Source: Chitinophagales bacterium (GTDB lineage Bacteria; Bacteroidota; Bacteroidia; Chitinophagales; Chitinophagaceae). From it: 64,000 nt of DNA. The notes under the pieces were generated by a model. The model did not search any database. It was not told the origin of the DNA and saw nothing but the letters and a program-made list of their open reading frames with translations. The DNA lies in NCBI GenBank assembly GCA_021323755.1, contig JAJPKJ010000036.1, positions 1 to 64,000 of the forward strand, written 5' to 3'. Made by a program: the position numbers and the translations under genes. How positions within the stretch are numbered: the stretch's first letter is position 1; each line of letters opens with the position of its first letter. Below, one piece after another: positions 1-64,000 of this stretch.

Positions 1-89
1 GGTTTTGTTTTTGAAACAGCAACCAGTTCAACTTTGCCGGCAGAAAATTCATTGATCAGGCGATGGTAAACCTCGATATTAATAGCCAT
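1..89 (-). CDS. yggS: YggS-family pyridoxal phosphate homeostasis protein, 5' end only
   Basis: The reverse strand opens with ATG at 89 and reads about 29 residues before leaving the window. It contains VELVAVSKTKP, the N-terminal signature of the YggS/PROSC (PLPBP) family. The first Lys of that motif (residue 27 here) corresponds to the family's PLP-binding lysine. Members are cytoplasmic, single-domain TIM-barrel proteins that hold PLP and buffer vitamin B6 and amino-acid pools; no enzymatic activity is firmly established for them. Only the first strand of the barrel is visible. The gene is divergent from the YCII gene at 268, so both probably have promoters in the 178-base gap. Confidence 0.8.
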   Translation of the reverse strand, partial: MAINIEVYHRLINEFSAGKVELVAVSKTK

Positions 90-267
90 GACCAAATTTA
101 AACGGAAAAGCTTTACAAGTTTTAATTAATGTTTAGATTTCAACGTGTAATTTTATTTTGAAAAAATTTTCAGTCTTTGTCCAGTTGCTGCAATTTGAAT
201 TGTTATTGATAAATAAAACAAATATTCAATAACCGAGCTGCGCAAGCAGGTCATTAAAACTCAAACA

Positions 268-621
268 ATGGAAGAATTCATGTTGATTTTCAGACACCAG
301 GACGGGAACAAAGTGGCCTCTCCTGAGCAAATCCAGATCTGGATGAAACAAACGATGGACTGGATCGGCGGAATTGCTGCACAAAACAAATTTATCGGTG
401 GCAATGGTTTGATATTTGATGATGCAAAAGTGGTAGGATATAATAATGTTGTGACCAACGGACCTTTTGGCGATATTAAGGAAACTATTGGGGGCTACAT
501 TATGGTAAAAGCGGATTCGGCTGAGGAGGCGGTAGAATTTGCGAAAGGGTCCCCTGTGCTGCAAGGCGATGGCAACACTGTGGAAGTAAGAAAGATCGCA
601 AAACGAGATGGCATTCATTAA
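268..621 (+). CDS. YCII-related (DGPF domain) protein
   Basis: This 117-residue soluble protein has the pattern of the YCII/DGPF family: an N-terminal strand ending in FMLIFR, a central NGPFGDIKETIGGY segment (a DGPF-like box, residues about 64-77) and a following helix (SAEEAVEFAKGSP). The family folds as a ferredoxin-like alpha/beta dimer and its biochemical role is mostly unknown. The ATG at 268 is the only good start. The next gene, 41 bases downstream, encodes an ECF sigma factor with a long C-terminal extension. DGPF proteins are the known genomic partners of ECF42-type sigma factors, so the pairing supports both calls. An intrinsic terminator separates the two genes. Confidence 0.85.
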   Translation: MEEFMLIFRHQDGNKVASPEQIQIWMKQTMDWIGGIAAQNKFIGGNGLIFDDAKVVGYNNVVTNGPFGDIKETIGGYIMVKADSAEEAVEFAKGSPVLQGDGNTVEVRKIAKRDGIH

Positions 622-631
622 GAAAATTCAG

Positions 632-658
632 GCCTTTGTAATTTGCAAAGGCTTTTTT
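632..658 (+). terminator. Intrinsic terminator between the DGPF and sigma factor genes
   Basis: The stem GCCTTTG (632-638) pairs with CAAAGGC (646-652) around a 7-base loop and is followed by six T (653-658). The hairpin starts 10 bases after the DGPF stop codon. Its T tract ends only four bases before the ATG at 663 of the sigma factor gene, so it may also act as an attenuator of sigma expression. Confidence 0.65.
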
Positions 659-662
659 GTTT

Positions 663-1889
663 ATGAATCAACCCGAATTAATACCACATTTATTCAGAAC
701 AGAATTTACAAAGATCACGGCCGTTCTTTGCAAACTTTTTGGCATTGAACATATTGAAGTTGCCGAAGACATCACCAGCGAAACTTTTTTAGCAGCCTTT
801 GAAACCTGGACATACAAGGGAATTCCAGAAAATCCAACAGCCTGGCTTTACACGGTGGCAAAAAATAAGGCAAAAAATTATTTTAAACGCAATCAGTTAT
901 TCACAGAGAAAATTTCAAAAGACATAAAATATTCATCTTCGGAAAAAGCAGAACCGGAAATCGATCTCTCCGAAAAAAACATTACGGATAGCCAATTACA
1001 GATGTTGTTTGCCATTTGCCAGCCATCAATTCCCATTGAAGCTCAGATCGGTTTGGCATTGCGGATTCTTTGTGGGTTCGGTATTGATGAAATTGCAAAT
1101 GCTTTTTTAACCAATAAAGAAACCGTCAACAAGAGGCTTTTCCGGGCAAAAGAAAAATTGCGGGTTGAAAAAATTTCGATCGAATTCCCGCCGGAACCCG
1201 TAATCAATGAAAGATTGGACGCAGTTCTTACCACTTTATATTTACTCTATAACGAAGGTTATTATTCTGAAAGCCAGGATAGTGTTTTGCGGGAAGATCT
1301 TTGTTTTGAAGCCATGCGCCTGACCTGTTTACTCATCGAAAATAAAAAAACCGATCAGCCTTCTGTAAATGCGTTGTTGTCATTAATGTGTTTTCATGCA
1401 TCCCGGTTTCCGGCAAGAAAAAATAAAAATGGCGAGATCATATTGTATCAGGACCAGGATGAAAAACTTTGGGATCAAGAATTGATCACAAAAGGTATTT
1501 ATTATCTTCAGCAGGCTTCCCATGGAGAAAGGCTCACGAAATATCATGTCGAAGCCGGTATCGCTTTCTGGCACACAAAAAAAGAGGATACAAAAGAAAA
1601 ATGGGAAAATATTCTGCAACTGTATAATCGTTTACTGCAAATAGAATATTCGCCAATTGCTGCACTCAACAGAACATTTGCACTTTCAAAAGCAAATGGA
1701 AAAAACGAAGCGATTATTGAAGCAGAAAAACTTCAATTAACCGGTAACCATTTTTATTTTACTCTACTTGGAGAATTATATACTGGAATCGATACCGAAA
1801 AGGCGAAACAAAATTTTGAAAAAGCATTCGCCTTGGCAAAAACAAAAACAGATAAACATACCATTCAAAAACAACTGGACAATTTATAG
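663..1889 (+). CDS. ECF42-like RNA polymerase sigma factor with C-terminal helical extension
   Basis: The first 175 residues carry the sigma2 region (ITSETFLAAFETW, then NPTAWLYTVAKNKAKNYF) and the sigma4 region (GFGIDEIANAFLTNKETVNKRLFRAKEKLR). After these comes an extension of about 220 residues starting with ERLDAVLTTLYLLYNEGY, close to the signature of ECF42 sigma factors (DUF6596/TPR-like). The 408-residue length fits that group. In this group the extension, rather than an anti-sigma factor, is thought to control activity, and no anti-sigma gene is nearby. ATG 663 was preferred over an in-frame TTG at 657, which lies in the T tract of the terminator. The target promoter is unknown but probably includes the partner DGPF gene. 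Confidence 0.85.
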   Translation: MNQPELIPHLFRTEFTKITAVLCKLFGIEHIEVAEDITSETFLAAFETWTYKGIPENPTAWLYTVAKNKAKNYFKRNQLFTEKISKDIKYSSSEKAEPEIDLSEKNITDSQLQMLFAICQPSIPIEAQIGLALRILCGFGIDEIANAFLTNKETVNKRLFRAKEKLRVEKISIEFPPEPVINERLDAVLTTLYLLYNEGYYSESQDSVLREDLCFEAMRLTCLLIENKKTDQPSVNALLSLMCFHASRFPARKNKNGEIILYQDQDEKLWDQELITKGIYYLQQASHGERLTKYHVEAGIAFWHTKKEDTKEKWENILQLYNRLLQIEYSPIAALNRTFALSKANGKNEAIIEAEKLQLTGNHFYFTLLGELYTGIDTEKAKQNFEKAFALAKTKTDKHTIQKQLDNL

Positions 1890-2011
1890 TTAGGACATGC
1901 CTTGATCCATATTGCTGATTCCAGCATTTTATATATTTTACAATACTAACCTGATCTCCAAATCCATAGTTTCCATGAAAAGCCAATATTATTAATGCCT
2001 AATTTTTTATT

Positions 2012-2518
2012 ATGAAAAAACACTTGTTGTTACCTTTATTTGTCATTATTGGAATAATTTCTTTCGCACAAGACACTAAATCAAATAAAGAAATCATTAC
2101 GCGATTTTATAACGCTTTCAACCAAAGAAATTTCAATTTATTCTATTCCTGCTTTGCGGACTCAGTGCTGGTGCATTTTTCAGGCAATAAAAGTTTTATG
2201 ATCACGCCAGCACAGATAAAAGAAGATATCGATCCGCAAGTGATATCATTTCCTGATTCCTACGACACTATCTCCCTGATATTGGCTGAAGGAAATTGGG
2301 TTTCAATACATGTCCGTCATACCGGGACTTATAAAGATTCATTATGGGGACTTCCGCCGAATAAAAAATATATTGATTATTCAGTAATGGAAATGTATCG
2401 CCTCGAAAATAATAAGATAAAAGAAATTTATGTTGTTAATGACAGATTTTCTATGCTACAGCAAATGGGGATCATTCCAAAAGAAATAAAATCCGTTCTA
2501 AAAAACACCCATGACTAA
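2012..2518 (+). CDS. Secreted SnoaL/NTF2-like protein
   Basis: A signal peptide (MKKHLLLPLFVIIGIISFA) is followed by a predicted mature protein starting with Gln. The rest, about 148 residues, has the cone-like NTF2/SnoaL pattern: an opening helix (IITRFYNAFNQRNFNLFYSC), a strand pair around SVLVHFSG and a final strand before YVVNDRFSMLQQMGI. Such proteins are small ligand-binding domains or cyclase-like enzymes. No catalytic residue can be assigned from sequence alone, so the role is unknown. Export to the periplasm is inferred from the signal. The gene follows the sigma factor by 122 bases and precedes an MmcQ/YjbR gene by 20 bases, so it may be co-transcribed with the latter. Confidence 0.7.
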   Translation: MKKHLLLPLFVIIGIISFAQDTKSNKEIITRFYNAFNQRNFNLFYSCFADSVLVHFSGNKSFMITPAQIKEDIDPQVISFPDSYDTISLILAEGNWVSIHVRHTGTYKDSLWGLPPNKKYIDYSVMEMYRLENNKIKEIYVVNDRFSMLQQMGIIPKEIKSVLKNTHD

Positions 2519-2538
2519 AATGTAAAATACATTTGCTG

Positions 2539-2877
2539 ATGGTCAGTATTGAAACAGTTCGTCAAATTGCGCTTTCATTTCCTGAAACGGACGAGCATCC
2601 GCATTTTGAGCGAATGGCTTTTCGCGTAAAGAAAAAGATCTTCGCTACCATTCTTGAAAAAAATCAAACGCTGAATGTAAAATTATCGCTCATTGATCAA
2701 TCCGTTTTCAGCAGAATTGATGAAGCCGTCATTTATCCTGTGCCGGGTGGGTGGGGAAAGCATGGCATGACAACAATCGAACTGAAAAAAATAAGAAAGA
2801 GTATTGTGAAGGATGCGTTGACCAGTGCTTACTGCAACGTGGCTCCAAATAACCTTGCCGAAAAATATTATCGGTAA
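2539..2877 (+). CDS. MmcQ/YjbR-family protein
   Basis: This 112-residue protein has the pattern of the MmcQ/YjbR (DUF419) family: an initial helix, then FPETDEHPHFERMAFRVKKKIFATI, a strand ending NVKLSL and a C-terminal PGGWGKHGMTTIEL segment. The family adopts a double-wing fold and is thought to bind nucleic acid, but no reaction is known. ATG 2539 was chosen because the longer frame would need a TTG two codons upstream. It ends 9 bases before the convergent transglutaminase-like gene, with no terminator hairpin visible between them. Confidence 0.75.
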   Translation: MVSIETVRQIALSFPETDEHPHFERMAFRVKKKIFATILEKNQTLNVKLSLIDQSVFSRIDEAVIYPVPGGWGKHGMTTIELKKIRKSIVKDALTSAYCNVAPNNLAEKYYR

Positions 2878-2886
2878 AAATTGCTT

Positions 2887-3897
2887 TCATTTATCTTTTT
2901 TGACCTTTAGTTCGTATCGCAGAATAATGTCACCATTGTATATCAAATGCAACCACTCCATATCTGCGGATGAAACTATATAAGTGTATTTTATTTTCTT
3001 ACCAATGATCTCCGGCTGTAAAAAAACAACCGAAGGATATTTCGCGAGCATATTTGAATCGAGTGACGCAGTATCTGCAGATTTTCTTTTATCCGCATCA
3101 GCATCTGAGGTTTGCAAGGTAAAATTCAAGGTGTCGCCAATCGCCGTTTCTATAATTCCCTTCGCGGGTATTATTGAAGTAATATTATACTTGATAAATG
3201 ATCTTTGTTTAAAGGGAGAATTGTAAAATTCTTCGGGGGCTGACGGCGCTGCCAACAATGTCCATTGCAGATCATCCGGGAAATGATCGCGGATGAAAAT
3301 TTCCGGCGATGTGAAAAAATAAAAATCATCGAAATGCTCAATAAAATTGCTGCCATAATAGGTAAAATATCCGCTTGCCCAGGTAACATCGATCAGATGC
3401 CAGGCGCTATCAACAAAAACGGCATTCCAATAATGATTAGAAAAAAAACGGGTGCCGATATGATTCATATTTCCGCGGGCATAACCTGTTATCAATACGG
3501 ATTGAATACCTGCATAATCGCAAAGGGTTTTAAAAAGGCGGGCATAGCCTTCGCAAACAGCTGATAGATTTCTTAATACCGTTTCTGCAACGAATTCATC
3601 AGCAGAATTTACTACAACTGAATCAATCGGTTTTAAGAGTATTTTTTTTTGAGAGGAATAATTTTTATTAGCGCTATGTCTTGCTTTATATTCAACATGT
3701 TCAGCTATCCAACTAAAAATGGCACGAACTTTTTGTGCTTGTGTTGAATAAGGCGCAGTGAGTTTTTGGGCAAGATCGAAAGCTGAGGCAGGCTCGATGG
3801 ATCGAACCCGCTCATCAATCTCGCTAAAACCAATATTCTGCTGAGCAAAAATGATGGTTGCAGAAATCAACAATAATATCAATAGGCAATATTTCAT
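2887..3897 (-). CDS. Secreted transglutaminase-like protein
   Basis: A signal peptide (MKYCLLILLLISATIIFA, then QQ) leads into a transglutaminase-like core of the PF01841 type. The likely triad is Cys in AVCEGYARLFKTLCDYAG, His in SNHYWNAVFVDSAWH and Asp in HLIDVTWASG. These domains act as proteases, peptide N-glycanase-like enzymes or peptidoglycan/protein crosslink hydrolases, and the substrate cannot be deduced. The C-terminal 120 residues look like beta-rich accessory sequence. ATG 3897 was chosen because it begins a clean signal peptide; the longer frame adds 24 unlikely residues. It is divergent from the YCII gene at 3983. Confidence 0.75.
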   Translation of the reverse strand: MKYCLLILLLISATIIFAQQNIGFSEIDERVRSIEPASAFDLAQKLTAPYSTQAQKVRAIFSWIAEHVEYKARHSANKNYSSQKKILLKPIDSVVVNSADEFVAETVLRNLSAVCEGYARLFKTLCDYAGIQSVLITGYARGNMNHIGTRFFSNHYWNAVFVDSAWHLIDVTWASGYFTYYGSNFIEHFDDFYFFTSPEIFIRDHFPDDLQWTLLAAPSAPEEFYNSPFKQRSFIKYNITSIIPAKGIIETAIGDTLNFTLQTSDADADKRKSADTASLDSNMLAKYPSVVFLQPEIIGKKIKYTYIVSSADMEWLHLIYNGDIILRYELKVKKDK

Positions 3898-3982
3898 AAA
3901 AAAGCCAGGAGCAATTTCGCACTTATTTAATATTTGTTGGACATTTATCATCGGGATAGAAAAAAACAAATCTTAAGATTTT

Positions 3983-4321
3983 ATGACCGACATTACTGAT
4001 GAGCACATGATGAGCATGCGCTCCAAAACAAAAGAATATAGTGCTGTAATTTTAAAAGCAGGTCCAAAAAGATATGAGCCTGGAGTAGAAAAAATAATCT
4101 GGGAACACGGACGCCGCAATTTTGCTCTAAGAGCTGACGGTATATTAAGTATTGTCTGTCCCGTTATTGACGGAAGCGACACGAGCGGAATTGGCATCTT
4201 TAATGCAACTCTGGAAGAAACGAAAAAAATAATGGATGATGATCCGGGGGTAAAAGCGGGAGTGTTTGTCTATGAATTGCATCTTTGCCGAAGTTTTCCC
4301 GGAGACGCTTTGCCAGCTTAA
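3983..4321 (+). CDS. YCII-related domain protein
   Basis: This 112-residue soluble protein fits the YCII/YciI alpha/beta-barrel-like family. It has a first strand EYSAVILKAGPKRY, a histidine in the following helix region (EHGRRNFALRADG), a strand LSIVCPVI, then SGIGIFNATLEETKKIMDDDPGVKAGVFVYELH. It differs from the DGPF-type protein at 268 in lacking the NGPFG box. The biochemical role is unknown. It ends 21 bases before a strong bidirectional terminator that also serves the convergent isomerase-like gene. Confidence 0.75.
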   Translation: MTDITDEHMMSMRSKTKEYSAVILKAGPKRYEPGVEKIIWEHGRRNFALRADGILSIVCPVIDGSDTSGIGIFNATLEETKKIMDDDPGVKAGVFVYELHLCRSFPGDALPA

Positions 4322-4342
4322 TTCTTGGATGCTGTAAACAAA

Positions 4343-4374
4343 AAACCTCATCGCGAAATGAGGTTTCTCGTTTT
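4343..4374. terminator. Bidirectional intrinsic terminator
   Basis: AAACCTCAT (4343-4351) pairs with ATGAGGTTT (4358-4366) around a 6-base loop. An A run precedes it and a T run (4371-4374) follows, so it can end transcription of the plus-strand YCII gene and of the minus-strand gene whose stop codon is at 4390. Confidence 0.75.
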
Positions 4375-4389
4375 AAAAAAAAGTATATT

Positions 4390-5304
4390 TTAAAATCCCC
4401 ATTTCTTCATCACTTCATAATCTGCTTTTGCCGCTTCTATCGGGGTTTTATCCTGGTAGGATTCCTGCTCAATAATAAATTGAGAAGTACCGCCGGATTT
4501 TCTCGCCAGGTCAACAATATCTTTTGTGCCAACGACGCCGGTGCCAAGGACAGTGCTTTCATACCCATCCCCCATCTCGCTTTTTGCACTTTTGATCTCA
4601 TCTTTCACATGCATTAATTCAAAACGATCAGGATATTGTTTAATAATTTCTGCAGCACGGCCTCCAACTCCGTACATATTTCCAATATCCAATTGCTGCG
4701 CAACCAATTTTGGATCGGTATGTTGTAAAATAATATCGTAGAGCTTCATATTATTTATCATCGTGTTGAATTCAAAATTATGATTGTGATATCCGAATTT
4801 CATTCCGCTCGCTTTGCATAACTCGCCGCTCTTATTGAACACGTCTAAAAAGCTCAATAAACCATCATAATCTTTACGCAAACCTTCATCAAGCCAGGGA
4901 CTGATCACATATTGCTGACCAACGGTGGCTGCATCTTCAACGGTATGTTTCCATGAATCTGTGAATTCTTTTTTACCATCATCCCAAGCCTGTTTACCCA
5001 TAACCGTATGCCCGCTGGGCATTTTCAAGCCCAGATCATCCAACACTTTTTTAAATTCAACGGGAGTGTATCCATAAAATTTTCGGTTAACATAATTTGC
5101 ATGCTCAACATTTTTATAACCCATTGAGGCCAGTTGTTTCAATGTATCCAAAGGAGCTTTACTCATGTCTGCCCGCACAGAATACAATTGAATTCCTAAA
5201 ATTTCTTTTCCTTTTGGCATGGCAAAAAGTCTGCTTGAGAACATGGTTGCACCAGCAACGGCAAAAGCACTGCTTTTTAAAAAATTTCTCCTTGAACTTT
5301 GCAT
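4390..5304 (-). CDS. TAT-exported xylose isomerase-like TIM barrel (sugar phosphate isomerase/epimerase)
   Basis: The protein begins with a twin-arginine-type signal (SSRRNFLKSSAFAVAGATMF) and continues as an AP endonuclease 2/xylose isomerase-like TIM barrel (PF01261 type). Visible family features are LGIQLYSVR at the first strand, GYHNHNFEF, the metal-ligand region QQLDIGNMYGVGG, HVKDE and a final Glu-containing IIEQES. The fold normally binds a divalent metal and isomerises or epimerises sugars such as inositol derivatives; the substrate here is unknown. ATG 5304 was chosen because it begins the RR signal directly. Of 304 residues, about 275 form the barrel. Periplasmic location is inferred from the signal. 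Confidence 0.8.
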   Translation of the reverse strand: MQSSRRNFLKSSAFAVAGATMFSSRLFAMPKGKEILGIQLYSVRADMSKAPLDTLKQLASMGYKNVEHANYVNRKFYGYTPVEFKKVLDDLGLKMPSGHTVMGKQAWDDGKKEFTDSWKHTVEDAATVGQQYVISPWLDEGLRKDYDGLLSFLDVFNKSGELCKASGMKFGYHNHNFEFNTMINNMKLYDIILQHTDPKLVAQQLDIGNMYGVGGRAAEIIKQYPDRFELMHVKDEIKSAKSEMGDGYESTVLGTGVVGTKDIVDLARKSGGTSQFIIEQESYQDKTPIEAAKADYEVMKKWGF

Positions 5305-5609
5305 AATATTGTTTTTATCGTTAGAGAGTTTATGAAGAATACTCTTTAAAAATAACTGATTATCCATTCAAAATATCAATCGTGTATAAAAAATATCAAT
5401 ACGGGAGAAAAATTGAGTTGAATCAAACCCATTTTCATTGTGTAGATATAACACTTTGAAAAAATCCGGGTCATTATTGGCGTCCAGGGGTCTTTTTAAT
5501 CATCGTATTCTTATAAAATAATAATCCAAACTGGATATAACTGATTGCTAAATAAACAATTTGCCAATTTCAAAGAATCACTAAATTCACTGCGTTTTGT
5601 AAAAAGATC
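5305..5609. other. Intergenic region between divergent genes
   Basis: This 305-base AT-rich gap separates the divergent isomerase-like and ABC exporter genes, so it must hold promoters for both. No perfect TAnnTTTG box was found. The only structure seen is a direct repeat AAATATCAAT at 5371-5380 and 5391-5400, exactly 20 bases apart, which could be a regulator site or chance in AT-rich DNA. Confidence 0.4.
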
Positions 5610-7622
5610 ATGGAAATAGAAAAGCATATAAAAAGAACGGTTTGGAAGAATATTTTTCAACTCATTATCCCGCATAAAAAAAGATTTTTCTGGGTTGTTT
5701 TGTTAAGTCTTTTGGGAACCGGTGCGAGCTTAATTGAACCATTAATTTACAGGGAAGCCATTAATGATGTTGCCGGTGTTTTTGTAAAGCAGGCAAAGGA
5801 CAGCGTGAGAAGTGAGTTCAATCTAATAACAGAAGAAGATGAATTAATTCCTGCCACGGATACGGTTGCTAATGAGGTCTCAAAAGACACCGCCATAAAA
5901 CATAAGATCGCCGCAAAAAAAATCAGGGCACACGAACGAAAAAAAGCGCCTAAGAAAAAAATAAAAGAACCGCACACGGTTAATCACGTTGCATCGCGTT
6001 CGCCGGAAGAAGCTTTGGACACATTGCTCCGGGCAGTTGCGTATTTGTTTCTTATCAATCTGGCTGGAACTATAATCTGGCGGATTGGCGAGAACATGAA
6101 CGTGAAATTATCCTGTTATATTGAACAACATTTTATTCAAAGCACATTTGCCCATGTGCTCAATCTTCCGTTGAGCTTTTTCAGCAAACGAACAACTGCC
6201 GCACTTTCCAAACAAATAGATCAGTCGGAAGAAGTTTCCGGCATTGTGAATGGCATCTCTCAGCAAATATTACCTGAACTGATCAGTCTTGTAGGAATAT
6301 TGGCCATCATGTTCTGGCAAAATGTTCCTTTGACTGCCATTGCGTTGATAATTGTTCCATTTTATTTGTTGATCGCCTGGAAGTCTGCAAAAAAACTGGA
6401 ATCAGGTCTATCCGGATATTATGAAAAATGGGAAGAGGTTTTTTCAAGAATTCAGGATGGATTAAACGGAATTAAAACGGTAAAACTTTCAGGTGCGGAA
6501 AATCGTGAAATTGAGACCCTTGATCGTGATGCCGATGAGGCATACCGGGATTATGTAAAAAGGTCGAAGCTGGGTAATAAATATGTTTTCTGGGAAACAA
6601 TGCTTACTCATCTGTCGACCGCACTGGTGTTGGGTTACGGAGGATACCTCACTTTGGAGAGTAAGCTCACTCCCGGAGATGTGGTCATGTTTGTCGCCTA
6701 TCTCGACCGTCTGTATACTCCCATTGATTCACTGGCCAGTTTGTGGGTTACCTTACAACAAAATATTGCCTCCATCGCCCGCGCCTTCAAACTGCTCGAT
6801 TATGAAGTGGAAGAAAAATCCGGAAAACAATTGATCATTGAACATGGAAAAATTCAATTTCAAAATGTTCATTTCAGCTATTCGCCCGAAAGAGAAATAT
6901 TGAAAGGAATTTCTTTTACGTTTGAACCGGGAAAAGCCACAGCGCTTGTCGGACCATCGGGTGCAGGTAAGACAACAACAATTGATCTCCTTGTAAAATT
7001 GTTCGAACCATCTGAAGGAGAAATATTAATAGACGGGCAAAATATAATCAATCTCGATCCAGATTCAGTAAGAAAACAAATTGGGGTTGTTTCCACGGAT
7101 GGAATTGTTTTTCGCGGAACACTCGCTGATAACATTCGTTACAAACGCCCGGGCGCAACGATCAAAGAAGTGGAAAAAGCCGCTTTTGCCGCCGGACTTG
7201 AAAGCGCTCTGGGCCGGTTCCCGGATGGTTTAGAAACAACTGTCGGCGAAGGGGGCATTGGGTTATCTGTGGGCGAAAGACAACGCTTGCAAATCGCGCG
7301 TGTGCTTGTTGCGCAACCAAGGATTCTTATTTTAGATGAAGCAACTGCTAATCTGGATTATGCAACTGAACTGGAGATCAAAAAAACAGTTGATGAAATA
7401 AGAAAAGAAAATACAGTGATCATTATTGCCCATCGTTTCTCGATGGTAAAAGATGCAGACCACATTATTGTGTTGGAAGATGGTAAAGTATTGGAAGAAG
7501 GCAGCCCTGAAGAATTGATTGAAAAAGGCGGATGGTTCGCCGATTTTTCCAAATTAGCCGACGATGATGATGAGATTGCCAAAGAGGATGATCAAACAGA
7601 AAATGATTCAGCGGAAGATTGA
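5610..7622 (+). CDS. ABC exporter (fused membrane and ATPase domains) with an inserted basic loop
   Basis: This 670-residue half-transporter has an N-terminal six-helix membrane domain and a C-terminal ATPase. Walker A is GPSGAGKTT (448-456), Walker B is ILILDEATANLD with D576 and E577, and the switch His is in IIIAHRFS. The signature is LSVGERQ (from L552) instead of LSGGQ, with Gly replaced by Val and Gln by Glu. Residues about 56-132 form an unusually long, highly charged insert between the first two membrane helices, including KKAPKKKIKEP. The C-terminus ends in an acidic tail (DDDDE, then TENDSAED). It most resembles MsbA/HlyB-like lipid, drug or peptide exporters; the substrate is unknown. 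It is expected to dimerise in the inner membrane. Confidence 0.88.
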   Translation: MEIEKHIKRTVWKNIFQLIIPHKKRFFWVVLLSLLGTGASLIEPLIYREAINDVAGVFVKQAKDSVRSEFNLITEEDELIPATDTVANEVSKDTAIKHKIAAKKIRAHERKKAPKKKIKEPHTVNHVASRSPEEALDTLLRAVAYLFLINLAGTIIWRIGENMNVKLSCYIEQHFIQSTFAHVLNLPLSFFSKRTTAALSKQIDQSEEVSGIVNGISQQILPELISLVGILAIMFWQNVPLTAIALIIVPFYLLIAWKSAKKLESGLSGYYEKWEEVFSRIQDGLNGIKTVKLSGAENREIETLDRDADEAYRDYVKRSKLGNKYVFWETMLTHLSTALVLGYGGYLTLESKLTPGDVVMFVAYLDRLYTPIDSLASLWVTLQQNIASIARAFKLLDYEVEEKSGKQLIIEHGKIQFQNVHFSYSPEREILKGISFTFEPGKATALVGPSGAGKTTTIDLLVKLFEPSEGEILIDGQNIINLDPDSVRKQIGVVSTDGIVFRGTLADNIRYKRPGATIKEVEKAAFAAGLESALGRFPDGLETTVGEGGIGLSVGERQRLQIARVLVAQPRILILDEATANLDYATELEIKKTVDEIRKENTVIIIAHRFSMVKDADHIIVLEDGKVLEEGSPEELIEKGGWFADFSKLADDDDEIAKEDDQTENDSAED

Positions 7623-7632
7623 TCTTTGTTTT

Positions 7633-8292
7633 TTACTTGATCGAGTAAGAAATAAGATTCAGCTCTTCGGAGAAACCAATCGTTGGGAAATTGGTCACTA
7701 TTCTTATAATGCCAACCCCTTTTGCGACATAATAATCGTAGGTAGCATAGGTAGTATAACCACTTCCGTAATTGTATTGCAGGTCTACAAGTGAATGTAC
7801 AACATTGGTATAGGTCTTTCCGGCAACTGTCATGGTAATACCGATTGCGATTATTTGACCCTGCACCTGTGCAGGGTAACCGTTTATAGTTCCCGCCGGG
7901 GTTTGCCAATTATACCCCGCCGAAGCCGTGTCATTGAGGTAAAGTAATTCAATGGTAAGCAGTCCATCCCCAAAATCACCATAAGCGTAATAATCATGAT
8001 TATTAATAGCGAAATATTCATCTTTGGTCTGACCAGCCACCTGGAGATTAAAAAGGGTATAAATTTTACTGTTAATATTCACCTGGCTGTCAATTGCCGT
8101 TAATAAAGAAGTATCGAGTGTAGCGCTGTCCTGATAAATCCATGTGGATCCTGCTTCCATTGGCTGATAGCTGGTATCAACGGTCACTCCGATTGAATCT
8201 TGCTTGGTTTCAACACTTAGCTCTTTACTACAGCCGGAAAAAATAATTAATGAAGAAACGATAACTGAAAAAACGCCAAACCCTGTTTTCAT
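7633..8292 (-). CDS. Lipoprotein of unknown function
   Basis: A lipoprotein signal peptide (MKTGFGVFSVIVSSLIIFSGC) places the lipidated Cys at residue 21, and ATG 8292 opens it directly. The mature part, about 200 residues, is rich in Thr, Tyr and short beta strands (MEAGSTWIYQDSATLDTSL, VNINSKIYTLFNLQVAGQT, NYGSGYTTYATYDYYVAKGVG). Its ending, a run of strands around GVGIIRIVTNF, resembles small beta-sandwich lipoproteins common in this phylum. No catalytic motif is seen and no function is assigned. It converges on the ABC exporter (10-base gap) and is divergent from the sulfur locus. Confidence 0.7.
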   Translation of the reverse strand: MKTGFGVFSVIVSSLIIFSGCSKELSVETKQDSIGVTVDTSYQPMEAGSTWIYQDSATLDTSLLTAIDSQVNINSKIYTLFNLQVAGQTKDEYFAINNHDYYAYGDFGDGLLTIELLYLNDTASAGYNWQTPAGTINGYPAQVQGQIIAIGITMTVAGKTYTNVVHSLVDLQYNYGSGYTTYATYDYYVAKGVGIIRIVTNFPTIGFSEELNLISYSIK

Positions 8293-8517
8293 ATAATTTT
8301 CATATGTGGTATAACGTATAATAGACAAATTCTTGTATAACAGAGCGCAAGTTACTCAATATTAACAAATCGGTGATTTTATAGAAAATGACGGAAAAAT
8401 CCTGTAATTGGCGCTTATTTGACTTTAATTACGCGTCATCCTCAATTAAAACGAAGCCCAACCATTATTGTGAATAAATCTTCAGCCAAAATTATTTTTT
8501 AATTGATCTTTCTGATT

Positions 8518-8525
8518 TATATTTG
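8518..8525 (+). promoter_or_regulatory. Promoter -7 box of the sulfate assimilation operon
   Basis: TATATTTG matches the Bacteroidota -7 consensus TAnnTTTG exactly. Transcription should start near 8529-8531, about 20 bases before the Cys4 leader peptide. No clear TTTG -33 box was found at the usual distance. The identical TATATTTG occurs at 15996, before the second leader. Confidence 0.65.
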
Positions 8526-8548
8526 TCCACTCAATTGGTAGACTTAAT
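8523..8548 (+). promoter_or_regulatory. Degenerate fourth copy of the sulfur-locus operator motif
   Basis: The segment containing CCACTCAATTGGTAGACT agrees with the 26-base motif found at 11595, 15966 and 16113 at about 16 of 26 positions, keeping ACT, AATT and TAGACT in register. It overlaps the -7 box and the expected transcription start, a position that would suit a repressor. It is weaker than the other three, and chance similarity in AT-rich DNA cannot be excluded. Confidence 0.4.
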
Positions 8549-8549
8549 T

Positions 8550-8603
8550 ATGAATCAACTTCTATCTTTCCAATTTCGCTGTTGTTGCTGCATGCGCAGC
8601 TAA
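8550..8603 (+). CDS. Putative cysteine-sensing leader peptide (Cys4)
   Basis: ATG 8550 starts a 17-codon frame, MNQLLSFQFRCCCCMRS, ending with TAA at 8601-8603. Codons 11-14 are TGT TGT TGC TGC. It lies about 20 bases after the predicted transcription start and 54 bases before cysH. A run of four Cys codons immediately before a cysteine biosynthesis operon is the classic layout of an amino-acid-responsive leader peptide. Polycysteine leader frames that attenuate sulfur genes are known in mycobacteria; this one is in a different phylum. The start has no Shine-Dalgarno sequence, as usual here. A 5-bp hairpin overlaps its last codons. Translation is inferred, not shown. Confidence 0.75.
   Translation: MNQLLSFQFRCCCCMRS
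8587..8600 (+). promoter_or_regulatory. Hairpin overlapping the Cys codons of the leader
   Basis: GCTGC (8587-8591) pairs perfectly with GCAGC (8596-8600) around the loop ATGC. The 5' arm overlaps the third and fourth Cys codons and the 3' arm ends at the base before the leader stop codon. A ribosome stalled on the Cys codons would cover it. A pyrimidine run with seven T (8624-8630) follows 23 bases later, but no strong stem sits directly before it. Confidence 0.5.
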
Positions 8604-8657
8604 AGATTACCCCTCTGATATTCTTTTTTTCCCATTTCATCAACGCCAAAAAAATTC

Positions 8658-9377
8658 ATGATCACCGAAACGTCAAAAATACATGCTCCCCAATTACTCC
8701 ACCAAATTAGTGGAGTAAAGGTCGATGATGCATTGCGTTTATTATTGAATGAATTTCCCGGGCAGGTAACTTTCTCATCGAGTTTTAGCGTAGAAGACCA
8801 GGTCATCACACACATTATATTATCAAGCAATCTCCCCGTTTCCATTTTTACGCTGGATACAGGAAGATTATTTGCAGAAACATATTCGACCTGGAACACC
8901 ACAAATGAAAAATACGGAGTGAAGATAAAAGCATTTTATCCCGACAGAAATTTACTTGAAACATTTATTGATGAAAAGGGCCCGAATGCATTTTATGAAT
9001 CAGTTGCAAACAGAAAAGAATGTTGCTTCATCAGAAAAGTGGAACCATTAAAAAGAGCATTGTCCGGAAATGCGGTGTGGGTAACGGGCTTACGCGCCGA
9101 GCATTCCCCGGAAAGAAAAAATCATGAGATCATTGAATGGGATGAAACAAATAAGATCATCAAATACAATCCTATTTTAAATTGGACATCCGAAGAGGTA
9201 AAGCGATTTATCCATGAACATGATGTGCCTTATAATATTTTACATGATAGAGGATTTGTGAGTATCGGATGTGCACCTTGCACACGCGCGATCAAAGCCG
9301 GCGAAGATTTTCGTGCGGGAAGATGGTGGTGGGAAGATGCCAGTAAAAAAGAATGCGGGTTGCACGCAGCAAATTAA
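8658..9377 (+). CDS. cysH: Assimilatory APS/PAPS reductase, [4Fe-4S] type
   Basis: The 239-residue protein reduces adenylyl sulfate (or PAPS) to sulfite in the cytoplasm. The nucleotide-binding region is SFSVEDQ (about 42-48) followed by LDTGRL. Cluster cysteines are CC at 122-123 and CAPC at 205-208, and the catalytic cysteine is C233 in the C-terminal KKECGLH. The paired cluster cysteines mark the APS-reductase subfamily, which agrees with the absence of an APS kinase (cysC) in this locus. It is the first gene of the sulfate-reduction operon: cysD follows 3 bases after its stop. Control is expected from the promoter at 8518 and the Cys4 leader upstream. Confidence 0.93.
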   Translation: MITETSKIHAPQLLHQISGVKVDDALRLLLNEFPGQVTFSSSFSVEDQVITHIILSSNLPVSIFTLDTGRLFAETYSTWNTTNEKYGVKIKAFYPDRNLLETFIDEKGPNAFYESVANRKECCFIRKVEPLKRALSGNAVWVTGLRAEHSPERKNHEIIEWDETNKIIKYNPILNWTSEEVKRFIHEHDVPYNILHDRGFVSIGCAPCTRAIKAGEDFRAGRWWWEDASKKECGLHAAN

Positions 9378-9380
9378 ATT

Positions 9381-10289
9381 ATGACCAATCATCAATTAGA
9401 TTATCTTGATCAATTAGAATCGGAGGCGATTCACATCCTCCGTGAAGTTGCCGGGCAATTCGAGCGGCCTGCACTATTGTTCAGTGGCGGCAAGGATTCG
9501 ATAACCTTAGTCCATCTTGCTTTAAAAGCCTTTCGCCCCGGAAAATTTCCCTTCCCCTTGGTTCATATTGATACCGGCCATAATTTTCCTGAAGCCCTTG
9601 ATTTTCGAGATGAACTGGCAAATAAGATCGGGGAAAAATTGGTTGTGCGCAAAGTGGAGGATACGATCAAAACAAAACATTTAACGGAGCCAAAAGGAAA
9701 ATTCGCTAGCAGAAATCAACTACAGACTTACACACTGCTCGATACGATTGAGGAATTTGAATTTGATGCATGCATTGGCGGCGCTCGTCGTGATGAAGAA
9801 AAAGCGAGAGCGAAAGAAAGGATCTTTTCCGTTCGTGATGAATTTGGACAATGGGATCCGAAACTGCAGAGACCGGAATTGTGGAATATCTACAACGGAA
9901 AAATTCAAAAAGGGGAGAATGTGCGTGTTTTTCCCATCAGCAACTGGACAGAAGCTGATATTTGGAATTATATCCGCCGAGAAGACATTGCCTTACCATC
10001 AATTTATTTTTCGCATGAACGCGATGTGATCGAACATGAAGGACAGTTGGTGGCCGTTTCAGATTTTATTCGTTTGGATGAAACTGATCAGATCCTGAAA
10101 AAGAAAGTTCGTTACAGAACTGTGGGCGATATGACCTGCACTGCTGCTGTCGAATCTAGCGCATCAACCATTGAAGACATTATTAAAGAAATAACAGCAA
10201 CAAAAACAAGTGAGCGTGGTGAAACAAGGATTGATGATAAAGTTTCGGAAGCCGCCATGGAAGACAGAAAAAAGAACGGGTATTTTTAA
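9381..10289 (+). CDS. cysD: Sulfate adenylyltransferase subunit 2
   Basis: At 302 residues this matches the normal length of CysD, the catalytic ATP pyrophosphatase subunit that makes adenylyl sulfate from sulfate and ATP. The PP-loop is SGGKDS at residues 35-40. Other family landmarks are HIDTGHNFPEALDFRD, GGARRDEEKARAKER, FPISNWTEADIWNYI and a C-terminal YRTVGDMTCTAAVES segment. It begins 3 bases after cysH, so the two are probably translationally coupled, and cysN follows 49 bases later. The active enzyme is a heterodimer with the CysN GTPase. Confidence 0.95.
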   Translation: MTNHQLDYLDQLESEAIHILREVAGQFERPALLFSGGKDSITLVHLALKAFRPGKFPFPLVHIDTGHNFPEALDFRDELANKIGEKLVVRKVEDTIKTKHLTEPKGKFASRNQLQTYTLLDTIEEFEFDACIGGARRDEEKARAKERIFSVRDEFGQWDPKLQRPELWNIYNGKIQKGENVRVFPISNWTEADIWNYIRREDIALPSIYFSHERDVIEHEGQLVAVSDFIRLDETDQILKKKVRYRTVGDMTCTAAVESSASTIEDIIKEITATKTSERGETRIDDKVSEAAMEDRKKNGYF

Positions 10290-10338
10290 GATCGAAATGT
10301 GAGCATTTGAAAATATTATAGAATCGCAAATCAACAAA

Positions 10339-11580
10339 ATGGATTTATTACGTTTTATAACAGCAGGAAGTGTTGATGACGGCAAAAGCACGCTGATCGG
10401 GCGTTTGCTGTTTGACAGCAAAAATATCCTGGTTGATCAGTTGGAAGCTTTGGAAAGACAAAGTAAAAATCGTGAGGATGGCGAGATTGATCTGGCATTA
10501 TTAACCGATGGACTGCGCGCCGAACGTGAGCAGGGGATCACGATTGATGTAGCGTACAAATATTTTTCAACGCCGAAACGCAAATTTATTATTGCCGATG
10601 CGCCGGGACATATTCAATACACGCGCAACATGATCACAGGCGCTTCAAATGCAGACCTGATCATTATTTTAATTGATGCGCGAAACGGCGTTGCCGAGCA
10701 GACACGTCGCCATTCCATTATCGCCTCGCTGCTGAAAATTCCGCACGTTATTATTGCGGTCAATAAAATGGATCTGGTAAATTACTCACAAGACATTTTC
10801 AACAATATTCTTATTGATTATGCAGAGATCGCAAGATCGCTGGACTTACCCGACGTCACTTATATTCCGATCAGCGCATTGAAGGGGGACAATATTGTCG
10901 ACAGGTCATTGTCACTCTCCTGGTACGATGGGCAAACTTTATTGGATGTACTTGAAAACGTACGTGTTGAAAATGATGTAAACCTTACTGATGCTCGTTT
11001 TCCGGTACAATATATTATTCGCCCGCAAACCGATGAATTGCATGATTATCGGGGTTATGCGGGAAAGATAATCAGCGGCATCTATAAAAAAGGTGATGAA
11101 ATTATCGTGCTTCCTTCATTATTCAACAGCAAAATAAAAAGTATTGAATTTGGCGGCAAGGAATTGAATGAAGCTTTTGCAACGCAAAGCGTAATCCTGC
11201 AATTGGAAGATGATATAGATATTAGTCGTGGAGATATGATCGTAAAAAATGATCATCAACCAAGAGTAGAACAGGAATTGAATGTGCTGTTGTGTTGGAT
11301 GGATAATAAACCCCTTGTGGCCGGGAATAAGTATTTATTGCAGATCAATAGTCGTCGTGTCCGCAGTTCGGTAAAAGAAATCGAATTCAAATTGGATGTG
11401 AATACGCTGGAAAAAAATTATGACCCGGCACAGGCATCGCTTAATGATATTGTAAAAGCAAAAATCAAAGCGGCATCACCGATTCCTTTTGATTCATACA
11501 AAGAGTTACGCGCTAATGGCGGGGCGATATTGATCGATGAAACGAGTAATGTAACGGTAGCAGCTTGTATGATTCAATAA
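10339..11580 (+). CDS. cysN: Sulfate adenylyltransferase subunit 1 (GTPase)
   Basis: This 413-residue translation-factor-like GTPase drives APS synthesis with CysD. The G1 loop is AGSVDDGKST (9-18), the G3 motif is DAPGH (87-91) and the G4 motif is NKMD (142-145). The switch region carries REQGITIDVAY. Two EF-Tu-like beta-barrel domains follow (from about residue 225). The chain ends without the CysC APS-kinase domain that is fused in some bacteria, matching the APS-type reductase encoded upstream. A copy of the sulfur operator motif lies just after its stop codon. Confidence 0.95.
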   Translation: MDLLRFITAGSVDDGKSTLIGRLLFDSKNILVDQLEALERQSKNREDGEIDLALLTDGLRAEREQGITIDVAYKYFSTPKRKFIIADAPGHIQYTRNMITGASNADLIIILIDARNGVAEQTRRHSIIASLLKIPHVIIAVNKMDLVNYSQDIFNNILIDYAEIARSLDLPDVTYIPISALKGDNIVDRSLSLSWYDGQTLLDVLENVRVENDVNLTDARFPVQYIIRPQTDELHDYRGYAGKIISGIYKKGDEIIVLPSLFNSKIKSIEFGGKELNEAFATQSVILQLEDDIDISRGDMIVKNDHQPRVEQELNVLLCWMDNKPLVAGNKYLLQINSRRVRSSVKEIEFKLDVNTLEKNYDPAQASLNDIVKAKIKAASPIPFDSYKELRANGGAILIDETSNVTVAACMIQ

Positions 11581-11594
11581 TTTTTTTACACGTA

Positions 11595-11620
11595 TATCCT
11601 ACTAAATTTATAGACTAATA
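11595..11620 (+). promoter_or_regulatory. Sulfur-locus operator motif, copy A
   Basis: A 26-base near-palindrome with core CCTACTAAATTTATAGAC ends two bases before the ATG of the methyltransferase gene at 11623. It matches the copy at 16113 at 25 of 26 positions and the reverse complement of the copy at 15966 at 23 of 26. The partial dyad is CTA..AA.TT..TAG. It is probably the site of a sulfur regulator; the Rrf2/CymR-like family is a guess. It implies an internal promoter or control point within the operon. Confidence 0.65.
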
Positions 11621-11622
11621 AA

Positions 11623-12450
11623 ATGAACAGAACACCAGAAAAAAAAGGCAAGGTTATCATCGTTGGAGCTGGCCCCGGCGATCCGGAATTGCTCACCATA
11701 AAAGCGCTCCGGGCATTGCAACAAGCCGAGGTCATCATAACTGATCGCCTGGTGAGTAATGTGATATTGTATGAATATGCAAATAAAGATGCGCTCATTT
11801 TGCATGTTGGCAAACAATGCCGCAAAGGCGCCTCCACTCCACAACATATCATCAATGAGTTATTGGCTGATTATGCTTTGCAGGGGAAATTGGTTGTTCG
11901 TTTAAAAGGCGGAGATGTTTCATTATTTTCAAATGTGCTGGATGAATTAAATACGTTAACGCAACATAAAATCGGGTATGAGATTATTCCCGGTATTACT
12001 GCAGCATCAGGTGCTGCTGCCTATTCCGGGATCCCTTTAACAGCAAGGGATCATGCTGCCGCAGTTCGTTTCATTACTTATTACAAAACCGATTTATTGA
12101 ATGATGATTATTGGAAGGAACTTGCCAAGACTGAGGATACCCTTGTATTTTATATGTCCTCAGATACAATCAATGCACTGATTACAAAACTGATTGATAA
12201 CAAAATTGACCCTTCGGTGCACATCGCCGTTATAGAGCAGGCAACTACTCCTTTACAAAATATTTACAGTTGTAATGTCTATGACTATGCGAAAAAATGG
12301 AACAACAACATTTACGTATCGCCAACATTAATAATCGTTGGGAAAGTTGCGGCGTTACACGAAAAATTTCAGTGGCTGCAAAATAGCCATAGCAAACAAA
12401 ATTATTTTGATCCTGTAAACGAAAAAGCCACGGCAGCAGCCCGAGCATGA
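11623..12450 (+). CDS. cobA: Uroporphyrinogen-III C-methyltransferase (SUMT)
   Basis: This 275-residue protein performs the two SAM-dependent methylations of uroporphyrinogen III that give precorrin-2, the first step towards siroheme. Family motifs are GAGPGDPELLT (15-25), GKQCRKGAST, VRLKGGDVSLFS and PGITAASGAAAYSGIPLTAR. The usual length is about 250-280 residues. It stands alone here; the next steps (dehydrogenase and chelatase) lie in the fused protein at 18936. Its product, siroheme, is the cofactor of the sulfite reductase hemoprotein encoded at 14288. An operator motif ends two bases upstream of the start, so it may be transcribed separately from cysHDN under some conditions. Confidence 0.92.
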   Translation: MNRTPEKKGKVIIVGAGPGDPELLTIKALRALQQAEVIITDRLVSNVILYEYANKDALILHVGKQCRKGASTPQHIINELLADYALQGKLVVRLKGGDVSLFSNVLDELNTLTQHKIGYEIIPGITAASGAAAYSGIPLTARDHAAAVRFITYYKTDLLNDDYWKELAKTEDTLVFYMSSDTINALITKLIDNKIDPSVHIAVIEQATTPLQNIYSCNVYDYAKKWNNNIYVSPTLIIVGKVAALHEKFQWLQNSHSKQNYFDPVNEKATAAARA

Positions 12451-12480
12451 TAATGATTAATTACTAATTAAAAAAGACCG

Positions 12481-14172
12481 ATGTTAACGAACGAAAAATT
12501 AAAGGTTATACAAGATCTGATCGCTACTTCCACAAAAGAAGAGATAATCTGGCTTAATGGATATCTTGCCGGACTACTGGCCCAAAATGGAGAGCAGGCA
12601 GAGAATAATACTCCTCCAAAACCGCAGGTTGGAAAAATCACCATTGCTTATGGAACAGAGACCGGGAACTCAAAAAAAATCGCGACTGATTTCGCTTCCA
12701 AAGCAAAAAAGAATGGCATCAATGCAAAAATTGTAAGCCTTGACCAATACCGACTGGATGATCTGCAGAAAGAAGAATATTTTTTTACAGTGATCAGCAC
12801 CCAGGGCGAAGGTGAGCCACCGGCAGCCGCAAAAAAGTTCTACGACCATATACATAAAAATGGATTTAAACTTCAAAAATTAAAATATGGCGTGTTGGCC
12901 TTGGGCGATACAGCCTATCCGCTTTTTTGCAAAGCCGGTGAAGATGTTGATGCACAATTGCAAGTACTCGGTGGAGAAAGAATTGCTTCCTTGCAAAAAT
13001 GCGATACCGATTATGAAACCGAAGCGGTAAAATGGTTTTCGGAAATTTTGCAAAAGCTGGATGGCACGCCGGCACAAAGAATAATAACGACCCCTGTAAC
13101 CAAAAAACATATCGGAAAAAAGATTTATACAGGCAAGGTGCTTACAAATATTAATCTTAATGACAGAGGTTCAAATAAACAAACACATCATATCGAGATT
13201 GCCGCTGATGATTTAGACTATCAGCCCGGAGATTCAATCGGAATTGTTCCAGAAAATCATGTGGAAATTGTCCAGGCAATCATTGATCTGACGAACACCA
13301 ATCAAAATAAATTATTACCCTATCGAAATGAAGAGCTTCGGGTTGTTGATTTCCTTACAAAAAAGCTGAACATTATTCATCTTCCGGAAAGAGTGGTAAA
13401 AAAATATGCGACGATTATTCAACAGGAGATCCCAGAGACAAAGATCAGTCTGCTCGACCTATTAAAGATTTATCCAGTAAGAGATGCTGCGCAATTTGAA
13501 GAAGTCATCAGCATTCTCGAGCCGATCACCCCAAGACTGTATTCCATTTCATCTTCGTTACAATCGCATGAAGGGGAAGTGCACATCACCGTTGCGCAAG
13601 ATACATTCACGATCAATGACGAATTAAAACACGGATTATGTTCCGGCTTTTTATCGCATCTCCACCACAATGACAGCATAGAATTTTACGTGCATAAAAA
13701 CACGCAATTCAAATTACCCGCGCCGGATAAGGATATCATCATGATCGGTCCCGGAACTGGTATCGCTCCTTTCCGTTCTTTTCTTGCCGAACGCGATGCA
13801 ACAGGCGCGAAAGGAAAAAACTGGTTGTTCTTTGGTGAGCAACATTTTACTTCAGACTTCTTATATCAAACGGAAATTCAAAATTGGATTCAAACAGATG
13901 TGCTCACGAGAGTTAATGTTGCCTTTTCCCGGGACACAAAAGAAAAAATTTATGTTCAGCATAAAATGTTAAAGCACGCTGAAGAACTTTTTGACTGGGT
14001 CAATAATGGAGCTTATCTGTATGTATGTGGCGCCAAGGAACCCATGAGCGTGGATGTTGAAAACACTTTGTTGAAAATCATAAAAGAAGTTGGCAAAAAA
14101 AATGATCTCGAAGCAAGCGACTATCTAAATGAATTAAAAGAAGCAGGAAGATATCTGAAAGATGTTTATTAA
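12481..14172 (+). CDS. cysJ: Sulfite reductase flavoprotein subunit
   Basis: The 563-residue diflavin reductase passes electrons from NADPH through FAD and FMN to the sulfite reductase hemoprotein. A helical N-terminus leads into a flavodoxin domain beginning IAYGTETGNSKK (about 56-67) with the FMN loop STQGEGEPPAAA. Then come the FAD domain with RLYSISSS, the NADPH-binding GPGTGIAPFRSFLAERDATG, a YVCGAKEPMSVDVENTL segment and the C-terminal aromatic YLKDVY. The order and length match CysJ/SiR-FP. It lies between the methyltransferase and hemoprotein genes. A small hairpin (14185-14203) sits in the 115-base gap before the hemoprotein. Confidence 0.9.
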   Translation: MLTNEKLKVIQDLIATSTKEEIIWLNGYLAGLLAQNGEQAENNTPPKPQVGKITIAYGTETGNSKKIATDFASKAKKNGINAKIVSLDQYRLDDLQKEEYFFTVISTQGEGEPPAAAKKFYDHIHKNGFKLQKLKYGVLALGDTAYPLFCKAGEDVDAQLQVLGGERIASLQKCDTDYETEAVKWFSEILQKLDGTPAQRIITTPVTKKHIGKKIYTGKVLTNINLNDRGSNKQTHHIEIAADDLDYQPGDSIGIVPENHVEIVQAIIDLTNTNQNKLLPYRNEELRVVDFLTKKLNIIHLPERVVKKYATIIQQEIPETKISLLDLLKIYPVRDAAQFEEVISILEPITPRLYSISSSLQSHEGEVHITVAQDTFTINDELKHGLCSGFLSHLHHNDSIEFYVHKNTQFKLPAPDKDIIMIGPGTGIAPFRSFLAERDATGAKGKNWLFFGEQHFTSDFLYQTEIQNWIQTDVLTRVNVAFSRDTKEKIYVQHKMLKHAEELFDWVNNGAYLYVCGAKEPMSVDVENTLLKIIKEVGKKNDLEASDYLNELKEAGRYLKDVY

Positions 14173-14184
14173 ACGCAGGTGTTA

Positions 14185-14203
14185 CGCTATCAAAAAAATA
14201 GCG
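14185..14203 (+). other. Small hairpin between cysJ and cysI
   Basis: CGCTAT (14185-14190) pairs with ATAGCG (14198-14203) around a 7-base loop CAAAAAA, 12 bases after the cysJ stop codon. No T run follows, so it is not a normal terminator. It could mark an mRNA processing or stability point between the subunits. Confidence 0.35.
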
Positions 14204-14287
14204 CTCAGTGGCCGGAAACAAACCAACAGAATAATATCGCCGAAAATATTGAGATCGTATATCTAACATCGAAAATCATCAATAAAA

Positions 14288-15955
14288 ATGCCTGAAAATT
14301 TATCGCCAGTTGAAAAAATAAAAAAAGAAAGCCACGCGCTTCGGGGAACAATCGCCGAAGAACTGTTAAACGAAACCACAGGAGCAATCAGTGAAGACGA
14401 TCAGGCTGTGATAAAGTTTCACGGGATGTATCAGCAGGACGATCGGGATCGCCGTGATGAACGCGCGGAAAAAAAACTGGAACGCTTATACTCTTTTATG
14501 ATCCGCTTACGCTTGCCCGGAGGATTTCTCACACCCCAGCAATGGATCGCTACGCATCATATTGCCGGAGAGAATTCTACCGGGGTTATCAAAATCACCA
14601 CGCGTCAAACCATACAATTGCATGGTTTGATCAAATCTAAAATAAAACCAACCATTAAGGCATTCAGCGCAGCAAAGTTGGATTCGATAGCCACTTGCGG
14701 GGATATTAACCGAAATGTGATTTGCGCTGCTCATCCATTGCAATCCCCGATTCATGCTAACGTGCATCAATATGCGAAAAAGATCAGCGAATTGTTAATG
14801 CCTAAAACAAGAGCATATTATGAGATATGGCTCGATGAAGAAAAGATCGCTGATAAAAAAGATGAAGAAGATCCGCTTTACCAGGATCGCTATCTTCCAC
14901 GCAAATTTAAAATTGCCATTGCCATTCCGCCGAATAATGATGTAGATGTTTTTGCAAACGACATCGGGTTAATAGCGATCATAGAAGATAATGAGTTAAA
15001 GGGCTTTAATATTGCCGTTGGAGGCGGATTGTCGGCAACGCACGGTAATCCGGCAACCTATCCAAGAATTGCAACAGTCATTGGTTTTGTGGCGGGTGAG
15101 GAAAAAATATTCAAAACGGTTTATGCCATTGCAACTGTTCAGCGTGATTTCGGCAACCGAAGTGATCGCAAGCTTGCCCGTTTAAAATACACCATCGACA
15201 GGCATGGGATCGGATGGTTCAAAGAAGAAGTGGAAAGAAGGATTGGATATATGTTGGAGCAGCCGCGCCCCTATTCATTTACTGAACGCAAAGATTATTA
15301 CGGCTGGCAACAAAATCACGACGGGCTTTGGTATTATACCCCATTTGTAGAAAATGGCAGGTTGCTCGATGATGAAAACGCCGCGCTAAAAACGGCCTTC
15401 CTGGAAATTGCAAAAACCGGCAAGGCGAACTTCCGCTTTACCGGAAATCAAAATGTAATTATTGCCGATATCCGGGAAAATGATAAGACAGCGATTGAAA
15501 CAATTCTGAAAAAATTTAGAGTCGATGAGCACACCCAAAAGGCCTCGGCAATCAGAAAGAATTCCATGGCATGCGTGGCATTAAATACCTGTCCATTAGC
15601 GTTAGCAGAAGGACAGCGTTATCTCCCCTCGTTGATAACGAAAATCGAAGCCCTGGTAAATCAATACGACCTGACCAAAGAAGAGATCATCATCCGGATG
15701 ACCGGCTGCCCAAATGGTTGTGCGCGACCATATTTGGCAGAGATCGGTTTTGTGGGAATAGCCTATGGCTCTTACAACCTTCACCTTGGCGGCAGCCATG
15801 AAGGAACCAGATTGAACAAAATCTATAAAGAAAATCTGGATGAGGGAGCGATTTTAAACGAATTGAACTCATTATTCCTGATGTTCAGTAAAGAAAAAAA
15901 CCCCGCAGAAACATTTGGGGATTTTGCAGTAAGAAAAGGATTGGTTTCTTTTTAA
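14288..15955 (+). CDS. cysI: Sulfite reductase hemoprotein (nitrite/sulfite reductase family)
   Basis: This 555-residue siroheme/[4Fe-4S] enzyme makes the six-electron reduction of sulfite to sulfide. The cluster and siroheme ligands are C429 and C435 (ACVALNTCPLA) and C474 and C478 (TGCPNGCARPY). Other landmarks are FMIRLRLPGGFLTPQQW, ITTRQTIQLHG, the Asp/Asn segment CGDINRNVICAAHP and the N-half GGGLSATHGNPATYP. The length equals the CysI/SiR family (about 550-590) and the flavoprotein partner is just upstream, favouring sulfite over nitrite as substrate. It ends the cysH-to-cysI run; 10 bases later an operator and a new promoter begin. Confidence 0.9.
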   Translation: MPENLSPVEKIKKESHALRGTIAEELLNETTGAISEDDQAVIKFHGMYQQDDRDRRDERAEKKLERLYSFMIRLRLPGGFLTPQQWIATHHIAGENSTGVIKITTRQTIQLHGLIKSKIKPTIKAFSAAKLDSIATCGDINRNVICAAHPLQSPIHANVHQYAKKISELLMPKTRAYYEIWLDEEKIADKKDEEDPLYQDRYLPRKFKIAIAIPPNNDVDVFANDIGLIAIIEDNELKGFNIAVGGGLSATHGNPATYPRIATVIGFVAGEEKIFKTVYAIATVQRDFGNRSDRKLARLKYTIDRHGIGWFKEEVERRIGYMLEQPRPYSFTERKDYYGWQQNHDGLWYYTPFVENGRLLDDENAALKTAFLEIAKTGKANFRFTGNQNVIIADIRENDKTAIETILKKFRVDEHTQKASAIRKNSMACVALNTCPLALAEGQRYLPSLITKIEALVNQYDLTKEEIIIRMTGCPNGCARPYLAEIGFVGIAYGSYNLHLGGSHEGTRLNKIYKENLDEGAILNELNSLFLMFSKEKNPAETFGDFAVRKGLVSF

Positions 15956-15965
15956 AAAATATTTC

Positions 15966-15991
15966 TATTAGTCTACTAATTTAATAGGATA
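15966..15991 (-). promoter_or_regulatory. Sulfur-locus operator motif, copy B
   Basis: The reverse complement of this 26-base segment matches copy A at 23 of 26 positions (TATCCTA...TAGACTAATA). It starts 10 bases after the cysI stop codon and lies directly upstream of the -7 box at 15996, across where a -33 box would be. A regulator here could activate or repress the second leader transcript. Confidence 0.65.
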
Positions 15992-15995
15992 ATAC

Positions 15996-16003
15996 TATAT
16001 TTG
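15996..16003 (+). promoter_or_regulatory. Promoter -7 box before the second leader
   Basis: TATATTTG, an exact TAnnTTTG match and identical to the box at 8518. The last G is five bases before the ATG at 16008, so transcription is expected to begin at or next to that start codon, giving a leaderless short frame. The usual -33 region is occupied by operator copy B. Confidence 0.65.
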
Positions 16004-16007
16004 CAGC

Positions 16008-16097
16008 ATGAAACTCAGAACAACTGCTTTATTTTTAGTTTACAATCATAGCAGGACATCCTGTCCCACCCGGGACATTAACCTTTCACTCATTTAA
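16008..16097 (+). CDS. Putative leaderless leader peptide upstream of the TonB receptor
   Basis: A 29-codon frame (ATG 16008, TAA 16095-16097) starts MKLRTTALFLVYNHS and continues RTSCPTRDINLSLI. It begins at the predicted transcription start of the promoter at 15996. It has a single Cys codon (TGT 16062-16064) followed by a Pro codon; this TGTCCC stretch is the strand shared by two competing hairpins. An AT-rich run with many T and another operator copy follow before the receptor gene at 16138. The layout resembles a regulatory leader rather than a functional protein. No homologue is recognised. Confidence 0.55.
   Translation: MKLRTTALFLVYNHSRTSCPTRDINLSLI
16054..16077 (+). promoter_or_regulatory. 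Two mutually exclusive hairpins in the second leader
   Basis: GGACA (16054-16058) can pair with TGTCC (16062-16066) with a 3-base loop, or TGTCCC (16062-16067) can pair with GGGACA (16072-16077) with a 4-base loop. The shared strand encodes Cys-Pro of the leader peptide. A T-rich run (16098-16112) lies 20 bases downstream. The arrangement suggests an attenuation switch. Confidence 0.5.
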
Positions 16098-16112
16098 ATT
16101 TTTTTTATTTTT

Positions 16113-16138
16113 TATCCTACTAAAATTATAGACTAATA
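16113..16138 (+). promoter_or_regulatory. Sulfur-locus operator motif, copy C
   Basis: The 26-base element (core CCTACTAAAATTATAGAC) differs from copy A at one position and has the same orientation and nearly the same place relative to the next start codon; its last base is the A of the receptor's ATG. It lies after the second leader, so it could control a separate transcript or, being next to the start codon, act on RNA. Confidence 0.6.
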
Positions 16139-18939
16139 TGTTCACCAAATTATTACTGCTCTTCTCTTTCTTTATTATAATATCAGCCCGAATTTCGGCC
16201 CAGGACTCCTACATTATTTCCGGAAAAATTTACGATTCTGTAAATAACCAGCAGCTTTCCGGCGCTTCGGTAAAAATAAAAGGTTCAAATTCCGGAACGA
16301 TGGCAAAACCGGACGGAAGTTTTCAAATAAAGTCAAATCAAAAATTACCACTGACCGTGATTATTTCATCGGTGGGTTACAAAACGCAGGAATTCGTTGT
16401 GACCGACAATAATGCCAGCGGAATTTCCATTGCACTGAACACGCAAAATCTGTTAATAGATCCGGTGGTGGTTACAGCCTCACGGTTATCGGAAAGTATA
16501 TTGAGATCGCCGGTAACCATTGAAAAACTGGATCTGCGGGCGATAAAAGAGAGCCCAGCTCCCACTTTTTTTGACGCCTTGGGAAATGTAAAAGGTGTAC
16601 AGGTTACTACCCTCAGTCTGGGTTACCAGGTATTGAATACGCGTGGTTTTAGTGGCACAACCAACTCGCGGTTTTTGCAAATGACCGATGGCGTTGATAA
16701 TATCTCTCCCGGCATTGGCGCCCCCATTGGCAATGCTGTAGGGCCGACGGAGCTTGATATTGAAAGCGTAGAACTCATACCTGGAGCGGCTTCAGCGTTA
16801 TATGGACTGAATGCCGTTAATGGAATTGCGAACATGAAAACGAAATCGCCATTTCAGTACCAGGGATTAAGTGTTTATCAAAAAGTTGGCGTAAATCATG
16901 TTGCAGACAAAGCACATGAAGCTGCTTTATACTCAGAATCAGCCATTCGTTTTGCAAAAGTGATCGGAGACAGATTTGCGTTCAAAATCAATGCCGCCTA
17001 TTCACGCGGAACGGACTGGATCGCAGACAATCGTCACGACCAATATTTTGACGTTGGCAACAAAACAAATCTTTCCCTTGCCAGTGATAATCCTGCAGCA
17101 GATCTGATCAATCGTTATGGAGATGAATACAACAGCGATCTAAAAACGCTTACCCTCGGGGGGAAAAAATATGATGTCAGCCGCACTGGGTATCTTGAAA
17201 AAGATCTGACAGATTATTCAATCAAGAATACAAAAGTAGACCTTGGCCTGCATTATAAAATTACGAGCAATACCGAAGCATCATATACTTACCGCATCGG
17301 AACAGTAAGCAATTTTTATCAACGTGGAAACCGCATCAGGCTTGATGGAGAGCAGATCCAACAACATGCATTTGAATTAAAGAGTTCAGATTTCGACATC
17401 AAAGCGTATTACACACATGAGAATACGGGCAACTCTTACAACCTGCGCCCGCTTGCAGAAAATATTGACCTGGCGTTTAAAAAGCCAACGCAATGGTACG
17501 GTGATTATACGACCGCTTTTAATAATGCTATTGCAGGCGGAAGTACAATATCGGCGGCGCATGATGCAGGAAGAGCAGCCGCAGATAATGGAAGATTTCA
17601 ACCCGGTACAAAGGCCTTCGACAGTGTGCTGAACAGGATCACCCACATCAATAATTGGGATACAGTGGGCGCAGCGTTGATTTTAAAATCTGCATTTGTG
17701 CATGTTGAAGGACAATATGATTGGTCGAGAATTATTCCGGGCATTCAAATTTTAACCGGATTCAATTACAGAAATTATATAGTTACACCCGATGGTAATA
17801 ATTATGTCAATCCAGCATCTTTCAATAATAAAGATGAATCGAATTCAAACTTTAATTATTACAGTTATGGCGGGTTTATCCAGGCTAATAAAAATCTTCT
17901 TGATGAAAAACTAAAACTTACCGCATCACTACGCGTAGATAAATCAGATTATTTCAATCCGAAATTCAACCCGCGCATAGCGGCCGTGTATTCACCAAGC
18001 GAACAAAATAATTTCAGGATATCTTTCCAAAATGGTTATCGTTTCCCGACATTATTTGAAGGTTTTGCCTACGTAAATAATGGCGGCGTCAGAAGGTTGG
18101 GAGGATTACCGGTCATTTCACAACATCTTGGTGTCTTTGAAAATTCTTATCTTAATACATCAGTGACTGCTTTTAAGAATGCAGTGAATGCAGATGTAAA
18201 CAGCGGATTGTCACAGGGGGATGCAATAACAAAAGATGCTAATCTGCTTGTAAAGAGCATCTACACTTATATTCAACCCGAACATATCAATTCATTTGAA
18301 ATCGGCTACAAGGGATTATTGTTGGATAATAAATTGTTTATCGATATTGACTATTATTTCAGTTTATATGATCATTTTATCGGTCAATTGGATGTTACAC
18401 AACCTTACAAAGGAACAATCGGCACTGATGACAGTACGGCCAATTATGCTTACGCCGGCGGTAAACAGGTAAACAAATTTAAGATGTGGACGAATTCCAA
18501 GAGTCGTGTAACCAACCAGGGCGTTGAGTTTGGGGCAACATATAATTTCTATAGCAAGTTTACTATTTCTGGAAACGCGAGTTATGCTGCATTGGCAAGC
18601 GTGGAATCATCTGATGCTTTTACTCCAGCATTCAACACCCCAAATTGGATTGTAAACATTTCCATTGGTAATCGCGAAATAGTAAAGAACACCGGGTTCA
18701 ATGTTGGCTGGCATTGGCAAAATGAATTTTATTGGAACAGTCCGCTAGCGGCCGGCGAAGTGCCTTCATATGGATCATTTGATGCACAAGTGAATTATCG
18801 GATCCCCAATTTGTTAAGTACATTGAAACTGGGTGCAACTGATATTTTCAACCACCGGTATTATCAATATCTTGGCGGACCAACCATTGGCGGGTTCTAT
18901 TATTTCACCATTGTCTTTGATGCAGGTGCAAAAAAATGA
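16138..18939 (+). CDS. TonB-dependent outer membrane receptor of the sulfur locus
   Basis: A signal peptide ends at ISA with Gln as the first mature residue. Next is a carboxypeptidase-regulatory-like beta-sandwich (about 24-110, SGKIYDSVNNQQLSGASVKI and GYKTQEFVV), then a plug domain (TRGFSGTTNSRFLQMTDGVD, VELIPGAASALYGLNAVNGI) and a 22-strand barrel ending in aromatic-rich strands. At 933 residues it is a normal size for the phylum. No SusD-type gene accompanies it. The substrate is unknown, but its position suggests uptake of a sulfur compound or sulfate. Its stop overlaps the next start (ATGA at 18936-18939), so it is translationally coupled to the siroheme/permease fusion. Confidence 0.88.
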   Translation: MFTKLLLLFSFFIIISARISAQDSYIISGKIYDSVNNQQLSGASVKIKGSNSGTMAKPDGSFQIKSNQKLPLTVIISSVGYKTQEFVVTDNNASGISIALNTQNLLIDPVVVTASRLSESILRSPVTIEKLDLRAIKESPAPTFFDALGNVKGVQVTTLSLGYQVLNTRGFSGTTNSRFLQMTDGVDNISPGIGAPIGNAVGPTELDIESVELIPGAASALYGLNAVNGIANMKTKSPFQYQGLSVYQKVGVNHVADKAHEAALYSESAIRFAKVIGDRFAFKINAAYSRGTDWIADNRHDQYFDVGNKTNLSLASDNPAADLINRYGDEYNSDLKTLTLGGKKYDVSRTGYLEKDLTDYSIKNTKVDLGLHYKITSNTEASYTYRIGTVSNFYQRGNRIRLDGEQIQQHAFELKSSDFDIKAYYTHENTGNSYNLRPLAENIDLAFKKPTQWYGDYTTAFNNAIAGGSTISAAHDAGRAAADNGRFQPGTKAFDSVLNRITHINNWDTVGAALILKSAFVHVEGQYDWSRIIPGIQILTGFNYRNYIVTPDGNNYVNPASFNNKDESNSNFNYYSYGGFIQANKNLLDEKLKLTASLRVDKSDYFNPKFNPRIAAVYSPSEQNNFRISFQNGYRFPTLFEGFAYVNNGGVRRLGGLPVISQHLGVFENSYLNTSVTAFKNAVNADVNSGLSQGDAITKDANLLVKSIYTYIQPEHINSFEIGYKGLLLDNKLFIDIDYYFSLYDHFIGQLDVTQPYKGTIGTDDSTANYAYAGGKQVNKFKMWTNSKSRVTNQGVEFGATYNFYSKFTISGNASYAALASVESSDAFTPAFNTPNWIVNISIGNREIVKNTGFNVGWHWQNEFYWNSPLAAGEVPSYGSFDAQVNYRIPNLLSTLKLGATDIFNHRYYQYLGGPTIGGFYYFTIVFDAGAKK

Positions 18940-20492
18940 GCAACGAAATATTTATAGAAAAAAAATTGATTAAGAATGGTTCAACCGAAGATGCCGGGAA
19001 CAGCTTGTTCCCGGTTTTTCTGAAATTGGAAAATCTCCGCGTTGTTATCATTGGGGGGGGCAATGTTGCATTGGAGAAACTGCATGCTGTTTTACAGAAT
19101 TCACCCGGATCATCAATAAAAATAATTGCGTTAACAATCAGTGATAAAATAAAGGAGATCGCTTCGCATCATGATAATATTAAGTGTTATGAAAAGGTTT
19201 ATTATAGCGCCGACCTTGATGAAAGCGATATCATTATTGCCGCAGTAAATAATAATATTATTAGCAGGCTGATTTGGAAAGATGCAAAAGAAAAAGGCAA
19301 ATTGATCAATGTTGCGGATACGCCTGATCTATGCGATTTTTATTTAAGCTCCGTTGTCAAAAAAGGAAATTTAAAAATTGCCATTTCGACCAACGGAAAG
19401 TCTCCCACGATCGCAAAACGCTTAAAAGAATATCTTAACGATATTATTCCGGATGAAATTGAAAGCGTCTTGCAAAATATGCAGGTGATCCGGAAAAATA
19501 TCAATGGCAGTTTTTCTGAAAAAGTGAGGCAGCTCAATGAACTCACCAAAGTTCTTGTTGCCAAGCAAACAACCTTAGAACAGAATAGAAGACCTGGTTT
19601 TTCTTGGCAGGTCATAGTAAAATGGTTATTGTTTGCTTTCTTCTTTATGATCATTGGTCATGCTATTTTTTCATTGATACCCTTGGTTAAAGTGACTGAC
19701 GGGATTAAAAAAATTCCTCAGTACATTGATGTCCCTTCTTTTTTATTAATGCTATTCACGGGTTTTTTTGCGCAGATGGTTGATGGTTCGCTGGGCCTGG
19801 GATACGGAACGATATCGACGACGTTTTTGCTGGCGATGGGAGTTAATCCTGCAATCGTAAGCAGTCGCGTACATTCGGCGAGGGTCTTTTCGAGTGGAGT
19901 TTCCGGCTATAGCCATCACCGTTTTGGAAACATCAATAAAAAATTATTTAAGGCATTGGCTATCCCAGGAGTCATTGGAGCAATCATTGGAGCGACGCTT
20001 GCTTTTTACGGGCAAAAATATTCTACCTGGGTTCGCATTCCACTTTCATTTTACACTATTTACCTGGGGTATTTTATCATAAAAAAAGCATTTAAAAAGA
20101 AGCAGTATCAAAACAAGATAAAAAAGGCGGGTTGGCTGGCGGGCGTCGGCGGATTAATGGATGCCTTTGCCGGCGGCGGATGGGGTTCGTTAGTCACCAG
20201 CACACTAATTTCAAAACGAAGAAGTCCGCGTTATGTTATCGGTTCTGTTTGTCTTGCAGAATTCTTCGTGGTCTTTGCCAGCTCAATTACATTCTTCATC
20301 TTTTTAAAAAGTATCCCTTTTATAGATGTTGCCGGATTAATACTTGGCGGAGTTATCGCTGCCCCGATTGCGGCAAGATTAGTGGGAAAAATTCCTTATA
20401 AAACGATGTTTGTTGCTGTTGGTGCTTTAGTAATTTTTACAAGTATTCTCACGCTTTGGAAATCGGCAGCGAACCTGATTGCAATTCATTAG
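18936..20492 (+). CDS. Fusion of precorrin-2 dehydrogenase (siroheme synthase N-domain) and TauE/TSUP permease
   Basis: Residues about 25-210 are the Met8/CysG-N fold. A Rossmann motif VVIIGGGNVALEK (GGGNVA at 40-45) is followed by INVADTPDLCDFYLSSVVKKGNLKIAISTNGKSP; this domain oxidises precorrin-2 and probably inserts iron to make siroheme. From about 223 a membrane domain of eight or nine helices belongs to the TauE/SafE (TSUP) family, with repeats DGSLGLGYG and GGLMDAFAGGGWGSLVTS. TSUP proteins move sulfite, sulfate or organosulfonates. The N-domain supplies the siroheme step missing from the methyltransferase at 11623, so the locus makes the cofactor and handles sulfur anions. Direction of transport is unknown. 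Confidence 0.85.
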   Translation: MSNEIFIEKKLIKNGSTEDAGNSLFPVFLKLENLRVVIIGGGNVALEKLHAVLQNSPGSSIKIIALTISDKIKEIASHHDNIKCYEKVYYSADLDESDIIIAAVNNNIISRLIWKDAKEKGKLINVADTPDLCDFYLSSVVKKGNLKIAISTNGKSPTIAKRLKEYLNDIIPDEIESVLQNMQVIRKNINGSFSEKVRQLNELTKVLVAKQTTLEQNRRPGFSWQVIVKWLLFAFFFMIIGHAIFSLIPLVKVTDGIKKIPQYIDVPSFLLMLFTGFFAQMVDGSLGLGYGTISTTFLLAMGVNPAIVSSRVHSARVFSSGVSGYSHHRFGNINKKLFKALAIPGVIGAIIGATLAFYGQKYSTWVRIPLSFYTIYLGYFIIKKAFKKKQYQNKIKKAGWLAGVGGLMDAFAGGGWGSLVTSTLISKRRSPRYVIGSVCLAEFFVVFASSITFFIFLKSIPFIDVAGLILGGVIAAPIAARLVGKIPYKTMFVAVGALVIFTSILTLWKSAANLIAIH

Positions 20493-20618
20493 GGTAAACA
20501 ACGGTTACTTACCAACCATCAGGCGTCAAATTATTTGTATTGCTTGCAACTACAAAATATTTTTTTTAGTTTAACGTTTGAAATCAAAAATCCCTAGAAA
20601 ACTAAATCAATCCCTACC

Positions 20619-20702
20619 ATGAAAGAAGCCCACAAACCTTTTCTTGGAATCGTCGTTCTTTCTATTATTTTACTCTACACTTTAATTGCCTTTTTTAGTT
20701 GA
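20619..20702 (+). CDS. Small single-helix membrane peptide (27 residues)
   Basis: ATG 20619 opens a 27-codon frame ending with TGA at 20700-20702. It starts MKEAHKPFLG and continues as an uninterrupted hydrophobic segment (IVVLSIILLYTLIAFF), a good single transmembrane helix with a charged N-terminus. It lies 32 bases upstream of the GNAT gene. No homologue is recognised. Coding is supported only by this composition. Confidence 0.4.
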   Translation: MKEAHKPFLGIVVLSIILLYTLIAFFS

Positions 20703-20734
20703 TCAGATAGGTCTTTGTAATTTATCTTCACATC

Positions 20735-21220
20735 ATGAAAAATGCGGTGATAAGAATTATTAAGCCTGATGATAATAAGGCACTCGCGACAATTGTTCGC
20801 AGCGTGCTGGCGGAATTTGGCGCGAACAGACCCGGAACCGTTTATTACGACCAGACAACCGATAATCTTTTCGCATTATTTCAACAGGAAAAATGTATTT
20901 ATTATGTTGCCATTATTGAAGATGAAATAGTTGGCGGGGCTGGCATTTTTGCATCTGCAGGGCTTCCGGAAAAAACCTGTGAATTGGTAAAGATGTATCT
21001 CACAAAAAATGCGCGCGGAGGGGGACTGGGAAGAATGCTTATTGAAAAATGTTTGCTGTTTGCAGAGAGCAGCGGTTATAAACAGGTGTATATTGAAACA
21101 ATGCCTGAATTAAAAAAGGCAATGAGTGTTTATGAAAAATTTGGTTTCCGGTACCTGAGTGGTCCAATGGGTAACACAGGCCATTTCGGTTGCGATGTGT
21201 GGATGCTGAAGGATTTATAG
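20735..21220 (+). CDS. GNAT-family N-acetyltransferase
   Basis: The 161-residue protein has the GNAT fold: strand 1 VIRIIKPDDN, strands EKCIYYVAIIEDEIVGGAGIF, then the acetyl-CoA motif LTKNARGGGLGRMLIEKCLLFA (R/Q-x-x-G-x-G type) and a final strand around VYEKFGFRYLSGPMG. It acetylates an unknown amine, often a small molecule or protein N-terminus. The fold is complete and the length typical of stand-alone GNATs. The gene stands alone after the small membrane frame and converges on the SprT-like gene. Confidence 0.88.
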   Translation: MKNAVIRIIKPDDNKALATIVRSVLAEFGANRPGTVYYDQTTDNLFALFQQEKCIYYVAIIEDEIVGGAGIFASAGLPEKTCELVKMYLTKNARGGGLGRMLIEKCLLFAESSGYKQVYIETMPELKKAMSVYEKFGFRYLSGPMGNTGHFGCDVWMLKDL

Positions 21221-21307
21221 CAAAAGGAACCTGATTAAAAACGGGCAGGTGCGGTTATCCATTGATAGTCAATTTTGCAGGCAGAATTGCTGCTTCAGTG
21301 GAAAAAA

Positions 21308-21931
21308 TCAGCCGGGGAATGGCTGCACTTCATAAATCGGGCTGAATAAATAGACCTTGCCTGTATTTATTTCGGTACATTGAAATCTCTTGCGCAATTT
21401 CTTTCCCTTTCTAAAGACAGTTCCTTCATCCATCTTAAACAATCCGCCTTCTGCAATTTGTTCAACCAATATTATATCCTCGGTTTTATTATCATAGTTC
21501 CTTAAAACACGCATCAATCCTTCATCAGCGCAACTGCTTGCGGGAAGATCGTGAAGCGATTTTTTTATGGCGGTCAAAATATCTTCCGGAAAAATATGCA
21601 GGCGTAAGAAATCTTCCAGCATTTTTCTATATAATAATTTCCATTCTTTCCCATGCGATTGGACACGATTCCCATATTCATTAAAAGTTACCAGGTGTGC
21701 AAGTTCATGGATCAGCGTGATAAGAAATGAAAATTTATTAAGATTGCCATTAACGCTGATACGATGATTTTTTCCACCGATGGCGTGCCGATAATCACCA
21801 AGAACAGTTTTCCGTTGACGCGTTACTGTCAGGTGCACTTTGAATTGATGGAGATAGTCTAAAACAAGCATAACCGCGCCTTCCGGAATGAATTGTTGCA
21901 AATAGGTAAGAGGGGCTTCTTTTTTAGGCAT
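21308..21931 (-). CDS. SprT-like zinc metallopeptidase-type protein
   Basis: This 207-residue soluble protein has the SprT/SPRTN-like core: strand HLTVTRQRKTVLGDYRH, then SVNGNLNKFSFLITLIHELAHLV with the HExxH-type zinc motif HELAH (E as general base), and HGKEWKLLYRKML as the third-ligand region. Family members degrade DNA-protein crosslinks in eukaryotes; bacterial members are mostly uncharacterised. The C-terminal 60 residues form a beta-rich tail typical of Bacteroidota SprT-like proteins. Its start overlaps the end of the membrane protein gene upstream (8 bases), implying coupled translation. Confidence 0.75.
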   Translation of the reverse strand: MPKKEAPLTYLQQFIPEGAVMLVLDYLHQFKVHLTVTRQRKTVLGDYRHAIGGKNHRISVNGNLNKFSFLITLIHELAHLVTFNEYGNRVQSHGKEWKLLYRKMLEDFLRLHIFPEDILTAIKKSLHDLPASSCADEGLMRVLRNYDNKTEDIILVEQIAEGGLFKMDEGTVFRKGKKLRKRFQCTEINTGKVYLFSPIYEVQPFPG

Positions 21932-22328
21932 TTTTTTGTTGCCTCATCAGGCGCATAAGTATTTTTACTTCGGTAAATGTATAAATGAAATAAAAGACAA
22001 AACAGCCTATAATAGCTGCCTTATTGACGGCGGCACGAACCGATAAAACATAGGCCAATACTGCTATAATACATACAAACATCTTTAGCAACAATCCGGA
22101 ATACATCATTCTTAAAAAGAAATTAGGATTGCTATTGCGCAAAGTCTTTTGATAAAGCAAGAAAGCGCCAAGGGTGATTAAAAAGACGATGAGATTGCCG
22201 ATAAGCAGTACCAGAATATCGAACCCCCAGTCTCTTAAGGGTTTTTGGAGAACAAGAATTATTGCCGTGCTGAAAATAAAAATATATGATAAGGGCAGAA
22301 ATGATTTTCGAAATGTTTTGTTTTCCAT
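21924..22328 (-). CDS. Four-helix membrane protein, possibly AtpI-like
   Basis: The chain from ATG 22328 (134 residues) holds four hydrophobic segments, including ILVLLIGNLIVFLITLGAFLLY and a C-terminal GCFVFYFIYTFTEVKILMRLM. The last segment is reminiscent of small membrane proteins that sit near ATP synthase genes in related bacteria; this comparison is from memory and the F-ATPase genes are not in the window. A GTG at 22349 would add seven residues. Neighbours are bactofilin upstream and the overlapping SprT-like gene downstream. No function is assigned. Confidence 0.6.
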   Translation of the reverse strand: MENKTFRKSFLPLSYIFIFSTAIILVLQKPLRDWGFDILVLLIGNLIVFLITLGAFLLYQKTLRNSNPNFFLRMMYSGLLLKMFVCIIAVLAYVLSVRAAVNKAAIIGCFVFYFIYTFTEVKILMRLMRQQKNA

Positions 22329-22480
22329 TAATGGATGAATATTACTCACTAAAATTTAATGGGCAAAGATAATCCCAAATCGGTAATTGCTATAAAATGA
22401 AAAACAAGATCATAATGCAAAGCAAGACCGTTAAGCCTGCAAGCAGTTGATAAATTGAGTATTGATATGCTTACAATGGG

Positions 22481-22918
22481 CTATGAAGTAACCAACTCAG
22501 CACGAGAAACTTCTTTTTTTGCTTCAGCAGTTGTTTTGCTGCTGGCAACAGCACTCGTTATCATATGGCATTCGCCATTAAATGTAGCAGAAGGTTCTAT
22601 TTGTAATTTAGCAGCGCTCAGATTACCATCGACCTGGCTGCCGCCTTTTAATTGCAGCAGGTCTTTCACTTTAATGGTACCTGTAACCTTGCCCATAATG
22701 TCCGCTTGTTGACCGCTTACATCTCCCTCTACAACACCGTTGCTGCCAATAATTACTTTAGCGGCACAGTGAATATTTCCGACAAGTGTGCCGTCAATGC
22801 GCAGATCGCCGTTGCTGGTAATATCGCCTTTTAAGGAAGTGCCCGCGCCAATAAGGCTGGCGCTGTTGCCGGTTGGAGTTTCACCGGGTAAATCGCTTTT
22901 GGATTTTGAGTTAAACAT
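22481..22918 (-). CDS. Bactofilin (polymer-forming cytoskeletal protein)
   Basis: The 145-residue protein has a Ser-rich disordered N-terminus and a right-handed beta-helix core of repeated short strands (GDITSNGDLRIDGTLVGNIH, VIIGSNGVVEGDVSGQQADI, VDGNLSAAKLQIEPSATFNG), the hallmark of bactofilins (DUF583). Bactofilins polymerise without nucleotides into membrane-associated filaments that organise cell-wall enzymes. A membrane protein gene begins 12 bases upstream. That neighbour resembles the N-terminus of an M23 peptidase, a frequent partner of bactofilins. The C-terminus is a short flexible tail. Confidence 0.88.
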   Translation of the reverse strand: MFNSKSKSDLPGETPTGNSASLIGAGTSLKGDITSNGDLRIDGTLVGNIHCAAKVIIGSNGVVEGDVSGQQADIMGKVTGTIKVKDLLQLKGGSQVDGNLSAAKLQIEPSATFNGECHMITSAVASSKTTAEAKKEVSRAELVTS

Positions 22919-22929
22919 GGTATCAGATT

Positions 22930-23325
22930 TTAATCGTTTATTTTTTCGGGTTTCGGAATTTTCAACGTTGATGTATCCCTTTTTAAGGATGTGTTGCCTT
23001 GTAAAACATTTTTCAGGTTCTGCAAATACACATCTTTATACCTCATCTCCTCCTCTAACGAATCAGTGTGTATTTTTAGTTCACGCAGCTCTTTAGTATT
23101 ATTTACATCTCCATAACCGGGAATGTACAATTTTAAAGGCGTGAACACTATTAATGCGACCGTCAAGCCCGTTAATAAAACAAAAACCGTGCTTAAAAAA
23201 ATGTAAACGCTAAGTCTGGAAAGTTTGAAAGTGACAACTTCTTCGTAGGTGTCGTCATTCATAACCACAAGCCTATACCTGTTTTGCAAGCGTTTGAGTG
23301 TGGAATTGGCATCTATTTTGGCCAT
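22930..23325 (-). CDS. Membrane protein resembling an M23-peptidase N-terminus without the catalytic domain
   Basis: The 131-residue chain has a cytoplasmic start (LQNRYRLVVMNDDTYEEVV), one transmembrane helix (VYIFLSTVFVLLTGLTVALI), then VFTPLKLYIPGYGD and a coiled-coil-like tail (ELRELKIHTDSLEEEMRYKD). From memory, this N-terminus is typical of bactofilin-associated M23 endopeptidases in Bacteroidota, but here a stop codon ends the frame before any LytM domain. It is translated just before bactofilin (12-base gap), so it may anchor the filament to the membrane. ATG 23325 is the only start. Confidence 0.65.
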   Translation of the reverse strand: MAKIDANSTLKRLQNRYRLVVMNDDTYEEVVTFKLSRLSVYIFLSTVFVLLTGLTVALIVFTPLKLYIPGYGDVNNTKELRELKIHTDSLEEEMRYKDVYLQNLKNVLQGNTSLKRDTSTLKIPKPEKIND

Positions 23326-23453
23326 AAAAACAGATTGTGTTTAAAGGTAGTAACTTATGGGTAATGGGCTTAAAAAACAAGGCTATTTTATAATAAATTT
23401 CCTGAAAATCAGTTATTAAGAGTTTAGTTTGCGTTGGAAACGAAACGGATTTT

Positions 23454-26400
23454 GTGAATAAGCCCATCTATTTATTAATAATTATTTTTTCTGTTTTTTT
23501 CCTGGATGTTTCCGGGCAGCCCACCTATTCTTCTTTGGATATCACCAAACCAAAGAAATATGAAAACAGAACCTTGGGCGCCGAAAAAACCGATACCAAG
23601 AAATTTAAAACGCCAAGGCATTTTCTTCAAAATACCATAACCCATTACAATTATTACTACAATGCCAATAATAAATTGAATGAGACGCTGAGGCGTGCAA
23701 AAGCACAGCATAAAGATAATTATGATAAACTGCTTTCCTTTTACAACTACGATCTGCAAACAACCGCAAAAGATAAAAGAGAACTTGATTCAATAATTTA
23801 TAAATCTACATCAGGCATTTTAAATCATGACCTGCGAAATGATTGGATCGATAATCTATATATGCTGATGGGAAAGGCATTTTATTTTCGCAACACACTG
23901 GATTCTGCTTATATCACCTTTCAATACGTCAATTATGTTTTTGCTCCCAAGGAAGAAGGTGGTTATGATAAACCCATCGGAAGTAATGCCAATTTGGATG
24001 AAGGAGGCAGCGCATTGACAATTTCCACCCAAGAAAGAAAGAACGTGCTAAAGAAAGTTTTTTCATTGCCGCCCAGTCGTAATGAGGCTTTTATCTGGCA
24101 GGTAAAAACATTTATTGCCCGGGGGCAGATGGGAAAAGCAAGCAGCCTTATTCAAATCATAAAACACGATCCTTTTTTTCCGGCGCGTTTGCAGACTGAT
24201 TTGGATGAAGTTCAGGCCTGGTGGTTCTACCATGAAAATGTTTATGACAGTGCGGCAGCATATCTTCAGAAAGCTTTACCAAATGCAGTTGACAGAGAAG
24301 AACAAGCAAGATGGGAGTACCTGATCGCTCAATTGTATGAACGCAATAATGAGCCACTGAAAGCGCAGGAATTTTATGCGAAAGTGATTCAGCACACGTA
24401 CGATCCCGTGTTGGAAGTGTATGCAAGATTGTATTTCATCAGGCAAATAAAAGGAACAGATGAAAAACTCATCGCTCAAAATATTGCTGCCCTGGTAAGC
24501 ATGGCAAAAAAGGATCGTTATGCCGATTATCGCGATATAATTTATTATACTGCTGCACAAATTGAATTGGATCAACATAATAAAACAGCTGCGGTTGGTT
24601 TTCTTTTGCAAAGCGTGAAATATGCCACGCCAAACAGCGAGTTGAGAAATAAAGCATTTATTCAATTAGGCGATATTTTCTACAACGATAAAAAATACAA
24701 ATCTGCCAAGAGTTACTACGACAGTGTCAATATTTCCGATCCTTCTTCCATAGACAGTTTTAATGTTTTCACCGATAGGAAAAAAGCGCTGGAAAAAATT
24801 GTAAAGCAAATAAATATTATTGAAAGACAGGATAGCCTGCAACGTATAGCGGCCATGAGTGCGGCCGACAGGGATGCGTACATAAAAAAGTTAGTCAAGG
24901 CGCTTAGAAAAAATCAGGGGCTTAAAGATGAAGACAATGGATTTGTCACCGGCTCCTATATAAACAATAATGCGCCGCCATCTCTTTTTAATAATGCAAA
25001 TGGCGATCAGGGCGACTGGTATTTTTATAATAGCTCTCTTAAAACGAGAGGCTATAATGACTTTAAATTGAAATGGGGAAATCGTCCAAATTCTGATAAC
25101 TGGCGCGTTTCTTCTTTGATCGCCCGCGCGCAAAGAAGAGTTACTGCCGAAAGAGATGCCGGTCCGGATAATGCACAAAATGTAAATGCAGAACCCGCAG
25201 AGATCACTTCGAAATCGTTAACAGACAAATTACCCCTAACCCCAGAAAAATTAAAGGCATCGAACGATTCCGTCGAAAATGCGCTTTTTGAATTAGGCAA
25301 AGCTTATATGGAAGAATTGCCTGATTATTACTTTGCCATTGATACTTACGACAGTTTGCTTTCGCGATATGCAAATACACATTACCGGGAGGATGCTTTG
25401 TTCAACCTCTATTATTGTTATAAAAAGATCGGTGATGAGATCAATGCGAACAGGATTTTAAAAATGTTGAAAGATGAATTTCCGTCAGGCAGGCTCACTT
25501 TACTCATTACCAATCCGGATGCCGTTCTTCATCCAGATGCCATTACAAAATCACAGGCCACCAAAAGCTATGAAGAAATCTATACTGCATTCATTGAAGG
25601 AAGATTTGATGAAGCATTGGCGAAAAAGCAGGTTGCCGATAATGTTTATGGCGAAAAATACTGGACGCCCCAATTGCTTTTTATTGAAGCCGTTTATTTT
25701 ATGCATGACAGGCAGGACAGCGCTGCAAAATCAATGCTTGCCTTAATGATAAAAAAATATACCGGGACTGCAATGGCTGAAAAAGCAAAAAGTTTTCTTG
25801 AGGTGCTAAACAGAAGAAGAGAAATTGAAAATTATCTTACCAATCTAAAAATAGAAAGAGCAAAAGACGATTCGATCGTATCCATTCCGGATAATATCGT
25901 TTATCAAAAGAAGGATTCTTCTCAAAAACAAAACGCTGATGATAGTGTGCAAATAGCAAAGGCAAAAACAAATTTTAGAAACCTGGGAATTAACAAACAA
26001 AAACAAACGGATTCCGCGCAATCGGCAGTGCAAAAAATAAAAATTGACAATGTGCAGGTCACCAAGATAAAAATGAATGCCCAACAGCTGGCCTCATTGC
26101 AACATCAAACAGATTCAATTGAAAATGCATTAAAGAAATTGCAGCAATCCAAAGCAGATTCTCTTCAGGCTTCGCTTGCAAGAGCTAAAATGGATTCGCT
26201 CAAAGCTGCCGTCCAAAAACTAAAATCGGATTCTGAACAGTTAACGCGGAGCCTGCCAAAAATGCAATTTGGTTTCACTTTCGACCCTGATAAGCCCCAT
26301 AATGTTGCGATATTAATCACCAAGGTTGACCAGGTCTATGTTACTGAGACCCGAAATGCGTTTAATCGCTACGATCGCGAAAATTATTATAACAAAACCA

Positions 26401-26654
26401 TCAACATCAACAATGTTTCACTCAACGATACGCTAAAACTCGTTGTTATCAGCAATTTTGAAAATGCCAATGCTGCATTGACTTATATGGATCAGGCAAA
26501 GAAAGCCGCGCCAAGGGAGGTTATTCCGTGGTTGCCAGCAGATAAATATTCTTTCTTCATCATTACCGATGAGAATCTTGCAACATTAAAAACAAATAAG
26601 AACATCAACGACTACAAAAAATTCCTTTCATCGTATTTTCCCAGCAGATTTTAA
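23454..26654 (+). CDS. sprE: PorW/SprE-like T9SS lipoprotein or exported TPR protein
   Basis: A signal-like N-terminus ends at SG with Gln next, and the 1066-residue chain is helical with TPR-like repeats in its first 420 residues (for example AFYFRNTLDSAYITFQYVNY and AQEFYAKVIQHTYDPVLEVY). A Lys/Gln/Asp-rich coiled stretch follows (about 800-930), then a globular end (KPHNVAILITKVDQVYVTE). Order and size fit PorW/SprE, which links the T9SS outer-membrane translocon to its periplasmic parts and is needed for gliding and secretion. The start is GTG 23454. Two T9SS cargo genes lie in this window, consistent with the call. Confidence 0.78.
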   Translation: MNKPIYLLIIIFSVFFLDVSGQPTYSSLDITKPKKYENRTLGAEKTDTKKFKTPRHFLQNTITHYNYYYNANNKLNETLRRAKAQHKDNYDKLLSFYNYDLQTTAKDKRELDSIIYKSTSGILNHDLRNDWIDNLYMLMGKAFYFRNTLDSAYITFQYVNYVFAPKEEGGYDKPIGSNANLDEGGSALTISTQERKNVLKKVFSLPPSRNEAFIWQVKTFIARGQMGKASSLIQIIKHDPFFPARLQTDLDEVQAWWFYHENVYDSAAAYLQKALPNAVDREEQARWEYLIAQLYERNNEPLKAQEFYAKVIQHTYDPVLEVYARLYFIRQIKGTDEKLIAQNIAALVSMAKKDRYADYRDIIYYTAAQIELDQHNKTAAVGFLLQSVKYATPNSELRNKAFIQLGDIFYNDKKYKSAKSYYDSVNISDPSSIDSFNVFTDRKKALEKIVKQINIIERQDSLQRIAAMSAADRDAYIKKLVKALRKNQGLKDEDNGFVTGSYINNNAPPSLFNNANGDQGDWYFYNSSLKTRGYNDFKLKWGNRPNSDNWRVSSLIARAQRRVTAERDAGPDNAQNVNAEPAEITSKSLTDKLPLTPEKLKASNDSVENALFELGKAYMEELPDYYFAIDTYDSLLSRYANTHYREDALFNLYYCYKKIGDEINANRILKMLKDEFPSGRLTLLITNPDAVLHPDAITKSQATKSYEEIYTAFIEGRFDEALAKKQVADNVYGEKYWTPQLLFIEAVYFMHDRQDSAAKSMLALMIKKYTGTAMAEKAKSFLEVLNRRREIENYLTNLKIERAKDDSIVSIPDNIVYQKKDSSQKQNADDSVQIAKAKTNFRNLGINKQKQTDSAQSAVQKIKIDNVQVTKIKMNAQQLASLQHQTDSIENALKKLQQSKADSLQASLARAKMDSLKAAVQKLKSDSEQLTRSLPKMQFGFTFDPDKPHNVAILITKVDQVYVTETRNAFNRYDRENYYNKTININNVSLNDTLKLVVISNFENANAALTYMDQAKKAAPREVIPWLPADKYSFFIITDENLATLKTNKNINDYKKFLSSYFPSRF

Positions 26655-26795
26655 CATCTTGATCGCACAAAATCCTTATCATTAAATATTTAAGAAATTT
26701 TAATCATCATTAATTAATCCGGCTTATTTCTTTTGTTATTTTCGGGTAAGGTTTTTGATGTATTAAATCATCTCTTCAAAATATCCTTTCTAACT

Positions 26796-29207
26796 ATGAC
26801 TAAAGCCGTTCGTATTTTCTGGAGGATTTTTTTTATTGGATTAGCCATATTCATTCTTTTAATTGTACTGATCAATGTTGGCATTTTCGACAAATTGCCA
26901 TCATTAAAAGAACTTGAAAATCCTTCCATTATGCTTGCATCTGAAGTGTATGCAGATGATGGAACGCTGATGGGGAAATATTACAAAGACAAAAGCAATC
27001 GCAGTAATGTTGAGTACAAAGATATATCTCCAAATGTGGTGAATGCTTTGATTGCGACCGAAGATCATCGCTTTTATGAGCATTCTGGAATTGACGGATG
27101 GGGCGTCATCCGGGCCATCGTCAAGTTAGGCAGAGATGGCGGTGGAAGCACCATCACACAACAGCTGGCCAAGAATATGCTCGGACAAGGTTCGAAGAAT
27201 TTTGGCCGGCGTATGATCGAAAAACTCAAAGAGTGGATCATCGCCATTAAATTAGAAAGAAACTTTACCAAGCAGGAAATACTTGCATTATACCTTAATG
27301 CCGTTCCGTTTGGCGACAATGTATATGGCATTCGCAATGCATCAAGAACATTCTTTCAAAAAGAACCAGACCGGTTAAGTGTTGATGAAGCTGCAGTATT
27401 GATCGGCATGCTAAAAGGGAATAGAATTTATAATCCAAGAAAGAACCCAAAAGCCTCTATAGAAAGAAGGAATACGGTGATCAACAATATGGTTGAAAAT
27501 AATTTTCTTTCTGCAGATGATGCTGCTAAATACAAAGGAAAACCGATCGATCTCAGCAATTATAGAAAATTAGATGAGAACAACGGACTGGCTCCTTACT
27601 TCCGCGATTTTATCCGGGATGAATTGAAGAAATGGTGTAAAGAACATATTAATCCAGCCACTCATGAGCCATACAATTTATATGAAGATGGTCTACGTAT
27701 ATATACCACCGTTAATCCCCGCATGCAGGTTTATGCAGAAGAAGCAGTGGCGCGGCATTTACCCATAATGCAAAAAATGCTCGTTGCCCAGCCAAATGTA
27801 AAGAAAGGATTGGTTTGGAAAGATCACCAGAATTTATTGGAGGAATATATGCGCAATAGTGAAAGGTGGCAGAATATGGAAGATGATGGAATTGGTGAAG
27901 CAGACATCAAAAAAAGTTTTAAGGACCCAGTGCAGATGAAAGTTTTTTCGTGGAATGCAAAGCGCGAAAAAGATACGATTATGAGTCCGCTGGATTCCAT
28001 CAAATACACCCGTGAAATGTTGCAAACCGCATTTATGGCGATGGATCCGATGACGGGTGCAGTGAAAGCATGGGTTGGCGGAATTGATTTTAAGAACTAC
28101 AAATACGACCATGTAAATCTTAATACCAAACGCCAGGTTGGATCTGCCATTAAACCATTTTTGTATAGTCTGGCTATTGAAGATGCGGGTTTTACTCCCG
28201 AAACGCTTGTTCAAAATATGGCGCAATATTTCCCCGGCTCGGGAATGGTGCCCGCAAGAGGCATTTGTAAAGGCAATGGTGATACCGTAACAATGGCCAC
28301 TGCGCTCGCATACTCGCTGAACTGCGCTTCTGCATACATCATCAAACAAGTGGGGCCACAACGCTTCGCAGACTTCCTAAAACAAATAAATATTCCAACC
28401 AAGGTTGATCCATATCCCTCCATTGCATTGGGGACCTGTGATCTTTCTTTATTTGAAATGTTGTGGGGGTACAGCATGTTTCCTTCAAGCGGGTTCAGTA
28501 CCAAACCATATTATATTGCACGGATAGAAGACAAAAATGGAAATATTCTTGATCGTTTTGATACAGAAAGAAAGGAAGTGATAAGCCAAGGAACAGCTTT
28601 TACCATGTGCCGCATGATGCAGGGAACTGTTGATATTGGCACCGCTGCCGGATTACGTCAAAGGTTAGGCATAACCGAAATGGGCGGAAAAACAGGCACG
28701 ACCAATACCAATTCCGACGCATGGTTCATAGGTTATACCCCACAGCTATTGGCTGGCGTTTGGATCGGTTGTGATGACAGATTTATTAGCCTTGATGGAA
28801 GATTAGGTGAAGGTGGACATGCAGCGGCGCCCATCTGGGAATATTTTTTCGCAAAAGCATTGGCTGATAAAACGCTTGGATTAGAAAAACAGGTGAAATT
28901 TGTTCAGCCTGAAAATACAAGAATCGAAGGAACCTATGATTATGGAAACATCATCAGTAAGACGCCACCTCCCGGTGCGGAAGGAGCTGATGTCGGCAAT
29001 GGTAATGCTAATGATTATTTTGACACCAGCACACAAAGAATTCCTGTTGATTCAAAACTATCCAATGATGAAGAAAAGATTTTGAAAGAAGCCAATTCCG
29101 ATACAAAAAGTAAAAGAGACCTTAAATCCGATAATAAACAACCAGCCGATCATCAAACAAAAAAAAAGGGATTCTTTAAACGTCTTTTTGGAGGCAAGGA
29201 TAAATAA
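26796..29207 (+). CDS. mrcA: Bifunctional penicillin-binding protein 1A
   Basis: This class A PBP builds and crosslinks peptidoglycan. One N-terminal transmembrane helix (IFFIGLAIFILLIVLINVG) is followed by the glycosyltransferase 51 domain with ATEDHRFYEHSGID and GGSTITQQLAKN, then the transpeptidase domain with active-site SAIK in QVGSAIKPF, SLNCA as SxN, and KTGTT. A 66-residue polar, Lys-rich tail ends the 803-residue chain, normal for the family. ATG 26796 was chosen because it puts the basic MTKAVRIFWR before the helix. It follows PorW/SprE by 141 bases, and an intrinsic terminator closes the unit. Confidence 0.92.
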   Translation: MTKAVRIFWRIFFIGLAIFILLIVLINVGIFDKLPSLKELENPSIMLASEVYADDGTLMGKYYKDKSNRSNVEYKDISPNVVNALIATEDHRFYEHSGIDGWGVIRAIVKLGRDGGGSTITQQLAKNMLGQGSKNFGRRMIEKLKEWIIAIKLERNFTKQEILALYLNAVPFGDNVYGIRNASRTFFQKEPDRLSVDEAAVLIGMLKGNRIYNPRKNPKASIERRNTVINNMVENNFLSADDAAKYKGKPIDLSNYRKLDENNGLAPYFRDFIRDELKKWCKEHINPATHEPYNLYEDGLRIYTTVNPRMQVYAEEAVARHLPIMQKMLVAQPNVKKGLVWKDHQNLLEEYMRNSERWQNMEDDGIGEADIKKSFKDPVQMKVFSWNAKREKDTIMSPLDSIKYTREMLQTAFMAMDPMTGAVKAWVGGIDFKNYKYDHVNLNTKRQVGSAIKPFLYSLAIEDAGFTPETLVQNMAQYFPGSGMVPARGICKGNGDTVTMATALAYSLNCASAYIIKQVGPQRFADFLKQINIPTKVDPYPSIALGTCDLSLFEMLWGYSMFPSSGFSTKPYYIARIEDKNGNILDRFDTERKEVISQGTAFTMCRMMQGTVDIGTAAGLRQRLGITEMGGKTGTTNTNSDAWFIGYTPQLLAGVWIGCDDRFISLDGRLGEGGHAAAPIWEYFFAKALADKTLGLEKQVKFVQPENTRIEGTYDYGNIISKTPPPGAEGADVGNGNANDYFDTSTQRIPVDSKLSNDEEKILKEANSDTKSKRDLKSDNKQPADHQTKKKGFFKRLFGGKDK

Positions 29208-29241
29208 TTCGATCACTTCATAGTACAAACTCTATTAATTG

Positions 29242-29272
29242 AAAATCCGGCATAAACATGCCGGATTTTTTT
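29242..29272. terminator. Strong intrinsic terminator after PBP1A
   Basis: AAAATCCGGCAT (29242-29253) pairs with ATGCCGGATTTT (29258-29269) around loop AAAC, and the T run continues to 29272. The A run on the other arm allows use from the opposite strand as well, for the cargo gene ending at 29317. Confidence 0.85.
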
Positions 29273-29316
29273 AACCGTTCGTGAACCTATTATTATTGAA
29301 ACTCTACTTATTTGTA

Positions 29317-30678
29317 TTAATGCGCTATCACTAGTTTGCTTGTTTGTGTTGATCCATCTCCATTAACAACTCTGACGAGGTACATTCCCCTTGGATATTG
29401 GGAAACCTGGAAACTAACTGTACTTGCATTACCGCCAGCAACTTTTTGTTCTGCCAAAGTTTGTCCGGCAATATTGATGATCTGAACAGTTGTTTCTGAA
29501 TTTGCGGATTGAGCCAGGGAAATATTTACAAAATTCTGCGCCGGATTAGGAAAGAAACTTATCCCTTTTATCGCCGTGGTGCGCACAACTTTGATGTCTG
29601 AATAGCTAAAAGAATTATTAAGATCGACCATTTTTAAACGGTAATAAGAAACACCGCTTTCAGGATTAACATCAGTGAATGAATAATCAGTCACTATTGT
29701 TGAGTTACCTTTTGCAGAAACGCTTCCAACAGGTTCCCACACAGAACCATTTTGGCTGCGCTCGATTGCAAAATAATTTGAATTCACTTCCTGCTGAGTT
29801 GACCAAGAAACGATTACATTTTTGCCAGTAAAGCTTGCGCTGAAGTTTGTTAATGTTACAGGCAAAATACTTCCAGATCCTAATCCGCTGCCGTTCAAAG
29901 TAGCCGGGCCATAAACCAATGGGCTTTTACAACTATTGGGAAATGAACCTCCACAATTTAAAGTATTAGGGGTAGTTGAAATTGAAGTATTGGTAACTCC
30001 GGAATTATATGAACTCCAGTTAAAATAATAGTTATTGTTATTACCCAATGTAATCCCTGAATTATCATTGATAGTAAGGGTTGGGCCGTTCATTTTAACG
30101 TAAGCATTGCTTGTAGATAATCCATTCCCAATAAATATCTCACTTCCGTTCGATAAGTTGACCGGACCTGCATTTGCAAGCAGATAGGTATTATCATTAA
30201 AATTCAATGTACTTGCATTAATGTTTAATTGTCCGCCATTATTGAATAAATAAGCGCTATTATTAAAAGTAAATGTTGAGTTGGTGAGCGTAATTGCGGC
30301 GTCTGCGGTAATGTTACCGGTACCGGAAACCGTAAATTTTACATTTGTAAAAGTGTTGGTTGATGATTTCAATGTCAATACAACATTATTCATGGTAATG
30401 GTAGTGTTGCTGAAACTGCAACTCTGACAAGTAAAATTTTGTGTGATTGAGATATTGCCCCCGCTGAAAGTACAATCTGTACAAACAACGCTGGCCTGGT
30501 CGACAGTAAGTGTGACACCAGTGTTTATAGTGAAACTGCTTGGTTTACCGCTATTGGTTGGGTAATTTTTTGTTGACCATAAAGTGTTTGCAAGAATTGA
30601 GTAGCTTAAAGAAGATTGGGCAAAACTGCTGGTAAGCATTATTGCCATTAAGTTTACAAGGATAGTGATCTTTTTCAT
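29317..30678 (-). CDS. Secreted repeat protein with T9SS C-terminal sorting domain
   Basis: From ATG 30678 a signal peptide (MKKITILVNLMAIMLTSSFA, then Q) leads into about 220 residues of Asn/Thr/Ser-rich short strands, such as TVSGTGNITADAAITLTNST and FNNGGQLNINASTLNF, which look like a right-handed beta-helix. Two CxxC-type pairs occur early (VCTDCTF and TCQSCSF). A fibronectin-like region (VIVSWSTQQEVNSNYFAIER) precedes the type A sorting domain: FFPNPAQNFVNISL, then YPRGMYLVRVVNGDG, TSKLVIAH. It is therefore expected to be secreted or surface-attached by T9SS. The function is unknown. An in-frame TTG at 30684 would add two residues. Confidence 0.8.
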   Translation of the reverse strand: MKKITILVNLMAIMLTSSFAQSSLSYSILANTLWSTKNYPTNSGKPSSFTINTGVTLTVDQASVVCTDCTFSGGNISITQNFTCQSCSFSNTTITMNNVVLTLKSSTNTFTNVKFTVSGTGNITADAAITLTNSTFTFNNSAYLFNNGGQLNINASTLNFNDNTYLLANAGPVNLSNGSEIFIGNGLSTSNAYVKMNGPTLTINDNSGITLGNNNNYYFNWSSYNSGVTNTSISTTPNTLNCGGSFPNSCKSPLVYGPATLNGSGLGSGSILPVTLTNFSASFTGKNVIVSWSTQQEVNSNYFAIERSQNGSVWEPVGSVSAKGNSTIVTDYSFTDVNPESGVSYYRLKMVDLNNSFSYSDIKVVRTTAIKGISFFPNPAQNFVNISLAQSANSETTVQIINIAGQTLAEQKVAGGNASTVSFQVSQYPRGMYLVRVVNGDGSTQTSKLVIAH

Positions 30679-30989
30679 TTTCAAGTTTTTTAGGTACGAA
30701 TCGGTTTTTATTATTTTTCAATCTTGATGCCATGAATATACCATATTGTTTATCAAAAGATTATGCAAAATTGTTTACAATAGTTTTTCCTGATTTGGGA
30801 AAGAAAATAGAAGTTTTTGGAATTTTTCCAATTTTTGAAGCAGTAAAAATGCCATCAAACCGCTAAAAATTGTGGTATTGAACCTGCAGGATTTTCATGA
30901 TAGCCATGGCACGGTACTGTAAATAAGCGGGAACCTTACTTTTTTTCAAGTATTCAACGTATTTTAGAATTCTAATTGACAATATTTAG
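30679..30989. other. Intergenic region between divergent genes
   Basis: This gap of about 310 bases separates the T9SS cargo gene from the transglutaminase-like gene, so promoters for both directions are expected. It is AT-rich and has no perfect TAnnTTTG box, hairpin terminator or repeat. Nothing else was found. Confidence 0.4.
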
Positions 30990-31895
30990 TTGAAGAAGAC
31001 TTTCAAAATAATAAAACAGATTTTGGGGAACCTTTATTTCCTCACTTTTTTCAATGGCTTTTTAATAGCGTCACTTTTCTATCTAAGAACAGAATCGAAT
31101 TATGAGAATGAGTTGTTTCTAGCCATTCAGCATAATATTACTAAACAGATCAGTCCAAAAGACAATGAAGATTCAGTTGTTATTAAAGTGATGCATACCT
31201 GCCATACTTTGTTAAGCAATCGCTCATCTGTTTTCGAAAACGACGAATCACTCGATGGATTTAAGGTTGATTATATGCATCCGGCAACAATTGACCTGAT
31301 GACTGCAAAGGGTGCCTGTGGAAGTTATTCGATGGTTCTGGCAAGATTATTACAAAACTATAATTATCCTGTTCGCATCGGGCAAATGAAATCCGGTGGG
31401 GTTTTTGCCGCGCACAACATCATAGAAACACAAATAAATGGCAGATGGATCGTACTGGATCCGACGTTCAACTTATATTTCCTTACCCCTGATAATAAGC
31501 TGGCAACTTTTAATGATGTCAAAAACAACTGGAGTTTTTATAGCAAACAAGTTCCTGCAAATTATGACATGAAATATAAATATGATGATGTGCGATACAT
31601 GAATTGGGAGAAAATTCCCTTTATATTTCCTGCGGCAAAAAAAATATTCAGTTTCTTTTGGGGCAAAGAAAGGGTTGATAACTTCTGTTTAAGAGTTCAT
31701 TTCTTAAGAATGTATGATTTCTATTTTTATTTCGTCTTATTTATCTACATTCCAGTACTTCTTTTTACACTGAAAAGAATAATAAAAACAAAACTTTTCC
31801 CAACTTACGATACGCCGGTAACGCTCCGTAATATCGTGAAGTACATCAAACTGCGGGCATCGAACGAAAGCCTTAACAGAAGTGTGAATTCTTAG
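30990..31895 (+). CDS. Membrane-anchored transglutaminase-like protein
   Basis: The 301-residue chain has a hydrophobic segment at each end (LYFLTFFNGFLIASLFYL and FYFYFVLFIYIPVLLFTL) around a papain-like core: GACGSYSMVLARLLQNYNY with the likely catalytic Cys, AAHNIIETQINGRW with His and IVLDPTFNLYF with Asp. These match the transglutaminase-like (PF01841) pattern. A role in trimming or joining an envelope polymer is possible but unproven. The only good start is TTG 30990, giving MKKTF. It is followed by a Gfo/Idh oxidoreductase and a sugar transferase, suggesting an envelope polysaccharide setting. Confidence 0.65.
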   Translation: MKKTFKIIKQILGNLYFLTFFNGFLIASLFYLRTESNYENELFLAIQHNITKQISPKDNEDSVVIKVMHTCHTLLSNRSSVFENDESLDGFKVDYMHPATIDLMTAKGACGSYSMVLARLLQNYNYPVRIGQMKSGGVFAAHNIIETQINGRWIVLDPTFNLYFLTPDNKLATFNDVKNNWSFYSKQVPANYDMKYKYDDVRYMNWEKIPFIFPAAKKIFSFFWGKERVDNFCLRVHFLRMYDFYFYFVLFIYIPVLLFTLKRIIKTKLFPTYDTPVTLRNIVKYIKLRASNESLNRSVNS

Positions 31896-31976
31896 CAAGG
31901 ATATTCTTCGTTGATATTTACAAAGGCTTCCTTTTTTCTTAATGCCATATATTTGACAGGTAAATCTCTTAAACTG

Positions 31977-32894
31977 ATGATGAAAATAGGTGTTTTAGGC
32001 AATGGAAATTCAGCAAAGTCACATCTTGTCAATTGGAGTAAAATAGATAATGTTGAAATTGCGGGCTTTTATGAACCAACTCATTTAGTACCGCAAAAAA
32101 TATTTGAAGAGTTCTCAACCTTTCGATACTTAAATGCCGATCAGTTAATCGACTCTTGTGACCTGATCGATATAACAACGCCGGCTGATTATCATTATGA
32201 ATGGTGCGAAAAAGCCATTCGCAAAGGCAAGCATGTTTTTGCAGAAAGTACTTTAACTTATTCGGTAGAGGAAGTGAAACAATTGGTAAAACTGATTAAA
32301 GAGTCAAATGTAAAATTTCAAATAGGATACATTGAACGCTTTAATCCTGCCTTTGCCGTGTTGCAGCAACTTCATCCAAATCCAACTTACATTGAAGCGT
32401 ATAACACGACGGCATCCAAAGAAAATACGGGTTCCCAAAATACCATTCTTGATTTGATGAATTCAGACATTGATATCATATTATCAATTGTAAAAAGCGA
32501 TGTAAAAAATATTATCGCTACCGGTGTCAATGTAACGGCAAATGGCAATGATATTATCAATGCCCGCATCCAGTTTAATAATGGATGTGATGCAAATATT
32601 ACGGCGGGTGGAATTCTATCGGCACCGACCCATGAAATGCGTTTTTATGAGCCCGGAAAAATTATCGACATTAACTTTATCACCCGGAAAACAAAAACAT
32701 TTAATCAGGAGGATAACAACATTATTGAGCAGGGGTCTCCTGAAAACGGGGAAACGAACATGATGAAAATACAACTGGAAGAATTCAAAAATACAATTCT
32801 AAATAACGCATCCACTATTGCGACAGCCACTGATGGTTTCAAAGCAATGGAAATAACAAATCAAATTCTGCAAAAAATAAAGAACAGTCATTAA
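31977..32894 (+). CDS. Gfo/Idh/MocA-family oxidoreductase
   Basis: ATG 31977 (or 31980) gives about 305 residues starting MMKIGVLGNGNSAKSHL, a Rossmann nucleotide-binding motif of Gfo/Idh/MocA form. The following LIDITTPADYHYEWCEKAIRKGKHVFAESTLTY is the family's conserved core, with an unusual EST in place of the usual EKP. The C-terminal half is the substrate-binding alpha/beta domain (FNNGCDANITAGG). Such enzymes oxidise or reduce sugars and sugar nucleotides with NAD(P). The neighbouring sugar transferase suggests a nucleotide-sugar substrate for polysaccharide synthesis; the reaction is unknown. Confidence 0.82.
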   Translation: MMKIGVLGNGNSAKSHLVNWSKIDNVEIAGFYEPTHLVPQKIFEEFSTFRYLNADQLIDSCDLIDITTPADYHYEWCEKAIRKGKHVFAESTLTYSVEEVKQLVKLIKESNVKFQIGYIERFNPAFAVLQQLHPNPTYIEAYNTTASKENTGSQNTILDLMNSDIDIILSIVKSDVKNIIATGVNVTANGNDIINARIQFNNGCDANITAGGILSAPTHEMRFYEPGKIIDINFITRKTKTFNQEDNNIIEQGSPENGETNMMKIQLEEFKNTILNNASTIATATDGFKAMEITNQILQKIKNSH

Positions 32895-32910
32895 TAACTA
32901 TCAAGGATTC

Positions 32911-34329
32911 ATGCAAGCTGCTAAAAAGATTCATATCTCATGGTATATTTTAAGCGACTATTTAGCTGCTATAATAACATGGATCATTTTATATTTTACG
33001 CGACGCCTGTTGCTCGGCGAAGCGATCTTTATCAATGATCAGCTCTATCTCAACAACAGGTTCTGGCTTGGCATTACTATAATTCCAATCGGCTGGCTCA
33101 TGTTATTTACCTTGGTCGGTTCCTACAATTCATTATACAAAAAATCACGTTTAAAAGAATTCACCATCACTTTTATTTGCAGCCTGATCGGTTGTACAAT
33201 TCTTTTCTTTTCCATCGTAATCAATGATCCGCAAACAGATTATCGCTATTATTATAAAAGCTATTTCACTTTTCTTGCCGCGCAATTCTTCTTTACAGTC
33301 ATAGGAAGATTGATCCTGCTCAATATTGCAAAACATCAGCTGGAAAAAGGAAGAATAATATTCAACACCCTATTGGTTGGCAGTAATGCTATTGCTTCAA
33401 AAATTTTTAAAGAAACGAATGAAGGGTTGAAATCCATCGGCTATCATTACATAGGGTGCATTAGCAATGAACAAAACAATAAAAATGGCATCTCCAAATA
33501 TTTGAAACAGTTATCCAATATTAATGAGATAGAAAACACCATTGATAAAGAAAACATCGAGCTGGTGGTGATCGCAATGGAAAAAAAAGATAAAGAGCAG
33601 GTTGAAAAAATTGTCGAAAAACTTAGTCAGAAAGATGTTGAAATAAAAATAGCACCTGACATTTTGGATATATTATCCGGTTCGGTAAAGACCAATAATG
33701 TCTTTGGTGCAGTCCTTTCAGATATTCAAACAGAGTTAATTCCCGATTGGCAACAAAATCTGAAACGACTTATTGATATTAGCGTGTCAATCCTGGGTAC
33801 AATTATTTTATCACCACTAATACTGTACACCGCGATCCGGGTGAAATCATCATCCCCGGGATCAATCATGTATTCTCAGGAACGCATCGGTTATAAAGGA
33901 AAGAAGTTCATCATTTACAAATTCCGCTCTATGATACAGGATGCAGAGAAAAACGGACCCGCATTATCCTCTGTCAATGATGAGCGGATCACGACTTGGG
34001 GAAAAACCATGCGCAAATGGAGAATTGATGAATTGCCGCAATTCTGGAATATTCTTAAAGGCGAAATGAGTTTGGTCGGACCAAGACCGGAAAGGCAGTT
34101 TTATATAGACCAGATTATACAACAAACTCCTTATTTCAGGTATCTATTGAAAGTAAAGCCGGGGCTAACTTCCTGGGGAATGGTACAATTTGGTTATGCT
34201 GAAAATGTTGATGAAATGATTGAAAGAATGAAATACGACCTTATTTATATCGAAAATGTTTCTCTTGGGCTTGATCTCAAGATCATGGTACACACCCTGA
34301 GGATAATTTTTAGCGGAAAAGGACGTTAA
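32911..34329 (+). CDS. Polyprenyl-phosphate sugar phosphotransferase (WcaJ/WbaP type)
   Basis: This 472-residue membrane protein has four N-terminal helices (including WYILSDYLAAIITWIILYF and ILFFSIVINDPQTDYRY region), a central Rossmann-like soluble part (LLVGSNAIASKIF), a fifth helix (ISVSILGTIILSPLILYTAI) and the C-terminal bacterial sugar transferase domain. The catalytic region reads KKFIIYKFRSM, then RKWRIDELPQFWNILKGEM, SLVGPRPER. It transfers a sugar phosphate from a nucleotide sugar to undecaprenyl phosphate, starting a surface polysaccharide. It follows the oxidoreductase by 16 bases, so the two are probably co-transcribed. Confidence 0.9.
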   Translation: MQAAKKIHISWYILSDYLAAIITWIILYFTRRLLLGEAIFINDQLYLNNRFWLGITIIPIGWLMLFTLVGSYNSLYKKSRLKEFTITFICSLIGCTILFFSIVINDPQTDYRYYYKSYFTFLAAQFFFTVIGRLILLNIAKHQLEKGRIIFNTLLVGSNAIASKIFKETNEGLKSIGYHYIGCISNEQNNKNGISKYLKQLSNINEIENTIDKENIELVVIAMEKKDKEQVEKIVEKLSQKDVEIKIAPDILDILSGSVKTNNVFGAVLSDIQTELIPDWQQNLKRLIDISVSILGTIILSPLILYTAIRVKSSSPGSIMYSQERIGYKGKKFIIYKFRSMIQDAEKNGPALSSVNDERITTWGKTMRKWRIDELPQFWNILKGEMSLVGPRPERQFYIDQIIQQTPYFRYLLKVKPGLTSWGMVQFGYAENVDEMIERMKYDLIYIENVSLGLDLKIMVHTLRIIFSGKGR

Positions 34330-34416
34330 TTCTATGATATATCATTCTTCAAAAAATCTCATTTGTTGCTCACAGACCAACCATTGCTAATTGTTATTTT
34401 TGATAAAATACCTCAA

Positions 34417-37290
34417 TTGAAAAAAATTGTTTTATTTATCGCTTACTGCTTACCGTTAGTTTCACATGCCCAGGAAAATTACTGGCAACAACAGGTAAAC
34501 TTCAACATTGATGTCTCTTTGAACGATATTGAAAATACACTGGATGGTTTTGAGAAGATCGAATACACAAATAATTCTCCTGATACGCTCAGTTTTATCT
34601 GGTTCCACGTTTGGCCAAATGCCTTCAAAAATGATCGCACCGCTTTCAGCGAACAAACATTACAGAACGGGGAAACGAAATTTTATTTTTCAAACAAAGA
34701 TGAACGCGGATATATTAATCATCTTGATTTTAGGGTTAATGGCGAAGAAGCAAAAATGGAAGATCATCCGCAATACATAGATATCATCAAAATAATCCTG
34801 CCGCATCCTTTAGCTCCGGGCATTCGGATTGAAATCACAACACCTTTTCATGAAAAAATTCCATTTAATTTTTCACGAGGTGGTCATGTTGGTCATTCTT
34901 ACCAAATTACACAATGGTATCCAAAGCCGGCAGTATATGATGCAAAAGGCTGGCATGAAATTCCTTATTTACAACAAGGAGAATTTTACAGTGATTTCGG
35001 GAATTTTGATGTACGCATCACACTTCCTGAAAATTATATTGTAGCTGCTACAGGTGAGTTGCAAAATGAAGAAGAAAAAAATTGGTTGTTGAACAAGAAA
35101 GAAGAAAGCATAATTAAGAAACAGGACACCCGGAACAATGCGCAGGAAACAAAAAATAAAATTCAGGGAAGCAGCCGAAGAGCTATGGATCACAAACCGC
35201 CAACAAATTCAAGGCCTGCTTTCGATAATAAGACCAAAACACTTCTTTACCGTCAAAAAAATATCATTGATTTTGCATGGTTTGCAGATAAACATTTTAT
35301 TGTTGATCATGATACGCTGAAATTAAATTCGGGAAAAATAGTCGATTGCTATTCTTTTTATTTGCCTGAAGAAAATACTCCCTGGAAAAAAAGTATTTCG
35401 TTCATTAAGGATGCCATTCGCTTTCATTCATCACTCGTTGGCGAATATCCATATAACACAGTAACTGCTGTTGAAGCAAAGATGGGTTTTCCAGGGGGTA
35501 TGGAATACCCAACCATCACCAGCATTTCACCGATAAATAATCCTGAAGAGCTCGACCTGCTCATTGATCATGAGCTCGGCCATAATTGGTTCTATGGAAT
35601 TCTGGCAACCAACGAAAGGCGATATCCGTGGATGGATGAAGGTATGAATACCTACTATGATATGCGTTACAAAGAATGGAAGCAGTACACCCCAAATGAA
35701 AGGTCGATAAAAGCGGGTACGAAGGGAATTGAATATAAACTTCCGGAAAATTCAGATCTGCTTTTTATGCGCACACTGGAAAAAGAAAAATCAGATCAAC
35801 CCATTTCGACAACCTCGGAAGATTTTACTACACTCAACTACGATCTTATTGCCTATAAAAAAACCGGATTGTGGATGAAACAACTGGAAAATATATTGGG
35901 CAAACGTTTATTCGATAGCTGTATGCATGAATATTTTCGTCAGTGGCAATTCAAACATCCATATCCTGAAAATTTCAAAACAATCATTGAAAGAACAAGC
36001 GCGAAAAACGTAGATGCTCAATTTATCAAGCTCGATAAAAAAGGTCCGCTGTCTCCTTTTAATGAGCACAGAAAAATAAAACCGGCATTTCTGTTCAATT
36101 TTCAAAACACCGATCAATACAATTATATAAATTTTGCTCCCGCTGTGGGTGCTAATAGATATGATAAATTTATGATCGGGGCAATGATCAGTAATTTCAA
36201 TTTGCCTCCCGATCATTTCCAGTTTTTGCTTATCCCTTTATATGCAACAGGAAGCAAGCAGCTTAATGGACTTGGCAAATTGACGTATAATTGGTATCCT
36301 GACAATCATTTTAAAAAGATATCAATTGGCCTGGGCGCATCGAGATTTTCAACAATGACGGGGATTGATAGCAACCATAATAATATTTACGGAGGTTTTT
36401 ACAAATTCACCCCCTCTCTGCGATTAACATTTAAAAATAAAGATGCGAGAAGCACTTTGGAAAATTGGGTTGAATGGAAAACATATATCATTGGTGAAAG
36501 ATCATTTAATTATTATAAAAAATCAACTGATTCAAATTATTATCCCGCTTTACAAAAATATGCAACGCGCTATCTTAATCAGCTAACTTTTAATATTGAA
36601 GATTATCGTGTCTTATATCCTTACAACATCCGGCTGCAGGTGCAGCAGGGAAGCGAGTTTTATAAAATTAATTTTACTACCAATTATTACTTTAATTATT
36701 CTCAGGGAGGTGGAATGAATATTCGATTCTTTGCCGCTAAATTTGGATACATCGGAGCAAAAACCTTTACAAAAGAATTTGATACAGAAGTCTATCAACC
36801 AAAACTTACCGCCACGCGCGGAGATGAAGATTATACGTATGAAAATTATTTCATAGGCAGAAGTCAAACAACAGGTTTTGAAAGTCAGCAAATAATGATG
36901 AAAGACGGGGGTTTAAAACTACGCACTGATCTTTTTAATAATTTACAGGGAAGATCGGACAACTGGATAACTTCGATGAACTTTAATACATCTTTGCCAA
37001 CGAGCATTATTCCCAAAGAAATTCCATTGAAACTATTTTTTGATATTGGCACTTATGCGGACGCCTGGGGCACCAATGCGCCGACAAGTAAATTTTTATA
37101 CGTGGGTGGCCTACAATTGTCATTATTAAACGACTTATTTAATATTTACGCCCCGCTTTTGTACAGCAGTGATTTTAGAAACAATCTGAAATCAGTTCCG
37201 GAAGAAAACACCTTTCTTAAGAAGATTTCATTTAGTATAGACATCCAGAATTTTAATCTTAAAAAGAATTACAGAAATATTCCTTTTTGA
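34417..37290 (+). CDS. Secreted M1-family metallopeptidase
   Basis: The best start is TTG 34417, giving signal peptide MKKIVLFIAYCLPLVSHA with Gln next; the longer frame starts at another TTG and adds 18 residues. Residues to about 560 form an aminopeptidase-N-like core: GFPGGMEYPTI (GxMEN-like), the zinc motif HELGH with Glu 18 residues later (WMDEGMNTYY). The last 400 residues are beta-strand rich and may be an outer-membrane or carbohydrate-binding part. A Lys/Gln-rich stretch (about residues 224-265) interrupts the beta domain before the catalytic part. The metal is presumed zinc. It is followed one base later by a FemAB-like gene. Confidence 0.85.
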   Translation: MKKIVLFIAYCLPLVSHAQENYWQQQVNFNIDVSLNDIENTLDGFEKIEYTNNSPDTLSFIWFHVWPNAFKNDRTAFSEQTLQNGETKFYFSNKDERGYINHLDFRVNGEEAKMEDHPQYIDIIKIILPHPLAPGIRIEITTPFHEKIPFNFSRGGHVGHSYQITQWYPKPAVYDAKGWHEIPYLQQGEFYSDFGNFDVRITLPENYIVAATGELQNEEEKNWLLNKKEESIIKKQDTRNNAQETKNKIQGSSRRAMDHKPPTNSRPAFDNKTKTLLYRQKNIIDFAWFADKHFIVDHDTLKLNSGKIVDCYSFYLPEENTPWKKSISFIKDAIRFHSSLVGEYPYNTVTAVEAKMGFPGGMEYPTITSISPINNPEELDLLIDHELGHNWFYGILATNERRYPWMDEGMNTYYDMRYKEWKQYTPNERSIKAGTKGIEYKLPENSDLLFMRTLEKEKSDQPISTTSEDFTTLNYDLIAYKKTGLWMKQLENILGKRLFDSCMHEYFRQWQFKHPYPENFKTIIERTSAKNVDAQFIKLDKKGPLSPFNEHRKIKPAFLFNFQNTDQYNYINFAPAVGANRYDKFMIGAMISNFNLPPDHFQFLLIPLYATGSKQLNGLGKLTYNWYPDNHFKKISIGLGASRFSTMTGIDSNHNNIYGGFYKFTPSLRLTFKNKDARSTLENWVEWKTYIIGERSFNYYKKSTDSNYYPALQKYATRYLNQLTFNIEDYRVLYPYNIRLQVQQGSEFYKINFTTNYYFNYSQGGGMNIRFFAAKFGYIGAKTFTKEFDTEVYQPKLTATRGDEDYTYENYFIGRSQTTGFESQQIMMKDGGLKLRTDLFNNLQGRSDNWITSMNFNTSLPTSIIPKEIPLKLFFDIGTYADAWGTNAPTSKFLYVGGLQLSLLNDLFNIYAPLLYSSDFRNNLKSVPEENTFLKKISFSIDIQNFNLKKNYRNIPF

Positions 37291-37291
37291 A

Positions 37292-38212
37292 ATGGTCAAC
37301 CGTTATCAAATTCAATATGTACAGCAATCCCAAATTGACAAAATAAAATGGAATGCCTGCATTGATGATGCGGATAATGGATCAGTATACGCATACTCAC
37401 ACTATCTGGATACAATGGCTAAACATTGGGATGCGCTTATCATTGCTGATTATGAAATGGTGATGCCATTACCCTGGAATAAAAAATATGGAATTTATTA
37501 TCTATATCAACCTGCATTCACAGCCTCGCTGGGAATTTTCGGAAAGAATCTTACCGAATCATTAATCAATGATTTTATCCAGGCGATTCCGAAAAAGTTC
37601 CGATTAATTGAAATTGCGCTCAATTATGGCAATATCTTCAGCGTGCCTTCCGGTTTTTCAATTATCCGCAATAATTATATTCTCCGCTTAAACAAAAGCT
37701 ATGAACAGCTATATGCTTCGTACAAGGAAAATGTCCGCAGAAATATTAAAAAAGCGCAACAACTTGGATGCACCGTTAAGAAAAATATCCGGGTCGCTGA
37801 AATAATTGCTTTATCAAAATCAGCGATGCAGAAAATAACGAATCTGAAAGATGAAGACTATAAAAATTTTGAAAGTTTGTATCATCTTCTGGATCAACAA
37901 AGAAAAGCGATCAGTTACGGGGTCTATTCAGCCAATGATGAACTCGTTTCATCTTGTGTCTATTTTTTCTCTCAGGATCGCGCGTATTATATTTTAGTTG
38001 GCAATCATCCAAATGGAAAAACATTAGGCGCATCGCATTATCTCATTGATGCTTTTATCAAAGATCATGCTGACCTGGACCTCATTCTTGATTTTGAAGG
38101 TTCTGACATTCGAAATCTCGCTTTTTTTTATGGAAGTTTTGGAGCAGATCTGGAGATATATCCATTCTTAAAAATCAATAATCTCCCGTTTTGGATGAAG
38201 TGGGTGAAATAA
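37292..38212 (+). CDS. FemAB/GNAT-like acyltransferase
   Basis: The 306-residue soluble protein matches the FemAB-like (FmhB/GNAT superfamily) pattern: YSHYLDTMAKHWDALIIADY near the start, then MPLPWNKKYGIYYLYQPAF, YKENVRRNIKKAQQLGCTV, YFFSQDRAYYILVGNHPNGK and a final LDFEGSDIRNLAFFYGSFGA. These enzymes attach amino acids or acyl groups to peptidoglycan, polysaccharide or lipid precursors. The start is one base after the M1 peptidase stop, so the two are likely co-translated. Its 3' end overlaps the convergent ispD by 38 bases. Confidence 0.72.
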   Translation: MVNRYQIQYVQQSQIDKIKWNACIDDADNGSVYAYSHYLDTMAKHWDALIIADYEMVMPLPWNKKYGIYYLYQPAFTASLGIFGKNLTESLINDFIQAIPKKFRLIEIALNYGNIFSVPSGFSIIRNNYILRLNKSYEQLYASYKENVRRNIKKAQQLGCTVKKNIRVAEIIALSKSAMQKITNLKDEDYKNFESLYHLLDQQRKAISYGVYSANDELVSSCVYFFSQDRAYYILVGNHPNGKTLGASHYLIDAFIKDHADLDLILDFEGSDIRNLAFFYGSFGADLEIYPFLKINNLPFWMKWVK

Positions 38213-38876
38213 CTTGCTCCAGAATGCTCGCTGCAATGACCAGATCAAATGGCTCCGTTATCTTGAAATTATTTTTTTCTCCTTCAACTAAATTGATCTT
38301 CACTCCTGTCTTTTCAACAACACTTGCTTCATCAGTAAAAGTTTCATCATAATCCTGTTTGAATGCATTAAGGATAATCTCGCTTGAAAAAGTCTGTGGG
38401 GTTTGAATGATATGAACTTTGTCCCGGTTAATTATTTTATTGCTTTCATCGGTTTCAATTCTTAATGAATCAACTGGTTTTACAGATGGAATGGCATTGC
38501 CTTTTTCAATTGTTGCATTATAACAGCGTTGAATAAGCGTTTTTGAAACAAGACATCGAACTCCATCATGCACAAAAACAATAGAAGGCCGTTCAACAAA
38601 CTGTAATCCATTTTTTACAGAATGAAACCTCGTTTCACCGCCAACAGAAATCAAAATTCTGCTCGCCTCGTTGAGTGAATGGACAACCGCTTTCCCTGTT
38701 TCAATATGTTGCTCGTGCAAAACCAAGATAATCTGCAAGTCTTCATAAGCCTGTAGAAAAGTATTTAGCGTGTGCCACAAAACGGTTTTTCCGCCAACAA
38801 GTAAAAATTGTTTCGGAACAGCACTGCCCATGCGTGTTCCTGTACCAGCTGCGACTATGACTGCAAATTTTTTCAC
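38175..38876 (-). CDS. ispD: 2-C-methyl-D-erythritol 4-phosphate cytidylyltransferase
   Basis: The 233-residue protein makes CDP-methylerythritol in the MEP isoprenoid pathway. It opens AVIVAAGTGTRMGSAVPKQF, the nucleotidyltransferase signature with catalytic Arg and Lys, and has VFVHDGVRCLVS, VKPVDSLR and IQTPQTF in the expected order. The normal length is about 230 residues. The start is GTG (38874-38876). Its stop lies inside the end of the FemAB-like gene on the other strand. Other MEP genes are not in the window. Confidence 0.93.
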   Translation of the reverse strand: MKKFAVIVAAGTGTRMGSAVPKQFLLVGGKTVLWHTLNTFLQAYEDLQIILVLHEQHIETGKAVVHSLNEASRILISVGGETRFHSVKNGLQFVERPSIVFVHDGVRCLVSKTLIQRCYNATIEKGNAIPSVKPVDSLRIETDESNKIINRDKVHIIQTPQTFSSEIILNAFKQDYDETFTDEASVVEKTGVKINLVEGEKNNFKITEPFDLVIAASILEQVISPTSSKTGDY

Positions 38877-38975
38877 TAAATGAATATGAAATGTAAGAAT
38901 AAGAAAGCAATGATGAGTCGCAAACCACAGACCGAAGAATAAAATGCCAATGAGTGATCATGAACACTCAACATT

Positions 38976-39923
38976 TCAACGATAAAGGGCAACTTCCGAA
39001 CTGCCATCGCTGCTTTTCATCGCGCGATACATACCGGCACTGTTAAAGATCATTGCTGCATTGCCTTTTGCATCGACACCGATCATTCCTCCTTCACCAT
39101 TAATCTTCATCAATTTTTCATTCACGACAATGTCCATTGCCTGTTGTAAAGTACAACCTTTGTATTCCATCAGGCAACTTACATCATAAGCAGCAACTGT
39201 TCGAATAAACATCTCCCCGTGACCGGTACATGAAATGGCGCATGTTTTATTATTAGCATACGTTCCGCAACCAATAATCGGGCTGTCGCCTATGCGACCA
39301 TATTTTTTATTCGTCATGCCGCCTGTACTTGTTGCTGCCGCGATATTTCCTTTTTGATCGCAAGCTACAGCTCCAACCGTTCCGAATTTTTTATCTTTCA
39401 TCAATTCTTCCAATCGCTGATGCGTGTGATCCAAAGAATAATTGTCTGAATCACGAATTGATTTCCATTGATCATAACGAAATTGCGAAAAGAAATATTC
39501 GTCCGGTTCTAATTTTATTCCTTGTTTAATCGCAAAGTCATTTGCTCCTTTCCCGCTCAAAAAAACATGATTACTATTTTGCATTACCTCAGCAGCGAGT
39601 TCGATCGGGTTGCGAACATTTCGAACTCCGGCAACAGAACCTGCATTGAGCGTTGCCCCATCCATTATGGCAGCGTCCATTTCCTGTACCCCTTTTTTGG
39701 TGAACACGGACCCACGGCCAGCGTTGAACAAAACATTATCTTCTAAAATAACAATCGCTGCCTTAATAGCATTGATGGCCGAACCTTCCTCCTCCAGCAC
39801 TGCATAACCCGCATCTAGCGCCACCTGCATGCCTTCAACATAAGCTTTTTCCAGGTCAGGTGTCATATCCTGCTTCAAAATAGTTCCAGCTCCGCCGTGA
39901 ATTACCAATGTAAACTTTGACAT
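38976..39923 (-). CDS. iaaA: Isoaspartyl peptidase/L-asparaginase (Ntn hydrolase)
   Basis: The 315-residue precursor belongs to the plant-type asparaginase family. It opens FTLVIHGGAGTI and has LFNAGRGSVFTKKGVQEMDAAIMDG; autocleavage is expected before Thr in KKFGTVGAVACD, making that Thr the N-terminal nucleophile. The later RIGDSPIIGCGTYANN and GHGEMFIRTVAAYDV are conserved substrate-site regions. The enzyme removes isoaspartyl residues from peptides and hydrolyses asparagine. No signal peptide is seen, so it is presumably cytoplasmic. ATG 39923 was preferred to a TTG three codons upstream. Confidence 0.92.
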   Translation of the reverse strand: MSKFTLVIHGGAGTILKQDMTPDLEKAYVEGMQVALDAGYAVLEEEGSAINAIKAAIVILEDNVLFNAGRGSVFTKKGVQEMDAAIMDGATLNAGSVAGVRNVRNPIELAAEVMQNSNHVFLSGKGANDFAIKQGIKLEPDEYFFSQFRYDQWKSIRDSDNYSLDHTHQRLEELMKDKKFGTVGAVACDQKGNIAAATSTGGMTNKKYGRIGDSPIIGCGTYANNKTCAISCTGHGEMFIRTVAAYDVSCLMEYKGCTLQQAMDIVVNEKLMKINGEGGMIGVDAKGNAAMIFNSAGMYRAMKSSDGSSEVALYR

Positions 39924-39998
39924 AGTTTGCAAAAGTAAAAATTAAAAAGTAAAAACCTGCGGGCATCTTTCTCCAACTTTTTATTTTCAAATATTGCC

Positions 39999-41081
39999 TT
40001 AGTGATGATGCTCAGCCTCATAATGCATCTTTAAAACATCCTCGCCATATTCATTTCCTTTTTCTCTCCAGATGGCATGTATATGATTACCTTTTCCATT
40101 TCCGCCACAATTATCAAATTCAATTAAAAAGGTGGGGCCATTCAACACGTAATAATGTGGTTTCGATTCTTCATAAGGTCCAATCCATCCAAAATAAATT
40201 TTATCAATTCCTGCTTTGATGATCTTTTCATATTCGGCAACTGCTTTTTCATATTCAAGATTGAAAACAAATTCGCGAATGATATATTGCAATAGTTTTT
40301 TCTGTTCCGAATTCATTTGCGCTCCCTGGATACCCCAATTATCCACCAACCGCTTACCGCTTTCTGCTGCGGTGATAATATCTCTTGGGACGGCGTTGCT
40401 CATGGTAGCGGTCTTTTGCTGATCAGTCGATAATAAATGCACCAGCTTGATCCCGAGATCTTCTTCCTCGCCAAGTATGCGCCAGCCAGCGTACTCTGTC
40501 ATTGGATAATCAGCGGGATCAGTCCCAACAAAAAAAGGCGTTACAGAAATTTTATCTTTTATAAAAGTGAAATTGATGGATAGATGATGACCTTCCACTT
40601 TATAACCCCAGATACTATCTGCAGGCGAACCAAAAAATGCAATAAAAAAATTCCGAGGCGTCCATTTTAATGATCTTACATCTGCAATATTATCATCGTT
40701 AAGATCGCCCCTGCGATATAAACTATCATACAAAAGATTAAGTAGATTATCCAAATGCATAATGCTGGTGGCTTTTAGATAGCCCTGAGAGCTGAGTGAT
40801 GCTGAAAGAATCCGATGGAACAGGTCTCGCTGCGAATCCGTCATGTTGCCAACATTGATCCCTGCTCTTGCCCGCAAGCCAACCGGCAGATTATTCCATT
40901 TAATTCTTGCAGTATCATAAAATGTAAGAAGGGCCGATCGCTTTTGCATTTTATCAAGTGAATTGACAAATGAAATAGCAGCCTGTTTTATTTCAGCATG
41001 ATAATCTGACTGACTTTGAACATGAAACGGGAAAAGCGTTACTGCAAATAAAGCAACAGAAAGAAGTGTTGGTTTTGGCAT
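39999..41081 (-). CDS. Secreted DUF3500 protein
   Basis: The 360-residue chain starts with a signal peptide (LLSVALFAVTLFPFHVQS, then Q) and has the landmark end of the DUF3500 family: YYVLNGPTFLIEFDNCGG, then NHIHAIWREKGNEYGEDVLKMHYEAEHHH. A conserved WNNLPVGLRARAGINVGNMTDSQR region occurs early. The His/Asp-rich end suggests metal binding. No function has been established for the family. It lies between the isoaspartyl peptidase and the aminotransferase. Confidence 0.8.
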   Translation of the reverse strand: MPKPTLLSVALFAVTLFPFHVQSQSDYHAEIKQAAISFVNSLDKMQKRSALLTFYDTARIKWNNLPVGLRARAGINVGNMTDSQRDLFHRILSASLSSQGYLKATSIMHLDNLLNLLYDSLYRRGDLNDDNIADVRSLKWTPRNFFIAFFGSPADSIWGYKVEGHHLSINFTFIKDKISVTPFFVGTDPADYPMTEYAGWRILGEEEDLGIKLVHLLSTDQQKTATMSNAVPRDIITAAESGKRLVDNWGIQGAQMNSEQKKLLQYIIREFVFNLEYEKAVAEYEKIIKAGIDKIYFGWIGPYEESKPHYYVLNGPTFLIEFDNCGGNGKGNHIHAIWREKGNEYGEDVLKMHYEAEHHH

Positions 41082-41201
41082 GCTACAGTTTTTACTAAAG
41101 TTAGATCATTTTATATCCTTGCACATGCACTTACCAACGAGGAAAATTTGCATTTTCTATTCTTAATCGTCCCCCATAACAAAGAAAAAATCCACCACTA
41201 T

Positions 41202-42371
41202 TTACAGTGCAGCCAAAGCGGATGGCATGATCTCCAATTTCTTTATTGTTTCTTTTAGATATTCCAGATCATCCATTGTATTATAAACCTGGAATGAAAT
41301 GCGCATGTAGATTTCATCTCCACGCTGCATTATGGGTATTTCAATTTTGTGGTCGTTGATCAACGTTTCCTTTAATTGCAATGGATCTTTCGTTTTGATG
41401 GGAATGCTGCACATCTGTCCCAAAAATTCATCAGATACTTTACAAATGGGTTTTGTTCCAAGCAGATCACAAAATATCGGGTATTGTTCAAGGATCACCT
41501 CCCTGCATTTGGCTTGACCCGACGGCATATCATAGTCTTCAAAAAAATTCATTATTGCCGGCGCAGTTAAATATGCTGAAAAATCGCGCGTTCCCTGCAT
41601 TTCGTTTTCTTCTAAGAATTTTGTTTTTGTCGGCATACCAGGCTCATATCCCCAGCTTATGATCAAGGGTTCAATCCGATCCTGAAAATTTTTATTTACA
41701 TATAAAAAAGTACAACCTTTCGGGCTCAACAACCATTTGTGCAAAGTGCCGGTGTAAAAATCAGCCTGGATATTTTGCAAATTCAATGGCAAATGCCCGG
41801 GAACATGCGCTCCATCAACAATGGTTATCAATCCCAATGATTTCGCACGTTCGCAAATTTCTTTGACGGGAAAAACCAACGCTGTTGTACTTGTGCACTG
41901 ACCGATAAAAACAACTTTTGTTTTATGATTGTAGCCTTTCCAGAATTCTTCAATGAATTGTTCTTTGGATGATAATGGCAAGGAAATATTTTGTCTGCGA
42001 TAAACAAATCCTTTCTTCTTTGAATAGAAATTAAAAGTTTTATCCATCGCCCCATATTCATGGTCAGTTGTTAATACTTCATCTCCGGGATTTAAATCCA
42101 GGCTCTTTACAATTTGATTTACCGCTGTTGTTGGATTTTGAATATAGAAGAAATCTCCATGATCGCAGCCGATATATTTTGCCAAAACTTTCTTAGAAAC
42201 CAATAATGCTTCTTCTCTTTTTTTTGTGATGAATTGAACGGGTTCAAATTCCAAAGCACGCTGCCAGCGCTGATAATCTTCGAAAACCGGTTTTGGGCAA
42301 GCGCCGAATGAACCATGATTGAGAAAAGTTACCTCGGGGTTTAATAAAAATTGTTCTTTAATGTTATTCAC
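41202..42371 (-). CDS. Class V aminotransferase-fold PLP enzyme (isopenicillin N epimerase-like)
   Basis: This 389-residue protein has the class V aminotransferase pattern: NHGSFGACPKPVFEDYQRW at the start, NPTTAVNQIVKSL, LTTDHEYGAMDKTFNFY, VVFIGQCTSTTALVFPV, IVDGAHVPGHLPL with the PLP-ring Asp, and GTLHKWLLSPKG with the Schiff-base Lys. The NHGSFG opening is typical of the isopenicillin N epimerase/Egt2-like subgroup, which includes epimerases, Cys desulfurases and C-S lyases. Exact substrate unknown. The start is GTG 42371. It follows a lipoprotein gene by 53 bases on the same strand. Confidence 0.8.
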   Translation of the reverse strand: MNNIKEQFLLNPEVTFLNHGSFGACPKPVFEDYQRWQRALEFEPVQFITKKREEALLVSKKVLAKYIGCDHGDFFYIQNPTTAVNQIVKSLDLNPGDEVLTTDHEYGAMDKTFNFYSKKKGFVYRRQNISLPLSSKEQFIEEFWKGYNHKTKVVFIGQCTSTTALVFPVKEICERAKSLGLITIVDGAHVPGHLPLNLQNIQADFYTGTLHKWLLSPKGCTFLYVNKNFQDRIEPLIISWGYEPGMPTKTKFLEENEMQGTRDFSAYLTAPAIMNFFEDYDMPSGQAKCREVILEQYPIFCDLLGTKPICKVSDEFLGQMCSIPIKTKDPLQLKETLINDHKIEIPIMQRGDEIYMRISFQVYNTMDDLEYLKETIKKLEIMPSALAAL

Positions 42372-42424
42372 GGGAAAATTTTTAAATCAATTATTAAATC
42401 ATGTCTCAAATATAATATTCTGAG

Positions 42425-42979
42425 TTATTTACTCACCAATAAAAACTGATGCACACAATAACAGGTGTCCGCCTGGGCAGACAAATTTATTTGCTGATAT
42501 GCCTGGCAGTTGGATGAATCATCTACGGGAGTTGCATAACCCCAGGTCTCATGATCCTTATAGCAATATTGCAAGTCAATGAATTTTCCGGATGATAGCG
42601 ATTGAAATGAAACCAGGTTCTGATTTCCGGGTGAAGGAACAATGATGAATGTTTGGTGGTCAGCAATGGAAGTGTCACGAGGTTCTAAAAAACCAAATCC
42701 ATTTAATTCAGTTACGAGGATTGAAACACTGTCTGCGGGAGCAATATTGAATTCCTTGCCGTTTATTCTTGTTAGTCTCCACAATTTCCTCGATGGAAAG
42801 CCATTATAAATAATATACAAATCATCAAATGCGCTGCCGGGATCCAGATAAGTGCTATCATTTTCTATGATTGGGATTTTTATGTAAAAATCTCCCTGGT
42901 AAAGCTCGGATTTATCTTTTTTACAAGCGTAGGTTAAAAATAACAGTAAGCTGGCTAATGCGAATATCCTGAGTTTCAT
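42425..42979 (-). CDS. Lipoprotein of unknown function
   Basis: A lipoprotein signal (MKLRIFALASLLLFLTYAC) puts the lipidated Cys at residue 19, followed by KKDKSEL. The mature part, about 165 residues, is beta-rich and ends with several Cys (SSNCQAYQ, ADTCYCVHQF), possibly disulfide-bonded. No known motif was recognised. It is 15 bases after the heptose kinase gene and 53 bases before the aminotransferase gene on the same strand. Confidence 0.7.
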   Translation of the reverse strand: MKLRIFALASLLLFLTYACKKDKSELYQGDFYIKIPIIENDSTYLDPGSAFDDLYIIYNGFPSRKLWRLTRINGKEFNIAPADSVSILVTELNGFGFLEPRDTSIADHQTFIIVPSPGNQNLVSFQSLSSGKFIDLQYCYKDHETWGYATPVDDSSNCQAYQQINLSAQADTCYCVHQFLLVSK

Positions 42980-42994
42980 AATTGGCTTTAAAAT

Positions 42995-43990
42995 TTATGA
43001 TAGCAACATTTTGCATTCGCTCACCAATCTTTCCTTATTGATCGCAACAGTTCCCACTTCCTCACAAACCAGGCCGCCGGCAATATTGGCCACTTCGGCC
43101 ATCAGCTGAACATTTTTTGTGGCTGCATAAACAAGTGCCGCAACAGCGATCACCGTGTCGCCTGCGCCGGAAACGTCAGCAATATTGCGTACATGTGAAC
43201 CGACTATTTTTGCATTTTTCCCATACTGAAAAAAAACTCCTTTTTCGGAAAGGGTTATCAACGAAATTTTATGCTGCAGTTTTTTGTGCAACTGCTGATG
43301 GATATTTTTTAATGCAGAAAGATTGGTATCATCCAATAATAGGTTCAACCCTTCTTTTACTTCTTTCATGTTTGGTTTAAAAATATCCGCCTGGTTATAG
43401 GCGAAGAAATTTTTTCGTTTTGGGTCAACAGCAATTATAATATTGTTTTTTCGGCATAGGGAAATTATTTCAGCTATCACTTTTTCCGTGAGTACTCCTT
43501 TATTGTAATCTTCTAAAATAATCACTTGCGGCTTTTTATCCTTAATATATTTCCCGACTGCTTTAATCAAATTGTTTTCTTCCTGTGCAGAAAGATCTCC
43601 TGTTGTTTCCGCATCAAGGCGCATCATTTGCTGGTTACGACTAATGATGCGTGTTTTATTCGTGGTCATGCGCTCATGACTTTTTAATAAATAAGCGCTG
43701 ATATTATTTTTTGATAATAATGCCTGTAATAAAATAGCATCATCATCATCCCCAATGACAGAAAAAACAGTTACATCAGCGCCAAGCGAAACCGCATTCA
43801 GGGCAACATTACCCGCGCCGCCTACCCGGTGATCGCGCTTGTCAAAACTTACTACGGGAACGGGAGCTTCGGGAGAAATTCTTTCAACATGTCCCCACCA
43901 ATAGGTGTCAAGCATCACGTCACCGATAATGGCGATCTTTATTTTAGCAATTTGCTGAAAAAGTTTTTCAAAATTCATGGAAAGGGCCAT
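42995..43990 (-). CDS. hldE: D-glycero-beta-D-manno-heptose-7-phosphate kinase
   Basis: The 331-residue PfkB-family kinase phosphorylates heptose 7-phosphate at position 1, a step of ADP-heptose synthesis for LPS inner core. It opens KIAIIGDVMLDTYWWGHVERISPEAP with GGAGNVALNAVSLG, then ILEDYNKGVLTEKVI, AVDPKRKNFF and the catalytic VSGAGDTVIAV (DTxxGAGD form). The adenylyltransferase half of bifunctional HldE is missing, as is common in this phylum, where it is encoded separately (RfaE1 form). ATG 43990 is used; an ATG at 43978 is equally plausible. It starts 8 bases after the APC permease stop. Confidence 0.9.
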   Translation of the reverse strand: MALSMNFEKLFQQIAKIKIAIIGDVMLDTYWWGHVERISPEAPVPVVSFDKRDHRVGGAGNVALNAVSLGADVTVFSVIGDDDDAILLQALLSKNNISAYLLKSHERMTTNKTRIISRNQQMMRLDAETTGDLSAQEENNLIKAVGKYIKDKKPQVIILEDYNKGVLTEKVIAEIISLCRKNNIIIAVDPKRKNFFAYNQADIFKPNMKEVKEGLNLLLDDTNLSALKNIHQQLHKKLQHKISLITLSEKGVFFQYGKNAKIVGSHVRNIADVSGAGDTVIAVAALVYAATKNVQLMAEVANIAGGLVCEEVGTVAINKERLVSECKMLLS

Positions 43991-43998
43991 ACGATTTT

Positions 43999-45411
43999 CT
44001 ATTGCTTTTCTTTATTGTTTGCAACTGCAATATAATATAAAGGAACTCCAATCAGCGTGATAATCAATCCCGGCCAGGTATACTGTGGTTTGTAGATGAT
44101 GAGTAAAATACAAAATGCCAGTCCCATCAATACATACAAAAAAGGCATGAAAGGATAGCCAAACGCTTTATACGGGCGTTCGGTATCCGGACGTTTTTTA
44201 CGAAGAATAAAAATGCCGATTATGGTAAGTATATAAAAAGCAACTGCGACAAATGAGATCATATCAAGCAGGTCGCCGTACCTTCCACTGATGCTCCAGA
44301 TACAGGCAAAAAGGCATTGTACCCATAAAGAAACCTGTGGAACTGCATTGTTATTAAGGCTTCCCACCTTTTTAAAAAACAATTTATCCTTTGCCATAGT
44401 GTAATAGACGCGAGCACCGGCAAGGATCAGTCCATTGTCGCAACCAAATGTTGATACCATTATCATTAATGCAATGATGATCGTCCCTGCATTGCCAAAA
44501 ATGGCATTGGAAGCAACAACCGCAACCCTGTCCTTTTCTGCAGATGCAATTTCATGCATGGGCAGTTGCGCGGTGTACATAATATTTGCGGTAACATAAA
44601 TAATCGTAACGATGAGTGTTCCGAAAAATAAACTGAGCCCGATATTCTTTTGCGGATTTCGAATTTCGCCGGCAATAAAGGTCACATTATTCCAGGCGTC
44701 GCTGCTAAAAATAGAACCAACCATTGCAGCCGCTACGGCGCCGAGCGCCGCTGCAGAAATATAGGCTTCAACTGTGCCATCTTTATTTAGCTTATGTAAA
44801 CTCCAGGCATCACTCCAGTTTGCATGCCAGACATTTCCCTTTGCCATGATCAATCCGAAAACGATCAATCCAAATAAACTTAAAAGCTTGGTTAGTGTGA
44901 ATGTTGTCTGAATTGCCTTTCCCCCTTTAATTCCACGCGTATTGATGTACGTTAGTAAGACGATAATAACGATGGATAATAATTGTGCGTGAGAAATCTT
45001 AATGAATCCGAAATTAACGGCAACAAGATCTTCACTGAACCACGGAATCAAATATGCTGTGAATTTTGCAAATGCTACGGCAACCGCGGCAATGGTCGCT
45101 GTTTGAATTACGGAAAAGAAACTCCAGCCATATAAGAACCCGATCAACGGATTGTAGGCTTCTTTTAAATAAACATATTGTCCGCCCGCTTTTGGAAACA
45201 TGGCGCTTAATTCTCCATAACTGACAGCCGCAGTCAATGTCATGAAGCCAGTCAACAGCCAGACAACAATCAGCCAACCCGCACTCCCTACATTGCGCGT
45301 AATATCTGCACTCACAATAAAAATTCCTGAACCGATCATTGAACCGGCAACGATCATGGTGGCATCCAATAATCCCAATGAAGGCTTGAAAGCAGTAGTT
45401 TGTTCGGACAT
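43999..45411 (-). CDS. APC-family amino acid permease
   Basis: The 470-residue protein has 12 hydrophobic segments and the amino acid-polyamine-organocation signature near its start: DATMIVAGSMIGSGIFIVSADI. A long cytoplasmic loop (NPQKNIGLSLFFGTL) follows helix 6, and the C-terminus ends in a short basic tail after IITLIGVPLYYIAVAN. It would import amino acids by cation symport or exchange; the substrate is unknown. It is followed on the same strand by the heptose kinase gene 8 bases downstream. Confidence 0.88.
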   Translation of the reverse strand: MSEQTTAFKPSLGLLDATMIVAGSMIGSGIFIVSADITRNVGSAGWLIVVWLLTGFMTLTAAVSYGELSAMFPKAGGQYVYLKEAYNPLIGFLYGWSFFSVIQTATIAAVAVAFAKFTAYLIPWFSEDLVAVNFGFIKISHAQLLSIVIIVLLTYINTRGIKGGKAIQTTFTLTKLLSLFGLIVFGLIMAKGNVWHANWSDAWSLHKLNKDGTVEAYISAAALGAVAAAMVGSIFSSDAWNNVTFIAGEIRNPQKNIGLSLFFGTLIVTIIYVTANIMYTAQLPMHEIASAEKDRVAVVASNAIFGNAGTIIIALMIMVSTFGCDNGLILAGARVYYTMAKDKLFFKKVGSLNNNAVPQVSLWVQCLFACIWSISGRYGDLLDMISFVAVAFYILTIIGIFILRKKRPDTERPYKAFGYPFMPFLYVLMGLAFCILLIIYKPQYTWPGLIITLIGVPLYYIAVANNKEKQ

Positions 45412-45542
45412 AGAAGTTAAAAGTAAAAAGGAAAAAGTAAAAAAATACCAAATGAAAGATAATAAATCATTGTGAGATGTGAGACTTGAAAAACGATAAT
45501 CTTGCTACCGAGGTCTTCCACCTCAATTCTTACCCCTTAAAA

Positions 45543-46133
45543 TTACTTTTTCTTTTTATAGTCCGCATTTAATCCGTTAATAACATCGTTGGTGATGTTG
45601 TAAGTGCTGTCCTTATTATAAATGAATGAGCTTTGGTCGTAGGCAATTATGTAGGCGTAGTTTTTTTGAGCATTATATTCCTTCAAAAAGTTCTCAATTC
45701 GCTTTTTTATATCGGTCATTATTGATTCATTTTCTTTGGCAAGCTCATCACCCAATGATTGTTTGCGCGATTGAAAATTCTGTTCCATTTGCGCATATTC
45801 CTGCTGTGCCTGCTGACTTTCAGCCTGGGTCATTGTTGCGCCTTTTTGTTGCCATTCAGAAACTTTTTTCTGGAATTTATTTTGAAGTCCGTTCAGTTCC
45901 GTATTCATCAAATTCTGTTTTGCTTTAAATTGGGTCTGCGCATCCTGAAAATAGTCATAATGCGCTTCGAGCGAATCCATATCAAAATATGCGATCCTGA
46001 AAGTTGACGCCGATTGTTTTTCAGTCGCCACAGAAATCTTTTTGATCTGGTCTGTATGGTTATAATACATGAAAAACAAAACCCCAATCAATAGGAGCGC
46101 GACGATACTTAATGCCGTAGAAATATTCTTCAT
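45543..46133 (-). CDS. OmpH/Skp-family periplasmic chaperone
   Basis: The 196-residue protein has an N-terminal membrane-type signal (TALSIVALLLIGVLFFMYY), then FRIAYFDMDSLEAHYDYFQ and a long Gln/Lys/Glu coiled coil (KAKQNLMNTELNGLQNKFQK to ENESIMTDIKKRIENFLKEY), and ends in a beta strand YAYIIAYDQSSFIYN. This is the OmpH/Skp architecture, chaperoning outer-membrane proteins across the periplasm. A signal anchor, rather than a cleaved signal, is likely. It stands alone on the minus strand. Confidence 0.85.
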   Translation of the reverse strand: MKNISTALSIVALLLIGVLFFMYYNHTDQIKKISVATEKQSASTFRIAYFDMDSLEAHYDYFQDAQTQFKAKQNLMNTELNGLQNKFQKKVSEWQQKGATMTQAESQQAQQEYAQMEQNFQSRKQSLGDELAKENESIMTDIKKRIENFLKEYNAQKNYAYIIAYDQSSFIYNKDSTYNITNDVINGLNADYKKKK

Positions 46134-46335
46134 CCCTGTTTTTTTTGCAAATTAAACGCTTTGTTGAGAATAAAAAGTGTTAAAAACAATGTACATGCGT
46201 GAATTGTGAGCCGGGTGCCATATCATATTGGGGCTGATCTTATGCCAACCGGCAGGCTCTTGTATCACCCATAATTATATTCAACTCAGTTTCAGTAATT
46301 ACTCATTTCTAACTTTTAATTACTAATTTTCCATC

Positions 46336-47472
46336 ATGCATCAAATTTCTATCTGGGAGAAAGAAAGTTTTTTCAAGCATCATGATATTACCATTATAGG
46401 AAGCGGTTTTGTCGGACTATGGAGCGCATATTATTTAAAACGCCAAAACCCGAAATTGAAAATACTTATCGTTGAGCGGGGGATTATTCCCACCGGGGCA
46501 AGCACGCGCAACGCAGGATTTGCTTGCTTTGGAAGTGTCACGGAATTAATTGCAGATACCTTGAAATTTGGCGAAGAAAAAATGCTTGAGATTGTTGAGA
46601 TGCGCTATAAAGGTCTGGAGAAAATAAAAAAAACGTTTCGGGACAAAGAAATTGATTTTGAAAATCTTGGCGGTTTTGAATTGATCACGAAAAGCGAACA
46701 GCTGGATACAAATATCCTGCGCAGCAATATTGATTTCCTGAATCGAAAAATAAAAAAGATAATTAAAAAACCCAAAGCATTCAAAATACACGATGCAGTA
46801 ATAAAAAAATTTGGATTTACAAATATTCAGCACATCATCGAAAACAAATCAGAAGGTCAGTTGCATTCGGGAAAACTTTGCCAGGCCTTATTGAGATTAG
46901 TTTACGCTATGGGGGTAACCGTGCTTAATAATATTGAAATAAAAAAGATCGGAGAAGCAAATGGTATTATTGAATTAGAAACAAATCAACATTTCAACTT
47001 ATTATCTGATCAATTGCTGATTTGCACCAATGCCTTTGCCAAAGAATTATTACCAGAACTGAACGTTGAGCCTGCCCGCGGACAAGTACTGGTAACCTCG
47101 CCAATCTCCGGCCTCAAATTCAAAGGTACATTTCACTATGATGAAGGTTTTTATTATTTCAGAAATTTAGGTAATCGCATCTTGCTTGGCGGTGCGCGCA
47201 ATAAAGCCTTTGAGCAGGAACACACTTATGAACTTTCCACCTCTGAAAATATTCAGACAGCATTAGAAGTTTTCTTACGCGAAGTAATTATTCCCTCCAC
47301 TCCTTTCAAAATCGATCATCGCTGGAGCGGCATTATGGGATTAGGAAATGATAAAGTTCCGATTGTAAAAAAAGTGGCAGATAATATTTTTTGTGCAGTT
47401 CGAATGGGTGGCATGGGCGTTGCGTTAGCACCCGTCGTGGGAGAAAATATATGCGCGTTAATGAAAAAATAA
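46336..47472 (+). CDS. FAD-dependent oxidoreductase (DAO family)
   Basis: The 378-residue protein has a Rossmann FAD motif at residues about 19-24 (ITIIGSGFVGLWSAYYL), then IVERGIIPTGASTRNAGFACFGS, which is the substrate-loop signature of glycine/D-amino-acid oxidases of the DAO superfamily. The C-terminal part has HRWSGIMGLGNDKVPIVKKV and GMGVALAPVVGENI, the second FAD contact. It oxidises an unknown amine or imino acid in the cytoplasm. It stands alone; a terminator for the opposite-strand protease overlaps its stop codon. Confidence 0.85.
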   Translation: MHQISIWEKESFFKHHDITIIGSGFVGLWSAYYLKRQNPKLKILIVERGIIPTGASTRNAGFACFGSVTELIADTLKFGEEKMLEIVEMRYKGLEKIKKTFRDKEIDFENLGGFELITKSEQLDTNILRSNIDFLNRKIKKIIKKPKAFKIHDAVIKKFGFTNIQHIIENKSEGQLHSGKLCQALLRLVYAMGVTVLNNIEIKKIGEANGIIELETNQHFNLLSDQLLICTNAFAKELLPELNVEPARGQVLVTSPISGLKFKGTFHYDEGFYYFRNLGNRILLGGARNKAFEQEHTYELSTSENIQTALEVFLREVIIPSTPFKIDHRWSGIMGLGNDKVPIVKKVADNIFCAVRMGGMGVALAPVVGENICALMKK

Positions 47473-47493
47473 AACCCGGAAAAAATTCCGGGT
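47463..47493 (-). terminator. Intrinsic terminator of the M43 protease gene
   Basis: Read on the minus strand, ACCCGGAA (47493-47486) pairs with TTCCGGGT (47481-47474) around a 4-base loop, followed by a T-rich tail (TTTATTTTTT, 47473-47464). It lies 33 bases after the stop codon at 47526. It overlaps the end of the plus-strand oxidoreductase gene; on the plus strand no T run follows. Confidence 0.7.
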
Positions 47494-47525
47494 GGTGAGT
47501 GTATTTCAAGTCAGCTTCGGCAGGT

Positions 47526-48791
47526 TTATAACTTTACCAATTTGGTTACGTGCTTACTGATGCCATCATTTATTGTTACAAAATAAACTCCGGTATTCAG
47601 CGCTCCTACATTTATTTGAAATTGCAATTGAGAAATCCTTTGTGATATTATTTTTTGTCCAACCTGGTTATACATTTCGATATTTGATCCGATGACATTT
47701 TGATCGGTTGCACTTACGGTAATAATATCTTTTGCGGGATTAGGATAGACTGATATTAACTGAACATCAATATCCGAGGTCGTTCTGCTGGTGTCAGGTA
47801 TTGCAACTGCCGTTAATGCTGTTGAGGAAAGCAACGCATATCTTTCGCCGCCGGGTTCGAACAAAGAATGCATCCTTTCACTTTGACCGATTGTGAAAAT
47901 ATTCATGCAGGCGTCATTGGTAAAATCCATAAAGTTCATATACATCTCCCCGGTAGGTCCATCTGTGCAACTTATTTTAATGCCGCTGGGACAACCATAT
48001 TCCGCCGCCGATTGTGGCGGAGTGTCATCTACTTTATCATCTCCGCAATCACTATCGCCCCAGGTGTGAATTAAATTAAGCCAGTGCCCTATTTCATGGG
48101 TAGTTGTTCTTCCTTCATTAAAAGGGGCGGATGCTGTGCCGAGGGTGCCAAATGCGGTATATGAAACGACAACGCCATCATTTGGTTTTGGTCCGCCCAC
48201 AGGACTGGAATAGCCGAGTATTCCACCTATCAGATCGCCAACCCAAATATTGAGGTAGTCATCACAACTCCATGCATCATCACCACCGGAACTGGAAAAT
48301 TTAATGGCATCAGAAATACCGAATTGCTGAACATTAGTGTGTTTACGAATGATTCCATTCGTAGCATATCCATTCGGGTCAACTTTTGCCAAAACAAACT
48401 GAAAACCACAATCTGCTCCAAATTGCTGAAAATAAGATGGTGTATTGGAACTGTCTGCATTATGCCTGCGGTAATCTTTGTTCAATACATCGATCTGCGA
48501 TTGTATCTGCGCATTACTGATATTTTCTGAGGAAGAATTATATAGAACATGCACTACGACCGGGACCGTAATAACAGCCAATCCTTTATTAGTCGTGTTT
48601 TCGCCAGAAGAAGGTGTTATTCTTATATTTTTTAATCTTGCAGTAAAAGCTTCTATGGATGCAAATTTATTAGAGAAGGAAGGTGCATTATGAATGAGTT
48701 GTTGACGGTATTCTGCAGTTCCACAAATGCGTTGTGATACGGCAATAATTACAGTAAGGGACGTGATCAACAAAAGTAAAATTCTTCTCAT
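47526..48791 (-). CDS. Secreted M43 metalloprotease with T9SS sorting domain
   Basis: From ATG 48791 a signal peptide (LLLLITSLTVIIAVS, then Q) precedes a pappalysin-type (M43) catalytic domain. The zinc motif is HEIGHWLNLIHTWG, with GDDKVDDTPPQ and the Met-turn region TGEMYMNFMDFTNDAC. The C-terminal 80 residues are a type A T9SS sorting domain (YPNPAKDIITVSA, then GVYFVTINDG, TKLVKL). It should be exported by T9SS to the surface or medium and degrade proteins there. The longer frame starts at a TTG at 48821. Length 421 residues. Confidence 0.88.
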   Translation of the reverse strand: MRRILLLLITSLTVIIAVSQRICGTAEYRQQLIHNAPSFSNKFASIEAFTARLKNIRITPSSGENTTNKGLAVITVPVVVHVLYNSSSENISNAQIQSQIDVLNKDYRRHNADSSNTPSYFQQFGADCGFQFVLAKVDPNGYATNGIIRKHTNVQQFGISDAIKFSSSGGDDAWSCDDYLNIWVGDLIGGILGYSSPVGGPKPNDGVVVSYTAFGTLGTASAPFNEGRTTTHEIGHWLNLIHTWGDSDCGDDKVDDTPPQSAAEYGCPSGIKISCTDGPTGEMYMNFMDFTNDACMNIFTIGQSERMHSLFEPGGERYALLSSTALTAVAIPDTSRTTSDIDVQLISVYPNPAKDIITVSATDQNVIGSNIEMYNQVGQKIISQRISQLQFQINVGALNTGVYFVTINDGISKHVTKLVKL

Positions 48792-49112
48792 CAAAACTTC
48801 TTTTTGTAAAAGGCAATTCAAAGGCTATTGAAATGGATTTCATAAAGGATGAATTTTAAAGGAAGTTTTCAGGGATATTGGAAAGCGATATAAAGCGACT
48901 AAACTGATTTGTAATAATAAAATGATAATAAATACTAAAGCCGTACTAAAGGATTGGATAGTTGGTTAGATAGGATCTTGCGGTTCTATTCAAAGGACAT
49001 TAACGAAAGAAATTGAATACACCATGATAGATACATCCGGAAAGATGCAGAGCGAAGAGGTAGTATTCAGAAAATAAGCAATGTAAAGCAAGTCAAATTT
49101 TCGCATAAATCA

Positions 49113-49132
49113 AAATTTTAACGCTAAAATTT
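49113..49132. repeat. Inverted repeat upstream of the cyclase gene
   Basis: AAATTTTA (49113-49120) and TAAAATTT (49125-49132) form a perfect 8-bp palindrome around ACGC. It could be a regulator site, but in AT-rich DNA it may be chance. Confidence 0.4.
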
Positions 49133-49167
49133 GCGTACCATATGTGCGTAAGTCGCTGTGTGAGTGC

Positions 49168-49175
49168 TATTTTTG
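49168..49175 (+). promoter_or_regulatory. Possible promoter -7 box of the cyclase gene
   Basis: TATTTTTG fits TAnnTTTG. Transcription would start near 49180, about 12 bases before the ATG at 49192. A TTTG lies at 49130-49133, too far away for a normal -33 box, so support is partial. Confidence 0.45.
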
Positions 49176-49191
49176 TCATTCTATTCACTTT

Positions 49192-50010
49192 ATGACTAAA
49201 AAAATAATCCCCATTGCAGCCATAATCTTACTGTTTAGCTGCAATAACAATAGTGAAACCACCTCCTCTCAAACCCAGGAAACCGATAATACTCCGCCAC
49301 TTATAAACTATAGTACCATTAATGCTTTCCCTCATGACACTACTTCATTTACGGAGGGTTTTTTGGTGCATGATGGTCAACTTTATGAAAGTACGGGCCA
49401 TGAACCCGATCTTTCTTCCACACGTTCTTTATTTGGCGTTGTAGATATGAAAACAGGGAAAATTCTGCCGAAAGTGGAAATAGATAAGAACAAATATTTT
49501 GGCGAAGGGATTGTCTTTTTAAAGGGAAAAGTTTATCAGCTCACCTATAGAACCAAAGTAGGTTTTGTATATGATGCAAAAACATTTAAAAAATTAAACG
49601 AGTTCACTTTCCCCAGCCAGGAAGGATGGGGCATGACGACAGATGGCACTTATTTAATCATGAGCGATGGAACAAGCAATATCAATTATCTCGATCCAAA
49701 TAATTTCAAGCTCATTAAAATCTTGGGAGTCAGTGATAATAATGGACCAGTAGCTGCAATAAATGAATTGGAATATATCAACGGTTTTATTTACGCGAAT
49801 TTGTACGGAACAAATTATATTGCCAAAATTGATACCGCAAGTGGCAAAGTTGTTGGCAGGCTAGACCTTGCAACATTGGCCAATGAGGCAAAAAATAAAT
49901 ATCCTGATGCACTTGAAATGAATGGTATCGCTTATGATTCCGTTGCCAAAAAAGTCTATGTGACAGGCAAAATGTGGCCAAATATCTACGAAATAAAATT
50001 CAGCTATTAA
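49192..50010 (+). CDS. Glutaminyl-peptide cyclotransferase (glutamine cyclotransferase family), lipoprotein
   Basis: From ATG 49192 a lipoprotein signal (TKKIIPIAAIILLFSC) is followed by NNNSETTSSQ. The rest is a five-bladed beta-propeller of the plant-type glutamine cyclotransferase (PF05096) family: TINAFPHDTTSFTEGFLVHDGQLYESTGH, then LFGVVDMKTGKIL, FGEGIVFLKGKVYQLTYRT, YLIMSDGTSNINYLDP, INELEYINGFIYANLYGTN and MNGIAYDSVAKKVYVTGKMWP. The enzyme turns N-terminal Gln into pyroglutamate. Many exported proteins here begin with Gln after signal cleavage, giving it likely substrates in the periplasm. Confidence 0.85.
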   Translation: MTKKIIPIAAIILLFSCNNNSETTSSQTQETDNTPPLINYSTINAFPHDTTSFTEGFLVHDGQLYESTGHEPDLSSTRSLFGVVDMKTGKILPKVEIDKNKYFGEGIVFLKGKVYQLTYRTKVGFVYDAKTFKKLNEFTFPSQEGWGMTTDGTYLIMSDGTSNINYLDPNNFKLIKILGVSDNNGPVAAINELEYINGFIYANLYGTNYIAKIDTASGKVVGRLDLATLANEAKNKYPDALEMNGIAYDSVAKKVYVTGKMWPNIYEIKFSY

Positions 50011-50021
50011 TCGAAATCAAC

Positions 50022-50915
50022 TCATCGTTTATTAATAATGTAGATCAGCGAGCTGCAATGTTCCTTGTTAATAAAAGCTTGCAGGTTGGAAAAAAAGCCA
50101 ATAAATAAGCCTCTCAATAATCCCAGTTTGTTCTTCTTATATTTTTCACTTAAAAAACTAATATAAAAACTATCGTACCACATAGCGCGTGTAGATTGCA
50201 ATTCAAAGCCATGTTGGTTAAATAGATATTTTAACGATAGCGGTGAAAAATGATATAAATGCCGAGGCACATCGTATGCAGCCCAATATTTTTTATAAAA
50301 TACCGCATCAAAAGAAGTGTAATTGGGAACGGCGATGAATATTTTTCCTTGTTGCTTTATGATTTTATTTAACTGGGTAAGATATTCATGCAGGTCATGT
50401 ACATGTTCCAAAACATGCCATAAAGTGATCACGTCAAATGAATCAGGCTGAAAAAGAAAGAAATTCTCAGGCGATGATAACTCTATATTATTTACTTTTT
50501 GCGCTTGCTGGCGCGCAGCCGCATCGGGCTCCAAACCTGCTGTCATCCAGCCATTGGTCTGCATATGTTGCACGAAAGCCCCGGTGCCTGCTCCAATATC
50601 AAGCAGTTTCCCTTTTCGTAGCCCAGTCAGGGAAAGTATCATTCTACGTTTACTGCTCAGCGTTAGTTTTCTTACCAAATGATATAGTCTGTTAATCAAT
50701 CCTTTATTTGTATTGGTGTGAGAAATATAACTATCGGCGTGATAATATGCCGCAATCGCATCTCCATCGGGCACATCCTGGGTAAATCGCAAAGTGCAAT
50801 TGTTACATTCCCATATTTCAAATTCTTTTTTTGAAACGGTATAATCCAAGGCATTTAACTTGTGTTGCAAATCGGCAGAACTGCAGACAGGACAAATGGT
50901 GTAATGTTTTTCCAA
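50022..50915 (-). CDS. Class I SAM-dependent methyltransferase with zinc-ribbon N-terminus
   Basis: This 297-residue protein starts with a zinc-ribbon (CPVCSSADLQ and WECNNCTLRF) and carries the methyltransferase core: GKLLDIGAGTGAFVQHM (SAM motif I), AGLEPDAAARQQA, FDVITLWHVLEHVHDLHEYL and QGKIFIAVPNYTSFDAVFYK. Family members modify sugars, lipids or small molecules; the substrate is unknown. The chosen start is TTG 50915, with no in-frame ATG upstream. It converges on the cyclase gene (11-base gap). Confidence 0.82.
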   Translation of the reverse strand: MEKHYTICPVCSSADLQHKLNALDYTVSKKEFEIWECNNCTLRFTQDVPDGDAIAAYYHADSYISHTNTNKGLINRLYHLVRKLTLSSKRRMILSLTGLRKGKLLDIGAGTGAFVQHMQTNGWMTAGLEPDAAARQQAQKVNNIELSSPENFFLFQPDSFDVITLWHVLEHVHDLHEYLTQLNKIIKQQGKIFIAVPNYTSFDAVFYKKYWAAYDVPRHLYHFSPLSLKYLFNQHGFELQSTRAMWYDSFYISFLSEKYKKNKLGLLRGLFIGFFSNLQAFINKEHCSSLIYIINKR

Positions 50916-50979
50916 ATTATCTATCGTAAAATGATGAGCAAAGAAAAGAAAGAAAATCCGGTTATAAAAAGAAGGGATT

Positions 50980-51603
50980 TCATTTTGTTATTTCAACTTT
51001 TTGTTGATTACCCGTTGAGGTATTCAGAAAACGCGCCCGGGAATAATGAAATAATAAAATCAATGTTGCGGCGCAGGCCCCAACCAGTGCGTACACCCAC
51101 CAGGTTTGCTTTTTTTGATTTGACGGATCCGCATTAAGCCACTGGTCCATTTCATAATTCGTTCTTTCTTTATCGCCAACGACCATCCGATGCTGGGTAT
51201 TTTTTCGCATCACCGGTTCAGCAGATACCGGGCGCATATACAAAGAACTTTCCGGCTCAGATTCAAAAACAATATTACCCGAATAATCTTTTTTCAAGAT
51301 CCCGATCCCATCCCATTTTACTTTATCTTCCTGCCTGATCTTATTTCTTAATTCGTATGAGAATTCATTATACCATTTGATGGCTTCATAATCCGGAATG
51401 TTTTTTTCTGAAGCGAGAAAAGAAAAAAACTCTTTATCGGGCGCGTCAAAATATTTATCAAATCGAAAATGATACATGGGAGGCAAAATGGTTTTACCTA
51501 CTTGGTCTGTTGTTGCAGGAAGCGTTTCAAGGTAAATAGTTCCCAGCCCTGGAATACTGATGTTTTTATGTTGAAATAGATAACTGTTTAATACTTCAAA
51601 CAT
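50980..51603 (-). CDS. HU-domain (CCDC81-like) membrane protein
   Basis: The 207-residue protein has an N-terminal region like prokaryotic HU-CCDC81 domains (YLFQHKNISIPGLGTIYLETLPA, then KWYNEFSYELRNKI and WDGIGILKKDYSGNIVFESE) and one C-terminal transmembrane helix (WWVYALVGACAATLILLFHY). In Bacteroidota such domains often join a SPOR peptidoglycan-binding domain, but here the chain ends soon after the helix. It may link the nucleoid to the envelope; this is inference. It lies upstream of the methyltransferase gene on the same strand. Confidence 0.65.
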   Translation of the reverse strand: MFEVLNSYLFQHKNISIPGLGTIYLETLPATTDQVGKTILPPMYHFRFDKYFDAPDKEFFSFLASEKNIPDYEAIKWYNEFSYELRNKIRQEDKVKWDGIGILKKDYSGNIVFESEPESSLYMRPVSAEPVMRKNTQHRMVVGDKERTNYEMDQWLNADPSNQKKQTWWVYALVGACAATLILLFHYSRARFLNTSTGNQQKVEITK

Positions 51604-51678
51604 GGTTATGGGTTTCAGTAGTATAAAGAACGTAATTTTTAGGAAAATAACGTCTTTAATTATTCTTAAAAATAAAAC

Positions 51679-53322
51679 CTATTTCTGACCAAATGAAAAT
51701 ATAATTCCACCAAGAATATTAAAGCCATAGACCTGGTATTGATTCCAGCGTTGGTATTTGCTGTTAAAAAGGTTATTCATCTGCAACCACAAATTCAGTT
51801 GTCTGGTAATTCTGAATTCGATTCCCGCATTAACATCGAGCCCGGGATTGCCTTTATTGGTAATTTTGTTATCGACCAGGTAATCTGCTCCATCAAAAGT
51901 CCACAAATCGCCTTTGATCCAAAGATCCTTCAGCACCTGCCATTTTACTGTTGTCGTCAGTTCGAGTGGTAATAATCCCCAAGGCGCAGCCTGGTTTTGT
52001 ACGTTTGAATATTGATTGATATTGAGGGCAACGCTTGCCGTGAATTCCTCGCCCCTTGTGTAACCAATTTCTCCATGCAATTGCAATGCTGTCAATGAAG
52101 ATGCATAACGGATCAAAAACGTTTTTCCATCTATACTATCATTCACAAACAATGGCATGTTCCAATATTTATTAATGCCCACTTTTGCGGCATAAGTAAA
52201 ATGATCATTTAATGCTCCTTTAATGCCTCCATAAATTTCCTGTGCACGTGTATTCAGCAGTGCTGTTGGTTGGGCAATCCATGGGTTAATAGCGGCATAA
52301 CGCTGATAAGAACCTTTATCATAATATCCGATCCACCCTGCCTGGAAAGTCAATCGCTGATCTGAAGTGGGGATTTCCGCGATAAAGTTTGGCAACAAAT
52401 GAAACACCCCGTTATCCCAGGAAGGCGTAACACCAGCCAGCAAATTAAAGTTGGTTGATTTTACGAACAATGAAGGTTGAACATAGAAGACATTATTTTG
52501 AATGGTCAGATTATCCCTTTTATAATTGGTGAGATTAGCGGTGAAATCAAGATTGAACGCAAAGTTTTCGTTAATGCCTTTTTGTAAGGGTAGATTAAGA
52601 ACGCTGTTTGTTTCGGTTGCTTTTACGTCATGATTATCATAAAAAACAGAAACATCAACATTGGGTTTATAAAGCAGTCCAAATTCAGTAGGATTAATAT
52701 TTCGCAAGCCCAACTTTGCGTGATAAGTCGTAAAACTTTGTTTCAAGGAATCGGTTGGAAATTTTAAACTGTCAGGTCTATATCCATATAAATTATAACC
52801 GTCTGTTTTAAAGCCGACACTTCCATTCCACTCCAGGTTGTTCTGTGTTTTAACATCTCCTGATAATGTAACATTTGTAGCGTTGCTTTTTTGATTCGGT
52901 AAATTTCCTTTTGAATTGAACTGATCAGCATAAACATTAAAGAAAGTATTTTTCCCGTCACCAAAACTAAACCCTGTTTTTATATAGGGGAGATGAACGT
53001 TTCCAACACCCACTTTTATATAATTGATATTTTCCCACTGCAAAGTGGAATCAATTTGCAATGCAACCGGTTTTAATTCCCCGGGTTGGTAAGTAAGAAA
53101 CAGGTATTGAGACGGAATATTGTAAGCTAATCTCGGTCTGGTTGTATCGGAGATTGGTGGTGATGCCTGGAAATTGATCTTCGACGCATCGCGTAACACA
53201 GGTTTAAATACGGAGGTGATATCAATCGTTCTACGCTTTGTACTATCCTGTGCACAAATGTCTGTTAGAAATAACAATAATGCTATTGTGGAGAAAGATA
53301 ATATTTTTAAATGCCTCATCAT
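51679..53322 (-). CDS. TonB receptor-like outer membrane barrel without a plug
   Basis: The 547-residue chain begins with a signal peptide (ILSFSTIALLLFLTDICA, then Q) and continues as alternating amphipathic strands with aromatic ends, finishing YGFNILGGIIFSFGQ, which looks like an outer-membrane barrel. Only about 90 residues precede the first strands, too few for a plug domain. The strand pattern is like TonB-dependent receptors. It follows the 1010-residue TPR gene by 105 bases on the same strand, so a partnership is likely. The substrate is unknown. Confidence 0.7.
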   Translation of the reverse strand: MMRHLKILSFSTIALLLFLTDICAQDSTKRRTIDITSVFKPVLRDASKINFQASPPISDTTRPRLAYNIPSQYLFLTYQPGELKPVALQIDSTLQWENINYIKVGVGNVHLPYIKTGFSFGDGKNTFFNVYADQFNSKGNLPNQKSNATNVTLSGDVKTQNNLEWNGSVGFKTDGYNLYGYRPDSLKFPTDSLKQSFTTYHAKLGLRNINPTEFGLLYKPNVDVSVFYDNHDVKATETNSVLNLPLQKGINENFAFNLDFTANLTNYKRDNLTIQNNVFYVQPSLFVKSTNFNLLAGVTPSWDNGVFHLLPNFIAEIPTSDQRLTFQAGWIGYYDKGSYQRYAAINPWIAQPTALLNTRAQEIYGGIKGALNDHFTYAAKVGINKYWNMPLFVNDSIDGKTFLIRYASSLTALQLHGEIGYTRGEEFTASVALNINQYSNVQNQAAPWGLLPLELTTTVKWQVLKDLWIKGDLWTFDGADYLVDNKITNKGNPGLDVNAGIEFRITRQLNLWLQMNNLFNSKYQRWNQYQVYGFNILGGIIFSFGQK

Positions 53323-53427
53323 GTTGTTACTAAATACGATTTTCGATTTACGGTTTCAAAAGATTGTTTTCATTTTGTGCTTCCTCATCTATTTGTTTTC
53401 ATATCCTATGATCGAGATTCCGTCATC

Positions 53428-56400
53428 TCAATTGCCGTCACTAACCTTGCTATTCTTTTTTTCTTCTTCTGTTGCCTGGTTAAGTTTTTGTTGAGCCAGT
53501 TGTCGCAAGTCTTCTGCTTTTGCATTGTCAATTATGCTTTGATAAGTTGCTTTTGCATTGAAGAAATCTTTCTCTTTAAAATAAATATCGCCCAGCAATA
53601 AATACGCTTTTGTAACCCAGTTTTCATAGGAACCTGATTTATTGATCACTTCAAAAGCCGCTTTCTCCGCATCTTTCAGCGAATTTTGCTGATAAAGACA
53701 ACTGGCAATTTCATATCTCGCTTCTGCACCAAAGGCAGCTTTACTCAAGGATGCTGCCGTGCGGAAATATTCCAATGCGGTCTCGCATTGATTATTGGCT
53801 TGATAAGATTTCGCAATGGCAAGATTAGCCATCACTCTATCATCGGTTCCTAATCCTTTTTGATTCAAGAGATCCTTCGCATTATCAACTGCATCATTCC
53901 ATTGCTGTAATTGATATTGACAACGCAGCAAGCCGCGCATTGCCTCCAATTTATCTTCCTGGGAGACAGCAAAATCTTTCAATTTCGCAAAGTATTTTTC
54001 TGCGGCTGCATAATCCTTTAAATTAAAAAAATTGATCTGCGCTGACTGCGATAAAGATTTTTGTGCAAATTTGTTTGGCGCTTTATCGGCAACGGCTTCA
54101 TATCCCGTAACAGCTTTTGCCCAGTTTTTTTGATTAAAATAGATTTCGCTTTTATAATAATTTGCTTCGAGTGAATATTTACCATCAGGAAATTTGGTAA
54201 GGTATTGTTCAAATTTCTGGGCAGCATCGGGAAAATTTCCATTATTAAATTGCACTTCTGCTTCCTGGTAGGCAAGTTGATCTTCCTGATTTGGGGTTAC
54301 ATCAACACCCATTGTTTTTGCAAAATTCACATATTCGCTGCTCTTGCCTTGTTCAATATAAATTGTCTTTGCATTTTCCATGGCATCCTGCGCTTCAGGT
54401 GAATTTGGATATTGTTTAACCAATGTATTGTATTGCGCGAGCGCTTGATCATTATTGTTAAGATTGTAATAAGCAATCCCGGCTTTTAAATAGGCACGTG
54501 GTTTCAATGCGTCGCTGCCTGCAGAGCTGGTGATATTTTTTAAATAAGGGAGGGACTCTCTGAATTGTTCATTGGCAAGATAAGTTATCGCAATTTCCAT
54601 ATTTGCATCGGGAATAAGACTTGATGTTGGATATTTGCGACTGATGGAATTCAGCAATGTAATTTTTTCGTTTCCATTATTGACACCTGCGATCATTCCT
54701 TTTTGAAAGGTCGCATAATCACTCGATGGCCAGGAATAGTCCAGCACTCTGTTATACATCGCCAGAGAGGTCTTGAAATCACGATTCATATAATAACAAT
54801 CGGCATCGCGTATATAAGCATCTTGCTCAAGCGGAGTTGAATTGATCTGTGGTGTTTTTACGATCTGTTCAAAAAACCCTTGTGCCTGGCGATAATTTTC
54901 TTTCTTTAAGAAACAATATCCCAGATTATATTTTGCATCCGTCACATTCACTTCGCCATTGGCGCTGCCGCTTTTTAGGTATTCAAAAAAATAATGAATT
55001 GCATCATCAATTTTATTTAAACGATAAGCGATTTCACCTTTCCAGAAATTGATGTAAGGCAACACGGTAACATTATCTGGTTGCTTCAAAGCCTTATCCA
55101 GCAGCTCATTTGCAGCGATTAGCATTCCGTCATTAATCAATTCTGTTGCACGACCGAGAAGAATTCGCGAAGATATCTTCTTCGCGTTTTCCGACGGGTG
55201 ATCCATCTTGTCTATTAATGCGAGCGCATCTTTATAATTATTTGTATTTGCCAAAACACCTACCAGCAATTCACGCGCTTCAGCATTATAAGTTGAATTG
55301 GGATATTGCTGAACAAAATTTTGCAACTCGGTCAGTGCTACATCCTGGTAACCTAATTCGTAAGATAGTTTTGCATAAGTAAATCTCGATATTTCGCGTT
55401 GCTGCGGATTACTGGTATTGGTTGAACAAACCAAAAAAGCTTTTCTTGCATTATCTTTTTCACCAATTTTCAAATATGCGTCACCAAGCAAGTACATTGA
55501 GTTTTGTGAAAGAGAATCTTGTTTCCCGCCAAGTTGTTTGAATCCATCAATCGCTTTTTGCCATTTTTTTGTTTGATAATAACAGTAAGACAATTCATAC
55601 AGATCCTCGCGAGAAACTTTTTTGGATTGGTTCACGTATTGTTCCAGATAAGGCAACGCTTTTTCAAACTGTTGATTTTCGTAATAACCATGACCCACCA
55701 ATTGTCGCAACTCGATATCATAATATTGTCCGCCATTATCAACTTTTTTCTGCGCGTATTCAATGGCTTTGTCACGCTGCCCTTGAATAATGTAAATGTT
55801 CGCCATGTAATACGGGACAACTTTTTCGTAGGTAGGTTTATTTTCCACTACCTGAAAAGCTTCTAAGGCCTGGCTATAACTTTTATCATAAAAACAGATA
55901 AATCCATAATAGTAATTCGCATCAACATAATTCGGATTTTTTGGCATCTGCCTGATTGAATTAAAAAGCGGCTTCGCCAATTCAAATTTTTGCTGAGTGA
56001 AATATCCATAACCTTCATGGAATTTCATGTCGGCAACTTCTTCATTACTCAGATTCTCAATGCTTGTATTTTCATATAGCTGAACTGAAGCGGAATAATC
56101 TCTTTGACGGAAATAATATTCACCCAATTGAAAATTCATCATCTCTACCCTGGCTTTATTATTTTCAACACCAATAAAGTCTTTTGCTTCAACGACGGCA
56201 ACCGGCTCATTTTCCCTCAATCCGCAGGCAATGTTATAGTATCGGATTTCCTGTTCATTCAAGGTGTTATTACTTTGGTCTGTTTCTCGTAATTGCAATT
56301 GAAGTTTTTTAAAAATAGGATATGCCAGACTGTAATATCCTTTTTGAAAATATTCTTTTGCCTGTTTAAACTCCGATTGTGGGTCGTTTACAAAAAAAGT

Positions 56401-56460
56401 TTGTTGCGCAAATAACGAAGACGATAAAAAGAGAAAGCAAAATAAGGTTGCAAGTTTCAT
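53428..56460 (-). CDS. Large exported TPR protein
   Basis: The 1010-residue protein has a signal peptide (MKLATLFCFLFLSSSLFA, then QQ) and then about 25 TPR units, for example EYFQKGYYSLAYPIFKKLQL, AYLKIGEKDNARKAFLVC, AIDDAIHYFFEYLK-like segments and a C-terminal WVTKAYLLLGDIYFKEKDFF. TPR repeats bind protein partners. It is transcribed just before the plugless outer-membrane barrel, so it probably sits in the periplasm as that barrel's partner. A role in secretion or assembly is inferred only. Confidence 0.8.
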   Translation of the reverse strand: MKLATLFCFLFLSSSLFAQQTFFVNDPQSEFKQAKEYFQKGYYSLAYPIFKKLQLQLRETDQSNNTLNEQEIRYYNIACGLRENEPVAVVEAKDFIGVENNKARVEMMNFQLGEYYFRQRDYSASVQLYENTSIENLSNEEVADMKFHEGYGYFTQQKFELAKPLFNSIRQMPKNPNYVDANYYYGFICFYDKSYSQALEAFQVVENKPTYEKVVPYYMANIYIIQGQRDKAIEYAQKKVDNGGQYYDIELRQLVGHGYYENQQFEKALPYLEQYVNQSKKVSREDLYELSYCYYQTKKWQKAIDGFKQLGGKQDSLSQNSMYLLGDAYLKIGEKDNARKAFLVCSTNTSNPQQREISRFTYAKLSYELGYQDVALTELQNFVQQYPNSTYNAEARELLVGVLANTNNYKDALALIDKMDHPSENAKKISSRILLGRATELINDGMLIAANELLDKALKQPDNVTVLPYINFWKGEIAYRLNKIDDAIHYFFEYLKSGSANGEVNVTDAKYNLGYCFLKKENYRQAQGFFEQIVKTPQINSTPLEQDAYIRDADCYYMNRDFKTSLAMYNRVLDYSWPSSDYATFQKGMIAGVNNGNEKITLLNSISRKYPTSSLIPDANMEIAITYLANEQFRESLPYLKNITSSAGSDALKPRAYLKAGIAYYNLNNNDQALAQYNTLVKQYPNSPEAQDAMENAKTIYIEQGKSSEYVNFAKTMGVDVTPNQEDQLAYQEAEVQFNNGNFPDAAQKFEQYLTKFPDGKYSLEANYYKSEIYFNQKNWAKAVTGYEAVADKAPNKFAQKSLSQSAQINFFNLKDYAAAEKYFAKLKDFAVSQEDKLEAMRGLLRCQYQLQQWNDAVDNAKDLLNQKGLGTDDRVMANLAIAKSYQANNQCETALEYFRTAASLSKAAFGAEARYEIASCLYQQNSLKDAEKAAFEVINKSGSYENWVTKAYLLLGDIYFKEKDFFNAKATYQSIIDNAKAEDLRQLAQQKLNQATEEEKKNSKVSDGN

Positions 56461-56622
56461 TCCAATGCCGTTGTTGATAGTTTTAACGCGTTAAAGTTTC
56501 TAATTATTTTATCTTTTACCAAACATCATTCCAAACAGGTGTGGATAACAGCAAGGATTAACATTTTGTTTAGATAAGTGATGAAATATCAAATCAATTA
56601 TTTTTGTTTAAAATTCAGAGAA

Positions 56623-57033
56623 ATGAAAAAATTATTATCAACCGGATATACGAATTCTGCATTTAATATTGCCACATTTGTGTTGCGCATTACATTTGGC
56701 GGATTGATGTTTTTCAATCATGGCTTGACCAAATTGAATAAATTCAGCGAAATGCAAAATGTTTTTTTTGATCCTTTTCATATTGGCCATAGATTCTCAC
56801 TTATCCTGGCAATTTTTTCAGAAGTGATCTGTGCGATCTTATTGGTTCTTGGATTATTTTCCCGGCTTGCCGCATTTGTTCTTTTTGTTGAAATGCTGAC
56901 CGTTGTTTTTCTTTTTCATAAGGGACAGCCAATCGCGATCTTTGAAATTGCCATACTTCACTTAGCTGTGTATTTTTCTTTATTATTGGTTGGCCCGGGT
57001 AAAATCAGTGTTGATGGAATGACAGGCAGATAA
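56623..57033 (+). CDS. DoxX-family membrane protein
   Basis: The 136-residue protein has four membrane helices and the DoxX family signature: VLRITFGGLMFFNHGLTKLNKF, then LILAIFSEVICAILLVLGLFSRLAAFVLFVEM and a last helix LAVYFSLLLVGPGKISVDG. DoxX-type proteins are thought to take part in respiratory or thiol redox chemistry, but the partner here is unknown. ATG 56623 gives MKKLL and avoids a 15-residue upstream extension. It is followed by the thioesterase gene 29 bases after its stop. Confidence 0.85.
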   Translation: MKKLLSTGYTNSAFNIATFVLRITFGGLMFFNHGLTKLNKFSEMQNVFFDPFHIGHRFSLILAIFSEVICAILLVLGLFSRLAAFVLFVEMLTVVFLFHKGQPIAIFEIAILHLAVYFSLLLVGPGKISVDGMTGR

Positions 57034-57062
57034 TGAGTAATGAATAATTATTAATTAATAGT

Positions 57063-57479
57063 ATGTTTAGTGCAGAAACAAAAATTCGTGTTCGATACGC
57101 AGAGACGGATCAGATGAATGTGGTTTATTATGGGAACTACGCCCAGTATTTTGAAGTGGCAAGAGCGGAATCCATCAGGCAATTGGGGTTTACTTATAAA
57201 GAGATGGAAGCCATGGGCATTGTGATGCCTGTTGTAGAAATGCATACAAGATTTTTGCGACCGGCTCATTATGATGACTTGCTAACGGTAAAAACAATTT
57301 TAAAAGAGTTGCCGCTCAATCATCGTATCGAATTTCACCACGAAGTGTACAATGAAAAAGATAAATTATTGGCGACCGGCAAAGTGGTTTTATATTTTAT
57401 GGATATGAAGAAAATGCAGAAAACGACAATGCCTGAACAGTTCGTGGAAAAAATTTCGCCATACTTTAAAGAACAGTAA
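57063..57479 (+). CDS. YbgC-like acyl-CoA thioesterase (hot-dog fold)
   Basis: The 138-residue protein has the 4HBT hot-dog pattern with the active-site motif RYAETDQMNVVYYGNYAQYF, where the Asp is catalytic, then LGFTYKEMEAMGIVMPVVEMH and RFLRPAHYDDLLTV. It hydrolyses acyl-CoA of unknown chain. YbgC relatives often work with the Tol-Pal system, but no tol gene is here. The length is typical. The gene follows doxX and precedes cinA; spacing allows co-transcription. Confidence 0.9.
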   Translation: MFSAETKIRVRYAETDQMNVVYYGNYAQYFEVARAESIRQLGFTYKEMEAMGIVMPVVEMHTRFLRPAHYDDLLTVKTILKELPLNHRIEFHHEVYNEKDKLLATGKVVLYFMDMKKMQKTTMPEQFVEKISPYFKEQ

Positions 57480-57548
57480 GGCTCAAAATAAAATGCCCGC
57501 TGCTGAGCGTTGGCGCATGTTATTATTATTAAACTTTTAGCAGATAAA

Positions 57549-58811
57549 ATGGAAAGAATTTTTGCCAGCATTATTACCATCGGAGATGAATTACTGATCG
57601 GGCAGGTTATTGATACCAACAGTGCGTGGATGGCACAGGAGTTAAACAAGATCGGCATTTGGGTAAAACGTCGCGTGGCCGTTGGTGATAGTTGGGATGA
57701 AATATGGAAGGCGCTGGACGAAGAAAATAAAGAAGCAAATATCATTTTGATCACCGGCGGACTTGGTCCAACGGCTGATGATATTACCAAACCCTTGCTC
57801 TGCGAATATTTTGGCGGCAAATTGATCATTGATGAAACAGCATTAGCAAATGTTAAATATATTTTCGAACGGGTGTTGAAACGACCCATGATAGAGCGTA
57901 ATTTGAAGCAGGCTGAAGTGCCGGATGTGTGCACCGTCATTCAAAACAAACGCGGAACGGCGCCCGGAATGTGGTTTGAAAAACAAGGAAAAATATTTAT
58001 GTCCATGCCGGGTGTGCCGCATGAAATGAAAGGCATGATGACTGATAATGTTTTACCTGGGTTACAAAAAAAATTCACGCTTCCGCATATAGCTCACAGG
58101 ACATTATTGACTGCCGGCATAGGAGAATCTTTTCTTGCAGAGCACATCATTGATTTTGAAAATAATTTGCCGGCAAATATCAAGCTCGCTTATTTACCTA
58201 ATTATGGAATGGTGCGTTTGCGATTGACCGCAACCGGAAATAATAAAGAAATCACAGAATCTGAAATCAAAGATCAATTTGAGGTGCTTAAAAAACTTGT
58301 TGCAGCATGGACAGTTATCGACACTGATCTTACCATGCAGGAAGCGATCGGGAAATTATTAAAGAGCAAAAAACAAACTGTGGCAACCGCCGAAAGCTGT
58401 ACTGGTGGCTATATTGCTCATCTTATTACCTCTATTGCGGGATCGAGTGAATATTTTAAAGGCAGCGTGGTGAGTTATGCAAATGAAATAAAGGAGAACG
58501 TTTTGCGTGTCAGTGAGCAAACGCTTGCAACTGCGGGTGCCGTCAGTGAAGAAACAGTTCGGGAAATGGTGCAGGGCGCTTTATTATTATTGAATACAGA
58601 CTATGTGATCGCAACATCAGGAATAATGGGACCGGGTGGCGGCTCTGCGGAAAAACCTGTTGGCACGGTTTGGGTTGCTGTGGGTAACAGGTCAATCATC
58701 ATATCGCAAAAATTTAATTTTCGTTTCGACAGATCCCGCAATATTGAACTTACTGCAACCAATGCATTAAATATGTTGCGGAAATTTATTGTTGATGGTG
58801 CGAAATCATGA
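57549..58811 (+). CDS. cinA: CinA-like nicotinamide-nucleotide amidohydrolase
   Basis: The 420-residue protein has two domains. The N-terminal molybdopterin-binding-like domain opens ERIFASIITIGDELLIGQVIDTN and has ITGGLGPTADDITK and RGTAPGMWFEKQGKIFMSMPGVPHEM. The C-terminal CinA domain has TVATAESCTGGYIAHLITSI, with conserved Ser and Cys region, and TSGIMGPGGGSAEKPVGTVW. It deamidates NMN to NaMN and salvages pyridine nucleotides, and may hydrolyse ADP-ribose. ATG 57549 starts at the conserved MERIF; the longer frame adds 13 residues. Confidence 0.93.
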   Translation: MERIFASIITIGDELLIGQVIDTNSAWMAQELNKIGIWVKRRVAVGDSWDEIWKALDEENKEANIILITGGLGPTADDITKPLLCEYFGGKLIIDETALANVKYIFERVLKRPMIERNLKQAEVPDVCTVIQNKRGTAPGMWFEKQGKIFMSMPGVPHEMKGMMTDNVLPGLQKKFTLPHIAHRTLLTAGIGESFLAEHIIDFENNLPANIKLAYLPNYGMVRLRLTATGNNKEITESEIKDQFEVLKKLVAAWTVIDTDLTMQEAIGKLLKSKKQTVATAESCTGGYIAHLITSIAGSSEYFKGSVVSYANEIKENVLRVSEQTLATAGAVSEETVREMVQGALLLLNTDYVIATSGIMGPGGGSAEKPVGTVWVAVGNRSIIISQKFNFRFDRSRNIELTATNALNMLRKFIVDGAKS

Positions 58812-59027
58812 AAATGTGGAAGTGTGAAAATGAAGAATTACCTTTGATGCCGACTTTTGCTTGCTCTTTGGCTCATAAATGAACCGAATGACGAAGTATG
58901 CGATGCAGGACTGACGGATAGCGGGCAAATGGTGTGTACAAAACAATTTGAAAATTTGAAGATTTGTAATAGTGAGAATTAACGGAAATCAAATCTCCAA
59001 TTTGTAAATCTAAATTCGTAAATCTTT

Positions 59028-60368
59028 ATGTCTCTTGTTGATTTGGTGATGCCGAAATTGGGTGAAAGCATTATGGAAGCTACCATTTTAAAATGGCACA
59101 AGCAGCCGGGCGATCCTGTAAAGCAAGATGAAACTATTTTGGATATCGCGACCGATAAAGTGGACAGCGAAGTTCCATCAACAAGTGCTGGTGTAATAGA
59201 AGAAATTTTATTTAACGTGAACGATGTTGTTCCCATCGGTACTGTGATCGCGAAAATTCGCACCGATGTCTCGGAAAAAGGGGAACATAGACCGTCATCA
59301 CCATCGGTTTCTTCCCAACAAATAAAACAGGAAAATTCTTATCAGCCAGTAAGTTCAGGCAATGGTCAACATGGTTCAAACTCGCAGGCAAATACCAATC
59401 GTTTTTATTCTCCGCTTGTTTTAAATATCGCTGCCAATGAAGGCGTGAGTATGAGCGAGCTGGAAAAAATTTCAGGTACCGGGAATGAGGGCAGAGTTAC
59501 CAAGAAAGACATACTGGAATATGTATCAAGTAGAGATCAGGGCACCAGTTACAAGCCTCAAGATTCCAGTTACAAGATACACGAGGTCACTGTTATTGCT
59601 GATGATCAAAGAACCGCTGCCCATGATCAACCATCTCGTCAGCTCACCACCTACTCGGGTAATGTAGAGATCATTGAAATGGACCGCATGCGTAAATTGA
59701 TCGCGGCACATATGGTGAACAGCAAACACACCAGCGCGCATGTGACCAGTTTCACGGAAGCCGACGTTACCAATTTGGTGCTTTGGCGTGAAAGAGTCAA
59801 GAAAGAATTTGAAAAAAGAGAAAATACCAAAATTACCTACACCCCGTTATTTATCGAAGCAGTTGTTCGCTGCATAAAAAAATATCCATTGATAAACAGT
59901 TCTGTTGACGGCGACAGGATCATTATAAAAAAGGATATCAATATTGGCATGGCAACAGCTTTGCAAAATGGAAATTTGATTGTGCCGGTCATAAGAAGCG
60001 CAGACCAATTGAATTTGGTTGGGTTGGCAAAACAAGTAAATGGTTTAGCAGATAATGCGCGCAATAATAAATTGAGACCGGAAGATACCCAAGGGGGAAC
60101 TTTTACACTTACCAATGTCGGCACATCCGGAAGTTTGATGGGCACGCCGATCATTAATCAACCTCAGGTTGCCATACTCGCCGTTGGCGCGATAAAAAAA
60201 CGCCCGGTTGTAATTGAAACTTCACAGGGAGATTCCATTGCCATCAGGCACATGATGTATCTTTCATTATCTTACGATCATCGTATCGTTGATGGAAGCC
60301 TTGGCGCAACATTCCTCACAGCAGTTGCCAATGAGCTTGAAAATTTTAATCCGCAGAGAGATTTCTGA
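59028..60368 (+). CDS. 2-oxo acid dehydrogenase E2 component (dihydrolipoyl acyltransferase)
   Basis: The 446-residue protein has one N-terminal lipoyl domain with the lipoylated Lys at residue 44 in ATDKVDSEVP, a Ser/Gln/Asn-rich linker (about 88-125), a peripheral subunit-binding domain (YSPLVLNIAANEGVSMSELE, then GRVTKKDILEYV), a second linker, and the catalytic acyltransferase domain ending SYDHRIVDGSLGATFL, which carries the active-site His and Asp. It transfers acyl groups from E1 to CoA in a pyruvate, branched-chain or oxoglutarate complex. The substrate is not decided by sequence. E1 and E3 are not adjacent. Confidence 0.9.
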   Translation: MSLVDLVMPKLGESIMEATILKWHKQPGDPVKQDETILDIATDKVDSEVPSTSAGVIEEILFNVNDVVPIGTVIAKIRTDVSEKGEHRPSSPSVSSQQIKQENSYQPVSSGNGQHGSNSQANTNRFYSPLVLNIAANEGVSMSELEKISGTGNEGRVTKKDILEYVSSRDQGTSYKPQDSSYKIHEVTVIADDQRTAAHDQPSRQLTTYSGNVEIIEMDRMRKLIAAHMVNSKHTSAHVTSFTEADVTNLVLWRERVKKEFEKRENTKITYTPLFIEAVVRCIKKYPLINSSVDGDRIIIKKDINIGMATALQNGNLIVPVIRSADQLNLVGLAKQVNGLADNARNNKLRPEDTQGGTFTLTNVGTSGSLMGTPIINQPQVAILAVGAIKKRPVVIETSQGDSIAIRHMMYLSLSYDHRIVDGSLGATFLTAVANELENFNPQRDF

Positions 60369-60393
60369 GCCAATATGTTTAACTTTTTTGGTA

Positions 60394-60427
60394 AATGGCT
60401 GATGCCCATTGGCTGTTTGTTTTTTAT
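60394..60427 (+). terminator. Weak terminator-like hairpin after the E2 gene
   Basis: AATGG (60394-60398) pairs with CCATT (60406-60410), followed after a GGCTG spacer by a T-rich run (60416-60425). It lies 26 bases after the E2 stop codon. The 5-bp stem and the spacer make it uncertain. Confidence 0.3.
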
Positions 60428-60587
60428 ATTTCCATAATGCTCTACATCATCCTTGCGTCGCTGTCTATTCAGCCGCATATCTATTGCCTCCCGGGTTCTA
60501 AGGTTTAACATACTGTGGATAAACGGGTATTATGAATTTTAATCAAAGTTTTGTAATTTGACTATTAACAAGCTAAACCCACGCGCC

Positions 60588-61304
60588 ATGAAAACATTAT
60601 CAGAAACCTGGTTTGCAGATGGCTACATTGATTTTGAATTAAAAAAATATACGCTTCTCGCTTATTTGCAGGAAGTAAACAAATACTTCGACCAGAATAA
60701 ATTATATCCCCAGTTGGCAGATATCATCTTTCATTACAACAATCTTGTTGCATTTCGTGAAAACAAAAAATTTTTGCAGGAACAATTCCCCAAAAAACTA
60801 AACGGTATCCAAATTGAAAAACTTCAGGTATTATATGAGCAAATGATACAAGATGATGAACTGATGCAAGAGTTGGAAGAGATCATTAATTATTCCACAT
60901 CAAAAATGAAAAAAGCCATCAGCAATGGAACGGAGATCTATGAATTTGTAGAAGATAAATTGACTATTTTCCCAGTTGGCATTATTCCCCTTGAAATCAA
61001 TGAAGGATATTTTTTTCTGAGCGAAGGTTCTTTTCAAAACACTTTTGTATATCAGTATCGTTTAAGTTTTTTTGAAAAGCACGATGAAAAATATCGATCC
61101 ATAAGAACGGAATTCATTAATAGCTGGGAAAGAAATATCATTAACAGTTACGAAAACATAAAAGCAGAACTGATTAAATCAAAATCAGATCTGCCCAATC
61201 CCGCAGTATATTCCATTGAAACAGAATTAAGGTTCCCAATGGAAGAAACGCTTCTGCCTATTGCCAAAAGAAGTTTGGTAAGGTATATTTCAAAAGCGGC
61301 TTAA
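60588..61304 (+). CDS. Hypothetical soluble protein
   Basis: From ATG 60588 the 238-residue chain is mainly helical with charged residues (KYTLLAYLQEVNKYFDQNK, NKKFLQEQFPKKLNGIQIEK) and then a beta-rich second half (LTIFPVGIIPLEINEGYFFL, FQNTFVYQYRLSFFEKH). No signal peptide, membrane helix or known motif was recognised. The longer frame needs a TTG-type start 30 bases upstream. It converges on the porin-like gene with a 10-base gap. No function is assigned. Confidence 0.7.
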   Translation: MKTLSETWFADGYIDFELKKYTLLAYLQEVNKYFDQNKLYPQLADIIFHYNNLVAFRENKKFLQEQFPKKLNGIQIEKLQVLYEQMIQDDELMQELEEIINYSTSKMKKAISNGTEIYEFVEDKLTIFPVGIIPLEINEGYFFLSEGSFQNTFVYQYRLSFFEKHDEKYRSIRTEFINSWERNIINSYENIKAELIKSKSDLPNPAVYSIETELRFPMEETLLPIAKRSLVRYISKAA

Positions 61305-61314
61305 CCGGTTTTGT

Positions 61315-61989
61315 TTATTTTTCTCTCCGATCTTTATTGATTACATATCCAATGGAAAAACTCAACACATTATTTTTCCATTGAAAGCTGCTAACCTCCC
61401 CTCCTGTCTGCGCAATCAATGCATCACTGAATATTGATCCAATAATTGAAGAAAGACCCAGGTTATAATTTATGCTAAATCTAAACCCGGAACCAACTTC
61501 AATTCCACCAATAAAATTCAATCCAAAATCAAACCGTTTAAATAAACTATCCTGAAATGAATTGGTCTGCATACCTCCTGCATTTGTTTTACCAAACAAT
61601 CCGAATCCAAAATCAGGTCCGGCCCCTATAAAAAATTTTGATTCAGTTCGTGGAATGGGTGTTTCATAAAGAAAATTTAGCGGAATGCGCAGATAATATA
61701 ATCGAGGTTTTAAGGTTTCGCCGCCGACATTATCATTAAAATTTGCTCCTTCCCCACTTAATAATAATTCAGGATTGAAATTGAAATTTCTGGATATTGG
61801 AATATCTGCAAAACCGCCAACCTGAAAGGAAATAATGGATGAGCCACTGTTGCCGGCAGAGAGACCGTTTCCCGATGCATGCAGTCTTTGATTGGCATCG
61901 TTTAAGCTGGCTTTTATGCCGAAACTGGCTTGGGCAAAACTGGCGATTGCAAAAAGAATTGCAATGGTGCATAGGAAGATCTTTTTCAT
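61315..61989 (-). CDS. Outer membrane beta-barrel (porin-like) protein
   Basis: The 224-residue protein has a signal peptide (KIFLCTIAILFAIASFA, then Q) followed by alternating strands with Gly and aromatic residues: ASFGIKASLNDANQRL, SFQVGGFADIPISRNFNFNPEL, LKPRLYYLRIPLNFLYETPI and a final WKNNVLSFSIGYVI. This is the PF13568-type small outer-membrane barrel pattern, usually eight strands. Its role, such as adhesion or a structural pore, is unknown. It is the last of a minus-strand group with the DMT transporter upstream. Confidence 0.82.
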   Translation of the reverse strand: MKKIFLCTIAILFAIASFAQASFGIKASLNDANQRLHASGNGLSAGNSGSSIISFQVGGFADIPISRNFNFNPELLLSGEGANFNDNVGGETLKPRLYYLRIPLNFLYETPIPRTESKFFIGAGPDFGFGLFGKTNAGGMQTNSFQDSLFKRFDFGLNFIGGIEVGSGFRFSINYNLGLSSIIGSIFSDALIAQTGGEVSSFQWKNNVLSFSIGYVINKDRREK

Positions 61990-62039
61990 GGTTTTTATTT
62001 GAAATTAGGAGGTAATAATTCAAAATGAAGATAAGAAAA

Positions 62040-62918
62040 TTATCTTGTTTTTTTTAGCGATGAATATACTAACCAGCTTTGCAAAAAAACCGAAATTACG
62101 ATCAGAAAAAAGCCGATGTAAAAACCCTTACTGAATAGCCTATCTTCCCGGTAAATGATAAATGCGAGAAGGATTCCGTACAGTGGTTCCAGATTATAGG
62201 TTAGATTTACAGTGAACGCTGATATTTTTTTTAGCGCATTCATTGATAGATTAAAGGCCAGTACGGTGCAAAGCCAGCCCAAAACCAATAACCATAATAA
62301 ATCTGCGGTGGTGGGTAATATATGATCTGGGGGAGATAAGTTGAGATACTCCGGTAATAACAAAGTAAGAAACAAAAAACCTCCGCTCAACTCGTATAAT
62401 ATTATCGTTTCTGAATTTATCGTTGCCAATAATTTCTTGTTCAGGATCGGAAAAAGACTTCCCAGCAAGGAAGAGATCATGCCAATGATAATGCCCTTTT
62501 TATAGGAAGGGTCAAAATGAAAAATGAAGCTGATGCCGATCACGGCCAATAAGCCCAGGAATAATTCGCGTTTATTTAGCTTTGTTTTGAACAACAAAGG
62601 TTCGAATAAGGCGGTAAAAAATCCAATGGCAGAAAAGCATACCAATGCGATGGATACGTTTGCATATTTAATACTTCCATAAAAACTCACCCAATGCAAA
62701 GCAGCTATACAGCCAACGCCAACTATTTTGAAAAGGTTATTTAAAGAAATGGATTGAATTGATTTTTGGAACAAAGACAGTATCCATAAAGTTGCCGCAG
62801 TGATCATCAACCTGTACCAAACCAATAATCCTTCATTCAATGTAATAAGCTTGCCAAGAATTCCGGTAAAACCTGCAAGCAATACGGCAATATGTAATTG
62901 TATAAATGCCTTCTTCAT
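62040..62918 (-). CDS. EamA/DMT-family transporter
   Basis: The 292-residue protein has ten hydrophobic helices in two EamA repeats. The first repeat opens FIQLHIAVLLAGFTGILGKL and LLVWYRLMITAATLWIL; the second begins around IIIGMISSLLGSLFPILNKKLL with LEPLYGILLAFIIYRED near the end. DMT members export or import metabolites such as amino acids or nucleotide sugars; the substrate is not known. It is followed by the porin-like gene on the same strand (50-base gap). Confidence 0.88.
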   Translation of the reverse strand: MKKAFIQLHIAVLLAGFTGILGKLITLNEGLLVWYRLMITAATLWILSLFQKSIQSISLNNLFKIVGVGCIAALHWVSFYGSIKYANVSIALVCFSAIGFFTALFEPLLFKTKLNKRELFLGLLAVIGISFIFHFDPSYKKGIIIGMISSLLGSLFPILNKKLLATINSETIILYELSGGFLFLTLLLPEYLNLSPPDHILPTTADLLWLLVLGWLCTVLAFNLSMNALKKISAFTVNLTYNLEPLYGILLAFIIYREDRLFSKGFYIGFFLIVISVFLQSWLVYSSLKKTR

Positions 62919-62968
62919 TTAGGAAATAAGAAAAGAGAATTATAGTTGAGGGAGGTCAGCGCCTTTGA

Positions 62969-63763
62969 TTATTTGCTTTCAGCCATTACATTATTTGAAT
63001 ACGGCGACATGGTTACTACGTCATTATTTTTTACCCGCATGCGATAATTTTTAAATAAGCTTTGCCAGCGAAGATTTAAAACGCCAAGAATTCCTTCTCT
63101 GACAATTCCTTTGTTCATCTTTGATGAACCGAATTTCCGGTCTTCAAATATTATCGGAACTTCTTTAATGATAAAACCCAGTTTCCATGCGGCAAATTTC
63201 ATTTCTATCTGAAAGGCATAACCCACAAAATGAATTTCGTCCAGGTTTATGGTTTCCAAAACTTCTTTTTTATAGCAAACAAAACCTGCAGTAGGGTCCT
63301 GAACAGGCATCCAGGTAATCAGTCTTGTATAAATAGAACCGCCCTTTGAGAGAAAAACCCGGTCCCATGGCCAGTTTACATTACCCCCACCGGCAACATA
63401 TCTTGAGCCGACGGCTACATCTGCATTACCATTTTTACAGGCATCATATAGCCGGATAAGGTCCTTGGGATTGTGGGAGAAATCAGCATCCATTTCAAAA
63501 ATGAATTTGTAACCGCGATTGACCGCCCATTTGAATCCGAAGATATAAGCAGTTCCTAATCCCGATTTTTGAGGTCTTTCTTCAAGGAATAAAGAATCCG
63601 GATATTTTGATCGTAATTCTTCAACGATCAATGCAGTACCGTCAGGGGAACTGTCATCAATAACCAGAACATGAAAGTGCTGATTCAAGGAAAATATAGC
63701 CTCAATGATATTGGCAATATTCTCTTTTTCGTTGTAAGTCGGTATAATTACAATCTTTTCCAA
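62969..63763 (-). CDS. Polyprenol monophosphomannose synthase-like glycosyltransferase (GT2)
   Basis: The 264-residue protein has a GT-A fold start (VIIPTYNEKENIANIIEAIF), VIDDSSPDGTALIVEE, the metal-binding DADFSHNPKDLIRLYDA (DxD-like), VGSRYVAGGGNVNWPW and FVGYAFQIEMKFAAWKLGF with VPIIFEDRKFGSSKM. It matches dolichol/polyprenol-phosphate mannose synthases that load mannose onto a lipid carrier. No C-terminal membrane helix is seen, as in the soluble subtype. The start is TTG 63763. It may feed protein glycosylation or polysaccharide synthesis. Confidence 0.85.
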   Translation of the reverse strand: MEKIVIIPTYNEKENIANIIEAIFSLNQHFHVLVIDDSSPDGTALIVEELRSKYPDSLFLEERPQKSGLGTAYIFGFKWAVNRGYKFIFEMDADFSHNPKDLIRLYDACKNGNADVAVGSRYVAGGGNVNWPWDRVFLSKGGSIYTRLITWMPVQDPTAGFVCYKKEVLETINLDEIHFVGYAFQIEMKFAAWKLGFIIKEVPIIFEDRKFGSSKMNKGIVREGILGVLNLRWQSLFKNYRMRVKNNDVVTMSPYSNNVMAESK

Positions 63764-63838
63764 CAGCGCTAAAAATTGATTATAAAGTTAGTATTTTTTG
63801 TAGTGCAGGAAAACCCGAACACTTATCGCATCAGCCAT

Positions 63839-64000
63839 TTATCCCTTTTTTAACAAGGTACGATTTAGAATTTCGGTAAGCTTTTGTTTGGTATGCATGG
63901 GGAAATCTCCCTTCATCATCCAATCGTAATATTGTGGTTCGTTCTTTAAGATGTCAGCAACTGCACGGCCTTTGTATTTACCAAAGTTAAATATTTCTAC
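63839..64000 (-). CDS. C-terminal end of a DnaQ-like 3'-5' exonuclease
   Basis: The last 53 residues of a minus-strand gene enter from the window end and stop at 63839. They read VEIFNFGKYKGRAVADIL, then EPQYYDWMMKGDFPMHTKQK. This FGKYKG/YYDWMM end is typical of Bacteroidota exonucleases related to the DNA polymerase III epsilon subunit, where it follows the catalytic domain. The catalytic part lies outside the window. The gene is upstream of the mannosyltransferase on the same strand. Confidence 0.65.
   Translation of the reverse strand, partial: VEIFNFGKYKGRAVADILKNEPQYYDWMMKGDFPMHTKQKLTEILNRTLLKKG

Follow-up and report, generated by a model that had tools for sequence, protein, structure and literature searches.

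A 17-codon open reading frame on the forward strand of the window (the whole 64 kb stretch of DNA analysed here), situated at 8550-8603 and directly ahead of the sulfate-reduction genes, is very probably a translated Cys-codon sensor that controls the operon behind it, a role that we assign from the position, the codon identity and the gene set of this and related leaders. Taken as a whole, we consider it likely that the region works as a cysteine-sensing switch of the cysH-cysD-cysN-methyltransferase-cysJ-cysI operon with an output that combines RNA pairing and Rho, ribosome stalling, the action of Rho and the direction of the response being the parts that we infer.

The leader frame and the operon behind it

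The frame opens with ATG at 8550, closes with TAA at 8601-8603 and, on reading the window, encodes MNQLLSFQFRCCCCMRS. Its codons 11-14 are the four Cys codons TGT TGT TGC TGC (8580-8591), a run that is kept in relatives and is the proposed stall site, and three residues separate this run from the stop. A further 54 bases lead from the leader stop to the ATG of cysH at 8658, and the sequence thus bears out the first-pass annotation in its description of 17 codons, four consecutive cysteines and the spacing to cysH. Upstream, the promoter-like box TATATTTG (8518-8525, forward strand) ends 24 bases before the leader ATG, fits the consensus of the Bacteroidota -7 box, TAnnTTTG, and has comparable boxes (TATCTTTG/TATATTTG) at the equivalent position in relatives; this predicted box suggests a transcript start about 20 nt upstream of the leader ATG. 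A small hairpin, GCUGC-AUGC-GCAGC (8587-8600, forward strand), lies directly 3' of the first Cys codons in both the minimum-energy and the centroid structures, and no conservation of it was seen among the other cysH leaders, as far as these were read. Rfam riboswitch and leader families gave no match at the gathering score across the 64 kb.

The genes downstream, all on the forward strand, form a complete sulfate-to-sulfide set plus the siroheme enzyme: cysH, a phosphoadenylyl/adenylyl-sulfate reductase (8658-9377, NCBIfam PAPS/APS reductase), cysD (9381-10289) and cysN (10339-11580), uroporphyrinogen-III C-methyltransferase, which serves the siroheme of sulfite reductase (11623-12450), a cysJ-like sulfite reductase flavoprotein subunit (12481-14172; TIGR01931 at 567.6 bits, under the cut-off of 668) and cysI, the sulfite reductase hemoprotein subunit (14288-15955). 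All six assignments are from NCBIfam. Directly after cysI lies a TonB-dependent receptor (16138-18939) with a palindrome before its frame, which could import a sulfur compound.

Distribution of Cys leaders

For the comparison with relatives, cysH loci were taken from family genomes (77 of 117 with a match) and from 80 named contigs, and a Cys leader was counted where the 220 nt ahead of cysH contained an ATG frame, closed by a stop, with an uninterrupted run of three or more Cys codons. The family was assigned to Chitinophagaceae because cysH-upstream DNA of its members is identical to that of named Chitinophagaceae records (e.g., L015 and L052). It gave 78 cysH matches, of which 70 were read (30 loci and 40 fetched stretches); the other eight were G109, G051, the weak second match of G067 and five distant matches. 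Before the count we dropped L079, whose gene is cut, and L063, which has 64 nt of upstream sequence. Sixty of the resulting 148 loci have a Cys leader and none has one on the reverse strand. With identical regions removed, 56 of 144 distinct upstream regions carry it, as against 0/144 in the reverse complement and a mean of 0.35 (largest value 2) in 20 dinucleotide shuffles of the same set. The first-pass annotation had called the run unlikely by chance and had asked for its conservation upstream of cysH in relatives; these figures uphold it on both points. The rule found no leader in 88 of the 144 distinct regions, a figure in which a leaderless cysH is not always a leaderless operon, as a leader may precede the first gene of the operon (e.g., in L276), and none in the cysH loci read from Spirosoma, Runella, Larkinella, Chryseobacterium and Epilithonimonas. 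Scanning the phylum for TGYTGYTGYTGYTRR gave hits in 139 of 148 genomes; judging by examples most of these are not leaders, and the scan was excluded from counting.

Leaders were found in a relative of the same genus (MNTLSAPILELSFSCCNTCCCC), in all five Rufibacter loci (e.g., Rufibacter hautae, MVYSSHIKRMRFCCCSSCCCCC) and in many other genera of the family, with peptides such as MVKIDIYCCCCC and MNATNTQCCCCCC. The Cys run holds its position while the remaining peptide varies, with little shared outside the run. Geometry and pairing were studied on 52 leaders (43 representatives), eight of the 60 having been excluded because the stop lay over 100 nt away from cysH or because of repeated sequence. 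Among these 52, the run starts at codon 7-32 (median 12.5), abuts the stop in 35 and lies no more than two residues from it in 46, and the stop is 39-83 nt away from cysH; cysteine is encoded by TGT (199) as well as by TGC (95).

The same leader type occurs ahead of other genes, and these too belong to sulfur metabolism or head a cysH operon. Among 181 control genes, i.e., other genes of the named loci whose upstream region is free (cysH having been removed by a crude motif filter that may have taken out a few other control genes), only seven have a Cys leader: four metY, two uroporphyrinogen methyltransferase (TP-methylase/SUMT) and one DUF4395 gene, the last sitting just before cysH at the head of its operon. 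In the genome of the window, all 51 matches to TGYTGYTGYTGY were examined and two runs lie outside open frames of at least about 98 codons on either strand, with the proviso that a covering open frame is not proof of a gene. One is the cysH leader and the other is MQTKQHHISLPPQQNICCICCCCCMPQGIL, 108 nt before metY (O-acetylhomoserine/O-acetylserine sulfhydrylase; the copy in this genome matches TIGR01326). Across metY loci, the strict rule gave a leader in 14/43 on the forward and 2/43 on the reverse strand, and a relaxed one (three Cys in seven residues, applied to the 37 loci of 70% identity or higher) gave 21/37 and 3/37, respectively. The same-genus relative keeps its cysH leader and has no leader before its metY (L238). 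A survey of the class (20 loci, mostly one per family) found a Cys leader in four and none in 16: the leader stands before a methyltransferase heading an operon with cysH-cysD-cysN in L276, before cysH and with seven Cys in L284, before nitrite/sulfite reductase in L286 and before homoserine dehydrogenase in L271.

Directly 3' of the Cys codons, 15 of the 37 metY loci have a hairpin of the form UGYAUGCC-NNNN-GGCA, and its exact form occurs in 10 of the 117 family genomes, where comparison of coordinates always places it 86-115 nt upstream of metY. As UGYAUGCCGYAAGGCAUA, often with a GNRA loop and with the stop codon either within or following it, the hairpin is seen in L237, L241, L244, L249, L251, L256, L262-L264, L071, L082, L084 and L091, and L240 keeps it without a Cys run. 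By eye, a second (CCC/GGG) hairpin seemed credible downstream of the metY leader, but the consensus fold retained only the first hairpin and the second was rejected. Rfam was run on 20 metY sources (all 16 leaderless loci with at least 70% identity and four of the 21 leader-bearing ones) and returned the SAM riboswitch (RF00162) in 10 of the 16 leaderless loci (L242, L243, L250, L252, L254, L257, L260, L077, L101, L240) and, farther upstream than the leader, in three of the four leader-bearing ones (L241, L244, L251); the metY locus of the window genome had none in this run. This suggests that at metY the Cys leader and the SAM riboswitch exchange or stack, i.e., that methionine and cysteine signals do.

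A palindrome also recurs near these genes. Its copy GTCCACTCAATTGGTAGAC (8525-8543), a candidate operator over the predicted start site, matches GTCYACN7GTAGAC with 0 mismatches and lies before the leader; further palindromes of the type GTCYAC-N7-GTAGAC or TCCTACTAAATTTATAGAC are found inside cysH (8697-8715), 8 nt before the methyltransferase frame (11597-11615), after cysI (15971-15989) and 5 nt ahead of the frame of the TonB receptor (16115-16133). At three mismatches the window holds 29 in total, which is not above chance (mean 22.6). With up to three mismatches, a related motif is present in 33 of the 52 cysH-leader regions (1 in shuffles), in 14 of 21 metY-leader regions (1 in shuffles) and also in 33 of 87 leaderless cysH loci (4 in shuffles), and it is possible that the palindrome is an operator of the sulfur regulon.

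Possible routes from a stalled ribosome to operon expression

How occupancy of the leader would be passed on to the operon can be approached from three kinds of sequence feature, namely terminators, RNA pairing and base composition. The scan for intrinsic terminators returned no terminator-like site in 8350-9450, with the reservation that the scanner accepts loops of up to 8 and overlooked the longer-looped hairpin of L097, so that a terminator with a long loop could escape it; in folds of the window, local structure between leader and cysH is weak and no long-looped terminator is seen. The first-pass annotation had proposed that ribosome stalling on Cys codons controls cysHDN; the conserved Cys run supports a sensor of this kind, and attenuation in the narrower sense, through an intrinsic terminator, finds no site in the window. 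Such hairpins are present in relatives. In L114 (Saprospiraceae; 3671-4028) two tandem Cys leaders, each followed by a terminator-like stem-loop and a T run, precede the DUF4395 gene and cysH, and L097 and L102 each have one terminator-like hairpin, GCCCTTCGG...CCGAAGGGC, before cysH, the first arm of which (CCCTTCGG) can pair with CCGAAGGG just after the Cys codons. L094 and L100 show another arrangement, in which the leader end (AUAACUGU...) pairs with the bases that immediately precede the start of the methyltransferase.

In the window, the arm AUUAUGAAU over the leader start codon (8547-8555) is complementary to AUUCAUGAU over the cysH start codon (8654-8662), and the two are paired in the centroid structure of the RNA. 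Across the 43 representatives, the duplex energy of leader start and cysH start averages -10.93 kcal/mol as compared with -9.01 kcal/mol for permuted partners (p = 5e-5); relative to shuffled partners the mean z is -0.78 (Wilcoxon p = 0.008, 11/43 below 0.05), and the control pairing of leader end with cysH start gives z -0.01. Pairing of the leader start is equally strong with windows taken from within cysH (mean rank 0.52-0.59 for 38 representatives). The window RNA folds no better than shuffles (z -0.05 and -1.21), and a long conserved structure was rejected on these non-significant fold energies. When the RNA is cut back to the position of the stalled ribosome, the cysH start is predicted to be more open, at 0.57 instead of 0.50 over the 52 leaders (p = 1.6e-4, a comparison in which the shortening itself is uncontrolled). 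Eleven loci form a subgroup that has TTGATGG in common at the leader start and, ahead of cysH, CCATCAA or a close variant of it; most core pairs are invariant and few covary, and three of the 11 (L082, L084, L152) have no Cys run. In these three the TTGATGG/CCATCAA element is kept upstream of cysH while the run is gone, the leader frame of L082 and L084 having shrunk to Met-Gly-Asn or Met-Gly-Lys. Based on the statistics of the class, we consider that leader start and cysH start probably pair.

Rho sites consist of C-rich, G-poor, unstructured RNA. In the window, the 78 nt from -28 relative to the cysH ATG contain 25 C and 5 G. Across leader-bearing loci, the C-over-G skew of the leader-to-cysH gap is 0.42, whereas the starts of 224 other genes give 0.15 (p = 8e-8). 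Between loci the skew is 0.36 in leader-bearing and 0.01 in leaderless cysH loci (p = 6e-9), two sets that differ in ancestry, and in leader-bearing loci the signal is limited to about -60 to +60 around the cysH ATG. By composition and group comparison, the C-rich, G-poor stretch at 8604-8709 (forward strand), running from the leader stop into cysH, is a candidate Rho-binding region, although the signal may have other causes and the composition may simply keep the RNA unstructured.

Putting these features together, we tentatively favor an output in which pairing between the two starts is combined with Rho, although our confidence in this part of the model falls somewhat short of even. The message would begin about 20 nt upstream of the leader, which ribosomes would translate. 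With Cys-tRNA plentiful, they would clear the four Cys codons and leave, the vacated 8547-8555 would pair with 8654-8662, cysH would remain untranslated and its naked C-rich RNA (8604-8709) would let Rho terminate transcription. With Cys-tRNA short, a ribosome would stall on 8580-8591 and others would queue over the leader start, the pairing would be blocked, and ribosomes could load on cysH and shield the C-rich RNA, so that the operon would be expressed. Given that a ribosome stalled at codon 11 would not reach the leader start, queueing must be assumed.

Two further schemes, each using one half of this output, are in our judgement unlikely to the same degree. The stalled leader ribosome could itself hide the start of a Rho site, as in tna, with no need for RNA pairing, and once it leaves, Rho would load after the leader stop and terminate before or in early cysH. 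That the C-rich, G-poor stretch begins at the leader stop and is absent in leaderless loci, that the Cys run ends at or within two residues of the stop in most leaders and that the window has no terminator all fit this scheme, and a corresponding proposal exists for the cys leaders of mycobacteria (PMC1262725). However, at about 105 nt in the window the stretch is so long that a stalled ribosome would cover its first part only, and as it enters cysH by about 60 nt it suits coupling to cysH translation as well. Alternatively, stalling could merely free the cysH start from its pairing with the leader start, making control purely translational with Rho uninvolved; the permutation and shuffle tests, the pairing in the centroid structure and the gain in openness favor this, but the control within cysH showed no excess, the fold z-scores are weak and three loci keep the pairing without a Cys run.

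Other explanations are much less probable. We give very little credence to the leader merely aiding cysH translation by reinitiation, as proposed in general for leader genes (PMC4833913), or to a Cys-rich peptide that itself acts by binding metals or thiols, with no stalling sensor in either case: neither accounts for the cysteine run or its confinement to sulfur genes, the stop-to-cysH gap of 39-83 nt is long for reinitiation, and for an acting peptide the sequence beyond the run is not kept. Marginally less credible still is classical transcription attenuation by terminator and antiterminator hairpins, for which the hairpins of L114, L097 and L102 can be cited, but to which the window opposes its lack of terminator-like sites and its weak local structure before cysH. 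Finally, TGY repeats are common in the window genome, as the 51 matches show, yet a chance frame or repeat is refuted by the conservation across relatives, with the genome-wide survey of runs also speaking against it, and we assign it practically no probability.

Relation to known leaders and implications

In the E. coli tna operon, which is under Rho control, tnaC is an arrest peptide sensing free tryptophan, and in Bacteroidota the Bacteroid-trp RNA corresponds to Trp leaders. The tnaC-Rho arrangement, also cited in PMC1262725, resembles the window in that a stalled leader ribosome adjoins an unstructured region, whereas for the leader described here we propose starvation for the cognate codon instead. 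Of the hallmarks of amino-acid leader attenuators, we found a run of codons for the end product, an occurrence before sulfur genes only and a run that is kept while the peptide is free; the intrinsic terminator with antiterminator that marks the classical kind is present in L114, L097 and L102 and was not found in the window.

The closest likeness is to Actinobacteria: PMC1262725 predicted, for mycobacteria and further members of the group, terminator-free Cys leaders ahead of cys operons, and polycysteine leaders were reportedly shown in mycobacteria, as leaderless frames (Canestrari 2020). These share with the window a short frame with a Cys run near its stop, a position before cys operons and no obvious terminator. 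They differ in that the mycobacterial frames are leaderless, while the window has a candidate promoter box 24 nt before the ATG and a predicted 5' leader of ~20 nt, and in that the gene set in Bacteroidota adds metY, the methyltransferase and sulfite reductase; moreover, the Bacteroidota leaders share the operator-like palindrome and those of metY carry a conserved GNRA hairpin. The uORFC-8-2 motif of Rhodobacterales is a two-Cys leader before cysS for which ribosome-mediated attenuation was proposed (PMC8632094). It has in common with the window leader the tandem Cys codons in a short upstream frame, but it has two of them, an intrinsic terminator in all cases and a tRNA synthetase gene behind it, and it belongs to the Alphaproteobacteria. 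Within the same phylum, leader control of amino-acid genes is represented by leader-peptide attenuation of amino-acid operons in Flavobacterium psychrophilum (PMC9723704) and by the Bacteroid-trp RNA (RF01692, PMC2864571), and the available portions of these sources name no cysteine leader. We found no cysteine leader of Bacteroidota in the library of open-access papers searched, in agreement with the first-pass annotation, which knew of no such description; a paper outside that scope is conceivable.

Bacteroidota ribosomes mostly do not use Shine-Dalgarno pairing. As a broader and more doubtful proposal than the output suggested for the window, Bacteroidota may share one exchangeable Cys-codon sensor across a sulfur regulon of cysH, metY, siroheme methyltransferase, sulfite reductase and homoserine dehydrogenase. 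It would be connected to outputs that vary by lineage, i.e., tandem terminators in Saprospiraceae, pairing of the leader stop with the methyltransferase start in L094/L100, pairing of the leader start with that of cysH plus a Rho-prone stretch in Chitinophagaceae, and before metY a GNRA hairpin that alternates or stacks with the SAM riboswitch. The leaders collected here provide comparative material in which the output changes while the sensor stays, and they mark small genes that annotation has overlooked. Apparently terminator-free in the family studied, the Cys leaders of Bacteroidota would show an independent use of the same sensor.
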